A DNA stretch of 64,000 bases from an uncultured Bacteroidales bacterium (GTDB taxonomy: Bacteria > Bacteroidota > Bacteroidia > Bacteroidales > Paludibacteraceae). Position 1 is the first letter of the stretch. Each line of letters starts with the position of its first letter. Positions 1 to 64,000 of the stretch are shown here, in pieces. The notes beneath the pieces were generated by a model. It saw only the letters and a program-made list of their open reading frames with translations, was not told where the DNA came from and ran no database searches. The translations under genes were made by a program, and so were the position numbers. Location: assembly GCA_902799705.1 (NCBI GenBank), contig CADCBP010000012.1, forward strand, positions 1 to 64,000. Reading direction: 5' to 3'.

Positions 1-320
1 TCTTCCCTGCTGTTATGATGCGTTTGCATAACACCAACTTGCAAGCGGAGATAGAAGCCTTTGTGGCAAGCCAAGAGGCAGGTGTCCCTCAAGGTGTCCT
101 TCAAGATGTCGCAGATGATTTAACTGATAGACAGCGAGTTATATTGGAGGCTATAAAGAATGTCGCAGTAAATGTCGCAGTAAACACGAAATATCTTTCC
201 GAAAGGTTAGGAGTAAATAGAAAAACCATCCAACGGGACGTAGTAGCCCTACAAGAAAAACACCTAATTCAATGGGTCGGCTCTGACAAAACGGGACATT
301 GGGAGATAATCGAAAAATAG
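1..320 (+). CDS. C-terminal HTH tail of a putative AlbA/Schlafen-type ATP-binding regulator (partial)
   Basis: The reading frame is open to the left edge (codons from position 3 give FPAV before the first Met at 15), so this is the end of a longer gene. The last ~60 residues form a winged-helix HTH: 'LTDRQRVILEAI' followed by 'LSERLGVNRKTIQRDV' and a wing ending in 'GHWEII'. This tail is usual in Bacteroidales ATP-binding proteins with an N-terminal AlbA_2/Schlafen domain, where it probably binds DNA. That assignment is inference, because the defining N-terminal domain lies outside the window. An unusual direct repeat, VAVNVAVN, precedes the HTH. Alternative: any DeoR-like regulator tail. Confidence 0.6.
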   Translation, partial: FPAVMMRLHNTNLQAEIEAFVASQEAGVPQGVLQDVADDLTDRQRVILEAIKNVAVNVAVNTKYLSERLGVNRKTIQRDVVALQEKHLIQWVGSDKTGHWEIIEK

Positions 321-388
321 CATCGTCTGTCCCCACCGACCGATGAGCGGGACACAAAAACACCATCAGAAAGAAAAGGTAAAGATAT

Positions 389-661
389 ATGGCAGATATA
401 GAGAAAATCAATCCGACCGAAATAGTTTCTGCGGAACTACTCGGTGATTTGCGGAAGATAATCGATACCGCGCGTTCCCACGTAGCTGCTACCGCTAATT
501 ATGAGTTGACGGCGATGTATTGGCATATCGGTGACCGCATCAATCGCGATGTGCTGAATAACGAGCGTGCTGAGTATGGTCAACAAATTGTGTCGGAGGT
601 TCTTCTGCGCCAATTACAAAAATCCTTAGCCGCCGCCAAAGAATTAACCACCGAGCGATGA
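389..661 (+). pseudogene. DUF1016 (YhcG-type) nuclease, internally deleted remnant
   Basis: The N-terminal ~75 residues match the DUF1016_N/YhcG family, with 'ELTAMYWHIGDRINRDVL' and 'AEYGQQIV'. Family members are ~340-370 residues and end in a PD-(D/E)XK nuclease domain. Here the frame jumps from the YGQQIV position straight to 'LRQLQKSLAAAKE', which resembles the family's extreme C-terminal helix, and stops at 90 aa. This reads as a gene that lost ~250 codons in the middle but stayed in frame. A nuclease function is not expected. A second collapsed DUF1016 gene lies at 30076-30510. It sits 27 bp before the helicase-nuclease gene on the same strand. Confidence 0.65.
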
Positions 662-688
662 GCTGGAATAAAAAAGTTTAAGAAATAC

Positions 689-3643
689 ATGACCTTAAAA
701 GGACTTTGTAAATACTATATCAGTTGCGTTGCGTTGGAAAGCAATACTACTTTTCGGGCCTCAATGAAAGATGAACAATCTTTTATCACATTGCCTTGGA
801 TAAATGATAGTATTTTGAAGAAGCCTGATATTGGCGCTTTTTTACGGGGAAACCAAGAGAAGGAAATGGATTTGTTGATTGGCTATCCTGTTCTTAAAGT
901 CAAACATTTTCTTTCGCCAATATTTATTATTCATATCACTTACAGCGACGGAACGCACGGCAAGCCGGAAGGGTTTTCGATAGATGACGAACTGTTGATA
1001 AACAAAGATATAATAGACAAATACTCCACAAACGAAAAAACAGAGAATATCTATGAACTGCGAGAACTCGAAGCAGAGTTAGGTTTTTCAGACTGGCATG
1101 CAGCGTTTTCAGATTTAGCAGAAAAGGTTAATTTGCTTAAAACGGTTCGCCCGGATTGGGATTGGCTAGACATTCTCGACATAGAAGACCTGCAAAAAGG
1201 ACCAATGCGTATTGGAGATAGAGATGGCATTTTGAATAGAGCCATTCTATTTGCCAAAGAGCCTACTCCTTATACTGTCGGACTAAGTAATGAGTTAGCC
1301 CGTCTTGAAGAATATGGAGACTTGGATATTTGTCATTCTGTGTTATGGAAATTTATACACAAGCAGTTTAATAGGAATCCACAATTTGAAAAGGAAATAT
1401 TAAAAGTACTCCCATTAAATGACGAACAGGAAGCAGCAGTTCGGTCAGCATTGAGTGCAGATGTCACCTTGATAGCAGGGCCTCCGGGGACCGGAAAAAC
1501 ACAAGTTGTTGCTAATCTAATCATCAATGCAGCGATGGCAGGACAGAGTGTCCTGTTTACAAGTAAAAATAACAATGCTGTTGATGTTGTAGTCAAACGA
1601 GTCAACTCCTTAAACAAAGAACTTCCGTTGGTGCTCCGATACGAAAAGAGTGCCAAACAATGTATTTCCGATTACGCACAACAATGGGAAAAGGCAAGAA
1701 GAAAAGATAAATCCTTTTCGGATGCTATAGGTGCATATAACAGAGTATATTCTAACTATACCTCAAAACGTAGGCAAAAAGACCAGATTGTCCAAACGAG
1801 GAACAAACTTGATGAAATAGAGCAAGATGTTTGTACAATCAGAGACAAATACCAGCATATTATTGGTGTAATAACAGAAAATGAGATAAGCGAAGTAAAA
1901 AATGCGTATAAAGATTTCGTTCATTGCAGAACAGCCTTAAAAGATGGTCCTTCTCGCTTGCTGGACAAGATTTTCAGAAATAGGTGGAAAAATAAAATTA
2001 CAGAGCGTGTTAAAGAGGCTGCAGAAACTATAAACTCCTTCTTGAGAAAATACTATCAGGGACTTTCTATCGATTATGCTGCCAATGACCGTGAATGGAT
2101 GCAATTTGATAATAGTTTCAACTCACTGATAGATAATTTAAACTTAATTGCCACATACGACAGTTTGCTTAAAGATGTTTGCGAGTCTGTATCCCTTGAA
2201 CAACTTGATGCAGCAATGATGGGCGAGCAAGTGGAATTGCAAGCAAAAGCAAAGACCGCTTGGAACGCATGGCTAAATGAACATATCAGTATTTTTAATG
2301 CCAAGAATAGAGGAGAACTGCACAACTATATAAGTTTGCTTGAACATGACCATGTAGATTCGTACACGCCTGCTCTCAAATCCATGTTGCCTGTCAGTGC
2401 CATTACATCCTTAAGTGCACGCAGAAGACTTCCATTCAAAGAAGCAGTATATGATTTGCTCATTATAGACGAGGCAAGTCAATGCGACATAGCTTCCATG
2501 ATTCCGTTGCTTATGCGTGCTAAACGTGTAGCAGTAATTGGAGACAAACAGCAATTGAATCATATTTGTCTATTGAGCAAGCAAACAGATTTATCTCTCA
2601 TTCTCAACAACCAAATAGAAGCCCGGTGGTCATACCGAAGCAGTTCTATATATGATCTGGCAGAAAGTATGACAGAGCCGGAAAATATCATCCAGTTACG
2701 AGACCACCATCGGAGTTTTCTTGATATTATTCAGTTCTCGAATCAGGAATTCTACGACAACACGCTCCGCATAGCCACTGATTATAGCCGTTTACAATCT
2801 CCAAACAACGGCAAACCTATTCTTGGAATGCAATGGATGGATATTAAAGGAAAGACTATTCGTCCGGAAGCAGGCGGAGCATATAACCTCAAAGAGGCAG
2901 AAGGTGTAATAAGGATTCTCCATCGCTTAGCTGTTGAACTTGAATTCGAAGGAAGCATTGGTGTTACCACTCCTTTTCATTTGCAAGCAGAAATGATTAC
3001 CAAAGCTTTGGAGCGAGACGCAGAATTGCGCAATCATTTAGAATTACACAACCAAATACTTATTGATACAGTTCACAAATTTCAAGGGGATGAACGGGAT
3101 GTAATAATTTTCTCTCCTGTAGTTTCAGAGGGGACAAAGTCGCAAAGTCTAATGTTCCTTAAATCCACAGGAAACTTATTCAATGTGGCGATAACACGTG
3201 CTCGTGCATTGCTTGTAACAGTCGGTGATAAAAAGTATTGCAAGCAATGTGGCGTTAGCTATCTGGAACACTTTGCAGAATATAGTAGCGGAGAAAATGC
3301 ACCTGTTGAGGTTTCAGAATGGGAGCATATTTTACAGAAAGCTCTTTCCGATGCAGGCATTCCTGTAACGGCTCAATATCATGTAGATAAATACTATTTA
3401 GACCTTGCCCTATTCCATAACGGTAAAAAACTTGACATAGAAGTAGATGGAGCTATGTATCATCAGGCGTGGACGGGAGAACTCAGTTATAAGGACCAAT
3501 TGCGAAATCAAGCATTGATGCGCGAAGGATGGGATGTCATGCGCTTTTGGGTGCAACAAGTTCGTGACCAACTGCCATGGTGCATTGAGCAGGTAAAAAA
3601 ATGGATGGCGACAGCAGAAAATCAAAAATTAAGGACATTATAA
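689..3643 (+). CDS. SF1 (UPF1/DNA2-like) helicase fused to a C-terminal PD-(D/E)XK nuclease
   Basis: This 984-aa protein carries the SF1 helicase set: Walker A GPPGTGKT (264-271), Walker B DEAS (594-597), 'HKFQGDERD' (796-804) and the ITRA motif (835-838). A long charged, probably coiled insertion (~330-560) splits the RecA folds. After ~880 comes a Vsr/DUF559-like endonuclease fold, 'DIEVDGAMYH' then 'REGWDVMRFW'. Helicase-nuclease fusions of this shape (for example the Hhe type) occur in anti-phage islands; a defence role here is inference. The N-terminal ~240 residues were not assigned. The Met at 689 is taken because the frame before it is short. RecQ follows after 19 bp, so the two are probably co-transcribed. 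Confidence 0.85.
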   Translation: MTLKGLCKYYISCVALESNTTFRASMKDEQSFITLPWINDSILKKPDIGAFLRGNQEKEMDLLIGYPVLKVKHFLSPIFIIHITYSDGTHGKPEGFSIDDELLINKDIIDKYSTNEKTENIYELRELEAELGFSDWHAAFSDLAEKVNLLKTVRPDWDWLDILDIEDLQKGPMRIGDRDGILNRAILFAKEPTPYTVGLSNELARLEEYGDLDICHSVLWKFIHKQFNRNPQFEKEILKVLPLNDEQEAAVRSALSADVTLIAGPPGTGKTQVVANLIINAAMAGQSVLFTSKNNNAVDVVVKRVNSLNKELPLVLRYEKSAKQCISDYAQQWEKARRKDKSFSDAIGAYNRVYSNYTSKRRQKDQIVQTRNKLDEIEQDVCTIRDKYQHIIGVITENEISEVKNAYKDFVHCRTALKDGPSRLLDKIFRNRWKNKITERVKEAAETINSFLRKYYQGLSIDYAANDREWMQFDNSFNSLIDNLNLIATYDSLLKDVCESVSLEQLDAAMMGEQVELQAKAKTAWNAWLNEHISIFNAKNRGELHNYISLLEHDHVDSYTPALKSMLPVSAITSLSARRRLPFKEAVYDLLIIDEASQCDIASMIPLLMRAKRVAVIGDKQQLNHICLLSKQTDLSLILNNQIEARWSYRSSSIYDLAESMTEPENIIQLRDHHRSFLDIIQFSNQEFYDNTLRIATDYSRLQSPNNGKPILGMQWMDIKGKTIRPEAGGAYNLKEAEGVIRILHRLAVELEFEGSIGVTTPFHLQAEMITKALERDAELRNHLELHNQILIDTVHKFQGDERDVIIFSPVVSEGTKSQSLMFLKSTGNLFNVAITRARALLVTVGDKKYCKQCGVSYLEHFAEYSSGENAPVEVSEWEHILQKALSDAGIPVTAQYHVDKYYLDLALFHNGKKLDIEVDGAMYHQAWTGELSYKDQLRNQALMREGWDVMRFWVQQVRDQLPWCIEQVKKWMATAENQKLRTL

Positions 3644-3662
3644 TAAGCATAACAGAGCATAA

Positions 3663-5717
3663 ATGTTTCAGACATTAAAGAAATATTTTGGGTATGATTC
3701 TTTCCGACCTTTGCAGCAGGAAATAATTGAACATGTAGTGGCAGGCGGCAACGCATTGGTTTTGATGCCAACAGGCGGAGGCAAGTCGCTCTGCTACCAG
3801 ATACCGGCACTTATGCGCAAGGGCGTAGGAATAGTTATATCACCGCTTATCTCGCTGATGAAAGACCAAGTGGATGCTCTCCAAGCGAACGGCATCGCCG
3901 CTGCAGCCATCAACAGCAACAACTCCGAAGCGGACAATCGGGCAATTATTGATCTCTGTTTGCACGGACAACTGAAACTGCTTTATATATCGCCCGAACG
4001 CTTTGTAGTAGAGCAAAACCGTTTTCTATCGCGCATACCGATTGCCCTCTGTGCCATTGATGAAGCGCATTGTATATCTCAATGGGGACACGATTTCCGT
4101 CCTGAATACACCCAACTTGCAGACATTCGTTTGTCCTTCCCGAACGTACCTATCATGGCCTTGACAGCCACGGCTGACAAAATAACCAAAGAAGATATAT
4201 TGCAACAACTGAATATCACCGATGCGCGACAGTTCATCAGTTCCTTCAATCGTCCGAACCTGAGTCTACAGGTGTGCAGAGGTTATTCGGCGGCGGACAA
4301 ACTGAAGCATATCTTAGCGCTCATCCGTCTCCACCCACATGAGAGCGGAATCATTTACTGTTTGGCACGCAAAACAACAGAAGAACTGGCCGCTAAACTG
4401 CAACTCTATGGTATTTCCGCAGCGGCATATCACGCTATGCTCAGCCCTGCCGAACGTAACCAAGTGCAGGATGATTTTGTCAATGACCGCGTGCAAGTGG
4501 TCTGCGCCACTATCGCGTTTGGTATGGGAATTGACAAGAGCAATGTGCGGTTCGTAGTACATTATAACCTACCTAAAAGTATTGAGAACTACTATCAGGA
4601 GATAGGCCGTGGCGGACGTGATGGACTACCCTGTGAGACAATACTTTTTTATAACCTGCAGGATATAATCTTACTTAAACGTTTCGCACAAGAGTCAGGA
4701 CAAACGGAGATTAATGAGGAGCGGTTGAGCAGAATGCAAGAATACGCCGAGGCGCAAGTTTGTCGCAGACGAATCCTGCTTAATTATTTTGGAGAGGTGT
4801 CTGAGTGTCAGTGCGGGAACTGTGATGTGTGCAACAACCCGCCGGAACATTTCGACGGCACACGTTATACACAAATGGCACTTTCTGCTATTACCCGCAC
4901 TAACGAACAAATAGGATTTGCCGCAACCATAGATATATTGCGTGGCAATGCAACAAGAGAGATATTGGTGCATGGTTATTCCCAACTACCCACATTTGGA
5001 ATAGGCAGAGAACTTCCTTTCCGCGAATGGCATGACTATCTACTGCAAATGCTCCAAATGGGCTTGATTGAACTCGATTACAAGGAGAACAGGCATATCC
5101 ATATCACTGCATTAGGAGAAGAAGTACTCTTCAAAGGTAAAAATGTGAAACTATCAAAAGTAGTCAAAGAGGACTTGCGCGTTAAGAATAAAAGACGCAC
5201 TAATGTCCCTATTCTGACAGAAATGCAAATCATTGGAGACACTACTAATACTGTCGTAAAATTGGCAGTAGAGGAAGACAAGGAACTTTTTGAGCGCCTA
5301 CGTCAATTACGCTTGCAGATAGCCAAGGAGGAACATCTTCCTCCATATATCATTTTTTCGGACAAAACGCTTCACGAACTCGCCACCAACAAGCCACAAA
5401 CCATTGAAGAATTCGGTACAATCTACGGTGTCGGAGAAAACAAGCAAGCCAAATATGGATTATCTTTTATTAGAGAAATAACTGAAAAAAGTGTGGTCCA
5501 ATCCGAGAAAGTGACGGCACAGAGACCACAAATAAAATCACACATGCAAGAACAAAAAGAATTGCATGTTAATGCGTATGCTCAATGGTCAGATAAAGAT
5601 GACCAAGAACTAAAAAGGCTATTTCAACAGGGATTTCAGGTGAAAGAATTATCTATAATCTTTCAACGTAATATTGGTTCTATAAATAGCAGACTTAAAA
5701 AATTAGGATTAAAATAA
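3663..5717 (+). CDS. recQ: ATP-dependent DNA helicase RecQ
   Basis: A 684-aa 3'-5' DNA helicase for recombination and repair. Visible are Walker A PTGGGKS (36-42, Lys41), the DEAH box (133-136), and 'QEIGRGGRDG' of motif VI. The RecQ-Ct zinc site uses Cys367, Cys384, Cys387 and Cys390. An HRDC-like domain spans ~543-612 ('LPPYIIFSDKTLHELA'). The last ~45 residues add a Myb/SANT-like HTH ('WSDKDDQELKRLFQQGFQVKEL') seen in some Bacteroidales RecQ proteins. It follows the SF1 helicase-nuclease by 19 bp, a pairing that suggests a repair or defence module rather than the sole chromosomal RecQ. Confidence 0.95.
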   Translation: MFQTLKKYFGYDSFRPLQQEIIEHVVAGGNALVLMPTGGGKSLCYQIPALMRKGVGIVISPLISLMKDQVDALQANGIAAAAINSNNSEADNRAIIDLCLHGQLKLLYISPERFVVEQNRFLSRIPIALCAIDEAHCISQWGHDFRPEYTQLADIRLSFPNVPIMALTATADKITKEDILQQLNITDARQFISSFNRPNLSLQVCRGYSAADKLKHILALIRLHPHESGIIYCLARKTTEELAAKLQLYGISAAAYHAMLSPAERNQVQDDFVNDRVQVVCATIAFGMGIDKSNVRFVVHYNLPKSIENYYQEIGRGGRDGLPCETILFYNLQDIILLKRFAQESGQTEINEERLSRMQEYAEAQVCRRRILLNYFGEVSECQCGNCDVCNNPPEHFDGTRYTQMALSAITRTNEQIGFAATIDILRGNATREILVHGYSQLPTFGIGRELPFREWHDYLLQMLQMGLIELDYKENRHIHITALGEEVLFKGKNVKLSKVVKEDLRVKNKRRTNVPILTEMQIIGDTTNTVVKLAVEEDKELFERLRQLRLQIAKEEHLPPYIIFSDKTLHELATNKPQTIEEFGTIYGVGENKQAKYGLSFIREITEKSVVQSEKVTAQRPQIKSHMQEQKELHVNAYAQWSDKDDQELKRLFQQGFQVKELSIIFQRNIGSINSRLKKLGLK

Positions 5718-5950
5718 GCCATCTTTCAAATGAAATAGACGCAAACGCTTTCCGCCTCAAAGCATGACCGATATAAGATTAACCATGCCCTGTCCGCATA
5801 ATATGGAGAAGCCAATTGACTTTTGGCTTTGAAAAGGTAAGTCGGTCGTGGAGACTGAACCGATCGCCGAAAAATTGCCCGCGTACAGAACTCGGAGTGT
5901 TTGAATAGTATTTTCTTCAATCAATAGAAATAATAAAAACACTGAAAAAT

Positions 5951-6583
5951 ATGAATGAAATTACAATAACAACTTACGACAAGAGTCCAAAGAATAAAAA
6001 TAAACAGCGAAAACAAAAAATAGATATAGACATTGATATCAATAATATCTTAGCCTTAACTACAGCGCGTGGAAATAATAGCAAATGGCCGAAACTATAT
6101 GTTTCTGAATATGCAGAGCCGTTGGAATTACCAGATCAGAATTTTGATGATGTGAAGAACCGGTTAATTGAGGCTTCCCCAAGTGATTCTAAAGATAAGA
6201 GTCCTATTTTCATCCCCGTTGGTTCCAAAGTATTAGTGAATTACCATAATGTGGTTCAAATCAAGAAGTTAACCAGAGAGATTGTCTTAGTTGATGATAG
6301 AGTAATAGATGATATTGATGAACAGTTACTGGCTGAATTCGAATCGCAAGTCGAAATAATAAGACGGAAAGAGAAGGAGCAACATGATAACTATACCCGA
6401 TGGTTTTGGGATAATCTTGAGAAATTGAATAAAGAAATGGCCTTAAGGAATGAACATAAATTCCTCAAATTATTCGGGACAATAGAAGAAAACGTGGCAT
6501 TCATTTTTTTTATAATGATAATTAACATCACACTAAGTCTCATTCTAATTATATTGACCGGAATTATACTCCATAAGTTGTAA
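5951..6583 (+). CDS. hypothetical protein with C-terminal membrane helix
   Basis: A 210-aa protein I do not recognise. The N-terminus is strongly basic and acidic by turns ('KNKNKQRKQKIDIDID'). The middle has a small beta-rich stretch around 'PIFIPVGSKVLVNYHNVVQIKKL' that could be a LytTR-like or PH-like fold, followed by a charged helix at 120-165. A single hydrophobic segment (~182-208, VAFIFFIMIINITLSL...) ends the protein, implying a tail-anchored inner-membrane protein with a cytoplasmic head. Codon use is more AT-rich than in the metabolic genes of this window, in keeping with an accessory region. Confidence 0.6.
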   Translation: MNEITITTYDKSPKNKNKQRKQKIDIDIDINNILALTTARGNNSKWPKLYVSEYAEPLELPDQNFDDVKNRLIEASPSDSKDKSPIFIPVGSKVLVNYHNVVQIKKLTREIVLVDDRVIDDIDEQLLAEFESQVEIIRRKEKEQHDNYTRWFWDNLEKLNKEMALRNEHKFLKLFGTIEENVAFIFFIMIINITLSLILIILTGIILHKL

Positions 6584-6652
6584 AAAAATATTCCGTTAAG
6601 AAGCTTTTTTATTCTGTAATCTACGGAACTGATTCCGTTGCATAAAGAGCTA

Positions 6653-6683
6653 TTGCACGCCTCAAAAAAATGTAGTAATTTTG
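6653..6683 (+). promoter_or_regulatory. Bacteroidetes-type promoter for the 6753 microprotein
   Basis: TTG at 6653-6655 and TAATTTTG at 6676-6683 are separated by exactly 20 nt, the spacing seen at most promoters in this window. The start of transcription is expected near 6690. The only thing between it and a strong hairpin at 6867 is the 30-codon ORF at 6753. Confidence 0.75.
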
Positions 6684-6752
6684 CAGCGTCTTTTCGAACG
6701 AATAGATGCCTAAATTGCTCAGGCATAGTGAGCAAATAAACTCCTTATTATT

Positions 6753-6845
6753 ATGTCAAGATCCAGATGTCCGGGACCGATGTATCCATCGACGACCCCT
6801 AATCCAAGTGGAAGCGGCAGAGCCAACAGCCCTTCTAAAAAGTAA
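6753..6845 (+). CDS. 30-aa microprotein (CPGPMYPSTT type)
   Basis: ATG at 6753 opens a 30-codon frame ending TAA at 6843-6845. The peptide begins MSRSRCPGPMYPST and continues as a Pro/Gly/Ser-rich basic tail ending in SKK, with one Cys and no hydrophobic segment. It is the only frame between a clean promoter (6653-6683) and a long hairpin (6867-6905), so it looks like a stand-alone gene rather than a chance ORF. I believe similar short CPGPMYPSTTG-like peptides exist in Bacteroidetes, but I cannot verify that here. The A/T-rich stretch before the ATG carries no Shine-Dalgarno, which is normal for this phylum. Function unknown. Confidence 0.6.
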   Translation: MSRSRCPGPMYPSTTPNPSGSGRANSPSKK

Positions 6846-6866
6846 TTATGCAGATAATCTGCAGCT

Positions 6867-6905
6867 TTATCAAAAGTGGGAGGCAACCTTCCCGCTTTTG
6901 ATAAA
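6867..6905 (+). terminator. long hairpin after the microprotein gene
   Basis: TTTATCAAAAG(T)GGGA on the left pairs with TCCCGCTTTTGATAAA on the right, about 16 bp with one G-T pair and a short loop. There is no T-run, but A/T pairs at the base of the stem could serve terminators on both strands. It closes the 6690-6905 transcription unit. Confidence 0.55.
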
Positions 6906-6945
6906 CACATTGATGTATTCTTAAAATACCTAATTAGTTTAATAT

Positions 6946-7953
6946 ATGGAAGAAGAAAATAAAGAGTATATTGGAACTATCACCAAAATCTTACATCCTC
7001 AATTTAGCGGTTTTATACAATCCTCCAATGGAGACTCGGTATATTTCTATTGTGACTATAAATCCCATTTCAAAAAAGGAAGAGGATCATGGCAATTAGG
7101 AGATAAAGTTATTTTTTTACTAGTAGAAAAAGAAGATGGGAAAAAATGTGCTCATATCTTAAGATACATAGGGAATACCCAATATGAAGAGTTCCTATTT
7201 AAAGCCACACAAGAAAATCCTCTTATAATAAAAGGAACCTTGCAAGATTTCAAAGGTGTTCTTTATTTTAAAGAGTCTCAGTCAAAATTGATTTTCTCCG
7301 TAAGTCATATAGATATTACTGATGTTAATATGGAAGAAAATAAAGAGTACGAAGCCATTCTTGATGTGAATAGCTCTTTGAGATGGGTTAGTTTAGTCGA
7401 ATGGATTGATTTACATAAGTACTTATATTCGCTATACAAGGAAAGAGAAATTATAAAATCAACTATTGTAGAAGTAAGATTTGATTACTTGAAAGTTCTT
7501 ATTCCTGACACTCCATTTTATGGTAAGGTTTTAGGATTTGATAGAACGAAAGATTATTCGGTTGGGGATGATATTGAATTGTATTGCTTCACCAAAAAAC
7601 GCTTTTATAGAGTAAATTTTAGCGATGCCAACTATCGTAGATCCGAAGAATCTTTATCGTTACTTCCTAAAGAAGGTGAGAAATATCAAGCAATCATTAC
7701 TGCTTTTGATGATAAGTATTATCAGGTTGAAATTATTGGTGAGGGTTTCAACGGAGTAATTCCTGTACGCTTTAAGAAACATATAGAAAAGCATAAACTT
7801 GGTGATGTAGTAGATGTAGTTTATTGTAAACGAATTAACACAAGACAATTTTTATTTTTTACAAATCAGCAGTTTTCAATGTATGCAAAACGAAAAGAGA
7901 GACTCATTGAAAAGAAGAAGATAAAAGCACTTCAACAAAACGCATCTAATTAG
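6946..7953 (+). CDS. cold-shock-like / S1-like OB-fold repeat protein
   Basis: A 335-aa protein with several beta-barrel units. Residues ~8-66 resemble a cold-shock domain: 'GTITKILHPQFSGFIQ...VYFYCDYKSHF' then 'LGDKVIFLLV', the usual RNP-like pattern with aromatic residues. The segment ~245-310 ('GEKYQAIITAFDDKYYQVEI...GDVVDVVYCK') looks like an S1 domain. Residues 1-11 (MEEENKEYIGT) recur in similar form near residue 128 (MEENKEYEA), hinting at internal duplication. An RNA-binding role is likely from the folds; target and partners are unknown. The gene is AT-rich like its neighbours and stands alone. Confidence 0.65.
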   Translation: MEEENKEYIGTITKILHPQFSGFIQSSNGDSVYFYCDYKSHFKKGRGSWQLGDKVIFLLVEKEDGKKCAHILRYIGNTQYEEFLFKATQENPLIIKGTLQDFKGVLYFKESQSKLIFSVSHIDITDVNMEENKEYEAILDVNSSLRWVSLVEWIDLHKYLYSLYKEREIIKSTIVEVRFDYLKVLIPDTPFYGKVLGFDRTKDYSVGDDIELYCFTKKRFYRVNFSDANYRRSEESLSLLPKEGEKYQAIITAFDDKYYQVEIIGEGFNGVIPVRFKKHIEKHKLGDVVDVVYCKRINTRQFLFFTNQQFSMYAKRKERLIEKKKIKALQQNASN

Positions 7954-8045
7954 CACTGTCTGCTGGAACAATTAACAATTATGTTAATTCTTATATTGGA
8001 TAAATGCCGACATATTCACCAAACGTGCAAGAAAGGAAAATTACC

Positions 8046-8141
8046 ATGTCCTGTCCGTATAATGACATAGAGTGTCCTTGTCCGAAAGACTGTCACAATA
8101 AATATCTCCATAGGAGATCAAATAACCAAATCAAGAAATAA
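8046..8141 (+). CDS. 31-aa Cys-rich microprotein (CPYNDIECPCPKDC)
   Basis: ATG at 8046 opens a 31-codon frame ending TAA at 8139-8141, preceded by the A-rich GAAAGGAAAATTACC that could act as a ribosome site. The first 16 residues contain four cysteines in the pattern C-x6-C-P-C-x3-C (MSCPYNDIECPCPKDC), followed by a basic, Asn-rich tail. The spacing suggests a small zinc knuckle. A weaker relative of the first codons occurs at 5784 (MPCPHN then a stop after 15 codons). No clear promoter was found upstream. It lies in an otherwise empty 544-bp gap, and the protein family is not known to me. Confidence 0.5.
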   Translation: MSCPYNDIECPCPKDCHNKYLHRRSNNQIKK

Positions 8142-8281
8142 TCGTGCCCCAGGGGGCTAAGAACTTGCAAAGTTGTTGATTTGAGAGGAAGAAGCGCGAC
8201 CATTACATTTGTTATGCAATAACTTAATCATGGATTGCCGCTTCTGACGAGCGCCTGCGTCGCACATCATAAAGCCGTCGG

Positions 8282-8328
8282 AACCAAACTCCCCGCCGGC
8301 CTCCGAGGTTGACATCTATATGAAGGGG
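8282..8328 (+). repeat. left copy of repeat flanking the DUF4143 ATPase
   Basis: The 26-nt AACCAAACTCCCCGC...CCTCCGAG (8282-8307) recurs at 9828-9853 with two mismatches. The adjoining TTGACATCTATATGAAGGGG (8309-8328) recurs exactly at 9916-9935. The two copies bracket the broken ATPase gene in direct orientation. In the right copy the halves are split by 62 nt. Confidence 0.75.
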
Positions 8329-8359
8329 TATCTAAACTATTCCTATTTTAATTCATAGT

Positions 8360-8437
8360 GGAATAAGTGGTGCATTTTTAATATACAAAATAGGAATAAG
8401 TGGTTAAAAAGTGTGTGAAAAATATGGAATAAGTGGT
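8360..8437 (+). repeat. three GGAATAAGTGGT repeats at 33-bp spacing
   Basis: GGAATAAGTGGT occurs at 8360-8371, 8393-8404 and 8426-8437, each start exactly 33 bp from the last. The 21-nt gaps between them are unrelated. The array ends 8 bp before the -33 box of the ATPase promoter, so three helical turns separate equivalent faces. This looks like an operator array for a cooperative DNA-binding protein. Confidence 0.8.
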
Positions 8438-8444
8438 AAAATAC

Positions 8445-8475
8445 TTGCATATATCAATTATTTTTTGTAATTTTG
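8445..8475 (+). promoter_or_regulatory. promoter of the DUF4143 ATPase gene
   Basis: TTG (8445-8447), 20 nt, TAATTTTG (8468-8475). It lies directly downstream of the 33-bp-phased repeats and 22 bp before the ATG at 8498. Confidence 0.8.
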
Positions 8476-8497
8476 CAGCCTAAATCGATATACTACT

Positions 8498-9821
8498 ATG
8501 TTAAAGCGAAAGTTTACATCTGTTCTGGAGCAGTATTTAACGGAAAATACCAATAAAATACTATTGGTGAATGGCGCTCGTCAGATAGGCAAGTCCTATT
8601 TAATCCGCTATGTAGGAGGGGCCTGCTATTTTCTCCCATGTACATACAACGCAAGAGTTGTATATGCAGGTCAGCACTATTGCAAATGAGATACTTGGAA
8701 ACAAGTCGGATACGCTGATCTTCTTGGACGAGATACAAGTTTATCCCCACCTGTTGACTATGCTCAAGTTCCTGCGCGAGGATGGGCGTTACCATTTTAT
8801 CGCCTCCGGCTCACAATTAGGTATCGCTTTGGCTGAGACCACTTCTGTTCCGATGGGCAGTGTAGCGATAGAGACGATGTACCAACTGGATTTTGAGGAG
8901 TTTTTGTGGGCTAACGGTGCAGGACAAGAGGCGATAGAGGGAATGCGAGACCTGTTTGAGAAACGACAACCGCTGCCGGAAGGAATGCATCGGTACATCT
9001 TGCAACAATTCCAGTATTATCTGCTGGTAGGAGGTCTGCCTGATGCGGTCAACCATTTCGTGGAATCCCATAACATGCGGGAGGTGCGTGACATCCATCG
9101 TGATATTCATGAGTTGTATCGCACAGACGCGTCGCAATACGATGAGGAACGCAAACTGATGATACGCCGCATCTACAACATGGTTCCAAGCCAATTGGAA
9201 AACAGAAAGAAAAGGATTGTATATCAGAATATCGAAGACAAGAAAGGCAAGCATTTCGCAGACTATCAGGACGAGTTTGAATATCTGATAGAGTCCGGTA
9301 TTACACTGGAGGTCAAGGCTGTCAGCCAACCTAAATACCCATTAGCCGAGTCATCGTCAAAAAATCTACTGAAGCTCTACCTGAACGATGTCGGTTTACT
9401 TACCTATCTGCTATACGGGCTGAATATCAACGCTGTGCTGCAGGACGAGCGCAGTATCAATTTAGGAACCGTCTATGAGTCCGTCGTAGCGCAGGAACTG
9501 CGTGCGCATGGATTCAAGTTATATTACTATGATAACAAGAAAAAGGGCGAAGTGGATTACCTGATCAATGACTATTCCACAGCACAGGTATTACCGTTAG
9601 AGATCAAGTCCGGTAAGGATTACAAGGAGCATAGCGCGCTGTCAAAATTCCTGGACGAAAAGGAATATAACATCCATCAGGCTATCGTATTTTCCAACGA
9701 ACCTCGTGTTTGGCAAGACAAGGGGATTTGGTATATGCCGATATACTATATCATGTTCCTGCAAAAATCACAAGCGGAACAGATCATCTTGCCGAAGTTG
9801 GAGATGCCGACTTTATCCTGA
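8498..9821 (+). pseudogene. AAA_14/DUF4143 ATPase, frame broken after Walker A
   Basis: Frame 1 (8498-8689) gives 'ILLVNGARQIGKSYLIRYVG', the AAA_14 P-loop. The rest of the family sequence resumes in another frame, readable from ~8619 ('VHTTQELYMQVSTIANEIL') and giving 'LIFLDEIQVYPHLLTMLKFL', 'SVAIETMYQLDFEEFLWA' and a C-terminal DUF4143 restriction-like fold ('KKGEVDYLIND...VLPLEIKSGKDY'). About 15-20 codons normally between the P-loop strand and VRTTEDF are missing, so this is a real deletion or an assembly fault, not slippage. Family role: ATPase plus nuclease-like domain, possibly defence or toxin related. Two intact relatives are at 25722-27053 and 56167-57339. Confidence 0.8.
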
Positions 9822-9827
9822 TGCAAT

Positions 9828-9935
9828 AACCAAACTCCCCGCTTGCCTCCGAGAAATAGACTGGCAGAAATAAAATAAAAAAGTTGCTTTTCAAGTGATA
9901 GATTCGGGCTCCTTTTTGACATCTATATGAAGGGG
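9828..9935 (+). repeat. right copy of repeat flanking the DUF4143 ATPase
   Basis: It holds both halves of the 8282-8328 repeat (9828-9853 and 9916-9935), separated by 62 nt that the left copy lacks. It begins just after the ATPase stop codon. Confidence 0.7.
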
Positions 9936-9990
9936 GATATATAAACACAAATAGAATAACACAAACATCTATAAATAAGAACGAAGAACA

Positions 9991-10218
9991 ATGACAATAG
10001 ACACTGCAAATATGTGCAGTCATCTGCAACGGAAGTTGTTCGCGGAGGACGGCGAGTACCGTGCTATTCGTGAGCAGATAGAGAACGACCCGACGCTGAC
10101 GGCTGTTGTCCGTTCACGGCAGTTACATATCTATCGCGACGGGAAGAAGATCCTTGTGCTGGCAGGCAAAAGCGCGCCGAAGATCATTCGGGAAGATAAA
10201 TTGACAGAATTATTATAA
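9991..10218 (+). CDS. hypothetical protein, 75 aa
   Basis: A small soluble, charged protein. Visible features are an N-terminal helix ('LFAEDGEYRAIREQIEND') and a beta hairpin-like segment 'RQLHIYRDGKKILVLAGK', ending 'APKIIREDKLTELL'. I do not recognise the family. It is followed within 11 bp by an O-acetyltransferase fragment on the same strand, so it may be what is left of an accessory cluster. Confidence 0.55.
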   Translation: MTIDTANMCSHLQRKLFAEDGEYRAIREQIENDPTLTAVVRSRQLHIYRDGKKILVLAGKSAPKIIREDKLTELL

Positions 10219-10228
10219 TAGCATAAAT

Positions 10229-10306
10229 ACGACCATAGACCAGTTTCGTGAACGGATGGCGACAGGCGAGCCGATAGTGGGCGGATCGGTTGTCACGCGA
10301 AAGTGA
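10229..10306 (+). pseudogene. N-terminal fragment of a maltose-type O-acetyltransferase
   Basis: Reading from ACG at 10229, the frame gives TIDQFRERMATGEPIVGGS and a stop at 10304-10306. 'FRERMxxGEPIVGGS' is the characteristic N-terminus of lacA/maa-like hexapeptide acetyltransferases. The usual ATG is ACG here and the protein ends after 25 codons, so it is a dead fragment. It abuts the stop codon of the convergent AraC gene with no gap. A complete family member is at 18288-18848. Confidence 0.55.
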
Positions 10307-11170
10307 TTAAGACTCTTGATAGCGGATATATTCGCCCGGAGTGAAGCCTGTGTGGCGCTTGAAGAAACGGCAGAAAGAAGGAGAGTCGGCATAGCCGAGA
10401 TGGTCACTTATCTGCTGCACAGACAAGTCCGGACGGGAGGAAAGCAGGTTCTTAGCCTGCGTAGCGAGGTATTGCTCGATGTAATCGCTGGCAGAGATAC
10501 CCACCATATTTTTAATAACCACCGAGAAATGGCGTGTCGTGAGATGCGCCTTTTCTGCATAGAAGGCCACTTCGTGCTGCTGACGGTAGTTCATGGCTAA
10601 GAGGTTGCAGAACTCAATGAAGACGGTATAACTGCGGTTGTGCATTCTGGCATCATCGTCCATCTCGCGCCGGCACGCGTCTAACATCTCCGTCATGATA
10701 TCGGTCTGCGACAGGAGCATCTCATGGCGATGCGGGAAACGGGAAGCAGATGTGTTGCTGATGATTTCCAATAGTTCGACCGCTTTCATGTATTGCGCCA
10801 TTTCTTCATCTGTCAGCCGGCAAGCAGGCGTTTTATGGAACTTGTTGCGGTCATGCGTCATCCGCCTTTGTGTCATGTCTTGCTCAAAAGCGAAAGAGTG
10901 CATAATGATGGTAATAGAGTAATCCGGGCTGCTATCAATAGGGCGTATGATATGGTTTGGCAGAATCATCGCCACTTCATTCGGCCGGAAGACGACTTCC
11001 TGCATGTCATACAATGCGCGCGACGAGCCGGAATGACAGATGAACAGCATCAGATAGGGCGAGATAATATCTCTGTCATAAATAGGGAAACCATGCACAT
11101 TGCGAATCACCGCCACTTCTTTCTTTTCTATCGTGTGGTACGCCTCCTCAAAAATACGTCTTGTTTCCAT
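10307..11170 (-). CDS. AraC-family transcriptional regulator
   Basis: A 287-aa protein. The C-terminal ~95 residues form the double HTH of AraC/XylS proteins ('LSVQQISDHLGYADSPSFCRFFKRHTGFTPGEYI'). The N-terminal ~170 residues look like the cupin-type sensory half ('VVFRPNEVAMILPNHI'). It is divergently placed from the secreted-protein operon starting at 11446, with 275 bp of shared upstream DNA holding a promoter for each side, so that operon is its likely target (inference). The ligand cannot be read from sequence. Confidence 0.9.
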   Translation of the reverse strand: METRRIFEEAYHTIEKKEVAVIRNVHGFPIYDRDIISPYLMLFICHSGSSRALYDMQEVVFRPNEVAMILPNHIIRPIDSSPDYSITIIMHSFAFEQDMTQRRMTHDRNKFHKTPACRLTDEEMAQYMKAVELLEIISNTSASRFPHRHEMLLSQTDIMTEMLDACRREMDDDARMHNRSYTVFIEFCNLLAMNYRQQHEVAFYAEKAHLTTRHFSVVIKNMVGISASDYIEQYLATQAKNLLSSRPDLSVQQISDHLGYADSPSFCRFFKRHTGFTPGEYIRYQES

Positions 11171-11188
11171 AAATCATCATTTTGGGTA

Positions 11189-11219
11189 CAAAAGTACTGC
11201 ATTTTTTTGGTATACGCAA
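11189..11219 (-). promoter_or_regulatory. promoter of the AraC gene
   Basis: On the minus strand TTG (11219-11217), 20 nt, TACTTTTG (11196-11189). It lies 19 bp upstream of the ATG at 11170. Confidence 0.8.
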
Positions 11220-11294
11220 GGTTTTTTTGATAAAATCTTACTTTGGGTTAATTATTTCCCATAAATGGGTAATGCGTATGTGCGCGGAAAACAG

Positions 11295-11302
11295 TAATTT
11301 TG
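11295..11302 (+). promoter_or_regulatory. -7 box of the secreted-protein operon
   Basis: TAATTTTG at 11295-11302 fits the -7 consensus, but no good TTG lies 20 nt upstream. A weak promoter helped by the neighbouring AraC protein would fit this. It implies a 5' leader of ~140 nt. Confidence 0.5.
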
Positions 11303-11353
11303 TCGTCGGATTTGGAGATCAATGACTGCGTTACTCCGTAACTTGTATAATTG

Positions 11354-11420
11354 TCTCAAATCCTCCTCTCCCCATAGCAAACAGCCTGCGGCTTGGTTTA
11401 CTCTGGGGGCCCTGAGATAG
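11354..11420 (+). other. structured 5' leader with nested hairpin
   Basis: TCTCA/TGAGA, CTCCCCA/TGGGGG and AAACAGCC/GGCTtgGTTT nest inside one another between the promoter and the start codon. The ends CTCTCCCC and GGGGGCCCT match the dispersed hairpin at 19790 and 57737. It precedes an exceptionally strong ribosome site. Confidence 0.5.
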
Positions 11421-11445
11421 AAAACCCTTTAAAAGGAGGTATAAA

Positions 11446-11850
11446 GTGAAAAAGATTATTCTAATGTTCCTGCTTGTATGCGCCGGGATGGTGCAGGCAG
11501 GTGAGTATGCGTTCCTGGTATTTACCAATACTGCAGGTACGCAGACGGCACTGAAGGTGACCAATCTGACGATGAAGGTCAATGGTACGCAGTTAGACGT
11601 GACGAATGAAGACGGCACGGTAAATTTCTCGTTGACCGAACTGGCCTCGATGCAGTTTCGCACGGAGTCAGGCGAGTGGGCGGATGTAGAGAATGTATTG
11701 GACGGAGACGGACCGGTATGCGTGTTTACAATCTTAGGATCCTCGCTCGGTGAGTTTGACAACATGGTACAGGCGGCGAGCAAGCTCGCACACGGAATCT
11801 ATATTGTTACCGATGGGAAACGCTCCGTGAAAATCAACATCCATAAATGA
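11446..11850 (+). CDS. exported hypothetical protein, 134 aa
   Basis: Translation starts at GTG 11446, fixed by a full Shine-Dalgarno AAAAGGAGG at 11430-11438, which is rare in this phylum. A Sec signal peptide covers ~1-17 (cleavage after MVQA). The mature protein has repeating beta strands ('MKVNGTQLDVTNEDGTVNFSL') and ends in 'LAHGIYIVTDGKRSVKINI', which resembles the last strands of a T9SS sorting domain without being a full match. Its stop overlaps the upstream in-frame ATG of the beta-helix gene at 11847, so the two form one operon and probably act together at the cell surface. Confidence 0.7.
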   Translation: MKKIILMFLLVCAGMVQAGEYAFLVFTNTAGTQTALKVTNLTMKVNGTQLDVTNEDGTVNFSLTELASMQFRTESGEWADVENVLDGDGPVCVFTILGSSLGEFDNMVQAASKLAHGIYIVTDGKRSVKINIHK

Positions 11851-11864
11851 AAGGAACAAAAGTT

Positions 11865-13806
11865 ATGAAAAAGATATTATTAGCTATCAGTATTCAGTTG
11901 TCGGCGATCAGTTTGTTTGCCCAGACGCTGAATGTGCAGGTGGGAAACGTGCGGTATCTGTTTCCGGCGGCGCAGACCGCTCAGATGCCGTACGAGAACG
12001 GTTCGAGTTTGACCGTCATGGGCAAAGTGTTCAACCTGAGTGAGATAGACAGTATGTACGTCGATGAGACAGCTGTAACGGACAACACGGTGCAAGTGGC
12101 ATATAACGATGCGAGTGCGGACATCACGGTGGCGGGCAACATCGCGCGTCTCCTTACTATCGCCCAATCGGGCGCTCATGTGAGCATCATCCAGAGTGCC
12201 GACGTGGCGGAAGAGATCACTTATACCCTCTCGGGTTCTTCGTCCGACGGCGGGTTCTATAACGAAGGTGCTTACAAGGCGACCGTGGAACTGAACAACC
12301 TCAACCTGACGAACGTGTCGGCTACCTACTCCGGCGCGGCGGTGCATATCCAGAACAGCAAGCGTATCAAAGTGAAACCGCTCAACGGTACGACAAACAC
12401 GCTGGTGGATGCTGCGGGCGGCAAGCAGAAAGGATGTCTCTATATCAAAGGTGACGGGTAACGTGAAGCACGGTATCAAGACCGGCGAGTATTTCAGCAT
12501 CAAGAACTCCACCATTAACATCCTCTCGGCGGTAGGTGACGGTATCAACTGCGAGCAGTTCTTCCTCATGGAGAGCGGCACGATCACGATCAATAATGTA
12601 GCTGACGACGGCCTGCAATGCGATATAGAAGACACGACCGTCGGTTCGACAGGCGAGACCGTGGATCACGAGGATGAAGACTCCGGCAACATCTATATCT
12701 CCGGCGGCACACTGACGATGAACATCACCGGTGTGGCTTGCAAAGGTATCAAATCCGAGGGCAACATCGCCATCAGCGGCGGCGACATCACCGTCACCAC
12801 ATCCGGCATCGGAATGTGGGACACGGAGGACTTGGAGACCAAGGCAGCGGCTTGTATCAGCAGCGATGCGAACATCACCATCAGCGGCGGTACGCTGAAC
12901 CTGACGAGTACCGGTTCGGGCGGTAAGGGTCTCAAATGCGACAGCCTGCTGACCTTCACCGGCGGCACGATGGCAATCAAGACCACCGGCGCACTCTATT
13001 ACAACAACGGCACAACCGAGAACACCAACTATACCGGTAATACCGATAATATCGACAGCAAGTATTACTCTTCGCCGAAGGGTATCAAAGCCGGCACGAA
13101 GACCGAGTCGGGCAGCGGATGGTATGTGACTTATACGTACGCAGGCGGTATCGTCATCAGCGGCGGTAAGATCTCCGTCAGCACGTCGGGACGCAACGCC
13201 GAGGGTATCGAGAGCAAGAGCACGCTCGTCATCAACAACGGCGAGGTGGTGGTCAATGCGTACGATGACGGTATCAATGCCGCTTCCGACCTCACCATCA
13301 ACGGCGGACTCGTCTATTCGCGTTCGACCAATAACGACGGTATCGATGCGAACGGAAACGTCTATCTCAAGGGCGGTCTGGTCTATGCTATCGGTGCTTC
13401 TTCGCCGGAAGTGGCGATTGACGCCAACAGCGAGGAGCAGAAGAAACTGTATGTCCAAGGCGGCACGTTAGTGGCTATCGGTGGTTTGGAGAGCGGCGCC
13501 AGTCTCACGCAGAGTTGTTATAAGGCATCGTCATGGAGCAAGAACACCTGGTACGCGCTGACGGTCGGAAACGATGTCTTTGCGTTCAAGACCCCGAGCA
13601 GCGGCGGAAGTAATCTGATTGTCTCGGGCGCTTCCACACCAACGCTCAAATCCGGCATTACCGCTTCCGGCACAGAGATCTTCGACGGTGTTGGTTTCTA
13701 TCCGGCAGAAGCCACAGGCGGTTCGTCCGTATCGCTCAGTTCGTACACCGGCGGCGGTGGCGGTCCCGGTGGCGGTCCCGGTGGTGGCGGACACGGAGGA
13801 TGGTAA
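11865..13806 (+). CDS. secreted beta-helix 'carbohydrate-binding domain' protein (Cthe_2159-like), frame broken
   Basis: The ATG at 11865 is preferred over 11847 because it starts the signal peptide (MKKILLAISIQLSAISLFAQ). The mature protein has many short 'ISGG' rungs typical of parallel beta-helix, Cthe_2159-like pectin-binding proteins, e.g. 'GDGINCEQFF', 'GKGLKCDSLLTFTGGT' and 'DDGINAASDLTINGG'. It ends in a Gly/Pro tail (GGGGGPGGGPGGGGHGGW). Frame 1 stops at 12461 inside '..CLYIKGDG'; the homologous text continues in another frame as 'SKVTGNVKHGIKTGEYF'. Some 8-10 codons between KG and VTGN appear to be lost near 12445-12465. Without that break the product would be ~645 aa. A pectin-related role fits the PL9 lyase at 20676. 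Confidence 0.75.
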
Positions 13807-13811
13807 TTGGT

Positions 13812-13842
13812 AAACGACAGTGCTTATTTGGCGCTGTCGTTT
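13812..13842 (+). terminator. terminator of the secreted-protein operon
   Basis: AAACGACAGTGC pairs with GCGCTGTCGTTT (12 bp, one G-T) around a 7-nt loop, followed by GTTTTAGTT. It starts 5 bp after the stop codon. Confidence 0.85.
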
Positions 13843-13937
13843 GTTTTAGTTGCATCGGTTGATTTTTTGTGCCTGCGATTTAACTTTTGCGCGTTTTCTG
13901 CATCTTATAGACAGAACACGAAATAAAAACAACAGTA

Positions 13938-14114
13938 ATGAAGCGAATCTTTCTCATCATGGCAGTAATCGCCATCAGTTTTCCTTCTTTCGGCCGTGTC
14001 ATCTGCGACACGGCTTGTCACGCGCTGGAAGATGAATTCCGTAATTACGCTGTAGTCTATATGGTCTATGTCGCCGGCTACAAAGGCGTCGCCTGCAAAG
14101 TGGTCGTGCATTAA
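13938..14114 (+). CDS. 58-aa exported peptide
   Basis: ATG at 13938 to TAA at 14112-14114. Residues 1-18 are a signal peptide (MKRIFLIMAVIAISFPSFG). The 40-residue remainder has three cysteines and is rich in Val, Tyr and Ala ('VICDTACHALEDEF', 'YVAGYKGVACKVVVH'). It lies 42 bp before the Spy-like gene and shares its strand, so it is probably the first gene of the ECF-sigma operon. No family recognised; a small envelope-stress reporter or effector is possible but speculative. Confidence 0.6.
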   Translation: MKRIFLIMAVIAISFPSFGRVICDTACHALEDEFRNYAVVYMVYVAGYKGVACKVVVH

Positions 14115-14156
14115 ATGGTACAATTTTTGTAACAGAATAATCAAAACAACAATACT

Positions 14157-14570
14157 ATGCGAAAGATGATAATTATCGCCATGACGATGCTTATGGCAGT
14201 CAGTTTGAACGCGCAGCAACCGGCTAACCGACAGCAGGCTATGCAGCGGATCGAACAACAGGTGCGTCACTATAGTGAGGCCTTTGCGCTGAACGAGGAA
14301 CAAGCGCAGCAGTTTGCCACACTCTACAAGGCGTACAACAAACAAATGCGCGCTATCCATGACCAATATCGGCATGAAAGGACTGCGGAAGGAACCACGC
14401 TGACTGACGAACAGATAGAGCAACGGATATTGGATAATTTTGCCCAAAGCCGTGCTATCCTCGACGTGCGCGAGCAGTATTACAAGGAGTTTCGGAAGAT
14501 TCTCACAGCTTCGCAAATCAACCAAATCTTCGAAGAGGAAAAAGCCCGCCGAGCACAGATGAGACGATGA
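14157..14570 (+). CDS. Spy/CpxP-like periplasmic protein
   Basis: A 137-aa protein with a signal peptide (cleavage near LNAQ). The remainder is all-helical and charged, with the Spy-like pattern 'LNEEQAQQFATLYKAYNKQM' and a late 'ILTASQINQIFEEEKARRAQMRR' resembling the LTxxQ repeat. Spy-type proteins are periplasmic ATP-independent chaperones or stress sensors. Its last codon overlaps the start of the ECF sigma gene by 4 bp (ATGA), which ties it to envelope-stress control. Confidence 0.8.
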   Translation: MRKMIIIAMTMLMAVSLNAQQPANRQQAMQRIEQQVRHYSEAFALNEEQAQQFATLYKAYNKQMRAIHDQYRHERTAEGTTLTDEQIEQRILDNFAQSRAILDVREQYYKEFRKILTASQINQIFEEEKARRAQMRR

Positions 14571-15088
14571 GACTTTGGCCGCCACATAGCCTCACGACCG
14601 AACAACTGATAGAGCGATACCAACAACCGCTCTATTGGCACATCCGGCGTATGGTGGTCACTCATGAGGATGCCGAAGATGTGCTGCAAGAGACCTTCAT
14701 TCAGATCCACACGCATCTGAGCGAATTGCGCGACCTCACGCAAGAACGCGCTTGGGTCTATCGGATAGCCACGAACGAAGCACTCCAATGGTTGCGGTCC
14801 AGACATGAGTTCCTGTCGCTCGAAGACGAAGACGCTTCGCCGCTGATTAACAACCTGTTAGCAGATACCTATACGGACACAGGCGATGCGTTGGTTCTTC
14901 TCTTTCAGGAAGCCGTTCTTTCGCTCCCGACCTTGCAACGGACGGTCTTCAATCTGCGCTATTACGACGAACTGCCGTACGAAGAGATAGCTGCCGTCAC
15001 GGGCTCGTCTGTCTCTTCCGCCAAAACCAATTATCATTACGCAAAAGAAAAGATAAGCAACTATGTTACTTCCAAAATATCCCAATAA
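14567..15088 (+). CDS. ECF-type RNA polymerase sigma factor
   Basis: A 173-aa sigma-70 family protein. Region 2 is visible as 'QPLYWHIRRMVVTHEDAEDVLQETF' (~17-45) and region 4 as 'LRYYDELPYEEIAAVTGSSVSSAKTNYHYA' (~130-160). Region 3 is absent, as in ECF sigmas. It overlaps the Spy-like gene by 4 bp and is followed by a small membrane protein likely to be its anti-sigma factor, a common Bacteroidetes arrangement. Probable role: envelope-stress response, with the operon under its own control. Confidence 0.92.
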   Translation: MRLWPPHSLTTEQLIERYQQPLYWHIRRMVVTHEDAEDVLQETFIQIHTHLSELRDLTQERAWVYRIATNEALQWLRSRHEFLSLEDEDASPLINNLLADTYTDTGDALVLLFQEAVLSLPTLQRTVFNLRYYDELPYEEIAAVTGSSVSSAKTNYHYAKEKISNYVTSKISQ

Positions 15089-15138
15089 ATGACTAAATGT
15101 TAAATGACTAAATAAATGACCAAATGGTAAATGATAAA

Positions 15139-15432
15139 ATGGTAAATATTTTTGAACGAGTTCAAAAAAAGACTCCTTACAAAGTTCCGGAGAACTATTT
15201 TGCGCACTCGAAGTCTCGTTTGCGTCCGACTTCTCATCGCAAATGGTATTGGGGCATTGCCGCATCCCTTGTGCTGGTGGCAGGCATCTGGTCACTCGTA
15301 CGTATAGCTTCTCCTTCTTCACCAACTACGGACACTACGGTCAATTATTCTCCGGTCTATTCCGCTACTCCCACCGAAGACTGGAGTGACTTTGCCGAAG
15401 CCGACCTTTTCTTAGAAAATATGAATTGGTAA
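15139..15432 (+). CDS. small single-pass membrane protein, putative anti-sigma factor
   Basis: The start at 15139 is chosen because the sequence before it is a low-complexity AAATG word repeat; 15124 is an alternative giving five more residues. The ~97-aa product has a cytoplasmic N-terminus ('IFERVQKKTPYKVPENYF'), one membrane helix ('WYWGIAASLVLVAGIWSLV') and an acidic periplasmic tail. The 'PYxVPENYF' opening is common in Bacteroidetes proteins encoded after ECF sigma genes. Sigma binding is inferred from position and topology. Confidence 0.7.
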   Translation: MVNIFERVQKKTPYKVPENYFAHSKSRLRPTSHRKWYWGIAASLVLVAGIWSLVRIASPSSPTTDTTVNYSPVYSATPTEDWSDFAEADLFLENMNW

Positions 15433-15440
15433 AAACGACA

Positions 15441-15476
15441 AAAAATCCCACAAAAACTTGCATATGTGGGATTTTT
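15441..15476 (+). terminator. terminator of the sigma operon
   Basis: AAAAATCCCACA (15441-15452) pairs with TGTGGGATTTTT (15465-15476) and is followed by more T residues. The hairpin physically overlaps the next promoter. Confidence 0.85.
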
Positions 15477-15488
15477 TTTGTACCTTTG
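15458..15488 (+). promoter_or_regulatory. promoter of the MmcQ-like gene, inside the terminator
   Basis: TTG (15458-15460) lies in the loop of the upstream terminator, then 20 nt, then TACCTTTG (15481-15488). Terminator and promoter therefore share about 19 bp. Confidence 0.8.
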
Positions 15489-15513
15489 CAGCCCAAACAA
15501 GCAAGTCTGATTT

Positions 15514-15861
15514 ATGAACGTAGAAGAGATTCGGGATTTCTGCCTTTCGTTGGGCGCAGATGTAGAAGAGAAACTGCCTTTCGTCATGTTCAAGAACGGC
15601 GAAGGAGTGCTGGTTTTCTATGTCTGCGGACATATGTTTTGTTTCTTCGACCTCAATGATTTTCAGGTTATCTCGCTCAAGTGCCAGCCGGAACGGATCG
15701 ACGAACTGAAAGCACAATACGATTGCATCGGCAACCCGTATAACGAGTCGCCCAAACACTGGATCGGTCTTGACCCGCATTCTTCGCCGGACGCACTCAC
15801 AAAAGATCTCATCCGCAATTCATACGAAATCGTCAAAGCCAAATATAGCAAGAAAAAATAA
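15514..15861 (+). CDS. MmcQ/YjbR family protein
   Basis: A 115-aa protein with the YjbR/CyaY-like DNA-binding fold: 'VEEIRDFCLSLGADVEEKLPF', 'MFCFFDLNDFQVISLKC' and 'HWIGLDPHSSPDALTKDLIRNSYEIVKAK'. The WIxL...D...L...SY pattern is diagnostic for the family. It has a 'double wing' fold and no established biochemical role. It is the first gene of a plus-strand run reaching 19610, with the cation transporter 5 bp later. Confidence 0.85.
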   Translation: MNVEEIRDFCLSLGADVEEKLPFVMFKNGEGVLVFYVCGHMFCFFDLNDFQVISLKCQPERIDELKAQYDCIGNPYNESPKHWIGLDPHSSPDALTKDLIRNSYEIVKAKYSKKK

Positions 15862-15866
15862 AACAG

Positions 15867-16775
15867 ATGACGCGAGAGAAAGAGATTATACGAATCACCC
15901 TATGGGGTAGCGTGGTTAATGTGGCATTAACTGCCTTGAAGTTCGTGGCGGGAATCATAGGTTGCTCGGCTGCGATGATAGCGGATGCCGTACATTCGTT
16001 GAGCGACCTGCTGACGGATTTTGTGGTGCTTCTTTTTGTGAAGATCAGCAGTCGTCCGGCGGACAGTGAGCACCCCTATGGTCACGGTAAATATGAGACA
16101 CTGGCCACTACTATCGTGGCTATTGCGCTCTTGGTGGCAGGTGGTGTCTTGGCGGCGGAGGGTGTGCAGAAGATAGTGAGTGCGCAGCACGGCGCGGAAC
16201 TGGTGATGCCTGGTCGGATAGCCTTATGGGCGGCGCTCATCAGCATAGCAGCGAAAGAAATCATCTATTGGCTTACGGTCCATGTCAGCCGTCGTGTCAA
16301 CTCACCGGCTCTGGAAGCCAATGCCTGGCACCATCGCACAGACGCGTTGTCGTCGGTAGCTACGGCGGTCGGAATAGGCGGAGCGTTGTTGTTCGGCGGT
16401 CAATGGGCTATTCTGGATCCGATAGCCGCTGTGCTGGTAAGTATCTTCATCATCGTCACAGCCGGCAAACTGCTGCATGAAGCCGTACAGGATTTGATGG
16501 AGAAACGTTTGCCGGAAGAAGTGGAGCAACAGATCCGCGAGATCGTAGCACAGGACAGCGAGATGAGCGAGATGCACCATCTCCGTACGCGCCGTGTGGG
16601 CAATGTGTACTCGATTGAGATGCACTTGCGCATGCATGGAAACGTGTCGCTATACGAGGCGCACAGGCATAGTGTCCTTCTGGAGCAAAAACTGCGTGAA
16701 CGTTTCGGCGCAGCGACGATGATAACCATCCATCTGGAACCGCTCAAAGCCAATGGCGTTTATTTACCCGATTAA
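15867..16775 (+). CDS. cation diffusion facilitator (CDF) family transporter
   Basis: A 302-aa inner-membrane antiporter for Zn2+, Fe2+ or related divalent metals. The metal-site motif 'MIADAVHSLSDLLTDF' falls in TM2 (Asp40, Asp47, Asp51) and 'HHRTDALSS' in TM5. Residues ~205-290 form the C-terminal ferredoxin-like cytoplasmic domain, with 'HHLRTRRVGNVYSIEMHLRM'. Length and order match FieF/ZitB-type proteins. The transported metal cannot be told from these residues alone. Confidence 0.92.
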   Translation: MTREKEIIRITLWGSVVNVALTALKFVAGIIGCSAAMIADAVHSLSDLLTDFVVLLFVKISSRPADSEHPYGHGKYETLATTIVAIALLVAGGVLAAEGVQKIVSAQHGAELVMPGRIALWAALISIAAKEIIYWLTVHVSRRVNSPALEANAWHHRTDALSSVATAVGIGGALLFGGQWAILDPIAAVLVSIFIIVTAGKLLHEAVQDLMEKRLPEEVEQQIREIVAQDSEMSEMHHLRTRRVGNVYSIEMHLRMHGNVSLYEAHRHSVLLEQKLRERFGAATMITIHLEPLKANGVYLPD

Positions 16776-16790
16776 TAGAACTGATAGCAT

Positions 16791-17291
16791 ATGAGTAAGT
16801 TTCGTGCAATAGCCGGCTATGTGCTCGGCGGAGTGATGTTCGTGGTGTTGTTGCCGACGATCATGTGGTTGGCATCAGGTATGCCGGCATTGGAGCATAT
16901 CGGCGTGTGTCGCGCATCGATAACAGGTGTGCTGATTATCGGCGGTTTGGCTCTCAGTATATGGACGATCGTGTATATGAAACGTCGCGGCAAAGGCAAT
17001 CCGATGGACGCTTTTGATCATGAGATAGGTCCGCGCACCCAACATCTAATGGTGGATGGACCGTATCGGCTCAACCGCAATCCTATGTTGACGGGGACGT
17101 TCATCTATCTGCTCGGTTATATCGTGTGGCTCTGGACGTGGCAAGCTTTGCTTGTTTGGGTTATCTTCGTGGCTATCATGATAGTACAAGTACTGAGCGA
17201 AGAGAAACGGCTGCGCCGTGATTTCGGCGAGGAATATGAAGCTTATTGCCGCCGTACCGGCCGGTTTCTGCCATGGACATGTAAAAAATGA
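16791..17291 (+). CDS. isoprenylcysteine carboxyl methyltransferase-like membrane protein
   Basis: A 166-aa protein with four or five membrane helices and the C-terminal ICMT/PEMT signature 'GPYRLNRNPMLTGTF' and 'EEKRLRRDFGEEYEAYCRRTGRFLPW'. Proteins of this type methylate lipids or other small hydrophobic substrates using SAM bound near the second half; the bacterial substrate is generally unknown. Its stop codon overlaps the start of the following hydrolase (ATGA), suggesting translational coupling. Confidence 0.85.
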   Translation: MSKFRAIAGYVLGGVMFVVLLPTIMWLASGMPALEHIGVCRASITGVLIIGGLALSIWTIVYMKRRGKGNPMDAFDHEIGPRTQHLMVDGPYRLNRNPMLTGTFIYLLGYIVWLWTWQALLVWVIFVAIMIVQVLSEEKRLRRDFGEEYEAYCRRTGRFLPWTCKK

Positions 17292-18031
17292 ACTTCCAAA
17301 TTTTCGGCAGCGAAAAAGCCCCGACGTTACTGCTCATTCCCGGTTTGGGCGTGTCGTACGAGATATTCCTTCCGCTCATTCGTTTGGTGGAAGAGCGGTT
17401 TCGTATCATAGCCGTGGAGGTGGACGGTTTTACGCTTGGCAAGCACACACGCTTCACCTCTGTGGACGACCAAGCTTCGCAAATCATTGCCTATGTGCAA
17501 GCGCATTGCGACGGACATTTGGATTGCGCCTATGGGCTCTCGCTTGGCGGCAAAATCCTTTCGCGTATCTTGGAGCGCAACGTATTGACCATTGACCATG
17601 CTATCCTTGACGCAGCTCCTTTGCTGCCCTTGCCCAATTGGCTTGTCAATCCTTTGCGGCACTACCAGGCAATCAATGTCTGGACTTGCTACCACTGGAC
17701 GGGATTTTGGAAAGCCGTCTTCCGCAACCACTATTTCGACGTGCTGCTGGACGAATGCAAGAAAACATGGCCGTGGGGTGGCAGACAGGCCGTCTTAGAT
17801 GGCTACAAGTCCGTTTATACCAATAAGTTGGAATCTATCTCCGGGGAAGATATCCATTTTTGGTATGGCACGAAAGAAGCGTTTGTTGCCAAGCCGCAAG
17901 CGAAACATCTGCTTTCGCTTTATCCTCATGCACATGTCGAGATTTTCGAAGGCATGAACCATGGTCAGCTCCTTGTCGATCATCCGGAAGAGATAGTCCA
18001 ACGAATCATTCAAATATGGAAATGGAGTTAA
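17288..18031 (+). CDS. alpha/beta hydrolase
   Basis: A 247-aa alpha/beta-fold hydrolase. The oxyanion-hole region is 'IPGLGVSYEIF' (~18-28) and the nucleophile elbow is GLSLG (83-87) with Ser85. A His in 'EGMNHGQLLVDHPEE' near residue 228 is the likely triad base. There is no signal peptide, so it acts in the cytoplasm. It overlaps the ICMT-like gene by 4 bp; the two may act on the same lipid-like substrate (inference). Confidence 0.85.
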   Translation: MNFQIFGSEKAPTLLLIPGLGVSYEIFLPLIRLVEERFRIIAVEVDGFTLGKHTRFTSVDDQASQIIAYVQAHCDGHLDCAYGLSLGGKILSRILERNVLTIDHAILDAAPLLPLPNWLVNPLRHYQAINVWTCYHWTGFWKAVFRNHYFDVLLDECKKTWPWGGRQAVLDGYKSVYTNKLESISGEDIHFWYGTKEAFVAKPQAKHLLSLYPHAHVEIFEGMNHGQLLVDHPEEIVQRIIQIWKWS

Positions 18032-18041
18032 ACAGAAAGAA

Positions 18042-18250
18042 ATGACGATACAAGAAGCCATCCAAGTCCGCCATAACCGATGGCTGTCAATCAGCAGAAG
18101 TTCCTCTTTGTGCTGCATGACAACAACCGCGTCGAGGCGAAACCGAACTATTTGCTTATCGGTAGCTACGTCCATACCGACCTTGGCATCGTCAAGTACC
18201 ATTTCGAGATAGGAGCAGGTAAGGAAAATTTTGAATGGATAACTTTGTAG
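18042..18250 (+). pseudogene. nitroreductase remnant, centre deleted
   Basis: ATG 18042 begins MTIQEAIQVRH, the standard nitroreductase N-terminus. From 18080, in another frame, the text is 'AVNQQKFLFVLHDNNRVEAKP' and 'VDLGIVKYHFEIGAGKENFEW'-like ('TDLGIVKYHFEIGAGKENF'), the family's C-terminus, ending TAG at 18248-18250. Over 100 codons of FMN-binding core are gone and the frames no longer join. It sits 10 bp after the hydrolase stop, so the gene was once part of this operon. Confidence 0.75.
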
Positions 18251-18287
18251 CCGAATTGGCGCATTATGTAAGAGGACATTAAAAGAA

Positions 18288-18848
18288 ATGATTATGACAG
18301 AATACGAAAAAATGCTTCATAACTTGCCGTATGACTACACGGACAAGGAGGTTCAAGCGAACATCCTGCGGGCGTATTATGCCATGCGGGATCTCAATCA
18401 ATGCGGCGCATGGGACATGGACGAACTGCATCGTTGTATCCACGCCCTCATCCCGGATGCGCATCCTTCGGTGATCATCTGCCCGCCTTTCCATTGCGAC
18501 CACGGCAACCGTATCTCCATCGGCGAGGGTTCGATGGTCAATTTCAACGGCGTGTTCCTGGACGGCGGAGGTATCACCATCGGTGCCCACACGCTCATCG
18601 GACCCAACTGCCAACTGTTGACGCCCGACCATCCGCATGATTACCTTGAGCGCCGCCGGACGATAGAGACGGGCAAACCGATTCGTATCGGCGATGACTG
18701 CTGGTTGGGCGGCGGAGTAATCGTTTGTCCGGGTGTCACCATCGGTAACCGTGTGATCGTTGGAGCCGGTTCGGTCGTCACTCATGACATCCCTGACGAT
18801 GTGGTCGTTGCCGGCAATCCCGCCAAAGTAATCAAAAAGAATCAATAA
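18288..18848 (+). CDS. maltose/galactoside-type O-acetyltransferase (hexapeptide repeat)
   Basis: A 186-aa acyl-CoA-dependent acetyltransferase of the LacA/Maa family. The N-terminal cap ('YEKMLHNLPYDYTDKEVQANI') is followed by left-handed beta-helix rungs, with 'FNGVFLDGGGITIGAHTLIGPNCQL' and 'WLGGGVIVCPGVTIGNRVIVGAGSVV'. The catalytic His is probably that in 'TPDHPHDY'. The usual substrate is a sugar hydroxyl; the natural acceptor is uncertain. It belongs to the plus-strand run after the nitroreductase remnant. Confidence 0.9.
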   Translation: MIMTEYEKMLHNLPYDYTDKEVQANILRAYYAMRDLNQCGAWDMDELHRCIHALIPDAHPSVIICPPFHCDHGNRISIGEGSMVNFNGVFLDGGGITIGAHTLIGPNCQLLTPDHPHDYLERRRTIETGKPIRIGDDCWLGGGVIVCPGVTIGNRVIVGAGSVVTHDIPDDVVVAGNPAKVIKKNQ

Positions 18849-18855
18849 CACCATT

Positions 18856-19383
18856 ATGGATAAATTGGAAGAACTGATACACAGCGACTTACAGCAGTAT
18901 TTGCTGAGTATGAACGAAATAGACGAGCGTTTGCCGGAATGCCCGGATGTAGAGGGCAAATGGGAAACGATTGCGAATGCGTATATCCCGGACGGCGTGC
19001 GGGAGTTTCAAAACTATCCGATTGCTTCACTTGGGTGGATGATGTATATCGGCATGGCGGTAGCGAAGATGTGGGATGACGACTGGCAGTATTATGCTGC
19101 GAAAGAAGATTTGTACGTTTATCTGCGGGACAAACGCGGTTATGATGCCATGGACGAGTATATCCGCAGAGACTTTCTTAAACTCTCAGCCAAGGATTTT
19201 GCGGCAACCGAAGAACTTGTCAGCGAGTGTGCTGCACGGGTACATAATATGTTGATGCATCAAGACATCGAACCGGGGACTAAAGAGGCATTCCTTGCCT
19301 ATGTAGCTTGCCTGCATCAGTTGTACCTCTTTGGAGTCGCTGTGCAACTCAAACGGATGAGGTATCACATGACAAGAATATAA
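18856..19383 (+). CDS. conserved hypothetical protein, 175 aa
   Basis: A soluble, largely helical protein. It starts 'MDKLEELIHSDLQQYLLSMNEIDERLPECPDVEGKWE', has an aromatic-rich centre ('ASLGWMMYIGMAVAKMWDDDWQYY') and ends 'LHQLYLFGVAVQLKRMRYHM'. I believe this is a Bacteroidales-wide family without assigned function; no catalytic motif is evident. It is spaced 7 bp from the acetyltransferase and 2 bp from the DUF4250 gene, so all three are probably one operon. Confidence 0.7.
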   Translation: MDKLEELIHSDLQQYLLSMNEIDERLPECPDVEGKWETIANAYIPDGVREFQNYPIASLGWMMYIGMAVAKMWDDDWQYYAAKEDLYVYLRDKRGYDAMDEYIRRDFLKLSAKDFAATEELVSECAARVHNMLMHQDIEPGTKEAFLAYVACLHQLYLFGVAVQLKRMRYHMTRI

Positions 19384-19385
19384 GT

Positions 19386-19610
19386 ATGGATTATCTACCG
19401 CAGAACCCTGCCATATTAGTATCGAGCATCAATATGTTGCTTAGGGACGAGGAGTTTGACTCGCTCGAATCGTTGTGCTATAACTTCAATACCGAACCGG
19501 AGAAGATTAAAGCAATCCTTCGCGAAGCCGGTTACGTCTATAGCGAGGAACAAGAGCAATTCCGACCGATTGGATATGAAGGAAATACGCTTCCTGCGGA
19601 AGGAAGATAA
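19386..19610 (+). CDS. DUF4250 family protein
   Basis: A 74-aa protein starting at ATG 19386 (the frame extends upstream, but only in overlap with the previous gene). 'MDYLPQNPAILVSSINMLLRD' followed by 'FDSLESLCYNFN' and 'AGYVYSEEQ' matches DUF4250, a small predicted HTH-like domain of gut bacteria. Function unknown. It is the last gene of the run; a hairpin at 19680 follows. Confidence 0.85.
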   Translation: MDYLPQNPAILVSSINMLLRDEEFDSLESLCYNFNTEPEKIKAILREAGYVYSEEQEQFRPIGYEGNTLPAEGR

Positions 19611-19679
19611 TTGACCGGATTATTATGTCATGACATGTAACGCCGGAGAAACTGTGTGCGAGTCGGTATGAGAACAAGA

Positions 19680-19700
19680 AAGAGACCCGTAAGGTCTCTT
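19680..19700 (-). terminator. hairpin beside the partial tRNA copy
   Basis: AAGAGACC/GGTCTCTT, 8 bp with a 5-nt loop. On the minus strand it follows the partial tRNA-Gln 3' end at 19705-19722 just as a hairpin follows the intact tRNA-Gln. Confidence 0.6.
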
Positions 19701-19704
19701 CTAT

Positions 19705-19722
19705 GTTGCTCAACCAGGACTC
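19705..19722 (-). repeat. duplicated 3' end of tRNA-Gln
   Basis: 18 nt identical to 19895-19912, the T-arm and acceptor 3' end of the intact tRNA-Gln. No tRNA body follows it. The same order, tRNA 3' end then terminator hairpin, is kept, so this looks like a truncated duplicate or an integration scar. Confidence 0.7.
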
Positions 19723-19789
19723 TCGTTTGCTTCATTCTCGTAAACGCCTCAAAACTCCGTTTTAAGGGGAGTTACTCGGATGAGCTGCA

Positions 19790-19821
19790 CTCTCCCCACA
19801 AATTAAAATTTGCGGGGACCC
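19790..19821. repeat. dispersed palindrome CTCTCCCC...GGGGACCC
   Basis: CCCCACAAATT and AATTTGCGGGG form a near-perfect hairpin flanked by CTCT and ACCC. A copy with the same centre is at 57737-57769, and one with the same ends but another palindromic centre is at 11366-11413. Confidence 0.7.
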
Positions 19822-19860
19822 CGAAAAGGTGGGTTCGAGACCATAGATTAAGACAAAAAA

Positions 19861-19890
19861 AAGAACAACCACCAGTTGGTGATTGCTCTT
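19861..19890 (-). terminator. terminator of tRNA-Gln
   Basis: On the minus strand AAGAGCAATCACC pairs with GGTGGTTGTTCTT and is followed by eight T residues. It begins 5 nt after the tRNA. Confidence 0.8.
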
Positions 19891-19895
19891 TTTTG

Positions 19896-19967
19896 TTGCT
19901 CAACCAGGACTCGAACCCAGACAGACAGAACCAGAATCTGTAGTGCTACCATTACACCATTGAGCAA
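19896..19967 (-). tRNA. tRNA-Gln (CUG)
   Basis: 72 nt on the minus strand. The acceptor arms TTGCTCA and TGAGCAA pair perfectly. The D-loop reads GGTGTAATGGTAGCAC. The anticodon stem ACAGA/TCTGT holds the loop TTCTGGT, so the anticodon is CUG (Gln). The T-arm is GTCTGGGTTCGAGTCC-like. CCA is not encoded. Its upstream leader matches that of tRNA-Lys at 49071. Confidence 0.93.
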
Positions 19968-19993
19968 TGCCTTTTTTCAAAAGCGGGTGCAAA
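19968..19993 (-). promoter_or_regulatory. tRNA leader shared with tRNA-Lys
   Basis: The 26 nt just upstream of tRNA-Gln are identical to 49001-49026 ahead of tRNA-Lys. In both the block starts with the TTTG of the -7 box and runs through the leader (CACCCGCTTTTG, an A-run, GGCA). Confidence 0.75.
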
Positions 19994-20066
19994 TTTTAGG
20001 CAAAAAAATGCACTATGCTGTACAATTTTGTTTATTTTTGCGTGCTTTCGCGAAAGAATGGCTGGT

Positions 20067-20495
20067 TTATTTGCCTGCCACTTCCACCTTTTCCCGTTCG
20101 TATTGGCGATCTACGAATATAAGTAGTACCGGCACTTGTGTCCATGTATTTTCCTTTGCGGTGACATCGGCTTGATACGTAAAAAAGAGTTTCTTTCCGT
20201 CATCCGTCAAACTTCCTGCATGCACTTCAGTAGAGTGATTTGTTTCCGGCAGTACTACGGTAATGGCAAACTGCTTTTCAAAATCAATCGGTGTCGGTTG
20301 TCCGTTCTTTCCCATAAAAGTAGCCATGCCGAAAAAATGAGCAAACTCTTCCTGCGAGTTGATTTTTGCGGGAACCGGCTCTGTCACGTTGTTGCGCAAG
20401 AAATAGTTGTGCGCCACCTCATACGGGATAACTTTCGTTTGTCCGCACGCAGCAAAACTAAATGCTGCCAATGCGAGGATAATGATTTTTTTCAT
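20067..20495 (-). CDS. exported lipoprotein, 142 aa
   Basis: The start at 20495 is chosen because it begins a lipoprotein signal (MKKIIILALAAFSFAAC, lipobox FAAC); the frame extends 19 codons further without a sensible signal. The mature part is a compact alpha/beta domain: 'NYFLRNNVTEPVPAKINSQEEFAHFFGMATFMG' and 'PTPIDFEKQFAITVVLPETN'. I do not know its function. It is probably anchored in the periplasmic or outer leaflet. Promoter not obvious in the 180-bp gap to the lyase gene. Confidence 0.75.
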   Translation of the reverse strand: MKKIIILALAAFSFAACGQTKVIPYEVAHNYFLRNNVTEPVPAKINSQEEFAHFFGMATFMGKNGQPTPIDFEKQFAITVVLPETNHSTEVHAGSLTDDGKKLFFTYQADVTAKENTWTQVPVLLIFVDRQYEREKVEVAGK

Positions 20496-20675
20496 ATCGT
20501 CTTTTGGTATGCCAGACGCTCGTCGCCTGAATGTAAGCATATCATTCCGCAATAAGAGAACCCGTGTTTCTGCAGATTATGCTGCATAATATGGTTGTCT
20601 CGATGCGTGTCCATGCGGAGGGTTCGTGTCTGCATGAAGGCACATTTCATTTTGCCGCATGTACTTCAAGCCGTT

Positions 20676-22901
20676 TTATCGGCAGATTTTCGCAGAAACA
20701 GTGTATTTGCCAGCGGTCAGGCGGATGACATACAATCCGTTGCCGTCAGGCATTTCGATGGGCTGGTAATACTCCGCTCCCGAACTGATTTGCGACAGCG
20801 CTATGCGGCGAATTACGCGTCCGCTCACATCAAACAACGCCATCTCGGCACTCTCCACATCGGTTGGAACCGAGAAACGAATAATACGTTCCGCAGGCGC
20901 GTTGCCTGCAAGCACAGCGATAGAACCCTTCTTGGCAGGATCAACAATCACTTGAGTGATTGAAGTGGTGGTGTCAACTTCTTGAGCGAACTCATAAGGG
21001 CCTATGTCGCGGGCTTTGCCGCTTACGTTGACAGCCAGAAACGGGAAATCATTGAGCAACTGAGTGAGATTGGGCGTGACTGCATCCGACACATCACATC
21101 CGGCATCTACCAGCGGCGCTCCCGGCATCAAACGGGCAAAACGTGATGGCATCGATCCGTCGCCACGGCGGGGAGCCATGGCATCTTCTTCACTCAGCGA
21201 GATATAGTCCGATCGGGAGAAATTAGTGACTATATGGTTAGTCCATGCCAGTTTGCTATGCGAAGTAGCCAAGGCGTTATAATCATCCGAGCCCACAGAA
21301 ATCTCCTGACGGCCAAAGCACACATTATTATAATAATACGTATTGGCATCGGATCCGCCGGATTCGAACATATAGTCATACGAGTTATCAAACGCGAGAC
21401 AGCCGATGAGCACATGCCCGCCCTTATGGCTGTTGCAATCAAAACCTTTCACCGAACTGGAGATATCACATCCGAAAGCCACACAGCGGTACGCATAATG
21501 AATACCCTGGCTACTTCCGCCGGTCCCGTTTCCGCCCAACTTGATACCGTTACCGTTCCCGGAGAATGAAGCAGAGCCGTCGAAATACTCTTTGACCCAC
21601 TGATGATCTGAAGCGTTGCCGGATTCCCAAGCCCAGCACTCTGCAAGAATCACATCGTAATCAGTTTCAAAGAGATCCCATGCGTCGTCTGAGTTTCTCC
21701 ATGCGCGGCAACGAATAAAACGATTGCCTTTGCCGTTATGCATCTTGCAGGCAAAACCATCGGCATCCGATCCGTAGTTGGCATCATAATCACAGTTATG
21801 ATGCGAGTCGCAGTCCACGATGTCGTTATAGGCACAATAGGAGCCGTCGTTCTTGCTGATACCGGGGAATGTGTCCGAGAACTTATGCCCGAAGCCGAGT
21901 TGAATACCGGTATCGAGGTTATAACTGAACTCGCATCGCTCGATACGGTTATGGGAACCTTCCAGTTTGATGGCATTATCCGCTGCGTGCATAAGATGCA
22001 GGCCAAACAGGATCCAGTAATCACCGGTAATGAGCATACCGCGGTCTCCGACGTTGTTCTTATTGCGGTTGCAGTCCAGCAGCTGCTGCTCGAAATCAAA
22101 GATCGGTGCCTCGTTCTCATAAGCGGAAATGACGATCGGCGCCTCGACTGTGCCGGACTGCGACAGACGAACTGTCAGTTTGCCATCCGTGCCATATTTG
22201 GAAATATGATATCGCCCGCCGCGGCAGAAGATGACATCTCCGGCTTGGGCTACGGAAACAGCCTTAGCGATGTTATACCACGGCTTCTCAAACGATCCGT
22301 CGCCCTCGGAATCATTACCCTCCGGGGAGATGTAATAGGTAGCATGCGTAGCTACATATTCCGGACGGGTAAACTCCGGATCAGGTTCGCTGGGCACAAC
22401 GGTTCCGCCTTGACCTTGACCATGCACAGGGTTCTTAAGCAGGACATCATCAATAAATATACTGCTTGCCAGTCCTCTCATACGTACGCGCACAGACAAA
22501 GAGGAGTCCGCAGGAATAGCATGTGAATAAGTGGAGAAAGATGAGGACGATGATGGAATAGAAAGGGTGTCTATCACTTGCCATTCCTCCAAACCGATCT
22601 GATAAGCAATCTCCACTTTCTTGTTGCTGCCACCGGAACGGTATTTAAACTCGATAGTTGCAATGCTGTCTATCGCCGGCGTGATCATATATGCGCCCGC
22701 AGAGTTGAACTTGACTGCAACAACCGAATTGGATTTATTATACTGCGCCCCACCTCCAAAAATCCAAGTACCGGAAGGTAGTTCCACGTTCGTCTCAGCA
22801 GACCAAGAGCCGGAAGTCAGTGAGTTAAAATTTTCTGATAGATTCGCCTGCGCCCCGAGGGCTACCAAGCAGCAAAGAGCAATAAGTGTTAGATTTTTCA
22901 T
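20676..22901 (-). CDS. secreted pectate lyase-like protein, PL9 family, with T9SS sorting domain
   Basis: The start at 22901 opens a signal peptide (MKNLTLIALCCLVALGAQA); upstream in-frame codons do not fit. The 741-aa protein has an N-terminal beta-sandwich (~25-170). A right-handed beta-helix (~190-590) carries the PL9 signatures 'DADGFACKMHNGKGNRF' (Ca-site Asp and catalytic Lys region) and 'RNSDDAWDLF'. The last ~70 residues ('ALFDVSGRVIRRIALSQ...GLYVIRLTAGKYTVSAKI') are a Por/T9SS C-terminal sorting domain. It should cleave polygalacturonate by beta-elimination outside the cell. A -7 box TATCTTTG lies at 22938-22931, without a properly spaced TTG. Confidence 0.88.
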   Translation of the reverse strand: MKNLTLIALCCLVALGAQANLSENFNSLTSGSWSAETNVELPSGTWIFGGGAQYNKSNSVVAVKFNSAGAYMITPAIDSIATIEFKYRSGGSNKKVEIAYQIGLEEWQVIDTLSIPSSSSSFSTYSHAIPADSSLSVRVRMRGLASSIFIDDVLLKNPVHGQGQGGTVVPSEPDPEFTRPEYVATHATYYISPEGNDSEGDGSFEKPWYNIAKAVSVAQAGDVIFCRGGRYHISKYGTDGKLTVRLSQSGTVEAPIVISAYENEAPIFDFEQQLLDCNRNKNNVGDRGMLITGDYWILFGLHLMHAADNAIKLEGSHNRIERCEFSYNLDTGIQLGFGHKFSDTFPGISKNDGSYCAYNDIVDCDSHHNCDYDANYGSDADGFACKMHNGKGNRFIRCRAWRNSDDAWDLFETDYDVILAECWAWESGNASDHQWVKEYFDGSASFSGNGNGIKLGGNGTGGSSQGIHYAYRCVAFGCDISSSVKGFDCNSHKGGHVLIGCLAFDNSYDYMFESGGSDANTYYYNNVCFGRQEISVGSDDYNALATSHSKLAWTNHIVTNFSRSDYISLSEEDAMAPRRGDGSMPSRFARLMPGAPLVDAGCDVSDAVTPNLTQLLNDFPFLAVNVSGKARDIGPYEFAQEVDTTTSITQVIVDPAKKGSIAVLAGNAPAERIIRFSVPTDVESAEMALFDVSGRVIRRIALSQISSGAEYYQPIEMPDGNGLYVIRLTAGKYTVSAKICR

Positions 22902-23055
22902 GTCATTCCATGTTTTTTCAATTGGCGATGCAAAGATAGTATATTTTTCTGCAAACGTATGTTTATTAATCACCGAAAAATGTGGAAATTATGTTATGAA
23001 TCAAATATCACTTGTAATACTTGCTATGCTGGTATTGTCCGAGTGAGCAAAAAAG

Positions 23056-23241
23056 TTAGCATTGGAGGGCTTTTTCAACAAGTCTCTTGCCGAGGTCATA
23101 GGCTTTCTGCAAATCCTGCGGGAAGCGGGTCTCCCGGATATGCGCACGCGTCGGTTCGTCCACTGCAGTCTCGTATTTGGAGTAGTCGTTGAACTGGTAC
23201 GTCTCGTGCGAGCAAAGCATTTCCATTGGATAATCATACAT
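23056..23241 (-). pseudogene. C-terminal remnant of a flavodoxin-family oxidoreductase
   Basis: 'PMEMLCSHETYQFNDYSKYE' and 'FPQDLQKAYDLGKRLVEKAL' resemble the C-terminal end of NAD(P)H-dependent flavodoxin-fold proteins of Bacteroidales. The FMN-binding N-terminal two thirds is missing. The upstream ~150 bp reads as scraps in different frames ('MHSLIAGIANSF', 'DSDMLAAAILRSV') that may belong to another lost gene. The 23242-23400 stretch otherwise holds nothing I can name. Confidence 0.5.
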
Positions 23242-23400
23242 AGTGCGTTGGACTCGATATGTATATGGCGGCTGACGGAGCGGAGAATGGCGGCGGCAAG
23301 CATGTCAGAATCATCCGGTAGCGTTGCTCCGCTATCAGGTTGTCGGTGAAACTGTTTGCTATGCCGGCGATGAGGGAGTGCATAAAAATGCGTTATTGGA

Positions 23401-25470
23401 TTAGTTTGCTACTTTCTTTACCAGCGTGAGGATGTTCTTGCCCTCCACGCGTTCGTAGCGGATCTCGTCCATGAGTTGGCGCACCAGATGTATGCCCAAG
23501 CCGCCTATCTCCCTGTCCTCCGCCGAAAGCGAAGTGTCCGCCTCTTTCTGTTTCGTCGGGTCGAAAGGAATGCCGGAGTCGGAAACGGTGAAGATCAGCT
23601 GCTTGCCCTGCTCGTTCTCAACCTCGGTATATTCGACAAACACTTTGCCGTCCTTGCGTCCCGGGTAGGCATAGAGCATGACGTTGCAGACCACCTCTTC
23701 CAAAGCGAGGTTAATCGGCATGTTCAGTTCGTCGGGCACATGCAATCCGTCCACCCATTCGGAGAGGGTCGGTATCTGCTGTATGTCGTTGCGCATGACG
23801 ATGGCCGATATCTGGTAACGGATGGCAAGCATGGTGAGGTCGTCGCTCTGCGGCGCTCCGTTGACGAAGGCATCGACATCTTTCTGGAAGGTCTCTACAA
23901 GGTCTCTCGGCGGCATGCCGTCGGTGGTGGCGAGCAGGTTCAGCATCCGCTCCTCGCCGTACTGGGCATGCACTTTGTTCTCCGCCTCGGTGAGTCCGTC
24001 GGTGTAGAGGAAGAGCGTGTCGCCGCGTTGTATCTGCGCGGTCTGGCCGACGTACTCGAAACCGCCCATGATACCTATCGGCAGGTTCGGCAGCACCTCC
24101 AACTGACGGCTCTCCCGCTTGTGTACCAGCACCGGGGCATTGTGTCCGCCGTTGCAGTAATCGAGCACACCGGTCTCCATGTCCAGCACGCCCACAAAGA
24201 GGGTGGCGAACATGTCCTGTTCGTTCTGTTCGGTGAGCGGGTCGTTCATCCGGCGCATGATTTGGTCGGCATGTTCCTCATGCGCTGTGACGCTGCGGAA
24301 GAGCGAACGGATCATCGCCATCACCAGCGACGCCGGCACTCCCTTGCCGCTCACGTCACCCACGCAGAAGAAGAGTTTGTCGTGGCGGACATAGAAGTCA
24401 TACAGGTCGCCGCCCACCTCTTTGGCGGGATGCACCACACCGTATATATTCAGGTCCGGACGGTCCACGAAGGGCGGGAATACTTTGGGCAGCATGGCGC
24501 TCTGGATGGTCTGCGCAATCTCCAGTTCGCCTTCCATTCGCTCTTTCTGGTTGTTGATTTCTATCATCTTGTAGGCGTTCTTGGTGCTGCGGTACATGAT
24601 GAACACCAACAGAGCAAGGCTGAGCAGCATCAGGATGTTCACAATCAGTCCGATGCGCTTGAGGTCGGCATACAGGATATCCTCCGGGATGATGATAGAC
24701 AGTTTCCAGCCCGTAGCGTCAATCTCTTCGTCGAAGACGAGGTATTTGCGTCCGGGTATGGTGTCCGGCGTGACGATATCCTTGCCGGAAGCCGTGTAGA
24801 TGGAGTAATAACTGTCCGGATAGACCTGCAGGTAATCGAAGATGAACTTCAGTTTGCTGAGCGATATGTCGATACAAACGACTCCCACGACACGGTTATC
24901 GGCATCGCGGACGGGATAGGAACAGGTGACGACGACAGCATGCGCACCCTCGTTGTCCGCGTACGGGTTCGACCAATAGGCATGGCCTTTCGTCAGACCA
25001 TTGTTGAACCACTCCGACCGGGTATAGTCGTGGTCGGCTCCGCCTATCTGACGGATGGCAAAACCCTTCTCGGTACGTTCGTTGCGGGTGCCATAGACCT
25101 CGTACCAGTGGCCTTTCTGCGGGTAATAATCCGGCACGAAAGCTATTCCGGCTCCCTCTACGTTCTCCAGTGTCTCGAAGAGCATGTTCACGCATCCCGG
25201 CATGGCGTCAGGGTTGTTCAGGCAGAACTCCGCCATCTTGGCAAGCATCTTGGCAGCGGCTTCGAGCTCCACGGCGGCGGTGTTGATCTCCTGTTCCGCC
25301 GACCGTAATTCGGATTGTGCGCGATAGACGGCATCCACTTTGATGGTGGCACGCGTGTAGAAATACTGCACGCAGGCAATCGACTCCATCGCCAGTATAG
25401 CGACGAGCATCAGCCACAGCCCTGCATGTGACCGTAGGGATTGCTTGTTAAACTTTTCTTTCAGGTTCAT
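23401..25470 (-). CDS. membrane sensor SpoIIE-type PP2C phosphatase with RsbW-like kinase domain
   Basis: A 689-aa protein. TM1 (~16-38, 'LWLMLVAILAMESIACVQYF') and TM2 (~270-293, 'IGLIVNILMLLSLALLVFIM') enclose a Cache-like periplasmic sensor. A SpoIIE/RsbU phosphatase domain follows ('HPAKEVGGDLYDF', 'FFCVGDVSGKGVPASLVMA', 'LFLYTDGLTEAEN'). The C-terminal ~130 residues are an HATPase of the anti-sigma kinase type ('NLALEEVVCNVMLYAYPG', 'GIPFDPTKQ', 'GGLGIHLVRQLMD'). Fused phosphatase-kinase sensors control STAS-domain antagonists by phosphorylation. No STAS gene is adjacent; the STAS-like gene at 60066 is far away. Confidence 0.92.
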   Translation of the reverse strand: MNLKEKFNKQSLRSHAGLWLMLVAILAMESIACVQYFYTRATIKVDAVYRAQSELRSAEQEINTAAVELEAAAKMLAKMAEFCLNNPDAMPGCVNMLFETLENVEGAGIAFVPDYYPQKGHWYEVYGTRNERTEKGFAIRQIGGADHDYTRSEWFNNGLTKGHAYWSNPYADNEGAHAVVVTCSYPVRDADNRVVGVVCIDISLSKLKFIFDYLQVYPDSYYSIYTASGKDIVTPDTIPGRKYLVFDEEIDATGWKLSIIIPEDILYADLKRIGLIVNILMLLSLALLVFIMYRSTKNAYKMIEINNQKERMEGELEIAQTIQSAMLPKVFPPFVDRPDLNIYGVVHPAKEVGGDLYDFYVRHDKLFFCVGDVSGKGVPASLVMAMIRSLFRSVTAHEEHADQIMRRMNDPLTEQNEQDMFATLFVGVLDMETGVLDYCNGGHNAPVLVHKRESRQLEVLPNLPIGIMGGFEYVGQTAQIQRGDTLFLYTDGLTEAENKVHAQYGEERMLNLLATTDGMPPRDLVETFQKDVDAFVNGAPQSDDLTMLAIRYQISAIVMRNDIQQIPTLSEWVDGLHVPDELNMPINLALEEVVCNVMLYAYPGRKDGKVFVEYTEVENEQGKQLIFTVSDSGIPFDPTKQKEADTSLSAEDREIGGLGIHLVRQLMDEIRYERVEGKNILTLVKKVAN

Positions 25471-25721
25471 ATGTATTTTTGGTATTTGTCCACTTCTGAC
25501 TCTTTACTTTCAACCTTGGACGATTGCTAACTATGTGTTATTTTCTTTCTGTCAAGCTAGGTCGTAAAGGTACAACTTTTTTTTGAATTGCGCAATAGAG
25601 TGAGCAATTTTTATGCATTTTTGTGCATTTTAGTGTGCATTCTTGTTTTGATGACTTATATCTTTCGAGTTCGAATAACAAAAGTAGGCGGACAGTTTGC
25701 CAGCCTACATGGTTTGTTCTT

Positions 25722-27053
25722 TTAAATAAACGCAGCCATCAATATTGGAATCAGGCGTGTTTGTCCGTCATGCGACACATCTTTGGTATATAATAGTATC
25801 CGCTCTCCGATACGGGCGGAGAACTTGTTACAAAAAGCATCCAGCGAAGCGTGTGATGAATGGGAAGAAGACTTCACCTCGATCGGACAAACCTTGCTGC
25901 CACGCGACAATAGAAAATCTATTTCATAGTTATGCTTTTGATCTTTCGGGAAGGTGTAATAGAACAGATTATTACCTGCCGTAGCTAACATTTGTGCCGC
26001 CATGTTCTCATACACATAGCCCAAATTGACATCCAGTTTGTCACTCAGCAGTTTCTCATACAATATGTTTTCTGTGAAATCCTTATCCCAGAATGCCAGA
26101 GTAACAAACAACCCTGTGTCGGCTGTGAAAATTTTGTACCGGCTGTCATCTTTGGTCAACGACATTCCCACACTCGGGTCATCGCAATGATATACCATAT
26201 TGACCGTCTTGCTGTCTTCCAGAGCCTTAATCAGTTCAAGCAGTTTGTCTTCTTCTACTGAACCGATTGCATTATAAGGCACGAACCGGCTTGCCGATCG
26301 GGCTAACTGTCCGGGAACAGACATAAACAGTTTGCTGAGCCGGCCGGTAGCGTCTATCTTCAGAAAATCGTCTTCATACAGTTTAAGGATATTCCGTTTG
26401 ATAGCATCCACTTTCTGCAGGTTCTTTGTATCAAGATACGTATTAACCGCTTGCGGCATACCGCCGATAATCATATAGAGCCTGAATTCGCGCATCTTGG
26501 TACGAAAAGCAGCCCCTAAAGGCAACCGCTTGTCATAGAACGTGCGCAATAAGGGCATAGTAGCTGTGTCACCCATCGCCCAACAGAACTCCTCATAATC
26601 CATCGGATACATGGTGATTCGGTCTTCCTCGCTCGGAATCGTGATACCCTGCGTATTTTTCTTGATACTGATGAGCGAACCTGTCTCAATATAATCGTAT
26701 CGCCCGTCTGCTACCAGATATTTGATAGCTTGACGTGCAAGAGGACATTTCTGTACTTCATCAAAAATAATGACCGACTTACGAGGCTCCAAACTGACAC
26801 CATAGTTGGCTTGTAAAGTAAGGAAGATGTAATCCAGATTATCCAGGTCTTCAAATAGGTCTTTGATTTTCTTTGCCGCTTTGTTAAAGTCGATTAAAAT
26901 ATAGGAAGCATATTCGTGCTTGGCAAACTCTTCCACAATGGTAGATTTCCCCACGCGCCGTGCCCCCTCAACCAACAATGCTGTTTTGCCTTGGCTTTCC
27001 TGTTTCCATGCAAGCAATTTGTCATACAACTTGCGCTTAAAAATCCGTTCCAT
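25722..27053 (-). CDS. ATP-binding protein, AAA_14 + DUF4143
   Basis: A complete 443-aa family member. Walker A is GARRVGKST (30-38, Lys36), Walker B 'VIIFDEVQKCP', sensor region 'YDYIETGSLISIKKNT'. The C-terminal DUF4143 domain keeps the nuclease-like 'YEIDFLLSRGSKVCPIEVKSS' (Asp...Glu-x-Lys). These ATPases are abundant in gut Bacteroidales; proposed roles include defence and host interaction, none settled. It has its own promoter (27079-27109). The 500 bp upstream hold dispersed repeats like those beside the third copy at 56167. Confidence 0.9.
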   Translation of the reverse strand: MERIFKRKLYDKLLAWKQESQGKTALLVEGARRVGKSTIVEEFAKHEYASYILIDFNKAAKKIKDLFEDLDNLDYIFLTLQANYGVSLEPRKSVIIFDEVQKCPLARQAIKYLVADGRYDYIETGSLISIKKNTQGITIPSEEDRITMYPMDYEEFCWAMGDTATMPLLRTFYDKRLPLGAAFRTKMREFRLYMIIGGMPQAVNTYLDTKNLQKVDAIKRNILKLYEDDFLKIDATGRLSKLFMSVPGQLARSASRFVPYNAIGSVEEDKLLELIKALEDSKTVNMVYHCDDPSVGMSLTKDDSRYKIFTADTGLFVTLAFWDKDFTENILYEKLLSDKLDVNLGYVYENMAAQMLATAGNNLFYYTFPKDQKHNYEIDFLLSRGSKVCPIEVKSSSHSSHASLDAFCNKFSARIGERILLYTKDVSHDGQTRLIPILMAAFI

Positions 27054-27078
27054 AATTCCGACTTATTAAAATCTGCTG

Positions 27079-27109
27079 CAAAGGTACTAAAAATAAATGA
27101 ATTATGCAA
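27079..27109 (-). promoter_or_regulatory. promoter of the DUF4143 ATPase
   Basis: Minus strand: TTG (27109-27107), 20 nt, TACCTTTG (27086-27079). Start codon at 27053. Confidence 0.85.
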
Positions 27110-27570
27110 ACGTATTTGCTATAAAATACAAAATCCCCGCAATTTTTAAGTATTAAAATCGAGAATCCCCCATGATTCTTCAATTACATACCATCAAATC
27201 CCCCGCTATTCTGCCATATAGCGTATATAGATATATTATTTCCGATTATTAAGATCCGTAAAAATAAGGTCTGTTTATGATATATTCGTAAATGCCTTAT
27301 TTTCAATTACTTGCAATATAGATATCGGAGGCAAGTCGAGGTAATCTCGGAGTAAAGTCGGAGGTAATTGCTATGCAATACCTGCCTATTAGTCTCAAAA
27401 GAATTGCCGATTTTTAAGATTTGCGGTTACTTGTTCCCCTTTCCCCTTTCACCTTTCATCTTTCACTTTTCATGCCCCTCATATATAGTCACAAAAGAGG
27501 CGCACACGTAGTAATCGCTCCCCTTGGGGATAAGACATCTATCACCTCTTTTGCATTTTTATTTTAAACT
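27110..27570. other. gene-free intergenic stretch with repeats
   Basis: No credible ORF. It contains two CCGATTATTAAGATC-type words (27242 and 27407), one half of a ~100-bp dispersed repeat (27324-27422), a pyrimidine-rich CCTTTC word cluster (~27435-27475) and an A/T-rich left part. Similar contents lie at 57340-57890 beside another DUF4143 gene. Confidence 0.65.
27324..27422 (+). repeat. dispersed ~100-bp repeat, copy 1
   Basis: Aligns over its length with 57466-57565: shared blocks include GGGTAATCTCGG-like, TGCTATGCAATACCT and AATTGCCGAT(T)TTAAGATTT. It contains several short GTAATCTCGG/AAGTCGGAGG words that could pair. Confidence 0.75.
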
Positions 27571-28692
27571 CTATTTACTGCTTTTCCGCCGGTTACAATC
27601 CCTGCACAACATCTGGCAGTTACTTGCAATTGTTCGTCCGCCTTCTACCCACGGTGTTATATGGTCCGCTTCCATAACCTCTATATCAAACGGTTTGCCG
27701 CATATAGCACACTTGCCGCCTTGACGCTCATAAACCTCGCGGCGCGTGTTGGCATCAAAGGCACGGATACCCAAATGGTGGATGTCGCCGTCAAGGATAT
27801 AGGCAAAAATACCGCTTTTCTTTTGCACATCGCTGTCCGCCATCAGTTTAGCCATCTGTTCACCGATAGCCGTAGCGGTTAAAGCGGAGTCTTTGTGTTT
27901 GTTATAGAGCAAGCCCCATTCCACGCCTTTCATCTCTTTCTTGTACTTGCGTCCGAAGAGCTTCTCGATCCAATGGATGACATCTTGGTAGTACTGCCAT
28001 AGTTCGTCGGCGTCCGTGTCGTGCTGATGACGCGCCATGTATTGCTCAATCGTTATGCCTTGTTTGTCGGCTATCCAGCTGAGTGCGGTCTCAAAATAGT
28101 CTTGGCGGATAGGCGAACCGTTCATGAAGTCCGAGCCGATTTTGTATGCCACGCAGCCCGTCTTGGAGAAACGGCGTTTGGCTTGTGTCACCCACGAACC
28201 GGAATAGATAGCGTTGCGGATCTCTTGCTCTTTGAGTTTCTCGCCGGCGATGTTGATGCGTTGGAACCATTTCAGTTTCTCTTCGTCCGTTCCTTCGCAG
28301 ATATAGACTTGCAGTTTATAATCCAATATACGGTTTTGCTGCTCAATGGTCATGTTGTTGAAACCGAGCAAGTTACCGTCAAAGTTCATCATGTACTCGC
28401 CTGCAATAAACGAACAGATGGAAATGGTACGTTGCTGCCCGTCCAGCACTTCATATTCGATACCATCTGTGCCATCCGTCTTGACCCAATACATGACGTT
28501 CAACGGAAAATTCTGCCAAACGGTGTCCATGACGGCATTGCGCTGTTTCTCGTCATAGACAAACTCACGCTGGTATTTCGGGCGTATATTCAGTCGTCCG
28601 CCGTAGCCGACGATACCTTCTTCCTGAATACTCAAATCATTGTAATCGGCGCACAACTCCCGCACGCGGACTTCATGTAATTCTATTTTCAT
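27571..28692 (-). CDS. DUF262 NTPase-HNH endonuclease fusion
   Basis: A 373-aa protein. The N-terminal DUF262 (ParB/GmrS-like) domain has the 'DGQQRTI' motif (84-90) and 'IRPKYQREFVYDEKQRNAV'. The C-terminal HNH/McrA-like nuclease has zinc cysteines 328, 331, 363 and 366 and the core 'EADHITPWVEGG' (His344) with Asn358. DUF262 proteins of GmrSD type use NTP hydrolysis to restrict DNA, but normally pair with DUF1524. Here the nuclease is HNH, and the gene overlaps an adenine methylase by 4 bp, so a restriction role with self-protection is likely (inference). Confidence 0.88.
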   Translation of the reverse strand: MKIELHEVRVRELCADYNDLSIQEEGIVGYGGRLNIRPKYQREFVYDEKQRNAVMDTVWQNFPLNVMYWVKTDGTDGIEYEVLDGQQRTISICSFIAGEYMMNFDGNLLGFNNMTIEQQNRILDYKLQVYICEGTDEEKLKWFQRINIAGEKLKEQEIRNAIYSGSWVTQAKRRFSKTGCVAYKIGSDFMNGSPIRQDYFETALSWIADKQGITIEQYMARHQHDTDADELWQYYQDVIHWIEKLFGRKYKKEMKGVEWGLLYNKHKDSALTATAIGEQMAKLMADSDVQKKSGIFAYILDGDIHHLGIRAFDANTRREVYERQGGKCAICGKPFDIEVMEADHITPWVEGGRTIASNCQMLCRDCNRRKSSK

Positions 28693-29720
28693 GGCTTTTG
28701 TGGTTTTTTATTGCGAATTAAAACTCTTTCATATATACGCTTTCCATTAATATAAGGAGCACCTTTGGGCATAGATATTGTACTTGTTCCTATTATTTCA
28801 AATTGATCAGGATTGTATTTATCTATAAATGTTATAGGAACCCCCATAATACCTGTATAATCACTTGGAATTTCAGATGTTTTGTCAACATTAATTGCTT
28901 CGTAATTGTCATACATAGGATATTCGTCAGAAGAAAACTGTTTATATAAAATCATTTCCTCTTGCCTTTTCTGAATATTCAAATTCGTAAACCAACACAC
29001 GTTTCCTAAGCTTCTCCATTTTTGCCCATTTTCATCTACCCAATACCGTGTGGCTTTAGGCTCAAAATATTCAGGAACTTTGAAACTCATATCTCCGAAT
29101 TTATAACCGAGCCATATTTTGTTATCCTTAATAAGTGTAAATATATCTTTGTAATGAATTGCATTTTGATTACCTATAACGAGAAATTTTTTATCATAAC
29201 TTATTAGTTGTGCAACAAATTCTCTAAAGAGAGAAAATGGAGGATTTGTAACCACTATATCTGCTTCTTTTAGCAATTCAATACATTCTTGCGAGCGAAA
29301 GTCGCCATTCCCTTTGAGCAGAGAAAGCACATTTTTATCGTTTTGAATTAAGTATTGTACATCGGCTAAATTTACCGCTCCATCGTTATTATAATCTAGA
29401 ACTTCTGTTATTTCTACTTTGTAAGCAATCTTCTTCGGCTCGCTTTCTTCGATTTCAAACAACAATGGAAGTTCGTCACCGGCTATGGGTGAGCCGTTGT
29501 AACAAGTCGCAATGAGTTTCTTGAGACCTAACTGGTTAAAATTGAGCGCAAAATACTTGAAGAAATTGCTTTCATATGGATCGTCACAATTACACAACAC
29601 TACCTTTCCCTTAAAGTGTTGTTTATAATATTTGAGTTCATTTGAGATGTCGTCTAATTGTGTATAGAACTCATCTTGTTTTGCTTTAATTGCAGCATTA
29701 AGACTATTATTCCCGGCCAT
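28689..29720 (-). CDS. EcoRI-type adenine-specific DNA methyltransferase
   Basis: A 343-aa protein of the EcoRI methylase family: 'CNCDDPYESNFF' (43-54, SAM region), catalytic NPPF (159-162) and 'YTGIMGVPITFIDKYNPDQFEIIG' near the end. Residues 109-124 ('DYNNDGAVNLADVQYL') form a dockerin/EF-hand-like calcium loop inside the enzyme. Expected product: N6-methyladenine at a specific site. Its stop overlaps the DUF262-HNH start, making one operon with methylase first. Only 3 bp upstream of its ATG begins structured element copy A. Confidence 0.9.
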   Translation of the reverse strand: MAGNNSLNAAIKAKQDEFYTQLDDISNELKYYKQHFKGKVVLCNCDDPYESNFFKYFALNFNQLGLKKLIATCYNGSPIAGDELPLLFEIEESEPKKIAYKVEITEVLDYNNDGAVNLADVQYLIQNDKNVLSLLKGNGDFRSQECIELLKEADIVVTNPPFSLFREFVAQLISYDKKFLVIGNQNAIHYKDIFTLIKDNKIWLGYKFGDMSFKVPEYFEPKATRYWVDENGQKWRSLGNVCWFTNLNIQKRQEEMILYKQFSSDEYPMYDNYEAINVDKTSEIPSDYTGIMGVPITFIDKYNPDQFEIIGTSTISMPKGAPYINGKRIYERVLIRNKKPQKP

Positions 29721-29723
29721 ATA

Positions 29724-30010
29724 GATTGATAGTTTTTTTGCGCAAAACTATCAATCGTGGCGATAAGAAAAGTGCGAGTTTCTTATCGCGTACCAAGGCA
29801 GCCCGTCAAGGAAACCTCATCCAACTTAAGAAACTCACACAAAAATGTGAAGCATCTATATTAGTTGGATTAAGGCATCCTATATACGGAAACCTTTACT
29901 GATTATTTGTCGTTTATTTCCTTAAAGATTGACGGGCTTTTCGGTAAACGCGAAATAATAGTAATGCTTATTATTTTAATATGTTGTTGCGCAACGCTTT
30001 GCGCTTGTTT
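29724..30010 (+). ncRNA. putative structured RNA/element, copy A
   Basis: No convincing ORF. Stems seen: H1 29724-29736/29744-29756; a long-range stem GCCCGTCAA/TTGACGGGC (29801-29809/29929-29937); ATCCAACT/AGTTGGAT (29819-29826/29863-29870); TCACA/TGTGA; a crossing pairing 29772-29785/29827-29840 (pseudoknot); and a final GCGCAA/TTGCGC hairpin with a T-rich tail (29989-30010). The same architecture with different paired bases is at 59740-60030. Strand is given by the T-rich tail but is uncertain; as a minus-strand leader it would precede the methylase ATG directly. A weak alternative is a coding frame, since 'FGKREIIVML' is readable in both copies. Confidence 0.6.
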
Positions 30011-30021
30011 TATGTCTAATG

Positions 30022-30070
30022 TTTTTCTCCTTTTTCCGGAGTGCTCGGAAGTACCGTTCGGAGAGGGACG
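30022..30070 (-). repeat. CTCTCCGA...GGAGAAA 3' hairpin, copy 1
   Basis: It lies just after the stop of the DUF1016 remnant (minus strand). Related copies follow the STAS-like gene (60027-60060) and the Bro-N gene (61391-61440). Ends CGTCCC-CTCCGA and GGAGAAA are shared and can pair; probably a terminator family. Confidence 0.6.
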
Positions 30071-30075
30071 TGTAT

Positions 30076-30510
30076 TTATTCCGCTGAGCGGATACTTTGG
30101 GCAATAAACGCCTTGATTTCTTCTTCGGTTGGCAGCTGGATATGATATTTCTGCACAAACAGATTCGGGTCCAAACCTCCGGTTGCATACTTGACCACCG
30201 TCTCGCCGTAGTCTGCGCACAAGAGCAAGCCTATGGGTGGATTGTCATCTGCCGTCATCACTTCGTGCTTGCTGTTCCAATTCGGCGGTTGCCGACCGCC
30301 GAATTGCGGTGTTTTCAAATTCGGCGGTTGCCGTCCGCCGAATTGTATCGGGTAGCGCTAATGGGGAATGCTGGACTTGTGCTCTCACATAGTTTAGCAC
30401 CTCGCGCCCCAGTTGCGGGCAGTCAGAGACAGATTGACCGCGTGAGCAGCCTGCTGTTGCAGAGCCGTTTGGATATTCTCAATATTTCTGGCTAATAGTT
30501 CAAACGTCAT
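30076..30510 (-). pseudogene. DUF1016 (YhcG-type) nuclease remnant with hairpin repeats
   Basis: From ATG 30510 the frame reads 'FELLARNIENIQTALQQQAAHAVNLSLTARNW', the DUF1016 N-terminus, then stops. The C-terminal nuclease end is readable from ~30318 to 30076: 'NWNSKHEVMTADDNPPIGLLLC' and 'KYHIQLPTEEEIKAFI'. The middle ~200 codons are missing and the frames disagree. Two copies of a 13-codon unit (QFGGRQPPN) interrupt the junction. Its promoter (30532-30562) is still perfect, so transcription may continue. Confidence 0.75.
30279..30344. repeat. two 27-bp palindromes, 39 bp apart
   Basis: AATTCGGCGG...CCGCCGAATT occurs at 30279-30305 and 30318-30344, one mismatch between them. Each is itself a 10-bp inverted repeat. 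The 39-bp period equals 13 codons and keeps the surrounding frame. Confidence 0.85.
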
Positions 30511-30531
30511 AGTGATGTGCAAATTTGGTTG

Positions 30532-30562
30532 CAAAGTTACTGCTTTTTTCTGATATATGCAA
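30532..30562 (-). promoter_or_regulatory. promoter of the DUF1016 remnant
   Basis: Minus strand: TTG (30562-30560), 20 nt, TAACTTTG (30539-30532), 22 bp before the ATG at 30510. Confidence 0.8.
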
Positions 30563-30659
30563 GTATTTTACGCGATTTGGGCGATTTTTCAGGTATTTTG
30601 TGTCTCGGTCATCTCTCGGTCTTCGCTCGGTGAACGGGAGACGGATGTCGGAACGTACA

Positions 30660-31671
30660 TCACTCGATAATCAGTTTGATGCGGAAGCCGCGGGTGGTGG
30701 GTTCTTCGATGAGTTCCTTCACCTGCGCGCGGAGGGAGGCACGGGCGGCGTCGGTCAGGGGCGAGTCGCTGAGATGCTCCACCATGAAATCCAATGCCGT
30801 CACACCGGAGAGTTCGGTGTGCGTCAGGCGCAGCGTGAGCGGACGGAAAGACTGCATGTGGGTGAAGAGCATCTCCTTGACCAGCGAATAAGCCAATTCG
30901 GCTTTCTCGGTGATGTTGTACTTGAGGCAGAACTGGTTGAGCCCGGTGTGGATCTGCAGGTAATCGAAGTCGTCCGAGTCAATCTCATAAACGAGTTTCT
31001 GGATGCGGTTGACGAACGCCTTGGTGGCCGAATGCACAGGGTGTTCGAAGATCTGTTCGGGCGTGCCGTCCTCGTAGATGATACCTTCGTTCATGAAGAA
31101 GATACGTGTGCTCACGTCGCGGGCGAAACGCATCTCGTGGGTGACAATCAGCATGGTCAGGCCGCTTTTCGCCAACTGGCGGATGACGGAGAGCACTTCG
31201 CCTACCATCGTCGGGTCAAGCGCCGAGGTGGGCTCGTCGAAGAGGATGACATCCGGGTGCATGGCAAGCGAACGGGCGATGGCTACGCGCTGTTTCTGTC
31301 CGCCGGAGAGGGAGGACGGATAGACATCCGCTTTCTGCGCCATGCCTACTTTCTTGAGCAGCTCCATTGCTTCCTCCCTGGCTTGCGCCTCAGACATTTT
31401 CAGCAGCCGCGTCGGGGCGTAGGTGATATTCTCCAGCACGGTCATGTGCTCGAAGAGGTTGAAGGACTGGAAGACCATGCCCATCTTACGGCGCAGCTTG
31501 TCCAGCGGATAGCCGGGAGCGGTGATGTTCTCGCCGTTGACGATGATCTCGCCGACCGATGATGGAGATCACTTCGCCTTTGTCTATGGTGCAGTTCACA
31601 TCCTTGAGGACGGTCAGAGACGATCCGTCCGGATTGATGAAGGTTTTGCTGAGATGAATAATATTTACCAT
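30660..31671 (-). pseudogene. amino-acid ABC transporter ATPase, P-loop deleted
   Basis: Frame 1 (31671 down) gives '[36 protein letters not shown]'. The next ~20 codons, which should hold GPSGTGKST, are absent, and the text resumes out of frame as '[34 protein letters not shown]'. The rest is intact: signature LSGGQKQR, Walker B '[12 protein letters not shown]', H-loop 'IVTHEMRFA', plus an unusual ~95-residue C-terminal extension. GlnQ/HisP-type ATPases cannot work without Walker A. Its permease/binding-protein partner is at 33331-34743, separated by an AAA ATPase gene. Alternatively the deletion is an assembly error. Confidence 0.82.
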
Positions 31672-31693
31672 TTGGTCATTTATTTAGTCATTT
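31663..31693 (-). repeat. 31-bp AAATG-word repeat before the ABC ATPase start
   Basis: Its reverse complement is identical over 31 nt to 15102-15132, which lies just before the putative anti-sigma gene. Both copies end at the start codon region of the following gene. Confidence 0.8.
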
Positions 31694-31710
31694 AGACATT
31701 TAGAAGTGCA

Positions 31711-32844
31711 TCAGGCCAACAAATGCGAATTTCTGTGCAGCCAATGAATGAATATCGGGTCGGAGAAATGAATGTCTTTTCCTTCTATTTCAATCAGTTC
31801 TTTCTTCTGCAAGGCTTTTTTGATAGTAGCGATATTGGCGGAACTACCTAATTCATATTCGTCTATGGTTTCCTTGCGGTTTATCTCAAGTGCCTTCCCG
31901 TCCATGACCGCCCGCACAAAACGAATCTGATACTGCGTTAGTCCGTTCATCTGTTCCATGAATAAAGCATGGTTTTGATTCAGCAAGTCCTGCTGTGCAT
32001 CGGTCAATATCTCCTCATTAACGTCGTTGGTTGTACGCGCCCATACCAGCCAACTCAGTTGCTGGATATAGGATGAGTTGCCATCTACATAGGCGTAAAT
32101 CTGATCTATTATTTTAGATGAGATGTTTTTACCGGCTTGCTCAAACCGCTTTTGGATATATTCGTACCAATACTGAATGGGTATTCGCTCCAGAAAGATC
32201 ATATCGCCGAACTTGTAAAACGGATAACTGCGACTACCGAACATGTTCATCAGCAGATGGCGCTTACTTCCATAAAGACAATAAGAGACAGAGTGTTGGT
32301 GTTGCCAAACGGAACGCAGTTTCTTTTGGAACGTAACGGAATCGTTCAGTTCACCTATTTGCTGAAACTCATCAATGCAGATGATGATATGAATGTTCTT
32401 CTCTTTCGCGATTCGTTCAGGGAGCGAAAGCACCTCTTCGCCATAGTTAGCAACCACGCTTTTGAGACTGAACGAGACAGGGTTAAGCGGGTCAGCCGAC
32501 ATCGTCACGACAGGAACTAATGAACTGAGAAAGCGTTTGGCATTCTCCATCCATTCCTCAACACGTGTAGCAGTCTGTTTGATGATTTCCGTAGCAAACA
32601 TCCGGTAGAAATCCTCCGGTGTGCGTACAGAGAAAGCATCCATCCGCACAATACGGATTTCGGAGTGGTTCTTCATCTGCTCTGCCACTTTGTTGATCAA
32701 TGAAGTCTTACCCCACCGACGCGGAGAAATGATGATGGTATTGAGCCCGTTCTCAAAATTCATGGTCAGTCGGAAGGTCTCTTTTTCGCGGTCTGTGAAG
32801 TACATTTCCTCCGCTGCTACGCCATATACAAAAGGTGTATTCAT
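31711..32844 (-). CDS. MNS/ORC-like AAA ATPase
   Basis: A 377-aa ATPase of the type common in Archaea and Bacteroidetes (PF01637-like). Walker A variant SPRRWGKTS (40-48, Lys46), Walker B 'IIICIDEFQQIGEL', sensor 'SYCLYGSKRHLLMNMF', and a C-terminal winged helix ('LTQYQIRFVRAVMDG...KKALQKKELIEIEG'). It has its own promoter at 32869-32899. It sits between the two halves of an ABC transporter operon, so it is probably an insertion. Function unknown; relatives often sit in mobile regions. Confidence 0.85.
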   Translation of the reverse strand: MNTPFVYGVAAEEMYFTDREKETFRLTMNFENGLNTIIISPRRWGKTSLINKVAEQMKNHSEIRIVRMDAFSVRTPEDFYRMFATEIIKQTATRVEEWMENAKRFLSSLVPVVTMSADPLNPVSFSLKSVVANYGEEVLSLPERIAKEKNIHIIICIDEFQQIGELNDSVTFQKKLRSVWQHQHSVSYCLYGSKRHLLMNMFGSRSYPFYKFGDMIFLERIPIQYWYEYIQKRFEQAGKNISSKIIDQIYAYVDGNSSYIQQLSWLVWARTTNDVNEEILTDAQQDLLNQNHALFMEQMNGLTQYQIRFVRAVMDGKALEINRKETIDEYELGSSANIATIKKALQKKELIEIEGKDIHFSDPIFIHWLHRNSHLLA

Positions 32845-32868
32845 AAGGCTTTATTTCAAAATCCGCTG

Positions 32869-32899
32869 CAAAGGTACAAAAAATATTTCAAACTAACAA
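32869..32899 (-). promoter_or_regulatory. promoter of the MNS-like ATPase
   Basis: Minus strand: TTG (32899-32897), 20 nt, TACCTTTG (32876-32869). Confidence 0.85.
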
Positions 32900-33330
32900 G
32901 AAAATTAGTAATAAAATTGTTACTAATTGCAAAATTACTTGATTTTGGCGTATAAAATTACCGTGTCTGCACATCCAAAGGTTATTCGATGGTGAAAGCA
33001 GACGAGCATTGCCGATTGTTAAGAATTTGGCAAACAAGGGACACAACCGAGCGACGAGCGGGAGATGACCGACAGATGACCGATACACGACCGACTCAAA
33101 AAAAAACTGACTAAAACTGAAAAAGGTTGACTCGATAACTGAGATGGAATCTTAAAAATCGTAAACTTTTGACTCGATACCTAAAAAGGTTGACCGGAGT
33201 ACGAAAATGGTTTACTGATCAAAAGACGCTGCAAAGATACTACAAAAAATTGAGATACGCAAAAATATTTTCATTAAACCTATACGTGCGGGCGATTGTT
33301 TGGGCATTTGGAGTATTTAGGATGTACGAT
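32900..33330. other. gene-free stretch with degenerate words
   Basis: No credible ORF. A GCCGATTGTTAAGAATTT word (33013) matches the family at 27242, 27407, 57379, 57547 and 57653. GATGACCGA-type words repeat at 33060-33090 and GTTGACTCGATA/TTTGACTCGATA at ~33127-33180. Probably the upstream flank of the inserted ATPase module. Confidence 0.6.
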
Positions 33331-34743
33331 TTATTTACGCAGCAGGCAGAGGTTCAGCGTCTTGCGGATGAGCCAGGCGAGGATGAAATAGATAATCGTG
33401 ATGACGAGCAGCGGGATGAGCGCATCGAACGTACGGGAACGGATGAGGTCACTGGCACCGATATAACCCACGATAGAGGTGTTCTTCAAGAGCGAGATAC
33501 ATTCGCCTGTGTAGAGCGGCAGACCTTTGCGCAGCGCCTGCGGGAAGACGATACCCATGAAGGTCTTGAAGGGCGTGAAACCGAGACTCAGTCCGGCTTC
33601 GGTCTGTCCTTTGGGGACCGCTGAGATAGAGGTGTCGAAGATACTTCCCGCCGAGGACGCAAAGCACATGGCGAAAGCCACGATAGCCACCAGGGTAGCA
33701 CTCATGCCGGAGTTGGCAAAGACCACATAGAACAGGATGAGCAGCAAGACGAGTGTCGGGATACCATTGATGAAATCGCCGTAGAGGTCCGCCAGTCCGC
33801 GCAGCCATCTGCGTTTGCTGCGGCGGCAGGCACAGACGCCTATGCCAAGGACAGTGCCTAAGAGTATAGCAAAGAGCGTGATTTTGACGGTCTCGACAAG
33901 ACCGTCCCAGATGAGTTTGATTCGGTTCTCTTTGATGAGGTTCATGTGAATGCGCTCACCCAGCCCCATACGTGCGTCACGTGAGTGGTCCACAATGAAA
34001 TAGCCCGGGTGGCATTTATAGTAGGGGGCAGAGAAATCCATCGATTTCTGGCGTTCCTCCGTGATGAAAAGACAGCCGGAGAACACATCCGCCTTGCCGG
34101 TGTTGATTGCCATGATAGCCGAGCCGACATCCATAAACTGCATCTCAAACGGCCGCCCGATGGAATGCGCGAAACGCCGGAGGATGTCAGCATCCAAGCC
34201 TTGCCACTTGCCGCCTTCGCCCACATAACTGATAGGGGCTATATTCACAGCACAGACACAATACAGGGGTTTGGCTCCTTCGGGGATGGTATAGGCAGGC
34301 TCCTCCACATAGGGTCCGCCGTTGATCCAGTAGTTGGTGATGTCTTCCAGCGGAGCCGAGGCAAGGAAAGCGTTGAGCTGTCTGGCAATTTCGGTGTTGC
34401 CTTTGCGGATGGCAAAAGCCACATCGAAACACTCGTCTCCGACAAAGGCTTTCTTCATGCCCAGACGCTTCATATCATCCTTTGTAAGCATCACTTCGTC
34501 GCTCACATAGACATCGGCGTGCCCTTGCCGCACAGCCTGCACGCCATCTGCTTCGCTGGACGTAAGAAAAAGTTGCACATCGGCGCGTTTCTCGTACTTC
34601 TGCTGGTAATAACTGCCGTTGGAGGCTGCCAGTACAAGGCCGGAGAGATCCTCCTCCGATTTGGGCTCCCGATAGTCCTCCCCATTCGAACAAGCGGTGA
34701 GGGCATAGAGCGTAATAAGCAGGTAAAACAGTGGATTTTTCAT
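33331..34743 (-). CDS. amino-acid ABC transporter, fused binding protein and permease
   Basis: A 470-aa fusion. A lipoprotein signal (MKNPLFYLLITLYALTAC) leads into a solute-binding domain (~20-265) with 'ISYVGEGGKWQGLDADILRRFA' and 'FSGCLFITEERQKSMDFSAPYY'. A HisMQ-type permease follows (~285-470), with helices and the EAA loop 'AGLSLGFTPFKTFMGIVFPQALR'. It should import a polar amino acid together with the ATPase at 30660-31671, which is broken. Directly downstream of the dipeptidase (1-bp gap), suggesting uptake of D-Ala or another peptide product. Confidence 0.9.
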   Translation of the reverse strand: MKNPLFYLLITLYALTACSNGEDYREPKSEEDLSGLVLAASNGSYYQQKYEKRADVQLFLTSSEADGVQAVRQGHADVYVSDEVMLTKDDMKRLGMKKAFVGDECFDVAFAIRKGNTEIARQLNAFLASAPLEDITNYWINGGPYVEEPAYTIPEGAKPLYCVCAVNIAPISYVGEGGKWQGLDADILRRFAHSIGRPFEMQFMDVGSAIMAINTGKADVFSGCLFITEERQKSMDFSAPYYKCHPGYFIVDHSRDARMGLGERIHMNLIKENRIKLIWDGLVETVKITLFAILLGTVLGIGVCACRRSKRRWLRGLADLYGDFINGIPTLVLLLILFYVVFANSGMSATLVAIVAFAMCFASSAGSIFDTSISAVPKGQTEAGLSLGFTPFKTFMGIVFPQALRKGLPLYTGECISLLKNTSIVGYIGASDLIRSRTFDALIPLLVITIIYFILAWLIRKTLNLCLLRK

Positions 34744-34744
34744 A

Positions 34745-35452
34745 TCATAATTGCCTAATTGGGAAATCGAAATAGGTATCTGGGAAAGGTTCGTTGCGGA
34801 GGGTAAAATGCCACCACTCGCTGTCTATCGGCTCAAAGCCGTGACGGAGCATCGCCTTGCGCAAGGTGAGACGGTTCTCGGACTGGCGGTAGAGCTTGCA
34901 GGGGTAGTCCGGATGGCTCTCCTCGCCGAACCAGTCGAACGGCGAACCCATGTCGAGTTCCTTGCCTGTAGCCGCATCGATGAGCGTCAGATCGACCGTC
35001 GAACCGCGCGAATGGGATGAGCGCGCATAGATATAGCCCTGCTCAAAGAGCACCGATTTGTCCACCATGGGATAGAAAATCTTCTTCATCGCCGTGTCCT
35101 GCACGTTCTCCGCCCAGCGGATGAAATGGTTGACGGCGGTCTGCGGGCGGTAGGTGTCCCAAATCTTGAGGCGGTAGCCGTACGATTTCAGTTCGTCGCT
35201 GACGGCTTTGAGCGAGTCTGCCGCCTGGCGTGTCATGAGCGCTACCGGCTGCTCGTAGCCGTCGATGCGTTCACCCACAAAATTATACGTGCTGTAGTAG
35301 CGGATCTCCAAAATCGCATCGGGAATGATGTCTGTCAGATTGACAAACGCACTGCTGTCCTTCTCCGGCTCGGGAGCAGGCTGCTGTTTTTGGCACGAAA
35401 GCAACAGAATAAGGGACAAAGGGACGATGTACAATGTACGAAGATATTTCAT
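34745..35452 (-). CDS. D-Ala-D-Ala dipeptidase (VanX/DdpX family), lipoprotein
   Basis: The start at 35452 gives a lipoprotein signal (MKYLRTLYIVPLSLILLLSC). The VanX-type zinc site is visible: 'SSHSRGSTVDLTL' (His and Asp ligands) and 'EWWHF' (base Glu and His ligand), with the substrate-binding Arg in 'WDTYRP'. VanX-family periplasmic enzymes here more likely recycle cell-wall dipeptides than give vancomycin resistance; no vanHA partners exist nearby. Its ORF runs into the transporter gene 1 bp later. Promoter at 35493-35523. Confidence 0.92.
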   Translation of the reverse strand: MKYLRTLYIVPLSLILLLSCQKQQPAPEPEKDSSAFVNLTDIIPDAILEIRYYSTYNFVGERIDGYEQPVALMTRQAADSLKAVSDELKSYGYRLKIWDTYRPQTAVNHFIRWAENVQDTAMKKIFYPMVDKSVLFEQGYIYARSSHSRGSTVDLTLIDAATGKELDMGSPFDWFGEESHPDYPCKLYRQSENRLTLRKAMLRHGFEPIDSEWWHFTLRNEPFPDTYFDFPIRQL

Positions 35453-35492
35453 ATGCTGATGTATTATTTGGTCGGCATTCATTAAAACGCCG

Positions 35493-35523
35493 CAAAGATA
35501 CAATAAAAAATGCATATATGCAA
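35493..35523 (-). promoter_or_regulatory. promoter of the dipeptidase-transporter operon
   Basis: Minus strand: TTG (35523-35521), 20 nt, TATCTTTG (35500-35493). Confidence 0.85.
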
Positions 35524-35542
35524 AAAAGAACTGAATGAGGAC

Positions 35543-35578
35543 GAAAAAAAAGAGAGTGTGTTTGTGAAACACACCCTC
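35543..35578 (-). terminator. terminator of the oxidative-stress cluster
   Basis: On the minus strand GAGGGTGTGTT pairs with AACACACTCTC around a 5-nt loop, followed by TTTTTTTT. It ends the run of genes 37418 to 35611. Confidence 0.85.
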
Positions 35579-35610
35579 CATCAGATTTAGCAGAACTACT
35601 TTGCTAGATA

Positions 35611-35784
35611 TTAGTTTGCGGGAGCCCATTTACAACGAACGGGCGAAACGATGGCACCTTCTTTTTTGAGTTCAGCGAAGACTTTGTCCACCTCTTTGCG
35701 GTCTGCGCCGAGCGCGGTGGTTACCTCGCCAGCCGAAACCGGCTTGCCTGCTGCACGCATGGCAGCTAATACTTGCTCTTTCAT
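35611..35784 (-). CDS. 57-aa winged-helix-like protein
   Basis: ATG at 35784 to TAA at 35611. The sequence 'LAAMRAAGKPVSAGEVTTALGADRKEVDKVFAELKKEGAIVSPVRCKWAPA' has the layout of a minimal winged HTH (helix, HTH, wing). I recall such tiny proteins beside redox genes in Bacteroidales. The single Cys in 'VRCKW' could sense redox state; that is speculation. It is separated from the ferritin-like gene by a 153-bp gap with CCTTTAGCG-AGCGGTC repeats. Confidence 0.7.
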   Translation of the reverse strand: MKEQVLAAMRAAGKPVSAGEVTTALGADRKEVDKVFAELKKEGAIVSPVRCKWAPAN

Positions 35785-35800
35785 AATTTATGGGATTAAT

Positions 35801-35932
35801 GACCGCCCTTCGGGCTAAAGGAATAAGGAATAAAGACTTAAATGTTTCGTCTTGGAGTTGTGCTACTTCCGGCATTTGTGTTTAGTCTATTGTCCTTTAG
35901 CGTAGCGGTCCTTACTCCTTTAGCGAAGCGGT
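35801..35932. repeat. CCTTTAGC...GCGGTC repeats
   Basis: TCCTTTAGCGTAGCGGTC (from 35893) and TCCTTTAGCGAAGCGGTC (from 35917) are direct repeats. An inverted relative, GACCGCCCTTCGGGCTAAAGGA-like, begins at 35801. The inverted copies could form a large hairpin between the ferritin-like and winged-helix genes. Confidence 0.6.
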
Positions 35933-35937
35933 CTAAA

Positions 35938-36398
35938 TTACATCATTTCGATGAGAAAGTTCTCGTAACCCAGCTTGTCAATGTAGTTGAGGTACTGCTT
36001 CTCCCAAGCCATGTGCTCTACCTCGCCGTCAATCCATTTCTGGATGAGTTTCTGGGTGGGGTAATCATCGGAGAAAGCCGCAGCCAGTTCGCTGAGTTCT
36101 TTGATTGCACCCTCGTTGTAGTCGGTCTCGATCTGCTGTTTCGGGTCATCGTAGAACGGGAACTCGATGGTCTTCATTGCCTCCTGCAACTCTGTCGGTT
36201 TGCAGCCGAGCTCTACCAGACGGTTGAGAACCTCTTCTGCCTCGTCCCACTCTTCCTCTGCTTCCTCTTTCCATTTGTCGGCGAGCTTGTTCCAGCCGTT
36301 CAGACGGTCGTACGCCGAGAAAGCGAAATGTTGTTTACTGTTTCCAAACCATACTGCGCCCAGATATGCCAGGCCCTTCAGTGCTTCTTCTTTTTCAT
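35938..36398 (-). CDS. ferritin-like/bacterioferritin-type protein with frame slip at codon 3
   Basis: The body reads 'EEALKGLAYLGAVWFGNSKQHFAF', 'WKEEAEEEWDEAEEVLNRL', 'DDPKQQIETDYNEGAIKEL' and 'DGEVEHMAWEKQYLNYI', a helical ferritin-like protein with Glu/His positions for a di-iron site. No in-frame start exists, but the ATG at 36398 is followed by five A residues; six would give MKKEEALKG... in frame. So it carries a 1-nt contraction in a homopolymer, either a sequencing error or a phase-variable tract. It lies 17 bp after the OhrR-like gene in a peroxide-defence cluster. Confidence 0.65.
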
Positions 36399-36415
36399 AA
36401 TTGTATAAATTTAAG

Positions 36416-36862
36416 TTATTTTTGTATTTTAGATAGTCCTTCTATCAGTTTATCAAGTGTGGGAATCATCGCAACGATCTCATCAGCCGATCCTATTTTG
36501 TCTGTGATTCTCGCGCTCAGGCAGTCCGGTATATTCACCATCTGCTCTCGCAGTTCCTTTCCTTTGGGAGTGAGCGAAACGATGCGCTGGCGTGTATCTT
36601 CGGTACCGCGTGTGCGGACGATCAGTCCGGCCTTCTCCATCCGCTGAAGCAGCGGTGTGATGGTATTGGTATCGAGCATCAGACGCTTTCCGATATCGCA
36701 CACCGGTTGCTTGTCGTTTTCCCACAGCACGAGCAGAACCAGGTATTGCGGATAGGTGATTCCTAACGGCGCAAAATAGGGCTGATAGATATTCGTAACG
36801 AGCCTGGCTGCCGTGTAGAGACGGAAGCAAAGCTGGTTATCTAATTTTAATTGCTCGTACAT
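36416..36862 (-). CDS. MarR/OhrR-family redox regulator
   Basis: The start at 36862 gives MYEQLKLDNQLCFRLY, the OhrR-like N-terminus in which the Cys (residue 12) senses organic peroxide; upstream in-frame codons overlap the glutathione peroxidase. The winged HTH is 'VCDIGKRLMLDTNTITPLLQRMEKAGLIVRTR'. It lies 16 bp after glutathione peroxidase and before a ferritin-like gene, so it probably represses this cluster until oxidised (known behaviour of OhrR; target inferred). Confidence 0.88.
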   Translation of the reverse strand: MYEQLKLDNQLCFRLYTAARLVTNIYQPYFAPLGITYPQYLVLLVLWENDKQPVCDIGKRLMLDTNTITPLLQRMEKAGLIVRTRGTEDTRQRIVSLTPKGKELREQMVNIPDCLSARITDKIGSADEIVAMIPTLDKLIEGLSKIQK

Positions 36863-36878
36863 ATAATCTAATAAGGAA

Positions 36879-37418
36879 TTATAAGTATTTGAGTACATCT
36901 TTCTCGATATCCTCGGGTTTTGTGGTCGGCGCATAGCGTCCCACTACGTTACCCTCGCGATCGACAAGGAACTTGGTGAAGTTCCAACGGATGTCATTCT
37001 CTTTCTTAAAGGTCTTGCTGATGCCTTTGAGCATTGTTGCTGTAGCTTTGGCTTTCAGGCCTTCGTATTTCTCCTCCGGACCATTCTCCTTGAGGTATGT
37101 GAAGAGCGGACTCTCGTTCTCTCCGTTGACCTCGATTTTCGAGAACTGCGGGAAAGATACTTTGTATTTGAGTTGGCAGAAAGAAACGATCTCTTCGTCC
37201 GTTCCCGGAGCCTGCTGACCGAACTGGTTGCAAGGGAAGTCGAGGATCACCAGACCCTTGTCCTGGTATTTCTTGTAGAGGTTCTCAAGTGCCTCGTACT
37301 GCGGCGTAAATCCGCAACCCGTAGCGGTATTAACAACTAAAAGGACTTTGCCTTTGTACTCGTCCAATTTGACTTCGTTCTTCTTGGTGTCCAGCACCGT
37401 AAAATCATAGATATTCAT
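36879..37418 (-). CDS. glutathione peroxidase-family thiol peroxidase
   Basis: MNIYDFTVLDTKKNEV at 37418 is the usual cytoplasmic start; an in-frame ATG at 37451 would add MKHLLIILLTV, too short for a good signal. The peroxidatic Cys35 lies in 'NTATGCGFTPQY' (Cys, not selenocysteine), followed by 'LDFPCNQFGQQAPG' with the resolving-loop Cys and catalytic Gln, and 'WNFTKFLV'. Bacterial members usually use thioredoxin to reduce peroxides. It heads the OhrR cluster. Confidence 0.92.
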   Translation of the reverse strand: MNIYDFTVLDTKKNEVKLDEYKGKVLLVVNTATGCGFTPQYEALENLYKKYQDKGLVILDFPCNQFGQQAPGTDEEIVSFCQLKYKVSFPQFSKIEVNGENESPLFTYLKENGPEEKYEGLKAKATATMLKGISKTFKKENDIRWNFTKFLVDREGNVVGRYAPTTKPEDIEKDVLKYL

Positions 37419-37576
37419 AACTGTAAGTAATATAATTAATAAATGTTTCATAATACTCTCAAATGTGGTTTATGTCGTTCACGATGCAAAATTACTACAA
37501 ATATTTTAATGTCGCAAGCGATATATCTCGAAAGTGTATATTTTCTTAACTATCGTATGTTTTTTCTTAAAAACAA

Positions 37577-38368
37577 CTATAGTCTTGATGCGTGAGTAGA
37601 AACATCGATCTGCTCGGTACGCGCTCGCCACTCAGAATAGACCTGTGCGGCGGTTTCCTTGTCATTACGGGCAATCGTATGGAGATATTGATACATGTGT
37701 GTTTCCGCCTCATGGGGCAAGAGAGTCAGACAGCAGGTAAGTGTGTCTCCGAGAAAAGTCTCTTTGAGCCAATGAATAGAAAGGCAACGGATAGCGTGTG
37801 CATCAAGAAAAGTTTCGTCTGCCGATTGCATGGCGATAGAGAGGTACGTGCGGTTGTTGACATGTCCGTTGAAATCGAGATTAATTGGATTGACACGGTG
37901 CTCGATCTGCTGCAAGAGTGTACCTTCGGTGGTAAAACGTCGCTTCTTATGGGTGTCGGAAGTCATTTCCGGCAAGACAGGAATCCGCGGTTGGAAAGGC
38001 GTCATCGGTGCGAGACGGTGCGCTTCTGTATCAAGGAGTGTCCAACAGCCATAACCATGCGCTACCTCTACTCCGTCCGAACGGTGTACACGGAACTCGG
38101 CATAGAGACGAAGCGAACTTACTTCGCTGTTCCAGACCGTCACATCAATGTCATCGGACCAGAGGGCAGTCTGTTCTTCGAACCACGCGTTAAACTCCGT
38201 AATTATCCACATCCGGTTCTCCTTAATGACATCAAAAGCCGCCAAATGCAGATAAGACATAAAACGCGCCCAACAATCCTGATAATAAAGTAGTACGGCA
38301 CTTGGAGTCATACGATAACGCGTGTCCATGTCGGCCGCAGTAAGCGAATAACAATGTATATATTTCAT
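37577..38368 (-). CDS. acyl-ACP thioesterase
   Basis: A 263-aa double hot-dog protein of the FatA/bacterial acyl-ACP thioesterase family. It shows 'DMDTRYRMTPSAVLLYYQDCWARF', 'WIITEFNAWFEEQ' and, in the second hot-dog, 'LDFNGHVNNRTYL' with the Asn/His catalytic region. It hydrolyses acyl-ACP to free fatty acid in the cytoplasm. It is the last gene of the operon that starts with the TonB receptor, 15 bp after the metallo-hydrolase. Confidence 0.9.
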   Translation of the reverse strand: MKYIHCYSLTAADMDTRYRMTPSAVLLYYQDCWARFMSYLHLAAFDVIKENRMWIITEFNAWFEEQTALWSDDIDVTVWNSEVSSLRLYAEFRVHRSDGVEVAHGYGCWTLLDTEAHRLAPMTPFQPRIPVLPEMTSDTHKKRRFTTEGTLLQQIEHRVNPINLDFNGHVNNRTYLSIAMQSADETFLDAHAIRCLSIHWLKETFLGDTLTCCLTLLPHEAETHMYQYLHTIARNDKETAAQVYSEWRARTEQIDVSTHASRL

Positions 38369-38383
38369 AGCATGAAGTGTTTT

Positions 38384-39454
38384 TTAAAATCTCACTATTG
38401 CTCCTATCGGGGCATCCAGGAGGCGGAGATCGTGTTTGGCAGCAATGCTGCGTGCCACGTTGTCCGGCTCATACCACGGGTGCATAGCCAGGGAATACTT
38501 GTCATGGTGGACCGTGAAGACCTGCTTGGCCTGTAGGTCGAGGATGGCTTTCTCGAGGTCATGGGGAGTTGTATGGATGTATTTCCAGTTAGCGTTGTAC
38601 TGACCATTCTCCAAAAAAGCGAGATCAACGGAACCGTAACGTCCGTATATCTCTGCAAAACGCTTGTCATAGCCTCCATCACCGCCGATATAAACCTTAC
38701 GGTCATTCGCTTCAACCATAAAGGAAGCCCAAAGCGTCTGATTACGCCTTCCCAACAAGCGGTTGCTAAAATGCCGACTTGGCAGACAAGTAATTCTTAA
38801 TTCGTAATTCTTAATTTCTAATTCCTCCGCCCAATCCATCTCAGTGATCTGCTGGTCTGAATAGCCCCAGTAACGGAGATAATCGGCGATACCGAGAGGA
38901 CAGACAACCTTCTTGACACGCTGACGGATATCACGGAGCGTAGCATAGTCCATGTGATCCCAATGCTCGTGGGTAACGATGAGTATATCAATGTCGGGAA
39001 TATCGTCCGGGCGATAGATATCCGTGCCGGGAAAAGCCTTCATCATCATGGATGACGGCCATTCGGGTTGGAGAACAGGGTCCACAAGAATACGTTTGCC
39101 GTCCAGGCAGAACAGATAGGACGAATGACCGAACCACACCAGCCAATCGCTGTCGGTCGGCAGGTTCTTTATGTCTGTCTTGACAGCAGGTAACGGTTCT
39201 TGCGGAACACGCAGTTTGTCTCTATTGGTCAAGAATCGCCACAAGATACCCGATGTGCTCGCTGTGTCACCTGTGAACTGCGGCGTCGGTTCCTGGTTCC
39301 GGAACATGCCTTCGTGCCAGTTCGGAGAAGACTGGATGCGTTCCTTCGAACGATGTCGCCATAGTCCGAATGCGGGATGCGAGAATACTGCCAGGCCTGT
39401 TCCGCCAAGCAATACGATGATACTGAATACGATTATCGACACCTTCTCCACCAT
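38384..39454 (-). CDS. MBL-fold metallo-hydrolase (NAPE-PLD/UlaG-like), membrane-anchored
   Basis: A 356-aa protein. One N-terminal membrane helix ('VSIIVFSIIVLLGGTGLAVF') leads to a metallo-beta-lactamase fold with 'VTHEHWDHMDYATL', 'FLENGQYNANW' and 'FTVHHDKYSLAMHPW'. The architecture matches N-acyl-phosphatidylethanolamine phospholipase D-like proteins, so a lipid substrate is plausible beside the thioesterase and the DUF1295 protein. Codons around 38797-38827 encode an in-frame low-complexity insert (EIKNYELRI) typical of Bacteroidales. Confidence 0.87.
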   Translation of the reverse strand: MVEKVSIIVFSIIVLLGGTGLAVFSHPAFGLWRHRSKERIQSSPNWHEGMFRNQEPTPQFTGDTASTSGILWRFLTNRDKLRVPQEPLPAVKTDIKNLPTDSDWLVWFGHSSYLFCLDGKRILVDPVLQPEWPSSMMMKAFPGTDIYRPDDIPDIDILIVTHEHWDHMDYATLRDIRQRVKKVVCPLGIADYLRYWGYSDQQITEMDWAEELEIKNYELRITCLPSRHFSNRLLGRRNQTLWASFMVEANDRKVYIGGDGGYDKRFAEIYGRYGSVDLAFLENGQYNANWKYIHTTPHDLEKAILDLQAKQVFTVHHDKYSLAMHPWYEPDNVARSIAAKHDLRLLDAPIGAIVRF

Positions 39455-39466
39455 CTGCCATATGGT

Positions 39467-40063
39467 TTATTTATAAGTCACTGTCTCTGACAGCGGTTTA
39501 CGGTTGAAATGGTGCTCACTGGGCTTGGAGTTCTCCGCAGCATAGCCGCACGGCATCAGGAAGGATGGCTTGTGGTTGGACGGCAGACCAAATGCCGCTG
39601 CTACTTCCGCAGCGTCAAACCACTTCACCCAACAAGTGCCGAGACCCAATTCTGTTGCCTCCATCATCATGTGCGTGCCGATAATAGAACAATCCATATT
39701 TCCGGAACTCTCTCCGTCCTTGGTCCATGCCAATTCGGTGTCGTAGCATACGAGAAAAACAACCGGTGCACCGTAAGCACAACGGGTCAACTCGTTGATT
39801 TTGGCAATCGCTTCGGGACTTTGCAGCACATAGATATGCTGCGGTTGCACGTTCTTGGCAGTCGGAGCCAATCGGCCGGCTTCAAGAATGGAATCCAGTT
39901 TGGCTTGCTCAACAGGAGTTTGCGCGTACTCACGCACCGCATAACGCCGGCGTGCTAAATCCATAAAAACATTGGACTTCCGGTCATTAACCGTTTGCTC
40001 AGTTTGGGGAGCGCAGGCAGCAAGCATCGTTGCTACACATGCGAAAAGAAAGATTTTTTTCAT
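39467..40063 (-). CDS. nitroreductase-family lipoprotein
   Basis: The start at 40063 shares one base with the preceding stop (TAATG) and gives a lipoprotein signal MKKIFLFACVATMLAAC. The mature part is a complete nitroreductase: 'ARRRYAVREYAQTPVE', 'ILEAGRLAPTAKNVQPQHIYVL', 'GTHMMMEATELGLGTCWVKWF' and 'KPSFLMPCGYAAE'. These are FMN-dependent NAD(P)H oxidoreductases. An exported, lipid-anchored form is unusual but recurrent in Bacteroidales. A dead relative lies at 18042. Confidence 0.9.
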   Translation of the reverse strand: MKKIFLFACVATMLAACAPQTEQTVNDRKSNVFMDLARRRYAVREYAQTPVEQAKLDSILEAGRLAPTAKNVQPQHIYVLQSPEAIAKINELTRCAYGAPVVFLVCYDTELAWTKDGESSGNMDCSIIGTHMMMEATELGLGTCWVKWFDAAEVAAAFGLPSNHKPSFLMPCGYAAENSKPSEHHFNRKPLSETVTYK

Positions 40064-40941
40064 TATATCAATATTCTTGTTTGTTTGCGATATTCGGCGT
40101 AGCCGGGTTTGTTGGCGAGCTGACGCTTCTCCATCAACGGGATACTGATGCCTAAAAAGAGTGCCGTCATGGCGATCGGACCGCCGATAAACATATCTAT
40201 GCCGTTCAGTGCGGCGTACATGATCCATATCCCCCACCAGAACTGAATCTCCCCAAAATAGTTCGGATGACGCCCGTGCTTCCATAGACCTACATTGCAG
40301 TACTTGCCCGGATTGGCGGCACGGAAATCATGAATCTGCTTGTCCGCTATCAATTGGATGGTAGCCGAACTCAGACAAACGATAAAACCGAAGGCCAAAA
40401 GGCAAGAGTTGAAAGTTGAAAGTTGAAAGTCGAAAGAATCCAGTTCATATAATTTCAGCCCCGGCAGCATAGCAACGAAGACTACCAGCGTCGGCACCAT
40501 GTTGAGACCCAAAAGATTGATGGCGTGAAAAACAAGCGGGTGTTGGCTGCGGTATTTGGTATAACGCCAGTCCTCATGCGCTATCCCTTTAAAGGTAATC
40601 ACCCAGTTGCGCGTGAGACGCCAACCCCAATACCAGGAAGCGACAAGCAGCAGGATGACCGGCAGCGACCATACTCCGGTATAACATGCCCACAACAGAA
40701 AGACTACCGGAGGGAAGACACTCCAATACGGGTCATAGACGGATACGTTCTCGTAAAGCAAGCCAAAAGCCCACACTACTATCGTTGCCAGCACGTCGGC
40801 GCAGAAGAGAGCGATGATGGGATGAAGAGTAAGCGGAGCGGTGGTTAAGAAACGGAACAAGAACCAACCCGCCAAACCAGCGAGTACGTAAATAGCGGTT
40901 ATCAGCGCTATACTACACCATTTTGAATAGTCTCTTTTCAT
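40063..40941 (-). CDS. DUF1295 / steroid 5-alpha-reductase-like membrane protein
   Basis: A 292-aa protein with six to seven membrane helices. The C-terminal signature 'YCNVGLWKHGRHPNYFGEIQFWWGIW' and 'EKRQLANKPGYAEYRKQT' identifies the DUF1295 branch of the ICMT/steroid-reductase superfamily. It likely reduces or methylates a lipid with NADPH or SAM. Codons at ~40407-40432 hold an in-frame low-complexity insert (FDFQLSTFNS). It is 21 bp downstream of the TonB receptor. Confidence 0.85.
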   Translation of the reverse strand: MKRDYSKWCSIALITAIYVLAGLAGWFLFRFLTTAPLTLHPIIALFCADVLATIVVWAFGLLYENVSVYDPYWSVFPPVVFLLWACYTGVWSLPVILLLVASWYWGWRLTRNWVITFKGIAHEDWRYTKYRSQHPLVFHAINLLGLNMVPTLVVFVAMLPGLKLYELDSFDFQLSTFNSCLLAFGFIVCLSSATIQLIADKQIHDFRAANPGKYCNVGLWKHGRHPNYFGEIQFWWGIWIMYAALNGIDMFIGGPIAMTALFLGISIPLMEKRQLANKPGYAEYRKQTRILI

Positions 40942-40962
40942 ATTTATCCGGATTTATTCAGT

Positions 40963-43242
40963 CTATAGTTTCAAGCTCAAGCCTGCGAAATACGTGCGGG
41001 GCATGGACGGACCGTAGATATAGCTCGCATCACGGAACTCACCCTTGTCCAGATCACGTTGGAACTGGTCAAGAACATTCTTCACGCCGCAACTGATTTC
41101 CAGGCAATAATGCTTGTACAGGTGTACATCATACGCCAAACGGATACCCATATCCCAGAAACTCGGCACGAGTACTTCTTCATCCTTCGGGATATACCCT
41201 GCGAGGTGAGGCACCAACATCGAACCCGTGGCTTTGCCATTGATCGAAATCGTAAAATCCTTCACGGGTTTCACATCAATGAGTACATAACCATAGTGAT
41301 CCGGCGTACGTAACATGCGCGTGTTCGGCGCTACTTCAGGACTCCATTCCTGCGGCTCCGTATAACGGCTCTGCTGATAGGTGTAACCGATCTGGAAGGA
41401 GAACAGGGTTCCGTAATTCACCTTGCCTTCTATATTCAGACCTCCCACCCACGCGGCGCTCGCATTCGTTCGCACGAAAAGCAGATTGCCTTCTGCGTCT
41501 CTGCCGTTCTCGCGAAGGATAAAAATATCCTGCAGATACGTATAAAAACCTTCTGCCGTCAGGTTCACTTCCCATTTGCCGAACTGGCGGTACCAATCGC
41601 CACTCAGCGTAGCGCTGTGCGAGTATTCGGGGCGCAAATTAGAATCCAGTGTGATAAAGGACACTTGTCCGCCAACGGCTGCTACGTGAAGATCCTCATC
41701 GTAGGCTTGCGGAGCACGGTAACCACTACTATAACCCGCACGGAGCACTAATCCGTCCACCGGCGTATAACGGAACGTGGCACGGGGCGTACATACCGGT
41801 TTGGAAAGGAAATTATGCTTCTCCAATCGTGCACCAACCAAAACACTCCATTGCCGGCCTTTCCACTCGTTCTGCGCGTATACACCTACTACATGCACAT
41901 CCTGCTTTATCTCCCTGTGATATCCTAACATCCTGTCGTTCAATCCGTTATACGTGTATTCTGCGCCGACACTCAGGTCGCCGCTCGCCCGTCCGCAAGG
42001 ATAGGAAAAACGGTATTGCAAACCAGTGATAGACGTGAGATCCTTACTGCGACCGTACGCCGCAGTATCTCTCGCTGTACCGAAATAACTCTCGCGACCT
42101 ATATGTTGTATTGCCGAATAAGCCGAAACAAAATGTCTGTTATCCGGTGAAAACCAATCGAAAGCCAGCGATCCGGCGTCTATGTTATGGCGTAACTGCT
42201 CGGCGATATCCGCCTGGTGAGGTTCAAACTCAAACCTGTTACCTCCGCGGCGGAAGTCCGTCGTATGATGGTATTCGGCTGTTATCTTACTATAAGCGCT
42301 GGTCTTGAAAAACACCCGTGTTCCGGCAGTCGTGGCGCGCAACTTAGGCAACTCGCTAAAACCGTCATAATCCCGATCATATTCGCTGCGCGTGCGATGC
42401 GTTGCAAACAGATATGCGCCTATCTTGCGGTTCTCGCTCATCACAGACGCGTTGAGATCGGTATGGATATCATAGCCGGCATGCTCGTTCACATGGCTCG
42501 TATTGGATATATTCACAAAATTGCGCACCGGTTCTTTCGTAATCACATTCACCACTCCGGCAATTGCGTTCGCGCCGTACATCGCCGAACCGCCGCCACG
42601 AACGACCTCTATACGGTCAATCATCGCCGTCGGCACCTGCTCCAAACCATAGACGGATGCCATGGACGAGAAGACAGGACGGCTGTCCATCAATATCTGG
42701 GTGTACTGGCCTTGCAGACCATTGATGCGCAAATCTGTCTTGCCGCAGTTCGAGCAGGTGTTCTCCACCCGAAGACCAGGCTGGAAACTGAGCACGTCCG
42801 CCGCACACGTGACAGCCGTCGTCTCGAACAAAGCCGGTGACAACACATTGACAATTGTGGCGGCTTCTTGCTTCTTCGTTGCATAACGATTCGCCGTCAC
42901 CACCACGCTGTTTAACTGCTGTGACACCTCATGGATGACAGCTTTCAACTCCGCGGTAGTATGCTCCGTAATATTCACCGGCAACTCCTCTGTCTCATAT
43001 CCTACATAGGAGAAGACAATAATCTGTCTGCCCAGCGGCAGGTTCTTCAAGAAATAGTGACCGGACTCGTCGGTAACAGTACCTATATTGGTTCCCTTGA
43101 CCTGTACATTCACGTACGGCAAGTGCTCTCCGGTTTTCTCATCCAACACATGCCCGATGAGGTGAGCGTCAAATTCTTCTTGTGCCCATAATGGCAACAA
43201 ACAAACCAGTGTAAAGACTAATACTTGTAAAAATCGTTTCAT
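40963..43242 (-). CDS. TonB-dependent outer-membrane receptor
   Basis: The start at 43242 gives the signal peptide MKRFLQVLVFTLVCLLPLWA. The 759-aa protein has a carboxypeptidase-D-like regulatory domain (~25-105, 'LIGHVLDEKTGEHLPYVNVQVKG'), a plug ('IEVVRGGGSAMYGANAIAGVVNVI') and a 22-strand barrel ending in 'YFAGLSLKL' with a terminal aromatic/hydrophobic pattern. 'TCSNCGKTDLRINGLQ' in the plug resembles receptors for vitamins or metal complexes. No SusD partner follows, so glycan import is unlikely; the ligand is unknown. Confidence 0.92.
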   Translation of the reverse strand: MKRFLQVLVFTLVCLLPLWAQEEFDAHLIGHVLDEKTGEHLPYVNVQVKGTNIGTVTDESGHYFLKNLPLGRQIIVFSYVGYETEELPVNITEHTTAELKAVIHEVSQQLNSVVVTANRYATKKQEAATIVNVLSPALFETTAVTCAADVLSFQPGLRVENTCSNCGKTDLRINGLQGQYTQILMDSRPVFSSMASVYGLEQVPTAMIDRIEVVRGGGSAMYGANAIAGVVNVITKEPVRNFVNISNTSHVNEHAGYDIHTDLNASVMSENRKIGAYLFATHRTRSEYDRDYDGFSELPKLRATTAGTRVFFKTSAYSKITAEYHHTTDFRRGGNRFEFEPHQADIAEQLRHNIDAGSLAFDWFSPDNRHFVSAYSAIQHIGRESYFGTARDTAAYGRSKDLTSITGLQYRFSYPCGRASGDLSVGAEYTYNGLNDRMLGYHREIKQDVHVVGVYAQNEWKGRQWSVLVGARLEKHNFLSKPVCTPRATFRYTPVDGLVLRAGYSSGYRAPQAYDEDLHVAAVGGQVSFITLDSNLRPEYSHSATLSGDWYRQFGKWEVNLTAEGFYTYLQDIFILRENGRDAEGNLLFVRTNASAAWVGGLNIEGKVNYGTLFSFQIGYTYQQSRYTEPQEWSPEVAPNTRMLRTPDHYGYVLIDVKPVKDFTISINGKATGSMLVPHLAGYIPKDEEVLVPSFWDMGIRLAYDVHLYKHYCLEISCGVKNVLDQFQRDLDKGEFRDASYIYGPSMPRTYFAGLSLKL

Positions 43243-43243
43243 T

Positions 43244-43585
43244 TCATGCTCTTTGTAATGCTGCGCGACCAAGTTCGGTCATCAGCCCCCGTTGCTCGAG
43301 GTCTGCGCAGCGTTGCTTATTCAGTTCGGTCCAATGACTCCGTTTCTGGCGCGGCGACAGGCGCTGCGCCAATCGTCCGTCAGGTAGTCGTTTCAAAGTG
43401 GAGTCAATCCATCCGAAACATAACGCCTCTTCAACGACATCTATGTACGGCAGACATGCGCCATCGGGCCTGTTCTTCCCGCGGAACATAGCAATCCAGC
43501 AGCATTTCTTACTCGCCGCATGCCGTTCCAGCCATTCCCTGAGTTGGGACCGCTCGCTATATTCCAAAAGACCTGTTACTTCCAT
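43244..43585 (-). CDS. YdeI/OmpD-associated-like protein
   Basis: A 113-aa protein with 'LREWLERHAASKKCCWIAMFRG', 'LPYIDVVEEALCFGWIDSTLKRL' and 'RLSPRQKRSHWTELNKQR', the hallmarks of the YdeI/OmpD-associated family. It is shorter than usual members (~190 aa), lacking the C-terminal part, and ends 1 bp before the TonB receptor start. Function in the family is unclear (linked to peptide resistance in some species). Its ATG shares one base with the msrA stop. Confidence 0.82.
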   Translation of the reverse strand: MEVTGLLEYSERSQLREWLERHAASKKCCWIAMFRGKNRPDGACLPYIDVVEEALCFGWIDSTLKRLPDGRLAQRLSPRQKRSHWTELNKQRCADLEQRGLMTELGRAALQRA

Positions 43586-44094
43586 TAATGTTTCGCTTTT
43601 CGGGCGAAGTCAAACAATGCTTTAGGCAAGTGACAATAGCCATCGGGGTGCTTGTCCAAATAGTCCTGATGATACTCATCGGCGGGATAAAAATTCTGTA
43701 AAGGCATCTTCTCTACCGCCAGCGGTTGCTCGTACTTGCCCTGCTCTTCCGCATATATTTTTTCAATGACAGGAAGGTCCGCTTCGTCCGTAAAATATAT
43801 ACCCGTGCGATAACGGGTTCCTTCGTCATGGCCTTGTTTGTTCAGACTAACTGGATCAATCGCCACGAAGAACATCCGCAGCAGGAACTCCAGGCTAACC
43901 CTATCCGGATCATACGTCACGTGTACCGTCTCGGCATAACCCGTTGTGTCCGTATAGACCTGTTCGTAAGTCGGGTTGTCCGTCTGTCCATTGGCAAAAC
44001 CCACTTCCGTCTCCTCGACTCCGGCAATCTGCTTGAAGAAATGCTCTGTCCCCCAGAAACATCCTCCTGCCAAATAGATGTGTTTACGCGCCAT
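43585..44094 (-). CDS. msrA: peptide-methionine (S)-S-oxide reductase MsrA
   Basis: The start at 44094 (MARKHIYLAGGCFWG) is chosen over an upstream in-frame ATG at 44193 that lies inside the aldolase gene. The catalytic motif GGCFWG (Cys12) is followed by 'TEVGFANGQTDNPTYEQV' and 'DPVSLNKQGHDEGTRYRTGIYF'. The 169-aa cytoplasmic enzyme repairs oxidised methionine. It is separated from the aldolase by 2 bp. Confidence 0.95.
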   Translation of the reverse strand: MARKHIYLAGGCFWGTEHFFKQIAGVEETEVGFANGQTDNPTYEQVYTDTTGYAETVHVTYDPDRVSLEFLLRMFFVAIDPVSLNKQGHDEGTRYRTGIYFTDEADLPVIEKIYAEEQGKYEQPLAVEKMPLQNFYPADEYHQDYLDKHPDGYCHLPKALFDFARKAKH

Positions 44095-44096
44095 AC

Positions 44097-45140
44097 TTAT
44101 AGTAGTTCTGCTAGTCGGTCCACATGCTCCGCGGGTGTCGCCCAACTGGTAGCAAAACGCGTCACCGCACGTCCATCGTCCAGTTTCTCCCACACTTCAA
44201 ATGCCACTTTCCCTTCCAGACTCTTCATTTGCGCCGTGGTCAGAATAGGGAACTGTTGGTTGGTAGGCGATTGGATATAAAGCGGGATCTGCTTGTCGCG
44301 GAATACCTGTTGCAACTGCATCGCCATCTCAATGGCATGCCGGCTGATGTGCATATACAAGTCATCGGTAAAGAGCGTGTCGAACTGGATGCCTAACAGA
44401 CGTCCTTTAGCCAACAGCGCTCCGTGTTGCTTGACCACCGTAAGAAGCGGTTGCGGCGCATTTCCTTTGGGGAACACCACCGCCTCGCCGCATAGGGCTC
44501 CGACTTTCGTTCCGCCGATATAGAACACATCGCATAACTGCGCCAATCCGGGAAGGTCAATGTCCGCCGCAGGGCTTGCAAGTCCATACCCCAGACGTGC
44601 GCCATCAATGAACAACAGCAACCCGTACTCCTGACAAATAGCATATATCTGTTCTAATTCGCTGCGGGAATAAATCGTTCCGTATTCGGTCGGGAAAGAG
44701 ATGTACACCATTTGAGGATTCGCCATGTGCTGCCATGTGTCGTCCGCAAAGAAGCGAACGAGGTAGTTGCGCAAGTCTTCGGCACGCATCTTGCCGTCGT
44801 GTGGAGGCAACGTGATGACTTTATGACCGGTATGTTCGATGGCTCCGGATTCATGAACGGCAATGTGACCTGTCTCCACCGCGATGACGGCACCGAAACG
44901 CGGCAACAAACCGTCTATGACAGTAGCATTCGTCTGCGTTCCGCCTACCAGAAACACCACGTCAGCCTTCGGACATCCGGTAGCCTGACGAATCTTGGTA
45001 ATAGCCGATTGTGTGAACCGGTCGCTCCCATAGCCGGGCTCCTGCTGCATGTTCGTTTCTACTAACCGACGCAATATCTCCGGATGTGCTCCTTCGTTAT
45101 AGTCGCACGTAAACGACACCAATGGTTGCTCTCTGTTCAT
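44097..45140 (-). CDS. threonine aldolase/beta-eliminating lyase family enzyme
   Basis: A 347-aa PLP enzyme. 'FLVGGTQTNATVIDGLL' binds the phosphate and 'LLLFIDGARLGYGLA' carries the cofactor Asp. 'VFYIGGTKVGALCGEAVVF' holds the Lys that forms the Schiff base. The family cleaves L-threonine or L-allo-threonine to glycine and acetaldehyde. It lies 2 bp after the small YqaE-like gene in the same operon. Confidence 0.92.
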   Translation of the reverse strand: MNREQPLVSFTCDYNEGAHPEILRRLVETNMQQEPGYGSDRFTQSAITKIRQATGCPKADVVFLVGGTQTNATVIDGLLPRFGAVIAVETGHIAVHESGAIEHTGHKVITLPPHDGKMRAEDLRNYLVRFFADDTWQHMANPQMVYISFPTEYGTIYSRSELEQIYAICQEYGLLLFIDGARLGYGLASPAADIDLPGLAQLCDVFYIGGTKVGALCGEAVVFPKGNAPQPLLTVVKQHGALLAKGRLLGIQFDTLFTDDLYMHISRHAIEMAMQLQQVFRDKQIPLYIQSPTNQQFPILTTAQMKSLEGKVAFEVWEKLDDGRAVTRFATSWATPAEHVDRLAELL

Positions 45141-45142
45141 CG

Positions 45143-45298
45143 TTATTGGTTCTTATTGAGGATGATAAGTGCTGCGAGAACACCGGGTATCCAGCCGCAG
45201 AGCGTCAGTAAGAAGACAATCATAACCGACCCGCAACCTCTGTCTATTACCGCCAAAGGAGGGAAGATAATAGCCAATAATACTTGTAAACAGTTCAT
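45143..45298 (-). CDS. YqaE/Pmp3-family small membrane protein
   Basis: The 51-residue product starts at 45298 (MNCLQVLLAIIFPPLAV) and ends at 45143. Two hydrophobic helices ('VLLAIIFPPLAVI' and 'VMIVFLLTLCGWIPGVLAALII') with the Pro-Pro and 'GWIPGVLAALI' motifs are typical of Pmp3/YqaE proteins, which are linked to membrane potential and salt stress. It is 1 bp after the TPR-like gene and 2 bp before the aldolase gene. Confidence 0.88.
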   Translation of the reverse strand: MNCLQVLLAIIFPPLAVIDRGCGSVMIVFLLTLCGWIPGVLAALIILNKNQ

Positions 45299-45299
45299 A

Positions 45300-45908
45300 T
45301 CATTTGATCTTTTCTTTACATTGACCGATGTACATAAGTGTCGCCTCGCGCACCCAGCAGTATTTCCATTTCGGAGCACGGAACAGTTGCTCGGCGCGCT
45401 CGAAATAATCCAGTGCCTCCCGCTTCGACCCGAAGGGTTTGGGGGCATAGAAAAGCGACGTGCCATAATAGGCGAGTACCAGCGGGTCTTTCGGTGCAAT
45501 CTTCGTCGCCTGCTTGGCCAGACTCATGGCTCTGGCAGGGTGAAACGACTCGTGCGTGCGCAGTTCGTACACATACACCGCCGACATATACATCTCGTAA
45601 TGTCCGGGCGGCAAAGTCTCACGTTGCGCTTCTACGTGCGCGCGAAAACGCGATATATAAGGAGTAGCGTGCGGCTTGTCGTACTCAAGTGCATAACCGC
45701 AGTAGCCATACTCGATAAGTAATGAGTTATTGCTGAGGGAATGAGTGTTGAGGGAATCCACATATGTTTTCCACAACGTCATGTCTTGCTTTTGGTACGC
45801 ATCGAACAATTCCCTATCCGTCATTTGGGCGGATAGGGAAATGCTGATACAGAGGGCAAGAATTACTTGCCGCGCTCGAGCAATAATGTGCGTGTCGGTT
45901 GATCGCAT
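45300..45908 (-). CDS. exported TPR-like hypothetical protein
   Basis: A 202-aa protein with an N-terminal signal ('[16 protein letters not shown]'). The mature part is helical, with Sel1/TPR-like segments: '[26 protein letters not shown]' and '[35 protein letters not shown]'. Its first 46 bp overlap the end of the PPi-PFK gene, so translation is probably coupled. Role unknown; a periplasmic scaffold is likely from the repeats. Confidence 0.75.
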
Positions 45909-47512
45909 ACTTCTGCCGGTCCATAGTATTGGATCGGACCCGGATAGATATAACTGGTGTTCGCGTCAGCCCATTCTGCACGGTGCGATTGGAGGTACTT
46001 GAACGGCGCGCCGTTGAGGTCCACGAGGGCCTTCTGGATAACAGGTTTCATTTTGCCGTTACGTTTCTCCATATTCATCATCATCGTGATAGGCACACCG
46101 CCCGCAAGCCATTCAGATGCAGGTTTGGTGAGGTTGCGTACAAGCGACATGTAACCCGTCTTGCCTGCAGCAATCAGATGGGACGCGTTCACGCCAATCG
46201 AATAGCAGTAGTCGGCATCGAAATTCGACGGCATAGCGCAACGTCCTTCGTAACCGAAGAAATGGTTGAGGGCGGAGAACTTGCCTTTGTATTCGCCGTT
46301 CGCCTTGAGTTGAGCCAGACGTTTGCCAACCATCTCGATAAGCAACTTCTCAGTCTCAATCTGACTAACCATCACGTTGCCGTGCGGGTCACGGTCCAGC
46401 GTAAGCTGTTTGGCGATGCCTTTCGGCAGCGAACGGAACAACTCGCAGGAAGCCGGAGTCAGTTTGGACTTCACGTACTCGCGTTTCGCATCATCGCCGT
46501 CGAGACTCGTGAACTCTTCGTTCGCAGCCAGCATATCGTTCAGTTCCTGAATCAGCACTCGCATTGCCGGGATAAACTCGATGAGACCTTCCGGAATAAG
46601 AATAGTACCGAAATTGAGACCTGCGTTCGCACGGGCTACAATCACCTTGACGATATCCTCTACAATGTCGTTGAGCGTCAGTTTCTTCGCCTCGACTTCC
46701 TCGGAGATGAGACAGATATTCGGCTGTGCCTCGAGGGCGCACTCCAAAGCAATATGACTTGCTGAACGGCCCATGAGACGGATGAAGTGCCAGTATTTCT
46801 TCGCGGAGTTCGCATCGCGCTGGATATTACCGATGAGCTCGGCATAGGTCTTACAAGCGGTGTCGAAACCGAAGGATGTCTCAATCATCTCGTTCTTAAG
46901 GTCGCCGTCAATGGTCTTCGGACAACCGATGACTTGAATACCGCATTGTTTCTGCAGATAGTACTCGGCGAGCACGCAAGCGTTGGTATTCGAGTCGTCA
47001 CCACCGATAATCACAATGGCTTTGATGCCCAATTGCTTGCAAATCTCGATGCCGTTGTCAAACTGCCATGTTTCTTCCAGTTTGGTACGACCCGAGCCGA
47101 TGATATCGAAACCGCCGGTATTGCGGTACTCATCGATGATATCACCCGTCAGTTCCTGATACTTACCGTCAATCAGACCACTCGGACCGCCAAGAAAACC
47201 GTACAGTTTGTTCTTGGGGTTAAGAGCCTTCAATCCGTCAAACAGACCCGCGATGACATTGTGACCGCCGGGCGCTTGACCACCGGAGAGGATAACACCC
47301 ACGTTGAGCGGCTCACTCGCGTTCTTGCCGGTCGTCGGCTCCATCGTGATAATAGGCAGACCATACGTGTTCGGGAAGAGTTTCTGTATCTCCTCCTGGT
47401 CAGCCACCGATTGTGTTTTCTCGCCTTCTACAAGGCGTACTGCGCCCTGCAAAGCTACCGGCATCTTAGGCTGGTAGTTCTGACGCGCAATTTGTAATGG
47501 ACTTTTTTGCAT
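45863..47512 (-). CDS. pfp: diphosphate-fructose-6-phosphate 1-phosphotransferase (PPi-PFK)
   Basis: A 549-aa glycolytic enzyme that uses pyrophosphate. '[21 protein letters not shown]' opens the fold. '[18 protein letters not shown]' has the Asp that marks PPi use in place of the Gly of ATP-PFK, and '[13 protein letters not shown]' is the fructose-6-phosphate/PPi site. '[19 protein letters not shown]' and '[12 protein letters not shown]' follow. The length fits the long plant-type group used by Bacteroidales. It works in both glycolytic directions. The C-terminus overlaps the next gene by 46 bp. Confidence 0.95.
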
Positions 47513-47570
47513 AATAGGTTATATTTTTAGTTGTTAATTATTGTCGTTATTACGTAATTACGGGATTACG

Positions 47571-48926
47571 TTATTTCGAGTTTTTATCTGCTTCGATGAG
47601 GGCGAGGAGTTGATCGACGGCTTCTTCCTGCGGGATGTTTTTCAGCACGCACTCTTTGCCGCGATAGAGGGAGATACGGTCACGGCCGGCTCCCACATAC
47701 CCGTAATCAGCGTCCGCCATCTCACCGGGACCGTTCACTATACAACCCATGACGGCTATTTTCAAGCCCGTAAGATGACTCGTAGCCGCCTTTACCTTAC
47801 GGATCGTCTCTTCAAGGTCAAAGAGTGTGCGCCCGCAACTCGGACAAGATATATACTCCGTCTTGTAGATGCGCACACGCGCAGCCTGCAGGATATCCTT
47901 ACTCAGAAAATTCAATTTATTCTCCGTGAAGTTCGGATTGACAAGTGTCAGTTCCGTTGCATTGTAATCCCATAACAATCTGCCGCACTCTGCCGCAGCT
48001 TGCAAGGCGAAGGTCTCCCACTCTTCTTCGTAACTCGTATAACGGATTTCTGCGCCACCACCGATATTATCCAGCACTTCAGCTGTTACCGTTCCATCAT
48101 AACGCACCGAGTCCTCATCCGTGAAATAATCCACTAACTCCTGCGCCACGGGGATCTCGTTCTCGGGCGGTTCACTCAGACTCACGCGAATGGTGTCGCC
48201 TATTCCTTCCGCCAACAAGGCGCCTATACCGACAGCCGACTTGATACGTCCGTCTTCGCCTTCACCGGCTTCCGTCACACCTAAATGCAACGGGAATGCC
48301 ATGTTCTCTTTGCTCATCGTCTTCACAAGCAGACGGACGGTCTCCACCATCACACGGGTATTGGAAGCCTTGACAGAGATGACGATATTCTCAAACTCTT
48401 CCTCTACGGCAATGCGCAGAAACTCCATCACACTCTCAACCATTCCAAGCGGCGTGTCGCCGTACTTGTCCATCATCCGCTCACTCAGCGAACCATGGTT
48501 CACACCGATACGGATGGCCGTCTCATGCTCGCGGCAGATAGCGATCAGATGCGTAAAGCGTTCTCTTATCTTCGACGGGTCTTTGCTATAGTTGCCGGGA
48601 TTGATACGCACTGCTTCCACCACTTGTGCCGCCGCGTCCGCCACTTCGGAATTGAAATGTACATCTGCCACTAACGGCACCGCTGTCAGCACTTGGGAAT
48701 GAATCTCCTTTAACGACTCTACTTCACGCAAACCCTGAGTGGTGAAACGCAACAACTCTGTCCCTGCCTCTATACAACGGCGAGCTTGGTCTACAGATGC
48801 GTCAATTGCATTCGTATCAGTGTTCGCCATCGTCTGAACCCGGATGGGATAATCGGAACCCAAAAAGATGTTTCCCACTCGCACATTTGTGGTCTTTCTG
48901 CGGTTATTTGTAAGATTTATTTGCAT
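47571..48926 (-). CDS. ispG: 4-hydroxy-3-methylbut-2-enyl diphosphate synthase IspG
   Basis: A 451-aa iron-sulfur enzyme of the MEP isoprenoid pathway. The TIM barrel is visible from 'VRVGNIFLGSDYPIRVQTMANT' to 'GIGDTIRVSLSEPPENE'. The Fe-S domain has 'YISCPSCGRTLFDL' and 'VMGCIVNGPGEMADADYGYVG'. Bacteroidetes IspG usually has a ~230-residue inserted A* domain (~600 aa in total), while E. coli type is ~370 aa. This protein keeps only about 90 insert residues, which is unusual and may reflect an in-frame deletion between 'SVRYDGTVTAEVLD' and 'NIGGGAE'. Confidence 0.93.
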   Translation of the reverse strand: MQINLTNNRRKTTNVRVGNIFLGSDYPIRVQTMANTDTNAIDASVDQARRCIEAGTELLRFTTQGLREVESLKEIHSQVLTAVPLVADVHFNSEVADAAAQVVEAVRINPGNYSKDPSKIRERFTHLIAICREHETAIRIGVNHGSLSERMMDKYGDTPLGMVESVMEFLRIAVEEEFENIVISVKASNTRVMVETVRLLVKTMSKENMAFPLHLGVTEAGEGEDGRIKSAVGIGALLAEGIGDTIRVSLSEPPENEIPVAQELVDYFTDEDSVRYDGTVTAEVLDNIGGGAEIRYTSYEEEWETFALQAAAECGRLLWDYNATELTLVNPNFTENKLNFLSKDILQAARVRIYKTEYISCPSCGRTLFDLEETIRKVKAATSHLTGLKIAVMGCIVNGPGEMADADYGYVGAGRDRISLYRGKECVLKNIPQEEAVDQLLALIEADKNSK

Positions 48927-48973
48927 ATAAGATGGGCAAAATGCCCTAAAATGTTATTTTTCTTCAAAAAAAT

Positions 48974-49004
48974 TTGGTCAATTCAAAAATTTGTAGTACC
49001 TTTG
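48974..49004 (+). promoter_or_regulatory. promoter of tRNA-Lys
   Basis: TTG (48974-48976), 20 nt, TACCTTTG (48997-49004). The following leader is shared with tRNA-Gln. Confidence 0.88.
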
Positions 49005-49070
49005 CACCCGCTTTTGAAAAAAGGCATCAAAATGATGAAATAATCGTTCGAGGCTCTTGAGCCGAGATAA

Positions 49071-49143
49071 GAATCAGTAGCTCAGCAGGTAGAGCACATC
49101 CCTTTTAAGGATGGGGTCCTGGGTTCGAGCCCCAGCTGGTTCA
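49071..49143 (+). tRNA. tRNA-Lys (UUU)
   Basis: 73 nt. The acceptor arm GAATCAG/CTGGTTC pairs with a G-T allowance. The D-loop is AGCAGGTAGAGCA. The anticodon stem CATCC/GGATG encloses CTTTTAA, giving anticodon UUU (Lys). The T-arm is CTGGG-TTCGAGC-CCCAG. CCA is not encoded. Confidence 0.95.
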
Positions 49144-49404
49144 CATTTCTGTTCTCCTTTCTCATTCTTTCAAATAGCGCGTTACAATTTTGCTTGCAAA
49201 ATTACTACAAAAAATCCGAATGTGCAAATAAAATTCATTTTATTTTGTAGTTTGCCGGATTATACTGCTTTTTTTGTGGGTGCAAGCATTCAATCCCGCG
49301 ACCACACCGCGACCACATTGCGACCTGTATGAAAGGTGTGAAGTTAATTTTACTTTGGCACGGAGTTTGTAATACTCTTTCTGCAAATTTTAATTTACGA
49401 CACT

Positions 49405-50895
49405 ATGAAAAAGATATTCAGATTTTTGGGCGTCGTGCTGCTCGTCGCAGCCGTCAGCGCCGGAACAACACTCGCTGTCTTGAAATACAGCAATCCGCAA
49501 TTTCAAATCACCAATTACAAATCACAAATCACAAATGATTCCACAGGAATCCCTGTCGCCTACAGCCGTTTTGCTTCGTTGCCGCAGGCAGGCGAGACGG
49601 ATTTTACCAATGCGGCGGAACTATCTGTCAATGCGGTAGTCCACGTCAAGACGACCTACCGCAACCAGGTCTCCTCGCAGCAGATGGACCTCTTTGAGTT
49701 CTTTTTCGGCCGTCCGGGACAGCAACGCGAGATGCCGGCGCAACAGGCTTCCGGTTCGGGCGTCATCATCTCCGAGGACGGTTATATCGTCACCAACAAT
49801 CATGTCATCGACCGTGCGGACCAGATTCAGGTGGTCCTCAACGACAAACGCGAATACACGGCTACGCTGGTCGGCACTGACCCGAACACGGATATCGCGC
49901 TCCTGAAAATCGAAGAGACAGGCCTGCCGGTAATCCTGATGGGCAACTCGGACGACCTGCGTGTCGGCGAATGGGTGCTTGCGGTCGGCAATCCGTTCAA
50001 CCTCACTTCGACTGTCACGGCAGGTATCGTGTCCGCCAAGGCGCGTAACATCAACATCCTCAACGCCGAGATGAAGATTGAGTCGTTCATCCAGACCGAC
50101 GCGGCAGTCAATCCCGGCAACTCCGGCGGTGCGCTGGTTAACACACGCGGCGAACTGGTGGGTATCAATACCGCCATCGCTTCGCAGACGGGTTCGTATT
50201 CGGGCTATAGTTTTGCTGTGCCGACAAGTATCGTGCAGAAAGTGGTAAGCGACATCCGCCAGTACGGCGTCGTGCAACGCGCTATCCTCGGCGTGCAGAT
50301 GCGTGAGATCACGTCCGAGTTGCAGAAAGAGAAGAAACTCAGCACGTTACAAGGTGCGTACGTGGAGCGCGTAGTGCCGGACGGCGCGGCAGAGAAAGCA
50401 GGCATCAAGAGCGGCGATGTGATCACGCGTGTGGACGATGCGGCTGTCAAGACCGGCACCGACCTGCAGGAACATATCGGTCGTCACCGTCCGGGTGATG
50501 TAGTGAGTGTGACGCTGCTCCGTGATGGCAAAACCATGACCGTTCAGGCTACGCTCACCAACCGCGATGGCGGTACGGGTGTCATCTCCGCCGAGGACAA
50601 AGCGTCTGTTCTGGGCGCTACGTTCTCCGAACTGACCGATGCGCAGAAAGAGCGTCTGGGTATCAACTACGGCTTGCAGATTAAGTCGCTCAAGGCGGGC
50701 AAACTGAAGAGTGCCGGTGTGCCTGCGGACTTCATCATCCTGAAAGTCAACAACCGCTCCGTGCGCACCGAAGAAGACCTCGACGACATCGTCCGCCGTG
50801 CCAACTCCGCCTCCGAGCGTGACCGCGTCCTCTTCATCACCGGCTGCACCCCGCAAGGCAGAGTACGCTATTATGCTGTCAATTTGGCAGAGTAA
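49405..50895 (+). CDS. degP: periplasmic serine protease DegP/HtrA
   Basis: A 496-aa protein with an N-terminal membrane/signal segment ('FLGVVLLVAAVSAGTTLAVL'). The catalytic triad is His133 ('NNHVID'), Asp163 ('NTDIALLKI') and Ser240 ('NPGNSGGALVN'). Two PDZ domains follow (~300-395 and ~400-490, e.g. 'GAYVERVVPDGAAEKAGIKSGDVI'). It degrades or refolds damaged envelope proteins. Codons 49497-49535 carry an in-frame low-complexity insert (PQFQITNYKSQITN) between the membrane segment and the protease. A clean terminator follows. Confidence 0.95.
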   Translation: MKKIFRFLGVVLLVAAVSAGTTLAVLKYSNPQFQITNYKSQITNDSTGIPVAYSRFASLPQAGETDFTNAAELSVNAVVHVKTTYRNQVSSQQMDLFEFFFGRPGQQREMPAQQASGSGVIISEDGYIVTNNHVIDRADQIQVVLNDKREYTATLVGTDPNTDIALLKIEETGLPVILMGNSDDLRVGEWVLAVGNPFNLTSTVTAGIVSAKARNINILNAEMKIESFIQTDAAVNPGNSGGALVNTRGELVGINTAIASQTGSYSGYSFAVPTSIVQKVVSDIRQYGVVQRAILGVQMREITSELQKEKKLSTLQGAYVERVVPDGAAEKAGIKSGDVITRVDDAAVKTGTDLQEHIGRHRPGDVVSVTLLRDGKTMTVQATLTNRDGGTGVISAEDKASVLGATFSELTDAQKERLGINYGLQIKSLKAGKLKSAGVPADFIILKVNNRSVRTEEDLDDIVRRANSASERDRVLFITGCTPQGRVRYYAVNLAE

Positions 50896-50914
50896 GGATG
50901 TACGATTATAAAAG

Positions 50915-50947
50915 ATTAGCGGGCGACCTTCATGGCTGCCCGCTAAT
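50915..50947 (+). terminator. terminator of degP
   Basis: ATTAGCGGGC (50915-50924) pairs perfectly with GCCCGCTAAT (50938-50947) around a 13-nt loop, followed by TTACTG. It may also serve the convergent gene at 50983. Confidence 0.8.
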
Positions 50948-50982
50948 TTACTGATTCACTCATTCACACACAAACGTTATGA

Positions 50983-51744
50983 CTACTTTGCATACTTATT
51001 TAAACGCGAATCATGCCCTTTGGCTAAATATTCGAGTTGCTTCTCATTATATTTTGCTTTGAGTTCCATTGCTCTGTCTTTATTACACAAATCAGTCATT
51101 AAAGTTCTGTCTGCGGAAATGTCGAAATTTCCTGTAAGGAGGAGATAAGCTATATAGCATTCATTTGCTTCGCTTTCTGTAGAAGAGATATCATCTTCTG
51201 TTAATCCTAACTTATATATTTCTGCAAATTTTTCTTGTTTCTTAGCAAGCACATCTTGAGCAGTTTTATTCTCAAATGCTTGTACTTTTATCGGTGATGG
51301 GAATTCGATTCCGTCAATATTAATAATATCTTTGAATATTTCGGGTCTTTGATATATTTCTATCTCCATTCCTAGTAAATTTCCTTTTAGCAGGATAGCA
51401 TTCACTCTCTTAACAGCGCTATAAATATCACTGAATCCATATGTTTTCACATCCCAGTCTCCTGCGTGTACCATATCTGTTTCGTAACTTATGAATATCT
51501 TTTCCAAAACCTGTGTAAATTCAATAAAAAGAAGACTCTTTTTGCCGTTTTCTTCCTTTTCAATCAGTCTAAAATTATTGTCTATGTCAGATGTTTTACC
51601 AGGAATAATAGACTTAAGTGCATCTCCTACCTTATTGGATTGTAACTTAATAGTGTCGTTGCTTCGTGACACTATAGTGTATGTTTGTGCGTTAAGAACT
51701 GTTGCAGCCAAGAGTGCTGCGAGAATAAAGATAGATTTTTTCAT
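50983..51744 (-). CDS. exported hypothetical protein, 253 aa
   Basis: The start at 51744 begins a signal peptide (MKKSIFILAALLAATVLNAQ); the frame runs 49 codons further without good reason. The mature part has no motif I can assign: a lipocalin-like beginning ('TYTIVSRSNDTIKLQSNKVGDALKS'), 'EMEIEIYQRPEIFKDI'-like strands, and a helical Lys/Glu-rich C-terminus. It is convergent with degP. The 293 bp upstream hold no recognisable element besides A/T-rich DNA. Confidence 0.65.
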   Translation of the reverse strand: MKKSIFILAALLAATVLNAQTYTIVSRSNDTIKLQSNKVGDALKSIIPGKTSDIDNNFRLIEKEENGKKSLLFIEFTQVLEKIFISYETDMVHAGDWDVKTYGFSDIYSAVKRVNAILLKGNLLGMEIEIYQRPEIFKDIINIDGIEFPSPIKVQAFENKTAQDVLAKKQEKFAEIYKLGLTEDDISSTESEANECYIAYLLLTGNFDISADRTLMTDLCNKDRAMELKAKYNEKQLEYLAKGHDSRLNKYAK

Positions 51745-52037
51745 AATAATAAATTGTTTTTCTTGCTCTGCAACAGCCACGGACAAAGCGGTTAAATAAT
51801 ATACAAACAAAAGCGTGAGGCTGCTATGCCACACACTCTGCTTGAGGGTACTAGGAAAACCGTGAAACAAGTATGCACATAGTAACTTCACGCTGATGCG
51901 CGAAGCCTATTTGCAAAACTCCCGTTTCGAAAGATTCCTAGTTTTTCAAGCAAAGAGTAAAGCAAACGCTTCTTTTATTCTCACCATTGCGGGTTCGATT
52001 GTTTCAATATGTTATCGCGCGGCACTCCGCGCGGAGG

Positions 52038-53111
52038 TTATATCTTAGTTAATAATTCGTCGGTTGTTAATTCCATCTTAGCGAAGGCAAACCATTTCTT
52101 ACCGAGGTCCTTGAGACTCGCTCCGATATGATAAACGGTATCATCAATGCACAAGAACCGGTCGTGCGAGCGGTCAAACGGCTCTACCTCTATCGGGGCA
52201 TATTGGGCATTGTGCTTTTCTAAATCAAGGGACAGCTGTGGCGTGAGGTTTTTAGTATAGACCTTTGCCTTCACTCCTTTAGGTCGCTTGTCCAATATCG
52301 TAAAGACGCTTTCGTCTATGTAATTGTCTATCAGCACAATACGTTTCTTTGCCTCGCGCACGCGTTCCGTAATAAATACATAGGCATCGAAAATCTGACC
52401 GTCATAAAAGATCCCTTGCTTCTGCGTGACACTGCCATCATCCAGACGGCGGAAGATTTCTTCAAACTTCTTATCCGCCTCCTCCTGATGAGCCGCTAGA
52501 CTGAGTTGCGTATGTTCAATGACCTCCAGCCGTTGGAACACCTGCGCGTTGGCAGCAATGAAACGACGCATCGCCGTGAACGCGCGCATAATCTGGATGT
52601 TAGTGGCAATCGCTATCGGGGAACGGAGAACACTACTGAGCATCGCAATACCGTTTTCGGTAAAGGCGTAAGGAAGGTAGCGTTGACCACCTCGACCGTT
52701 TGAGGTCGCAATTTGCGATCTCAAATCGAATGGGTCTGCGTTTGAGGTCGCAAATTGCGATCTCAAATCTTTGGAATCATCATTCAAGGTCACAATTTGT
52801 GATCTTGGAAAATCATTTGGAATCACAATTTGTGATGTCAAGTTTACTGAGTTAACGTTTGAGGTTGCAAATTGTGACCTCAAACTTTCAGCCTCCTCTT
52901 TAGTGAGTTGGAACATAAAGTCCGCAGGGAAACGCTCTATGTTGCGTCTCACTTGCTCGTTAAGACGTCTTGTCTCTACTCCGTACAATCTCGCCAAGTC
53001 GCGGTCAAGAATTACTTGCTTGCCGCGGATGACTTGGATGAGGTTTTCGATATTCTCCAAAGGTTGCAATGGAGCGGACTCAACTTTTTCAATGTTCTTC
53101 TTCTTTGCCAT
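52038..53111 (-). CDS. ORF6N-domain protein with internal repeats
   Basis: A 357-aa protein. The N-terminal ORF6N domain ('LIQVIRGKQVILDRDLARLYGVETRRLNEQVRRN') is a KilA-N-like DNA-binding fold of phage and mobile elements. Residues ~92-145 contain five imperfect units of the type LRSQ(F/I)ATSN, encoded by palindromic DNA at 52700-52885. 'YLPYAFTENGIAMLSSVL' then continues the family core, and the C-terminus ('DAYVFITERVREAKKRIVLIDNY...HDRFLCIDDTVYHIGASLKDLG') looks PLD-like with an HxxF...D pattern. It lies 9 bp after leuS on the same strand. Confidence 0.85.
   Translation of the reverse strand: MAKKKNIEKVESAPLQPLENIENLIQVIRGKQVILDRDLARLYGVETRRLNEQVRRNIERFPADFMFQLTKEEAESLRSQFATSNVNSVNLTSQIVIPNDFPRSQIVTLNDDSKDLRSQFATSNADPFDLRSQIATSNGRGGQRYLPYAFTENGIAMLSSVLRSPIAIATNIQIMRAFTAMRRFIAANAQVFQRLEVIEHTQLSLAAHQEEADKKFEEIFRRLDDGSVTQKQGIFYDGQIFDAYVFITERVREAKKRIVLIDNYIDESVFTILDKRPKGVKAKVYTKNLTPQLSLDLEKHNAQYAPIEVEPFDRSHDRFLCIDDTVYHIGASLKDLGKKWFAFAKMELTTDELLTKI
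52700..52885. repeat. palindromic repeat cluster in the ORF6N gene
   Basis: Units of the form TTTGAGGTCGCAAATTGCGA-TCTCAAA occur about five times with varied spacing and sequence drift (e.g. near 52700, 52740, 52785, 52815 and 52858). Each contains the dyad GCAAATTGC or CACAATTTGTG. All stay in frame with the gene. Confidence 0.8.
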
Positions 53112-53120
53112 AACTTGCGA

Positions 53121-55937
53121 TTACATCACAATGTTGACAATCCGGCCGGGGACGACGATGACTTTTTTAGGCGTGTTGCCGGCGAGGTACTTGGAGGTGT
53201 CTTCGTGCGCAAGGACAAGTTTCTCCACTTCCTCTTTCGGGGTGTCTTTCGGGCACTCGAGCGTGAAACGCACCTTGCCGTTGAACTGCACAGGGTACTT
53301 CTGCGTGTCCTCTACCAAGTACGCCTCGTTGCACTCCGGCCACTCGGCATTGACCACAAACTTGGTACTTGGTACTTGGTCACCTTGTGCCTTATGCCAC
53401 ATTTCCTCTGCAATATGCGGAGCGTACGGCGCGAGAAGAACCGCAATCGGCTCTAAAATCGCGCGCTTGTTGCACTTGAGCGCGCTTAACTCGTTCTGCG
53501 CGATCATGAAGGCAGGGATGGACGTATTGAACGAGAAGTTCTCGATGTCCCACGTGATCTTCTTAATGAGCTTGTGCAGACTCTTAAGTTCCTCTTTCGT
53601 CGGCTCTTCGTCGGTGATTGTCTCGTACATATTCCAGAGACGTTTGAGGAAACGGTGCACACCATCGATACCGTTGGTGTCCCAAGGTTTGGACATCTCC
53701 AGCGGGCCAAGGAACATCTCATAGAGACGCAAGGTATCGGCGCCGAACTTGGCAATCACATCATCGGGATTGACCACATTGAACATCGACTTACTCATTT
53801 TCTCTACCGCCCAGCCGCATATATACTGTTTCGCGCCGGCGGTGTAGCCCGTCAGTTCGGACGATGTGCCGTCCGCAAAGACGAACTCCGCGTTCTTGAA
53901 CTCCGGCATCCATGCGCGGAAAGCGTTGATGTCTAACACGTCATTGTTGACGATATTCACGTTTACGTGAATAGGCTGCACTTTGTCCTTGTACTCGGGG
54001 TTCTCGATGAGGTTGTAACTGATATAGAGATTGCCCGTCGCACCCTCGCCAATATAGCGATAGACGAAGTTCGAACGGCCCTGAATCATACCTTGGTTGA
54101 TGAGTTTCTTGAACGGCTCGTCCTCGCAAACATAGCCCAAATCATAGAGGAACTTATTCCAGAAACGAGAATAAATCAAGTGTCCCGTAGCGTGCTCGCT
54201 ACCACCCAGATAGAGATCCACCTGACGCCAGTACTCGTTCGCTTGTTTGCCCACGAGCGCCTCGTCGTTATGCGGATCCATGTAGCGGAGATAATAAGCC
54301 GACGAACCGGCAAATCCCGGCATCGTGCAGAGCTCCAAGGGGAAGACAGTCTTGTTGTCAATCAGCGACTTATCTACTACCTTGCGGTTCTTCTCGTCCC
54401 ATGCCCAGACTGCGGCGTTGCCCAGCGGCGGTTCGCCGGTCTCGGTGGGCTTGAAGTCCGACACCTCCGGCAGTTCGAGCGGCAGGCACTCTTCGGGCAG
54501 CGTATAAGGCATGCCGTCTTTATAATAAACAGGGAACGGTTCGCCCCAGTAACGCTGGCGGCTGAAGATAGCGTCGCGCAGACGGTAATTGACTTTCACG
54601 CGACCGATGCCGGTGTTCGTGATATATTCCTTCATGGCTTGAATCGCCTCTTTGACCTCCATGCCGTTGAGGAAACCGGAGTTGATCATCTTGCCCTCTT
54701 TGGCATCGAACGACTCTTCGGAGACGTCTGCGCCTTCAATCAGCGGAATGATCGGCAGGTTGAAATGTTTGGCGAAGGCGTAGTCGCGGCTGTCGTGTGC
54801 CGGCACTGCCATGATAGCACCTGTGCCGTAGCCCGCCAGCACGTAATCAGAGATATAAATAGGTATCTCGCCCTGCGTGAGTGGATTAATCGCGTACGAG
54901 CCGGTGAAGACACCCGTCACGCGGCGGTCGGCGATGCGCTCACGCTCCGTGCGGTTCTTGCAGCGGGTGAGGTAAGCCTCCACTTCTTCGCGCTGCTCAT
55001 CGGTCACCACGCGCTGCACATATTCGCTCTCCGGCGCCAGCACCATAAACGTCACGCCATAGATTGTGTCCGCACGGGTGGTGAAGATGGTAAACGGTGC
55101 GTCCTGTCCTTTGACGGTGAACTGCATTTCTGCACCTTCGCTTCGACCGATCCAGTTGCGCTGGGTCTCTTTGAGGCTCTCGGTCCAGTCGATGCGGTCC
55201 AAACCCTCCAACAGACGACCTGCATAAGCACTCACGCGCAGACACCACTGTCTCATGACGCGTTGCTCCACCGGATAACCGCCGCGCACACTCAAACCCT
55301 CGCTCACCTCATCATTCGCGAGCACGGTTCCGAGTTTCGGGCACCAGTTCACTTTGGTGTCCGCGAGGTACGCGATACGGTAGTTCATCAGCCGTTCCTG
55401 TTTCTCGCGCTCGGAGAGAGTAGCCCATTTCGGGTCATTTGCCTCGAACTCCGCAATCAGTTTGCTAATCGGCTGTGCTTTCTGTGTCTTCGGATCGAAA
55501 TAGCTGTTGAACATCTGCACAAACGCCCATTGAGTCCATTTGTAAAACTTCGGATCGCAGGTGCGCACCTCACGGTTCCAGTCGTAGCAGAAACCGATTT
55601 TCTTGAGTTGCTCGATATAGCGGTCGATGTTCTCGAACGTCGTTTTCTCCGGGTGTTGTCCTGTCTGAATAGCGTACTGTTCCGCCGGTAGACCGTAACT
55701 GTCAAAACCCATCGGGTGCAACACGTTAAAGCCCTTCAGACGTTTGTAACGGCTGTAAATATCGCTGGCGATGTAGCCTAACGGGTGACCAACGTGCAAA
55801 CCCGCTCCCGAAGGATAAGGGAACATATCCAACACATAGTAGTGCGGCTTGCCGGACTCGTTGGAAACGGTATAAACGCCGTTCTCCTCCCATGCCTTTT
55901 GCCACTTTTTCTCAATCTCTGAAAAATAATATTCCAT
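53121..55937 (-). CDS. leuS: leucyl-tRNA synthetase
   Basis: A 938-aa class I synthetase. The start at 55937 gives [20 protein letters not shown], the standard N-terminus; the frame before it is unsupported. HIGH motif '[12 protein letters not shown]' and KMSKS motif '[10 protein letters not shown]' are present, with a CP1 editing domain containing '[14 protein letters not shown]' and '[12 protein letters not shown]'. The promoter at 55958-55988 is canonical. No frame break was seen. Confidence 0.97.
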
Positions 55938-55957
55938 AGTAAAAACAAATTTGCGTG

Positions 55958-55988
55958 CAAATTTACTACTTTTTTTTGACATACACAA
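55958..55988 (-). promoter_or_regulatory. leuS: promoter of leuS
   Basis: Minus strand: TTG (55988-55986), 20 nt, TAAATTTG (55965-55958), 20 bp upstream of the ATG. Confidence 0.85.
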
Positions 55989-56096
55989 GTAAATAGGCAA
56001 AAAAGCGTTTCTGGACAAGTTTTTTTGCCCAATAGAATGAAAAACTTCTCCTTTTCAAAGAAAATGAAGAAAAATGCAAGAAAATGTTCGCAAAAC

Positions 56097-56127
56097 TTGC
56101 TCAAGTCAAAAATATTATGTAATTTTG
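56097..56127 (+). promoter_or_regulatory. promoter of the third DUF4143 ATPase
   Basis: TTG (56097-56099), 20 nt, TAATTTTG (56120-56127), 39 bp before the ATG at 56167. Confidence 0.85.
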
Positions 56128-56166
56128 CACCGCAATTCCGAAATTGCATAAAAACTAAGTATCGTT

Positions 56167-57339
56167 ATGGCACAACAATTCTACATACCACGCCGTCTGG
56201 AGAGCGTTATTCTGGAGGCTGCACAGTACTTTTCTGTTATCTCTGTTACAGGTCCTCGTCAGTCCGGCAAATCGACCATGCTGAAACATTTGTTTCCCGA
56301 TTTGCCGCAGTATAGTATGAAGGATTTGCATGTGCGTGCCTTTGCGGAACAAGACCCTGTTGCCTTTCTGAATCAACACAAAGAAGGCATGTTTATTGAC
56401 GAGGTACAAAAAGTGCCGGCTTTATTGGATTATATTCAAGGTATCGTAGATACCGAGCCGGAGAGGCGGTTTGTGTTGACAGGAAGTAGTAATTTGGAGT
56501 TGCTGCAAGGTCTTACGGAGTCCCTTCCCGGTCGCGCCGGTGTGTATGAGTTAATGCCGATGTCGATGAATGAGACCAAAGAGCAGATAAAAGATAAAAG
56601 CACGAACCAACTGCTTTATGAGGGTTTCTATCCTGCTATTTGTGCAAAAAAGAATATTGCAAAACTCTTTTACCCGTCGTATGTGAAGACATATCTGGAG
56701 AAAGATGTGCGCGACTTGCTGCGTATCAAAGACCAGATGCAATTTCTAAAGTTTATGAAACTCTGTGCGGCTCGGATCGGTTCCGTTTTCAATGCCTCGG
56801 AAGTGGGAATGGAAGTGGGTGTAGATAGCAAGACCATCAGTCATTGGCTCTCTGTTCTGCAGGCTTCGTATCTCGTGACGCTTCTTCCGCCGTATTACGA
56901 GAATATCACCAAACGGGTTGTGAAGAGCCCCAAATTATATTTCAATGATCCAGGGTTGGCTTGTTATCTGTTGGATATAGAGACACCGCGGCAGTTGGAA
57001 CTGGACAAGATGCGAGGGGCTATTTTTGAGAATATAATGGTTATGGAGTGTCTCAAGCATCGTTTCAATCAAGGCAAAGAGGGTAATGTCTTTTTCTACA
57101 GGGATAGTAACGGTCAGGAGGTGGATATATTGGTCAAAGAGGAAGGCCAGCTGACAGCGATCGAGGTCAAATCATCCATGACTTATCATCCGGACTTTAC
57201 GAAGTCGTTACAACGTTTGCCGGACTGGACAAGTACACCCATCAAACGCCGCGCCGTAGTCTATGGCGGCGATTTCGAGAATACCGCCGGCGATATATGG
57301 CTTCTGAGGTATGACCATATAGAGAAGCTATTTGAATAG
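56167..57339 (+). CDS. ATP-binding protein, AAA_14 + DUF4143
   Basis: A complete 390-aa member. Walker A GPRQSGKST (29-37, Lys35), Walker B 'MFIDEVQKVP', sensor 'RFVLTGSSNLELLQGLTESLPGRAGVYELMPMS'. A winged-helix-like centre ('FNASEVGMEVGVDSKTISHWLSVL') precedes the DUF4143 nuclease-like end 'QEVDILVKEEGQLTAIEVKSS'. It belongs to a different subgroup (GPRQSGKST) from the copy at 25722 (GARRVGKST). It is followed by a repeat-rich gap of 550 bp. Confidence 0.9.
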   Translation: MAQQFYIPRRLESVILEAAQYFSVISVTGPRQSGKSTMLKHLFPDLPQYSMKDLHVRAFAEQDPVAFLNQHKEGMFIDEVQKVPALLDYIQGIVDTEPERRFVLTGSSNLELLQGLTESLPGRAGVYELMPMSMNETKEQIKDKSTNQLLYEGFYPAICAKKNIAKLFYPSYVKTYLEKDVRDLLRIKDQMQFLKFMKLCAARIGSVFNASEVGMEVGVDSKTISHWLSVLQASYLVTLLPPYYENITKRVVKSPKLYFNDPGLACYLLDIETPRQLELDKMRGAIFENIMVMECLKHRFNQGKEGNVFFYRDSNGQEVDILVKEEGQLTAIEVKSSMTYHPDFTKSLQRLPDWTSTPIKRRAVVYGGDFENTAGDIWLLRYDHIEKLFE

Positions 57340-57465
57340 ACACCACGGGCGGCACAATGTGTCACCCGTGATTATTATAATTGCCGATTATTAAGATTTA
57401 GATTTTTTATACTTATTTGAACTATTTTTGTAAGCCTTTTATTTTCAGCATATTATAAACATGTT

Positions 57466-57565
57466 ATCGAGGGCAAGTAAGGGTAATCTCGGACTCATCT
57501 CGGGGGCAAGTGCTATGCAATACCTACTCATCAGCATAAAAACAATTGCCGATTATTAAGATTTT
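57466..57565 (+). repeat. dispersed ~100-bp repeat, copy 2
   Basis: Partner of 27324-27422. Shared blocks: GGCAAGT, GGTAATCTCGG, TGCTATGCAATACCT and AATTGCCGATT-TTAAGATTT. Each copy adjoins an intact DUF4143 ATPase gene. Confidence 0.75.
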
Positions 57566-57736
57566 AGTGCGGTGTCTCGGCGGTATCCTGTCGGTCTATC
57601 GTCGGGTATCTTTCCCGTATGTCTCTCGAACGCGGCAGGTAAGCGCAAAAGTGACGATTATTAAGATTCGCGTTCGGCAAATGGATCGCAAGAGCCAAAC
57701 CGCTCTGCTAATTGGCAAGTGCGACCATTGCCTCCG

Positions 57737-57769
57737 CTCTCCCCACAAATTGAAATTTGCGGGGGCCCT
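57737..57769. repeat. dispersed palindrome CTCTCCCC...GGGGGCCCT
   Basis: Differs from 19790-19821 by two substitutions plus one inserted G; CCCCACAAATT pairs with AATTTGCGGGG. Confidence 0.7.
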
Positions 57770-57891
57770 ATTCCTCCTCGCCAAATTGTAGCAATCAGCC
57801 ACTCTCAAGCCACTCTCGCGCCACTTTCGGACATAACACATGAAATGTCGGTTGTTAAGATTTTTCTATGCAAAAGAGTATATTAGTCCCT

Positions 57892-59739
57892 CTATTCATC
57901 TATAGTGGCGAAATAATTGCTGCGGATTAATTTGTCAGATAGTTCATACGCTTCCTGTTCTGAAATAGGACGGTTATGACGCGCAATGGAATCCATTAGA
58001 TTCACTCCAAACCCTTTCCAATAATAATCCTCACAACCGATTAGATAAAGAATAGTTGGGAATATGTCCATTTGATAACATGTATCTGTAACATGAATAT
58101 TGCCTGCAATTTGAGGTGAATAAATTATTAGCGGGCAATAATTATCTCCTGATGCTATAGACAAATTTTGATCTTCTGCATAATTGCTAATTTTTCTCAA
58201 CATAGCAGGTTTAAATATAGTGTGATCACCTGTAATTACTATTGTAGATTTAGATAGTACGGAATCCGATAAAATATTTTTCATAAAAACCTCAATGCAC
58301 GAATCCGTATAATTTAAGCATTGCATATAGCGATTAAGGACAGATGGCGCCTTCGTTTGTATTTTATTATTTCTTACGCGATTAAAAGGAGCATGAGTAG
58401 AAACTGTTATTGCCATCAAACAAACTGGATATTTGCTATTTTGAAGTTGCTTATAAGATGTTTCCAATACTTGTGCATCTTCCCACTGACTTGCCAAAGG
58501 TTCTATTTTTTGAGTATATGAATAACGAATAGACATTGTATCTTGATTCCAGATTTTAGGCCAGGGATTTACAAGAATTGAGTGCTTGTAAAAATGTGCA
58601 AAATTCGGATATACATTATTTCCATATAGCATACATGCTACTCCATTTTGTGTCGGGAGTAATCCTGTATTTATTATCATCTGACCATCTGCAGAATTTC
58701 CGCCTAATGTTTGGCATTTGATTTTATCGCAGTATAATATATGTTCTTTTTGCTTTAGTTTGGTTAAGTAAGGAGCTATCTCTTTATTTTCTATTGCATG
58801 GTGTAATGGCCAATCCTCAAGACTTTCTACAATAATGACTATAAGATTTTTTGTTGGCAAAAGTTGCGTTGTAGAAGGATAAATATATGGCAGAATAGAT
58901 TCTTTTTCTGTATTAGATAATTGAATAATATCTCCAGGAGAGTTAGTATTACATAGATAATATATGTTAATAGCTATTAAATCTGAAATTATAGATTGAC
59001 TTTTTATATAGTAATCCATAAAATTAGGCTGAGGTAATGCTCCGTCATCTGTAGCTTGTTTATATATCTCATAAAACGGGATGTAATTCATATATGTTTT
59101 AATTCTTCCACTAGTGTCCACAAAAGAAATCCATTCATCTTGTTCAACTTCAATTTGAGATGCCTCCTCCTTTGATGCATCAGATCTAAATTTTAGATTA
59201 TAAACAAAATAATTATTCAAATACGCAAAAACAAATAGAATAGGCAACATAACAAAAAAAGTCGTACACATTCTGTTCCTGCTATTCTTTTTGAACATAA
59301 AAACAAATATTCCCCATATGATAGTTAACAATAACATAAAAATCATGTTGCCATCAAAATATGCGGTTATGGACGACCAAGCCCCATCCATATTTCCAAC
59401 TAATAGAATATCATTAACAGACAAGAAAGCATCGTACGTTTTAAAATATATCAAGTTCGCAATGCACCAAATATCCATAAGCAGAGACACAACTATTGTC
59501 CACCAGTAGCGTTTAGTTATAAACACAAAAGATGCTATAAATAACGGCATAAGTAACTTAGCCATATAATATTTATAAAACGAGAGCGGATCTCGCCATG
59601 CTGAACTTATCAATATGGAGTGGAATGCATCCCAATGAAACAAGATACACTTAACAAATAAGATAAATGCAAAAAGGAAGAATACACACCATTGTGCGCG
59701 GTTGCCTTTTGACAGGAAAGATTTGATTTTTTGTAACAT
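57892..59739 (-). CDS. LTA synthase-like phosphoglycerol transferase (sulfatase fold)
   Basis: A 615-aa membrane protein. Five or more N-terminal helices (1-~210) lead into an extracytoplasmic alkaline-phosphatase/sulfatase domain. 'NLIVIIVESLEDWPLH' binds metal, 'TLGGNSADGQMIINTGLLP' places the nucleophile (Ser in place of Thr), and 'STHAPFNR' and 'STIVITGDHTIF' supply further ligands. Bacteroidetes lack teichoic acids; homologues add phosphoglycerol or phosphoethanolamine to glycans or lipids. The AT-rich codon use and adjacency to element B indicate acquisition. Its ATG directly abuts the element. Confidence 0.88.
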   Translation of the reverse strand: MLQKIKSFLSKGNRAQWCVFFLFAFILFVKCILFHWDAFHSILISSAWRDPLSFYKYYMAKLLMPLFIASFVFITKRYWWTIVVSLLMDIWCIANLIYFKTYDAFLSVNDILLVGNMDGAWSSITAYFDGNMIFMLLLTIIWGIFVFMFKKNSRNRMCTTFFVMLPILFVFAYLNNYFVYNLKFRSDASKEEASQIEVEQDEWISFVDTSGRIKTYMNYIPFYEIYKQATDDGALPQPNFMDYYIKSQSIISDLIAINIYYLCNTNSPGDIIQLSNTEKESILPYIYPSTTQLLPTKNLIVIIVESLEDWPLHHAIENKEIAPYLTKLKQKEHILYCDKIKCQTLGGNSADGQMIINTGLLPTQNGVACMLYGNNVYPNFAHFYKHSILVNPWPKIWNQDTMSIRYSYTQKIEPLASQWEDAQVLETSYKQLQNSKYPVCLMAITVSTHAPFNRVRNNKIQTKAPSVLNRYMQCLNYTDSCIEVFMKNILSDSVLSKSTIVITGDHTIFKPAMLRKISNYAEDQNLSIASGDNYCPLIIYSPQIAGNIHVTDTCYQMDIFPTILYLIGCEDYYWKGFGVNLMDSIARHNRPISEQEAYELSDKLIRSNYFATIDE

Positions 59740-60030
59740 GATTGATAGTTAAATTTGTGCATAACTATCAATCCGCAAACACAAAAAAAGCATGAACTTC
59801 TTATGCGTTTACCAAGGCAGCGTAGGAATAGAAGCCTATATCATCAATAAGAAGTCCATGCTAAAAGAGCATGGCATTACCTTATACGATGATATGAGCA
59901 TCCCTATTCCGGAACACTCTAATTATTTCTTCGTTTTATATCCGTAAAAGTTTCCTACGCTTTCGGTAAACGCGAAATAATAGTAATGCTTTGTTATTGT
60001 TTAATTAGCGCAACGCTTTGCGCTTGTCTT
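59740..60030 (+). ncRNA. putative structured RNA/element, copy B
   Basis: Same plan as copy A. H1 GATTGATAGTT/AACTATCAATC (59740-59750/59763-59773); outer stem GCGTTTACC/GGTAAACGC (59805-59813/59965-59973); GCGTAGGAA/TTCCTACGC (59820-59828/59952-59960); ATATCATC/GATGATAT (59838-59845/59888-59895); hairpin CCATGC/GCATGG (59856-59861/59869-59874); pseudoknot 59789-59804/59847-59862 (15 of 16 pairs); AGCGCAA/TTGCGCT (60007-60024) then a T-rich tail. Conserved single-stranded parts: ACCAAGGCAGC and CGCGAAATAATAGTAATGCTT. A 50-codon frame (MNFLCVYQGSVGIEAY...) is readable here but not in copy A. Strand is uncertain. Confidence 0.62.
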
Positions 60031-60060
60031 TCTCCGATTTAACGTCTCGGAGAGGGGACG
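60027..60060 (-). repeat. CTCTCCGA...GGAGAAA 3' hairpin, copy 2
   Basis: Minus strand TCTCCGA/TCGGAGA, just after the STAS-like stop codon at 60066. A shorter member of the family at 30022 and 61391. Confidence 0.6.
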
Positions 60061-60065
60061 ATTTC

Positions 60066-60407
60066 TTATTTCGCCATCAGTTGGCGTTGGACGCTGCCGA
60101 TGGTGGCACAATGGATAATTGGCATGTCGCCTGCTGTATGTTGGCGCGGAAGGAAACGACCTTTGGTAACCGCAGAGAGCATTTTCTCTACAAACGGTTC
60201 CAGATTGATTAAGTCCACATGTATTTCGCTGTGGGTGAGGTTGTATAACTCATCCGCAGCCGAACGGGAGATTTGCTCCACGCCTGCCATATCTAACAGA
60301 TATTCGTTGGTCGGCACTAACGAAGCAGCCAAACGCTCCATCATCTGACGCGTGTGTAATTCTGCGCCGTATTGCTCTTGTATATTAATTATCTGTTTCA
60401 TACTCAA
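60066..60407 (-). CDS. STAS-like (DUF4325-type) protein
   Basis: A 113-aa protein. 'LLDMAGVEQISRSAADELYNLTH' corresponds to the STAS-like core in which an acidic strand precedes a phosphorylatable Ser (SRSA). 'IHVDLINLEPFVEKMLSAVTKG' follows. Its start overlaps the stop of the HATPase gene (ATGA). STAS-like/HATPase pairs resemble anti-anti-sigma/anti-sigma kinase couples; here no sigma gene is adjacent. These pairs also turn up in mobile islands. Confidence 0.75.
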   Translation of the reverse strand: MSMKQIINIQEQYGAELHTRQMMERLAASLVPTNEYLLDMAGVEQISRSAADELYNLTHSEIHVDLINLEPFVEKMLSAVTKGRFLPRQHTAGDMPIIHCATIGSVQRQLMAK

Positions 60408-61122
60408 CTCATGTAATCATAAAGGTTAAACTTATCGGGCATTTGTGCCGGAATACGTACCATAATCATTGTGCCCTTAAAATCTATCTCTGGCGGTAAG
60501 GCAAGAATCTTACGGTCATTAGCCGTTAGCAGTAATAAGGCATTTCCTGACAATACGGCAAACTCGCCTTTCAAGCCATCTACTACCATTTTCATGTTCG
60601 ACGAAATGCCATAACCTCGGTTCTCTGTATCCGGCAGATTCTTTACCGAATAGCCGTTTTGTGCAAGATTAAGTGCATCGGCATCACTGTCTCCTAATTT
60701 GTCAAGGTGTTTCTGGGCTGCCACATAACTTCCATAAATAGTAATACCGAAATCAGCAATTATAATTTCTATGGTTCTTGCTGCTTTGTTATACATCAAA
60801 TACGCGTAGCCTTTGTCCGTTTGCGCATGTTGCTGGATGTTGCAAATCAACTCGTCCAACAATATGTAAGCGGCATATTGAAGGACATTAGTAAATCCGG
60901 CACGTATGGCTGAAGATGTTCTTTGAGTTGCGAAATAACACGCGCTGTTGAATCGTCATCCAAAGCAAAAGGCACTATCAGCGAATTTGTTTCGCCATGG
61001 AAGAGAGAGGTCTTCGCATCCAAATAAGGATATGCAGACCCCTTTTGATTGCTCTTGGTGACACTATCAAAAAATGCCGATAAGGTGCTTTCTAACGAGA
61101 ATATGTCTGTGTCGTTTCGCAT
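60404..61122 (-). CDS. GHKL/HATPase-type ATP-binding protein, frame broken
   Basis: The N-terminal frame from ATG 61122 reads MRNDTDIFSLESTLSAFFDS up to 'HLQPYVPDLL' and stops at 60847. The ATPase frame is readable from ~60940 as 'SAIRAGFTNVLQYAAYILLDELICNIQQHAQT' (N-box DELxxNxxQHA), then 'IIADFGITIYGSY', 'NRGYGISSNMKMVVD' (G-box) and 'GTMIMVRIPA'. The two overlap out of frame near 60900-60935, so a 1-2 nt indel splits one gene. If 60862 were used as a TTG start, the ATPase would lose its first helix. Partner of the STAS-like gene (4-bp overlap). Promoter at 61143-61173. Confidence 0.72.
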
Positions 61123-61142
61123 GTCTTTGCAACTTTCGGCTG

Positions 61143-61173
61143 CAAAGTTACAAAAAATATTTGAAATACACAA
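61143..61173 (-). promoter_or_regulatory. promoter of the HATPase/STAS-like operon
   Basis: Minus strand: TTG (61173-61171), 20 nt, TAACTTTG (61150-61143), 20 bp upstream of ATG 61122. Confidence 0.82.
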
Positions 61174-61252
61174 AGATTTCAGCAGGAAAATACAAATTCA
61201 TTTGTGTTTTGTGCTGAAAAGCTTTGTTATTTGCACAATTGTGCGGATGTAA

Positions 61253-61292
61253 TTTCGAGGTGGGACGGCTATGCCGTGTCGGTGCCCTCGAA
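61253..61292. other. two-tier hairpin in a gene-free stretch
   Basis: TTTCGAGG pairs with CCCTCGAA and the inside GACGGC/GCCGTGTC forms a second stem. It lies alone in the 391-bp gap 61123-61513, upstream of the HATPase promoter. Function unknown; a minus-strand terminator without T-run is one option. Confidence 0.45.
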
Positions 61293-61360
61293 GTTACAAT
61301 AAATTTTTAACTTTTTTTGATATATGCAAGGGTATTGTCGTAAAAAACGAGTTTGTACAA

Positions 61361-61389
61361 AAAAATCTGCACTTTTGATGCAGATTTTT
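61361..61389 (-). terminator. terminator after the Bro-N gene
   Basis: AAAAATCTGCA/TGCAGATTTTT, 11 bp with a 7-nt loop and flanking A/T runs on both sides. On the minus strand it follows the third CTCTCCGA hairpin. Confidence 0.75.
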
Positions 61390-61390
61390 T

Positions 61391-61440
61391 CTTTCTCCTT
61401 TCCCAGAATGCTTGGAAGCACCGTATCGGAGAGAGGACGG
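61391..61440 (-). repeat. CTCTCCGA...GGAGAAA 3' hairpin, copy 3
   Basis: Closest to copy 1 (30022-30070): CGGTGCTTCCAAGCATTC versus CGGTACTTCCGAGCACTC in the loop. It lies between the Bro-N stop and its terminator. Confidence 0.6.
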
Positions 61441-61513
61441 TTATTTTATGCTTTTAAAATACGTTTGCTTTTTACATTCTAAGACCAAAACTTTTATATT
61501 TGCCTATTGGTCT

Positions 61514-62386
61514 TCATTTATCTTCCTTGTCTTCGAATGGTAGTTCAGCTGCTTTGCTTTTTTCTTTTATAGGACGGATGTGGTCGGAAGCACGTTCGGA
61601 TGAGATGACGGAATGACCTAAACGACTCTCGATATCTGCGCGGGCGTTACGAGCGACTTCGCCACCTTCTTTGGCAGTCTGGCGACTCTGAGCCATGCCT
61701 TTTGGATTACGCTGACGAGATATTTCCGTCGCGGTCACTTCGGCAAGCGTGTTCAAGGCCAACTCCACATTCGTCATGTTATCACGCAAGTTCTCTTTGG
61801 TAAGACCTTTGTGGCGTTTGTACTCACCGGTGGTCATTCCGCTCCAAGCCTGCGTAAGGACATTCGTGAGAATCGCAAAATCCTTCTGCTCCGTAATACC
61901 CGCACGATGCCATTCGTCCGTCAACTCTTTGCGCATCTCAATAGAGCGCATCCTTTCGTTAATCCATTTGTCGGAATAACCTTGGCGGCGATAATCCTCC
62001 ACCGCCATCTGGAAGGTCAGCTCCGGGTCAATGATCTGGTCAATGCGCTGCTCGCCTAACTTAGCCAGCCACTGTTTGACAGGCTCGGCTTTCTTGGAGG
62101 GAATAGACTGGATGAGACGAAAAATACCTTGTAAATCAGCGGCTTGAACTTTTCTCCGTTTTCCATCAAAAGCTCTCATTTCAACAGGGGTACAAATTGT
62201 ACCCCACTTGGAATCTAATTCCGAATCACGTGCGCGCATTTTCTTAATGTATTGCTTGGCATCGGCACTATCCGTCAATACCTGTACTATATCCACAATA
62301 GAGAAATAGTACTTTTCTTGCTCGGCATCCCACACGATGCGGACACGCTTCCCCTCAAAGAGTTGTATGGCAAAATTATCGTCCAT
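61514..62386 (-). CDS. Bro-N (phage antirepressor-like) protein
   Basis: A 290-aa protein. The Bro-N fold covers ~1-110: 'FAIQLFEGKRVRIVWDAEQEKYYFSIVDIVQVLT' then 'RKVQAADLQGIFRLIQSIPSKKAEPVKQWLA'. The C-terminal half ('GITEQKDFAILTNVLTQAWSGMTTGEYKRHKGL') matches the form common in Bacteroides genomes. Phage-type Bro-N proteins bind DNA and act as antirepressors; the chromosomal version's role is unknown. The start codon is 14 bp after the transketolase stop, so transcription may read through. Confidence 0.88.
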   Translation of the reverse strand: MDDNFAIQLFEGKRVRIVWDAEQEKYYFSIVDIVQVLTDSADAKQYIKKMRARDSELDSKWGTICTPVEMRAFDGKRRKVQAADLQGIFRLIQSIPSKKAEPVKQWLAKLGEQRIDQIIDPELTFQMAVEDYRRQGYSDKWINERMRSIEMRKELTDEWHRAGITEQKDFAILTNVLTQAWSGMTTGEYKRHKGLTKENLRDNMTNVELALNTLAEVTATEISRQRNPKGMAQSRQTAKEGGEVARNARADIESRLGHSVISSERASDHIRPIKEKSKAAELPFEDKEDK

Positions 62387-62400
62387 ATTTTTCGTTACCT

Positions 62401-64000
62401 TTATAGCAACTTCTTTACTTGCTCATAGACGTTCTGGGCGGTGAAGCCGAGTTTTTCGTCAAGGACTTTGTACGGAGCGGAGAAGCCGAAGGAGTTGAGT
62501 CCCCAGATAGCGCCGTTTTCGCCCACGAGGGATTCGAGAGTGCACGGTAAGCCGGCGGTCATACCGAAACGCTTAACACCTTTCGGGAGGACGGAGTCTT
62601 GGTACTCTTTGGATTGCTCGCGGAAGAGACCTTCGCTCGGGACGCTTACAATCTGCAGGCGGATACCCTCTTTACGGAGCAGTTCTGCTCCGGCGAGGAG
62701 AGTCGAAACCTCAGATCCTGAAGCCAGGAGAACAACTTGCGGATTCTCGTCTTTGGAAACAATATAGGCACCTTTGCGGAAACCTTCAAGGTTAACATTG
62801 GGAACAGGAGCGATGTCCTGACGGCTGAGGATAAGTGCAGTCGGCGTCTCGGTGTTCTCGATAGCACAACGCCATGCGAGAGTGGTCTCCTCGGCATCAG
62901 CCGGACGGAGGACAAGCATCGACGGTTTGCCACTATGGTTATGCAGTTTCTCCATGAGACGAATCTGCGCCTCTTGCTCTACCGGCTCGTGGGTCGGTCC
63001 GTCTTCGCCGACGCGGAAGGCGTCGTGGCTCCAGATGAATTTCACCGGCAGTTCCATGAGCGCCGCCATGCGGACAGCAGGTTTCATATAATCGCTGAAG
63101 ACGAAGAACGTGCCGCAGGCAGGGATGATTCCGCCGTGGAGCGCCATTCCTATCATGACGCACGCCATGGTGAGTTCGGACACACCTGCTTGGAGGAACT
63201 GACCGCTGAAATCGCCTTTCTTGAAGGCGTGGGTCTTCGGAGTTGGAGAGGTCGGCAGAGGAAACAATCATATTGCCTACGTTCTCCGCAAGGAAAGAGA
63301 GCACTGTGCCGCTGGCGTTACGGGTAGCGGCACCTGCTTTCTGCTGGATAAGGCTCCAGTCGATGCACGGCGTTTCGCCGGACATGTAGGTCTCGTATTC
63401 GTTGGCAGCGAGCGGGTTTGCTTGTTTCCACTCGTAGTACGCCTCGTATTTCTTATTGCACAGCTCGCGCAACTCGGCTGCGCGGTCGTCGTACAGTTTC
63501 TTCACTTCCGGGAAGATCTGGAACGGATCTTCGGGATTACCGCCAAGATGCTCGATGGTCTTCTCGAACGAAGCACCAGCCTTGCTGAGCGGCGCACCGT
63601 GGGTGGAACATTTGCCTTCCCAGTTAGCTCCTTCGGCTGTCACGCAGCCTTTGCCCATGATTGTATGACCGATGATGAGCGACGGTTCGCCTTTATGGGC
63701 TTTGGCTTTGATGAGGGCTTCGCGGATAGCGTCAGGGTCGTTGCCCGGGATCTCCTGCACGTACCATCCCCAGGCTTTGTATTTGGCTGCCACATCTTCA
63801 GAGGTCACTTCGCCGCAACCCGTAGAGAGTTGGATGGTGTTGGAGTCATAGAACATGACGAGGTTATCGAGTCCGAGGTGTCCTGCCAGGCGGCCTGCGC
63901 CCTGCGAGATCTCTTCCTGCACACCGCCATCGGAGATGAAGGCATAAATGGTCGGGTTATGGATCTCGCCATAGCGCTGGTTGAACCATTTCGCCGCGAT
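62401..64000 (-). CDS. tkt: transketolase, frame broken and cut by the right edge
   Basis: The N-terminal frame is open to position 64000 and reads 'ISDGGVQEEISQGAGRLAGHLGLDNLVMFYDSN' (TPP region), 'GHTIMGKGCVTAEG' and 'VGNMIVSSADLSNSE', then slips. The rest follows in another frame from ~63255: 'KTHAFKKGDFSGQFLQAGVSELTMACVMIGMALHGG', 'GEDGPTHEPVEQEAQI' and a complete C-terminal domain. About 8 codons of the usual ADLSNSDKTDGFLKKTHAF are lost with the frame. Transketolase transfers C2 units in the pentose phosphate pathway and is normally essential here, so an assembly error or a second intact copy must be considered. Confidence 0.88.

Follow-up and report, generated by a model that had tools for sequence, protein, structure and literature searches.

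A putative class of structured RNA leaders upstream of restriction-modification and envelope modification genes in Bacteroidales

Introduction

In restriction-modification (RM) systems, methylation and cleavage have to be controlled in both order and level. This is known to be done by C proteins, which are DNA-binding transcription factors, or by the enzymes themselves. At the RNA level, riboswitches with a translational platform feature a large conserved structured domain in the 5' leader, a pseudoknot and alternative pairings near the start codon. Structured RNAs tied to a nuclease gene are known as HEARO, or omega-RNA, of IscB and IsrB. Structured sites are also found in integrons, where attC elements carry GTTRRRY/RYYYAAC core sites and are associated with a tyrosine recombinase. 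In Bacteroidetes, Bacteroidales-1 (RF01693), Bacteroides-1 and Bacteroides-2 are listed as orphan RNA motifs in a table of PMC2864571.

The sequence described here is found twice in a 64,000-nucleotide stretch of Bacteroidales DNA (the window, meaning the whole stretch analysed). The window derives from a 2.3 Mb genome assembled in 45 contigs and assigned to the Paludibacteraceae, called below the family. An initial annotation had described a two-copy structured element, and had proposed either a mobile structured RNA or a leader travelling with gene modules.

Results

Two copies in the window

The copies share an exact 28-nt block, CGGTAAACGCGAAATAATAGTAATGCTT, which occurs twice in the window and is expected 0 times in shuffled sequences. 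On the minus strand, copy A folds at -87.9 kcal/mol (z -10.30) and copy B at -88.1 kcal/mol (z -8.67), and in neither case was any of 200 shuffles as good. Under a family covariance model, built from sequences that include both copies, the cores 29771-29948 (copy A) and 59789-59970 (copy B) score 162.7 bits (E 2.4e-29) and 121.6 bits (E 1.5e-21), respectively. No third copy was detected in the window by the model; the whole genome hosts four, so that the count of two given in the annotation holds for the window but not for the genome. The genes following the four copies encode an EcoRI-type methyltransferase (twice), a sulfatase-fold enzyme, and a 563-aa protein which has a signal-peptide-like start and no Pfam match.

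All strings quoted in the annotation are found where it placed them. The closing stem, the inner stem and the apical hairpin are indeed paired in both copies by differing bases, and so is the crossing pairing, formed by GTGTGAGTTTCTTA and TAAGAAACTCGCAC in copy A and by AGCATGGACTTCTTAT and ATAAGAAGTTCATGCT in copy B. The end of the element had been set at 0-3 bp from a start codon, and hairpin III indeed ends 3 nt short of the ATG in copy A and directly at it (0 nt) in copy B. What has to be reversed is the order of the parts, as the transcribed strand is most likely the minus strand, opposite to the direction in which they had been listed. The GCGCAA hairpin with its T-rich tail is present, but consequently falls on the 5' side, is no terminator of the element, and is found in part of the family only.

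Copies A and B are most likely structured RNA 5' leaders, on the minus strand, of the gene whose ATG comes next. As predicted from sequence, the leader is about 255 nt long and is probably transcribed together with the gene starting right behind it. Features are listed in Table 1.

Table 1. Leader features and adjacent genes in the window
Feature	Position	Strand	Basis or remark
Copy B, whole leader	59740..59997	-	5' conserved block to base preceding sulfatase ATG; model match, fold z
Copy B, 5' conserved block AAGCATTACTATTATTTCGCG	59971..59991	-	
Copy B, GCATTACTAT, 5' strand of proposed closing helix PA	59980-59989	-	
Copy B, helix P0 5' arm CGCGTTTACC	59965..59974	-	type 1 E 0.12, not significant; type-2 pairing
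Copy B, helix P0 3' arm GGTAAACGC	59805..59813	-	as for P0 5' arm
Copy B, helix P1 5' arm GCGTAGGAA	59952..59960	-	P1 pair covariation E 3.8e-12 to 5.9e-3
Copy B, helix P1 3' arm TTCCTACGC	59820..59828	-	P1 covariation
Copy B, helix P3 5' arm ATATCATC	59888..59895	-	P3 pair covariation E 2.3e-13 to 3e-6
Copy B, helix P3 3' arm GATGATAT	59838..59845	-	P3 covariation
Copy B, inner strand of crossing helix PK AGCATGGACTTCTTAT	59847..59862	-	swap test
Copy B, 3' strand of PK ATAAGAAGTTCATGCT	59789..59804	-	overlaps alternative hairpin II (59775-59806)
Copy B, hairpin III GATTGATAGT..ACTATCAATC	59740..59773	-	abuts ATG
Gene after copy B: sulfatase-fold membrane enzyme, 615 aa	57892..59739	-	LtaS-like by sub-cut-off NCBIfam match
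Copy A, whole leader	29721..29975	-	model match, fold z
Copy A, 5' conserved block	29949..29969	-	repeated 28-nt block analysis
Copy A, P1 5' arm GCCCGTCAA	29929..29937	-	P1 covariation
Copy A, P1 3' arm TTGACGGGC	29801..29809	-	P1 covariation
Copy A, inner PK strand GTGTGAGTTTCTTA	29827..29840	-	alignment, swap test
Copy A, 3' PK strand TAAGAAACTCGCAC	29772..29785	-	overlaps hairpin II (29760-29789)
Copy A, hairpin III	29724..29756	-	
Gene after copy A: EcoRI-type adenine methyltransferase	28689..29720	-	PF13651 E 7.4e-146; PADLOC MTase_II
Next gene: GmrSD_N + HNH	27571..28692	-	PADLOC REase_II E 1.7e-126; 4-nt overlap with methyltransferase

Other sequences recur around the copies. A GCGCAACGCTTTGCGC hairpin (60008-60023 and 29989-30004) is located just upstream of both, and only part of the family has it. 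A string CTCTCCGA..CTTCCGAGCACTCCGG, or a close variant, is common to positions 30020-30075 and to locus L004 (near 1400); it lies between the preceding gene and the leader, and is possibly a terminator or a repeat element. Two genes encoding AAA_14/DUF4143 ATPases (25722-27053, minus strand; 56167-57339, plus strand) are found one near each leader.

Homologues and their distribution

A 24-nt pattern, allowing up to 3 mismatches, was found in 60 of 300 genomes of the family, and a degenerate pattern matched 104 stretches of named genomes. The pattern-positive genomes, among the 80 matches listed, are MAGs of Paludibacteraceae and of other Bacteroidales/Bacteroidetes, many from rumen or gut; a few are labelled 'bacterium' only. 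Both halves of the element were required, and 105 of 113 places were kept; the 8 left out lack a recognisable 3' half, and 4 of these are near a contig or locus end. Of the places kept 100 could be aligned, and 91 remain at less than 95% identity. Two reverse-strand model matches were also left out of the counts, as was L193, an IMG/VR contig carrying a degenerate element, the sole pattern match among viral contigs. In L022 and L023 an additional stretch of ~85 nt (about 1500+215 to 1500+300) separates hairpins II and III.

The 91 non-redundant homologues are referred to as type 1. Divergent leaders, called type 2, were gathered from the sequence upstream of PF13651 (EcoRI-type methyltransferase) genes. 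The two types are homologous, since the type-2 model recognises 3 of the 4 type-1 copies of the source genome (E 2e-9 to 7e-9). Thirty PF13651 loci were fetched in the family scan: 29 have a readable upstream region, and by eye a leader is present in all 29, belonging to type 1 or type 2 except in L200, which has another variant; the remaining locus, L215, is at a contig edge. Among the 54 long PF13651 matches of the same scan, the type-2 model places a leader before 36. Another seven were read by eye, and six of them have a leader, the seventh being at a contig edge; one more follows the type-1 copy that the source genome has on contig 25, and ten of the 54 stand outside the leader reading. 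In other families of the order leaders were recognised by eye at 8 of 23 readable PF13651 loci, L231 and L236 being variants, and none was seen at the other 15.

In the family, 43 of 120 genomes were matched by the type-2 model, and in the order 13 of 198 were; three order matches outside the family are strong (G317, G399 and G482, E below 1e-31), and seven of the 13 are weak. The type-1 model matched 8 of the 198 genomes of the order, five outside the family. In a phylum sample, under stricter filters, it matched one genome of 247, the source genome itself, and none outside Bacteroidales. Copy A had no match in either the phage or the plasmid collection queried, and an origin from phages or plasmids was rejected on this ground.

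No named family was thought to fit the element, and no Rfam family does. In a cmscan of the window copies against all families of Rfam 15 only sub-threshold matches were obtained (E 0.34 or worse). Ten loci with divergent leaders gave a single Rfam match, a FopS-family sRNA (RF04319) at L208:1220-1293 (plus strand), near an EcoRI-type methyltransferase gene and off the leader.

Direction of the leader

TAnnTTTG is the consensus of the Bacteroidetes promoter box. The motif is present 20-140 nt upstream of 43 of 86 leaders, with a peak at 40-80 nt, against a mean of 3.8 and a maximum of 10 in shuffled sequences, and 14 on the opposite strand. By eye, none was seen within 120 nt upstream of either window copy. 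On the downstream side, an ATG follows the end of hairpin III by 0-5 nt in all the 104 leaders, 88 of them non-redundant, to which a hairpin was assigned by a script that itself selects leaders having such a hairpin (the 5' motif was matched loosely at 201 places, many of which are no elements; hairpins were returned for 107, and 3 mis-assigned ones were dropped). A TGC is found within the loop region in 101 of the 104. For type 2, the model match and the PF13651 match are separated by 57-73 nt in 37 of the 37 places in which they are less than 200 nt apart.

Promoter boxes upstream and a near-fixed start codon downstream argue for a minus-strand mRNA leader, the second of the two readings initially proposed. 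The predicted layout is thus promoter-like boxes, then the leader, then the start codon of the locus's first gene, all on the same strand. Two simpler arrangements were rejected. A start codon inside hairpin III does not fit, as an ATG is found there in 69 of 88 leaders, distributed over the three frames relative to the gene as 27, 19 and 23. Attenuation by a leader peptide was dismissed because the reading frame that begins at the apical ATG has no constant length (3 to 77 codons); a conserved reading frame, named in the initial annotation as an argument against an RNA element, is not seen there.

Predicted structure and covariation

In the minus-strand order, the leader starts with the conserved tract GCAUUA(G)CUAUUAUUUCGCG, followed by P0, ACCGAAA, P1, P2, an A-rich stretch and a small hairpin. 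P3, with internal loop AUAAUAGAUGC and the apical hairpin, occupies the middle part, and is followed by the rest of P2 and P1, UGCCUUGGU and the rest of P0. The 3' part consists of the PK strand, hairpin II, hairpin III and the AUG.

A covariance-model search for homologues had been recommended, and those retrieved display strong covariation. This was evaluated in 96 sequences by a tree-aware test of our own, similar to R-scape (Fitch ancestors, substitutions dealt along a FastTree tree, 60 simulated alignments). Seventeen pairs, all canonical, have E<0.05 and fall in P1, P2 (E 2e-3 and 2e-2) and P3, in an alignment which was fitted to the model structure and favours P0-P3. A prior free MAFFT alignment gave E 6.5e-7 for P1 and 2.4e-3 for P3, and RNAalifold alone returned 18 pairs, mostly in P1 and the apical stem. 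In 18 type-2 leaders P0 is paired in 18/18 at six of its seven pairs and in 17/18 at the seventh, with up to 3 pair types. P3 is paired in 6 to 13 of 16-18 type-2 leaders, the alignment being poor there.

Within type 1, the strands of the crossing helix PK are nearly invariant, so that no PK pair is significant in the tree-aware test (best E 66). PK was therefore assessed by swapping strands among leaders. With anchored segments, and by a statistic that ignores the relatedness of leaders, own strands paired better than swapped ones both for type 1 (65 of 67 leaders) and among the divergent remainder (20 of 21), and none of 5000 permutations was as good in either set. When the segment was cut so short that it missed the PK strand, the test was consequently negative in type 1 (40 of 67; own -13.73, swapped -13.50; 1377 of 5000 permutations as good); it was positive in the other 21 leaders (0 of 5000). 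The PK sequence is strongly different in divergent leaders, as L208, L228 and L245. Altogether, sequence analysis shows the leader to be a conserved folded RNA, made of nested helices P1, P2, P3 (and P0) and of a predicted crossing helix, PK, which is supported by the swap tests.

A second crossing helix, between an inner strand and the P0 3' strand, is found in type 2 (mean length score 8.5 for own and 7.0 for swapped strands; 0 of 5000 permutations as good). It is seen in 15 of 18 leaders, a count that includes close relatives, and is replaced by a different helix in L203, L205 and L210. A type-1 pairing of ATTATTTC with GAAATAAT is also seen; no claim is made for it, since both strands are nearly invariant and one was contained in the pattern used for the collection.

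Alternative helices at the start site

The 5' arm of hairpin II shares bases with the PK strand. In hairpin III, the 5' arm and loop (AUAGUNAUGC) show complementarity to the very 5' terminus of the leader, and the resulting helix, PA, has a mean energy of -10.0 kcal/mol over 88 leaders, versus -3.0 for shuffled arm-plus-loop sequences. In the divergent L200 and L231 the complementarity is kept through changes on both strands. L161, L132, L049 and L058, all located before MBOAT genes, lack hairpin III and have the ATG inside hairpin II, which also speaks for a switch.

We favour, with moderate confidence, the reading that the leaders are a new class of cis-acting RNAs, in which alternative helices at the start site would switch translation. 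In the putative open state PK would form, the inner strand pairing with the strand that follows P0, and so would PA, the extreme 5' GCAUUACUAU pairing with AUAGUNAUGC. Hairpins II and III would then not be fully formed, and the start codon would be free for translation. Upon loss of PK and PA, hairpin II and hairpin III, the latter 0-5 nt before the AUG or enclosing it, would shut the start site. Candidates for the signal stabilising or breaking PK are a metabolite, a protein, and the status of transcription or of translation itself; such a signal would set the expression of phage-defence and surface genes.

The main rival is a structured leader devoid of a switch of its own, namely a constitutive 5' UTR protecting or positioning the mRNA, or a site for a host RNA-binding protein, serving as an expression module that can be moved between genes. 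Not every leader has the expression platform: in L014, L054, L135, L073, L074, L168 and L138 neither hairpin II nor hairpin III is clear ahead of the gene, and the core is kept in these leaders all the same. Different genes following related leaders would also suit such a module. Overlapping alternative helices are however kept across divergent leaders, for which a static scaffold has no need, and we regard this explanation as rather unlikely.

Genes behind the leaders

First ORFs were called automatically; 95 proteins were available from the 105 type-1 places, and one was omitted. The 94 proteins scanned, of at least 100 aa, include at a Pfam threshold of 0.001 EcoRI_methylase (44), MBOAT (18; MBOAT_2, 2), sulfatase (8) and acyltransferase_3 (2) members, and single D12 methyltransferase, Eco57I, N6_Mtase, GmrSD_N/HNH, polysaccharide deacetylase and FGE-sulfatase proteins. 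The rest had no Pfam match at this threshold.

Type-2 places were gathered blind to the gene, by a model itself built from methyltransferase leaders, and 37 of the 67 found in the family scan precede PF13651. Of the other 30, 24 were read and two are type-1 copies of the source genome (C4, 59782). At G056:C66 a 218-aa protein follows; G047:C22, G099:C1:25321 and G015:C9, at the bottom of the list, are also outside the 24. The places read include methyltransferases of the MmeI-type IIG (3, of which two were scanned and the third is identical at its start), N6_Mtase IIG (1), N6_N4 type II (1), type III Mod (1) and D12 (3) kinds, and envelope enzymes, as sulfatases (5), acyltransferase_3 (2) and glycosyltransferase 2 (2) proteins. 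Four small HTH or HTH-like proteins (one above the Pfam cut-off), an 829-aa protein lacking Pfam matches, and G046, with no gene assigned, complete the set. In the order scans leaders were found before a Tsp45I-type restriction endonuclease and a ResIII helicase, both in G317, and before an acyltransferase in G353. PADLOC assigned the leader-linked RM genes to types II, IIG and III, and the envelope modifiers include a LtaS/EptA-like sulfatase.

Most Pfam-matched genes behind the leaders are therefore involved in RM or in envelope modification. The genes next to the two copies had been called unrelated and accessory; they do differ, but two themes recur. Behind 37 EcoRI-type methyltransferase genes, 29 next ORFs share by eye the N-terminus of the GmrSD_N-HNH protein of the window, the one partner on which Pfam and PADLOC were run, and the next ORF overlaps the methyltransferase gene by 4 nt in 10 of the 37.

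Large proteins with no Pfam match are encoded behind the leader at L326:458-2944 (minus strand, 829 aa; same gene as in L267), L070:3241-5802 (plus strand, 854 aa) and L164:2-1537 (minus strand, cut off at 512 aa). No NCBIfam match was found for L070, L164 and L267, and no PADLOC match for L070 and L267. These are candidates for new defence genes.

Association of leaders and genes

Gene classes change 28 times on the leader tree, by a crude classification that counts several sulfatases as 'other'; shuffled labels gave a mean of 41.7 changes and a minimum of 34 (1000 shuffles). Leaders thus keep a gene class for a while, yet have been re-associated often. This bears out the idea of travel with gene modules, insofar as related leaders precede different genes; no sign of self-mobility was seen, and the proposed mobile structured RNA is the less supported of the two readings. 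Re-association, the junction at the start codon, and PA strands readable as terminal inverted repeats could all be accommodated by a recombination element, attC-like or bounded by terminal repeats, which captures genes at its 3' hairpin and whose RNA fold is incidental. Against it stand the upstream promoter boxes and the strand bias, the near-constant spacing between model end and PF13651 match, the lack of matches for copy A among phages and plasmids, and the clustering of gene classes on the tree, which together make it improbable.

Seventeen of 53 pattern-positive genomes have no PF13651 match (8 of 31 among those at least 90% complete and at most 5% contaminated), the element being incomplete, cut or unconfirmed in at least 4 of the 17 (G282, G249, G291, G120); seven further pattern-positive genomes all have one. 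The EcoRI-type methyltransferase is therefore unlikely to be a general regulator, and its role as trans-acting regulator of all leaders was rejected. The same absences, and the MBOAT, sulfatase and acyltransferase genes behind leaders, disfavour a trans-acting RNA, such as a guide or scaffold for the HNH nuclease of the same operon, which we hold very improbable although leaders are often near a methyltransferase-HNH pair and an NCBIfam IscB match was obtained (HNH domain only, E 8e-8, far below the family cut-off).

Discussion

The translational switch that we favour resembles known riboswitches in having a big conserved, pseudoknotted 5' leader domain with alternative pairings near the start codon. 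PK overlaps hairpin II in sequence, and PA overlaps hairpin III, so that these helices might exclude each other as the alternative structures of riboswitches do. In contrast to riboswitches, the leader belongs to no Rfam family, is about 255 nt long with more than one crossing helix, and is tied to a theme of defence and surface genes rather than to a metabolic pathway.

C proteins may hold the same place upstream of EcoRI-type methyltransferase genes. Leaderless genes of this type in L229 and L230 are directly preceded by a small HTH_3, C-protein-like gene (L229:1284-1481, L230:435-626), which suggests that leader and controller protein may be alternatives. C proteins act on DNA in transcription, whereas the leader would be an RNA working in cis, and the functional equivalence of the two is inferred.

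HEARO and omega-RNA are of a similar size order, and a HNH gene is near the leader in one subset. Unlike them, the leader has no Rfam match and also precedes genes lacking a nuclease, and no full match to an adjacent IscB/IsrB-family gene was found among the genes scanned behind leaders. The Bacteroidales-1, Bacteroides-1 and Bacteroides-2 orphans are likewise structured Bacteroidales RNAs lacking an assigned function; the sub-threshold Rfam matches of the leader copies are to other families. A literature search covering freely readable papers retrieved no description of the leader RNA, and a term search of PMC8040213 gave no mention of it. As far as seen, the kind is known, a structured cis-regulatory leader and perhaps a riboswitch, and the class and its gene set are new.

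Judged from its sequence context, this is probably a class of cis-regulatory RNAs that Bacteroidales of gut and rumen use in connection with phage defence and with changes of the cell surface. It is conceivable, though doubtful, that a single class of RNA sensors defines an 'immune regulon' of Bacteroidales, in which one intracellular signal opens phage defence at both the DNA and the receptor level. The same switch would stand before RM genes of at least five DNA-methyltransferase families and before surface-remodelling enzymes, and the signal would be a ligand or a state associated with infection or with entry into a new host.

If true, phage defence would be under a general control by RNA, through a leader common to RM families and envelope genes, and the ligand of this leader would reveal what these bacteria sense. 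The leader is moreover a ready marker: the genes of unknown family found behind it, as those encoding the 829-aa and 854-aa proteins of L326 and L070, are candidate defence genes.
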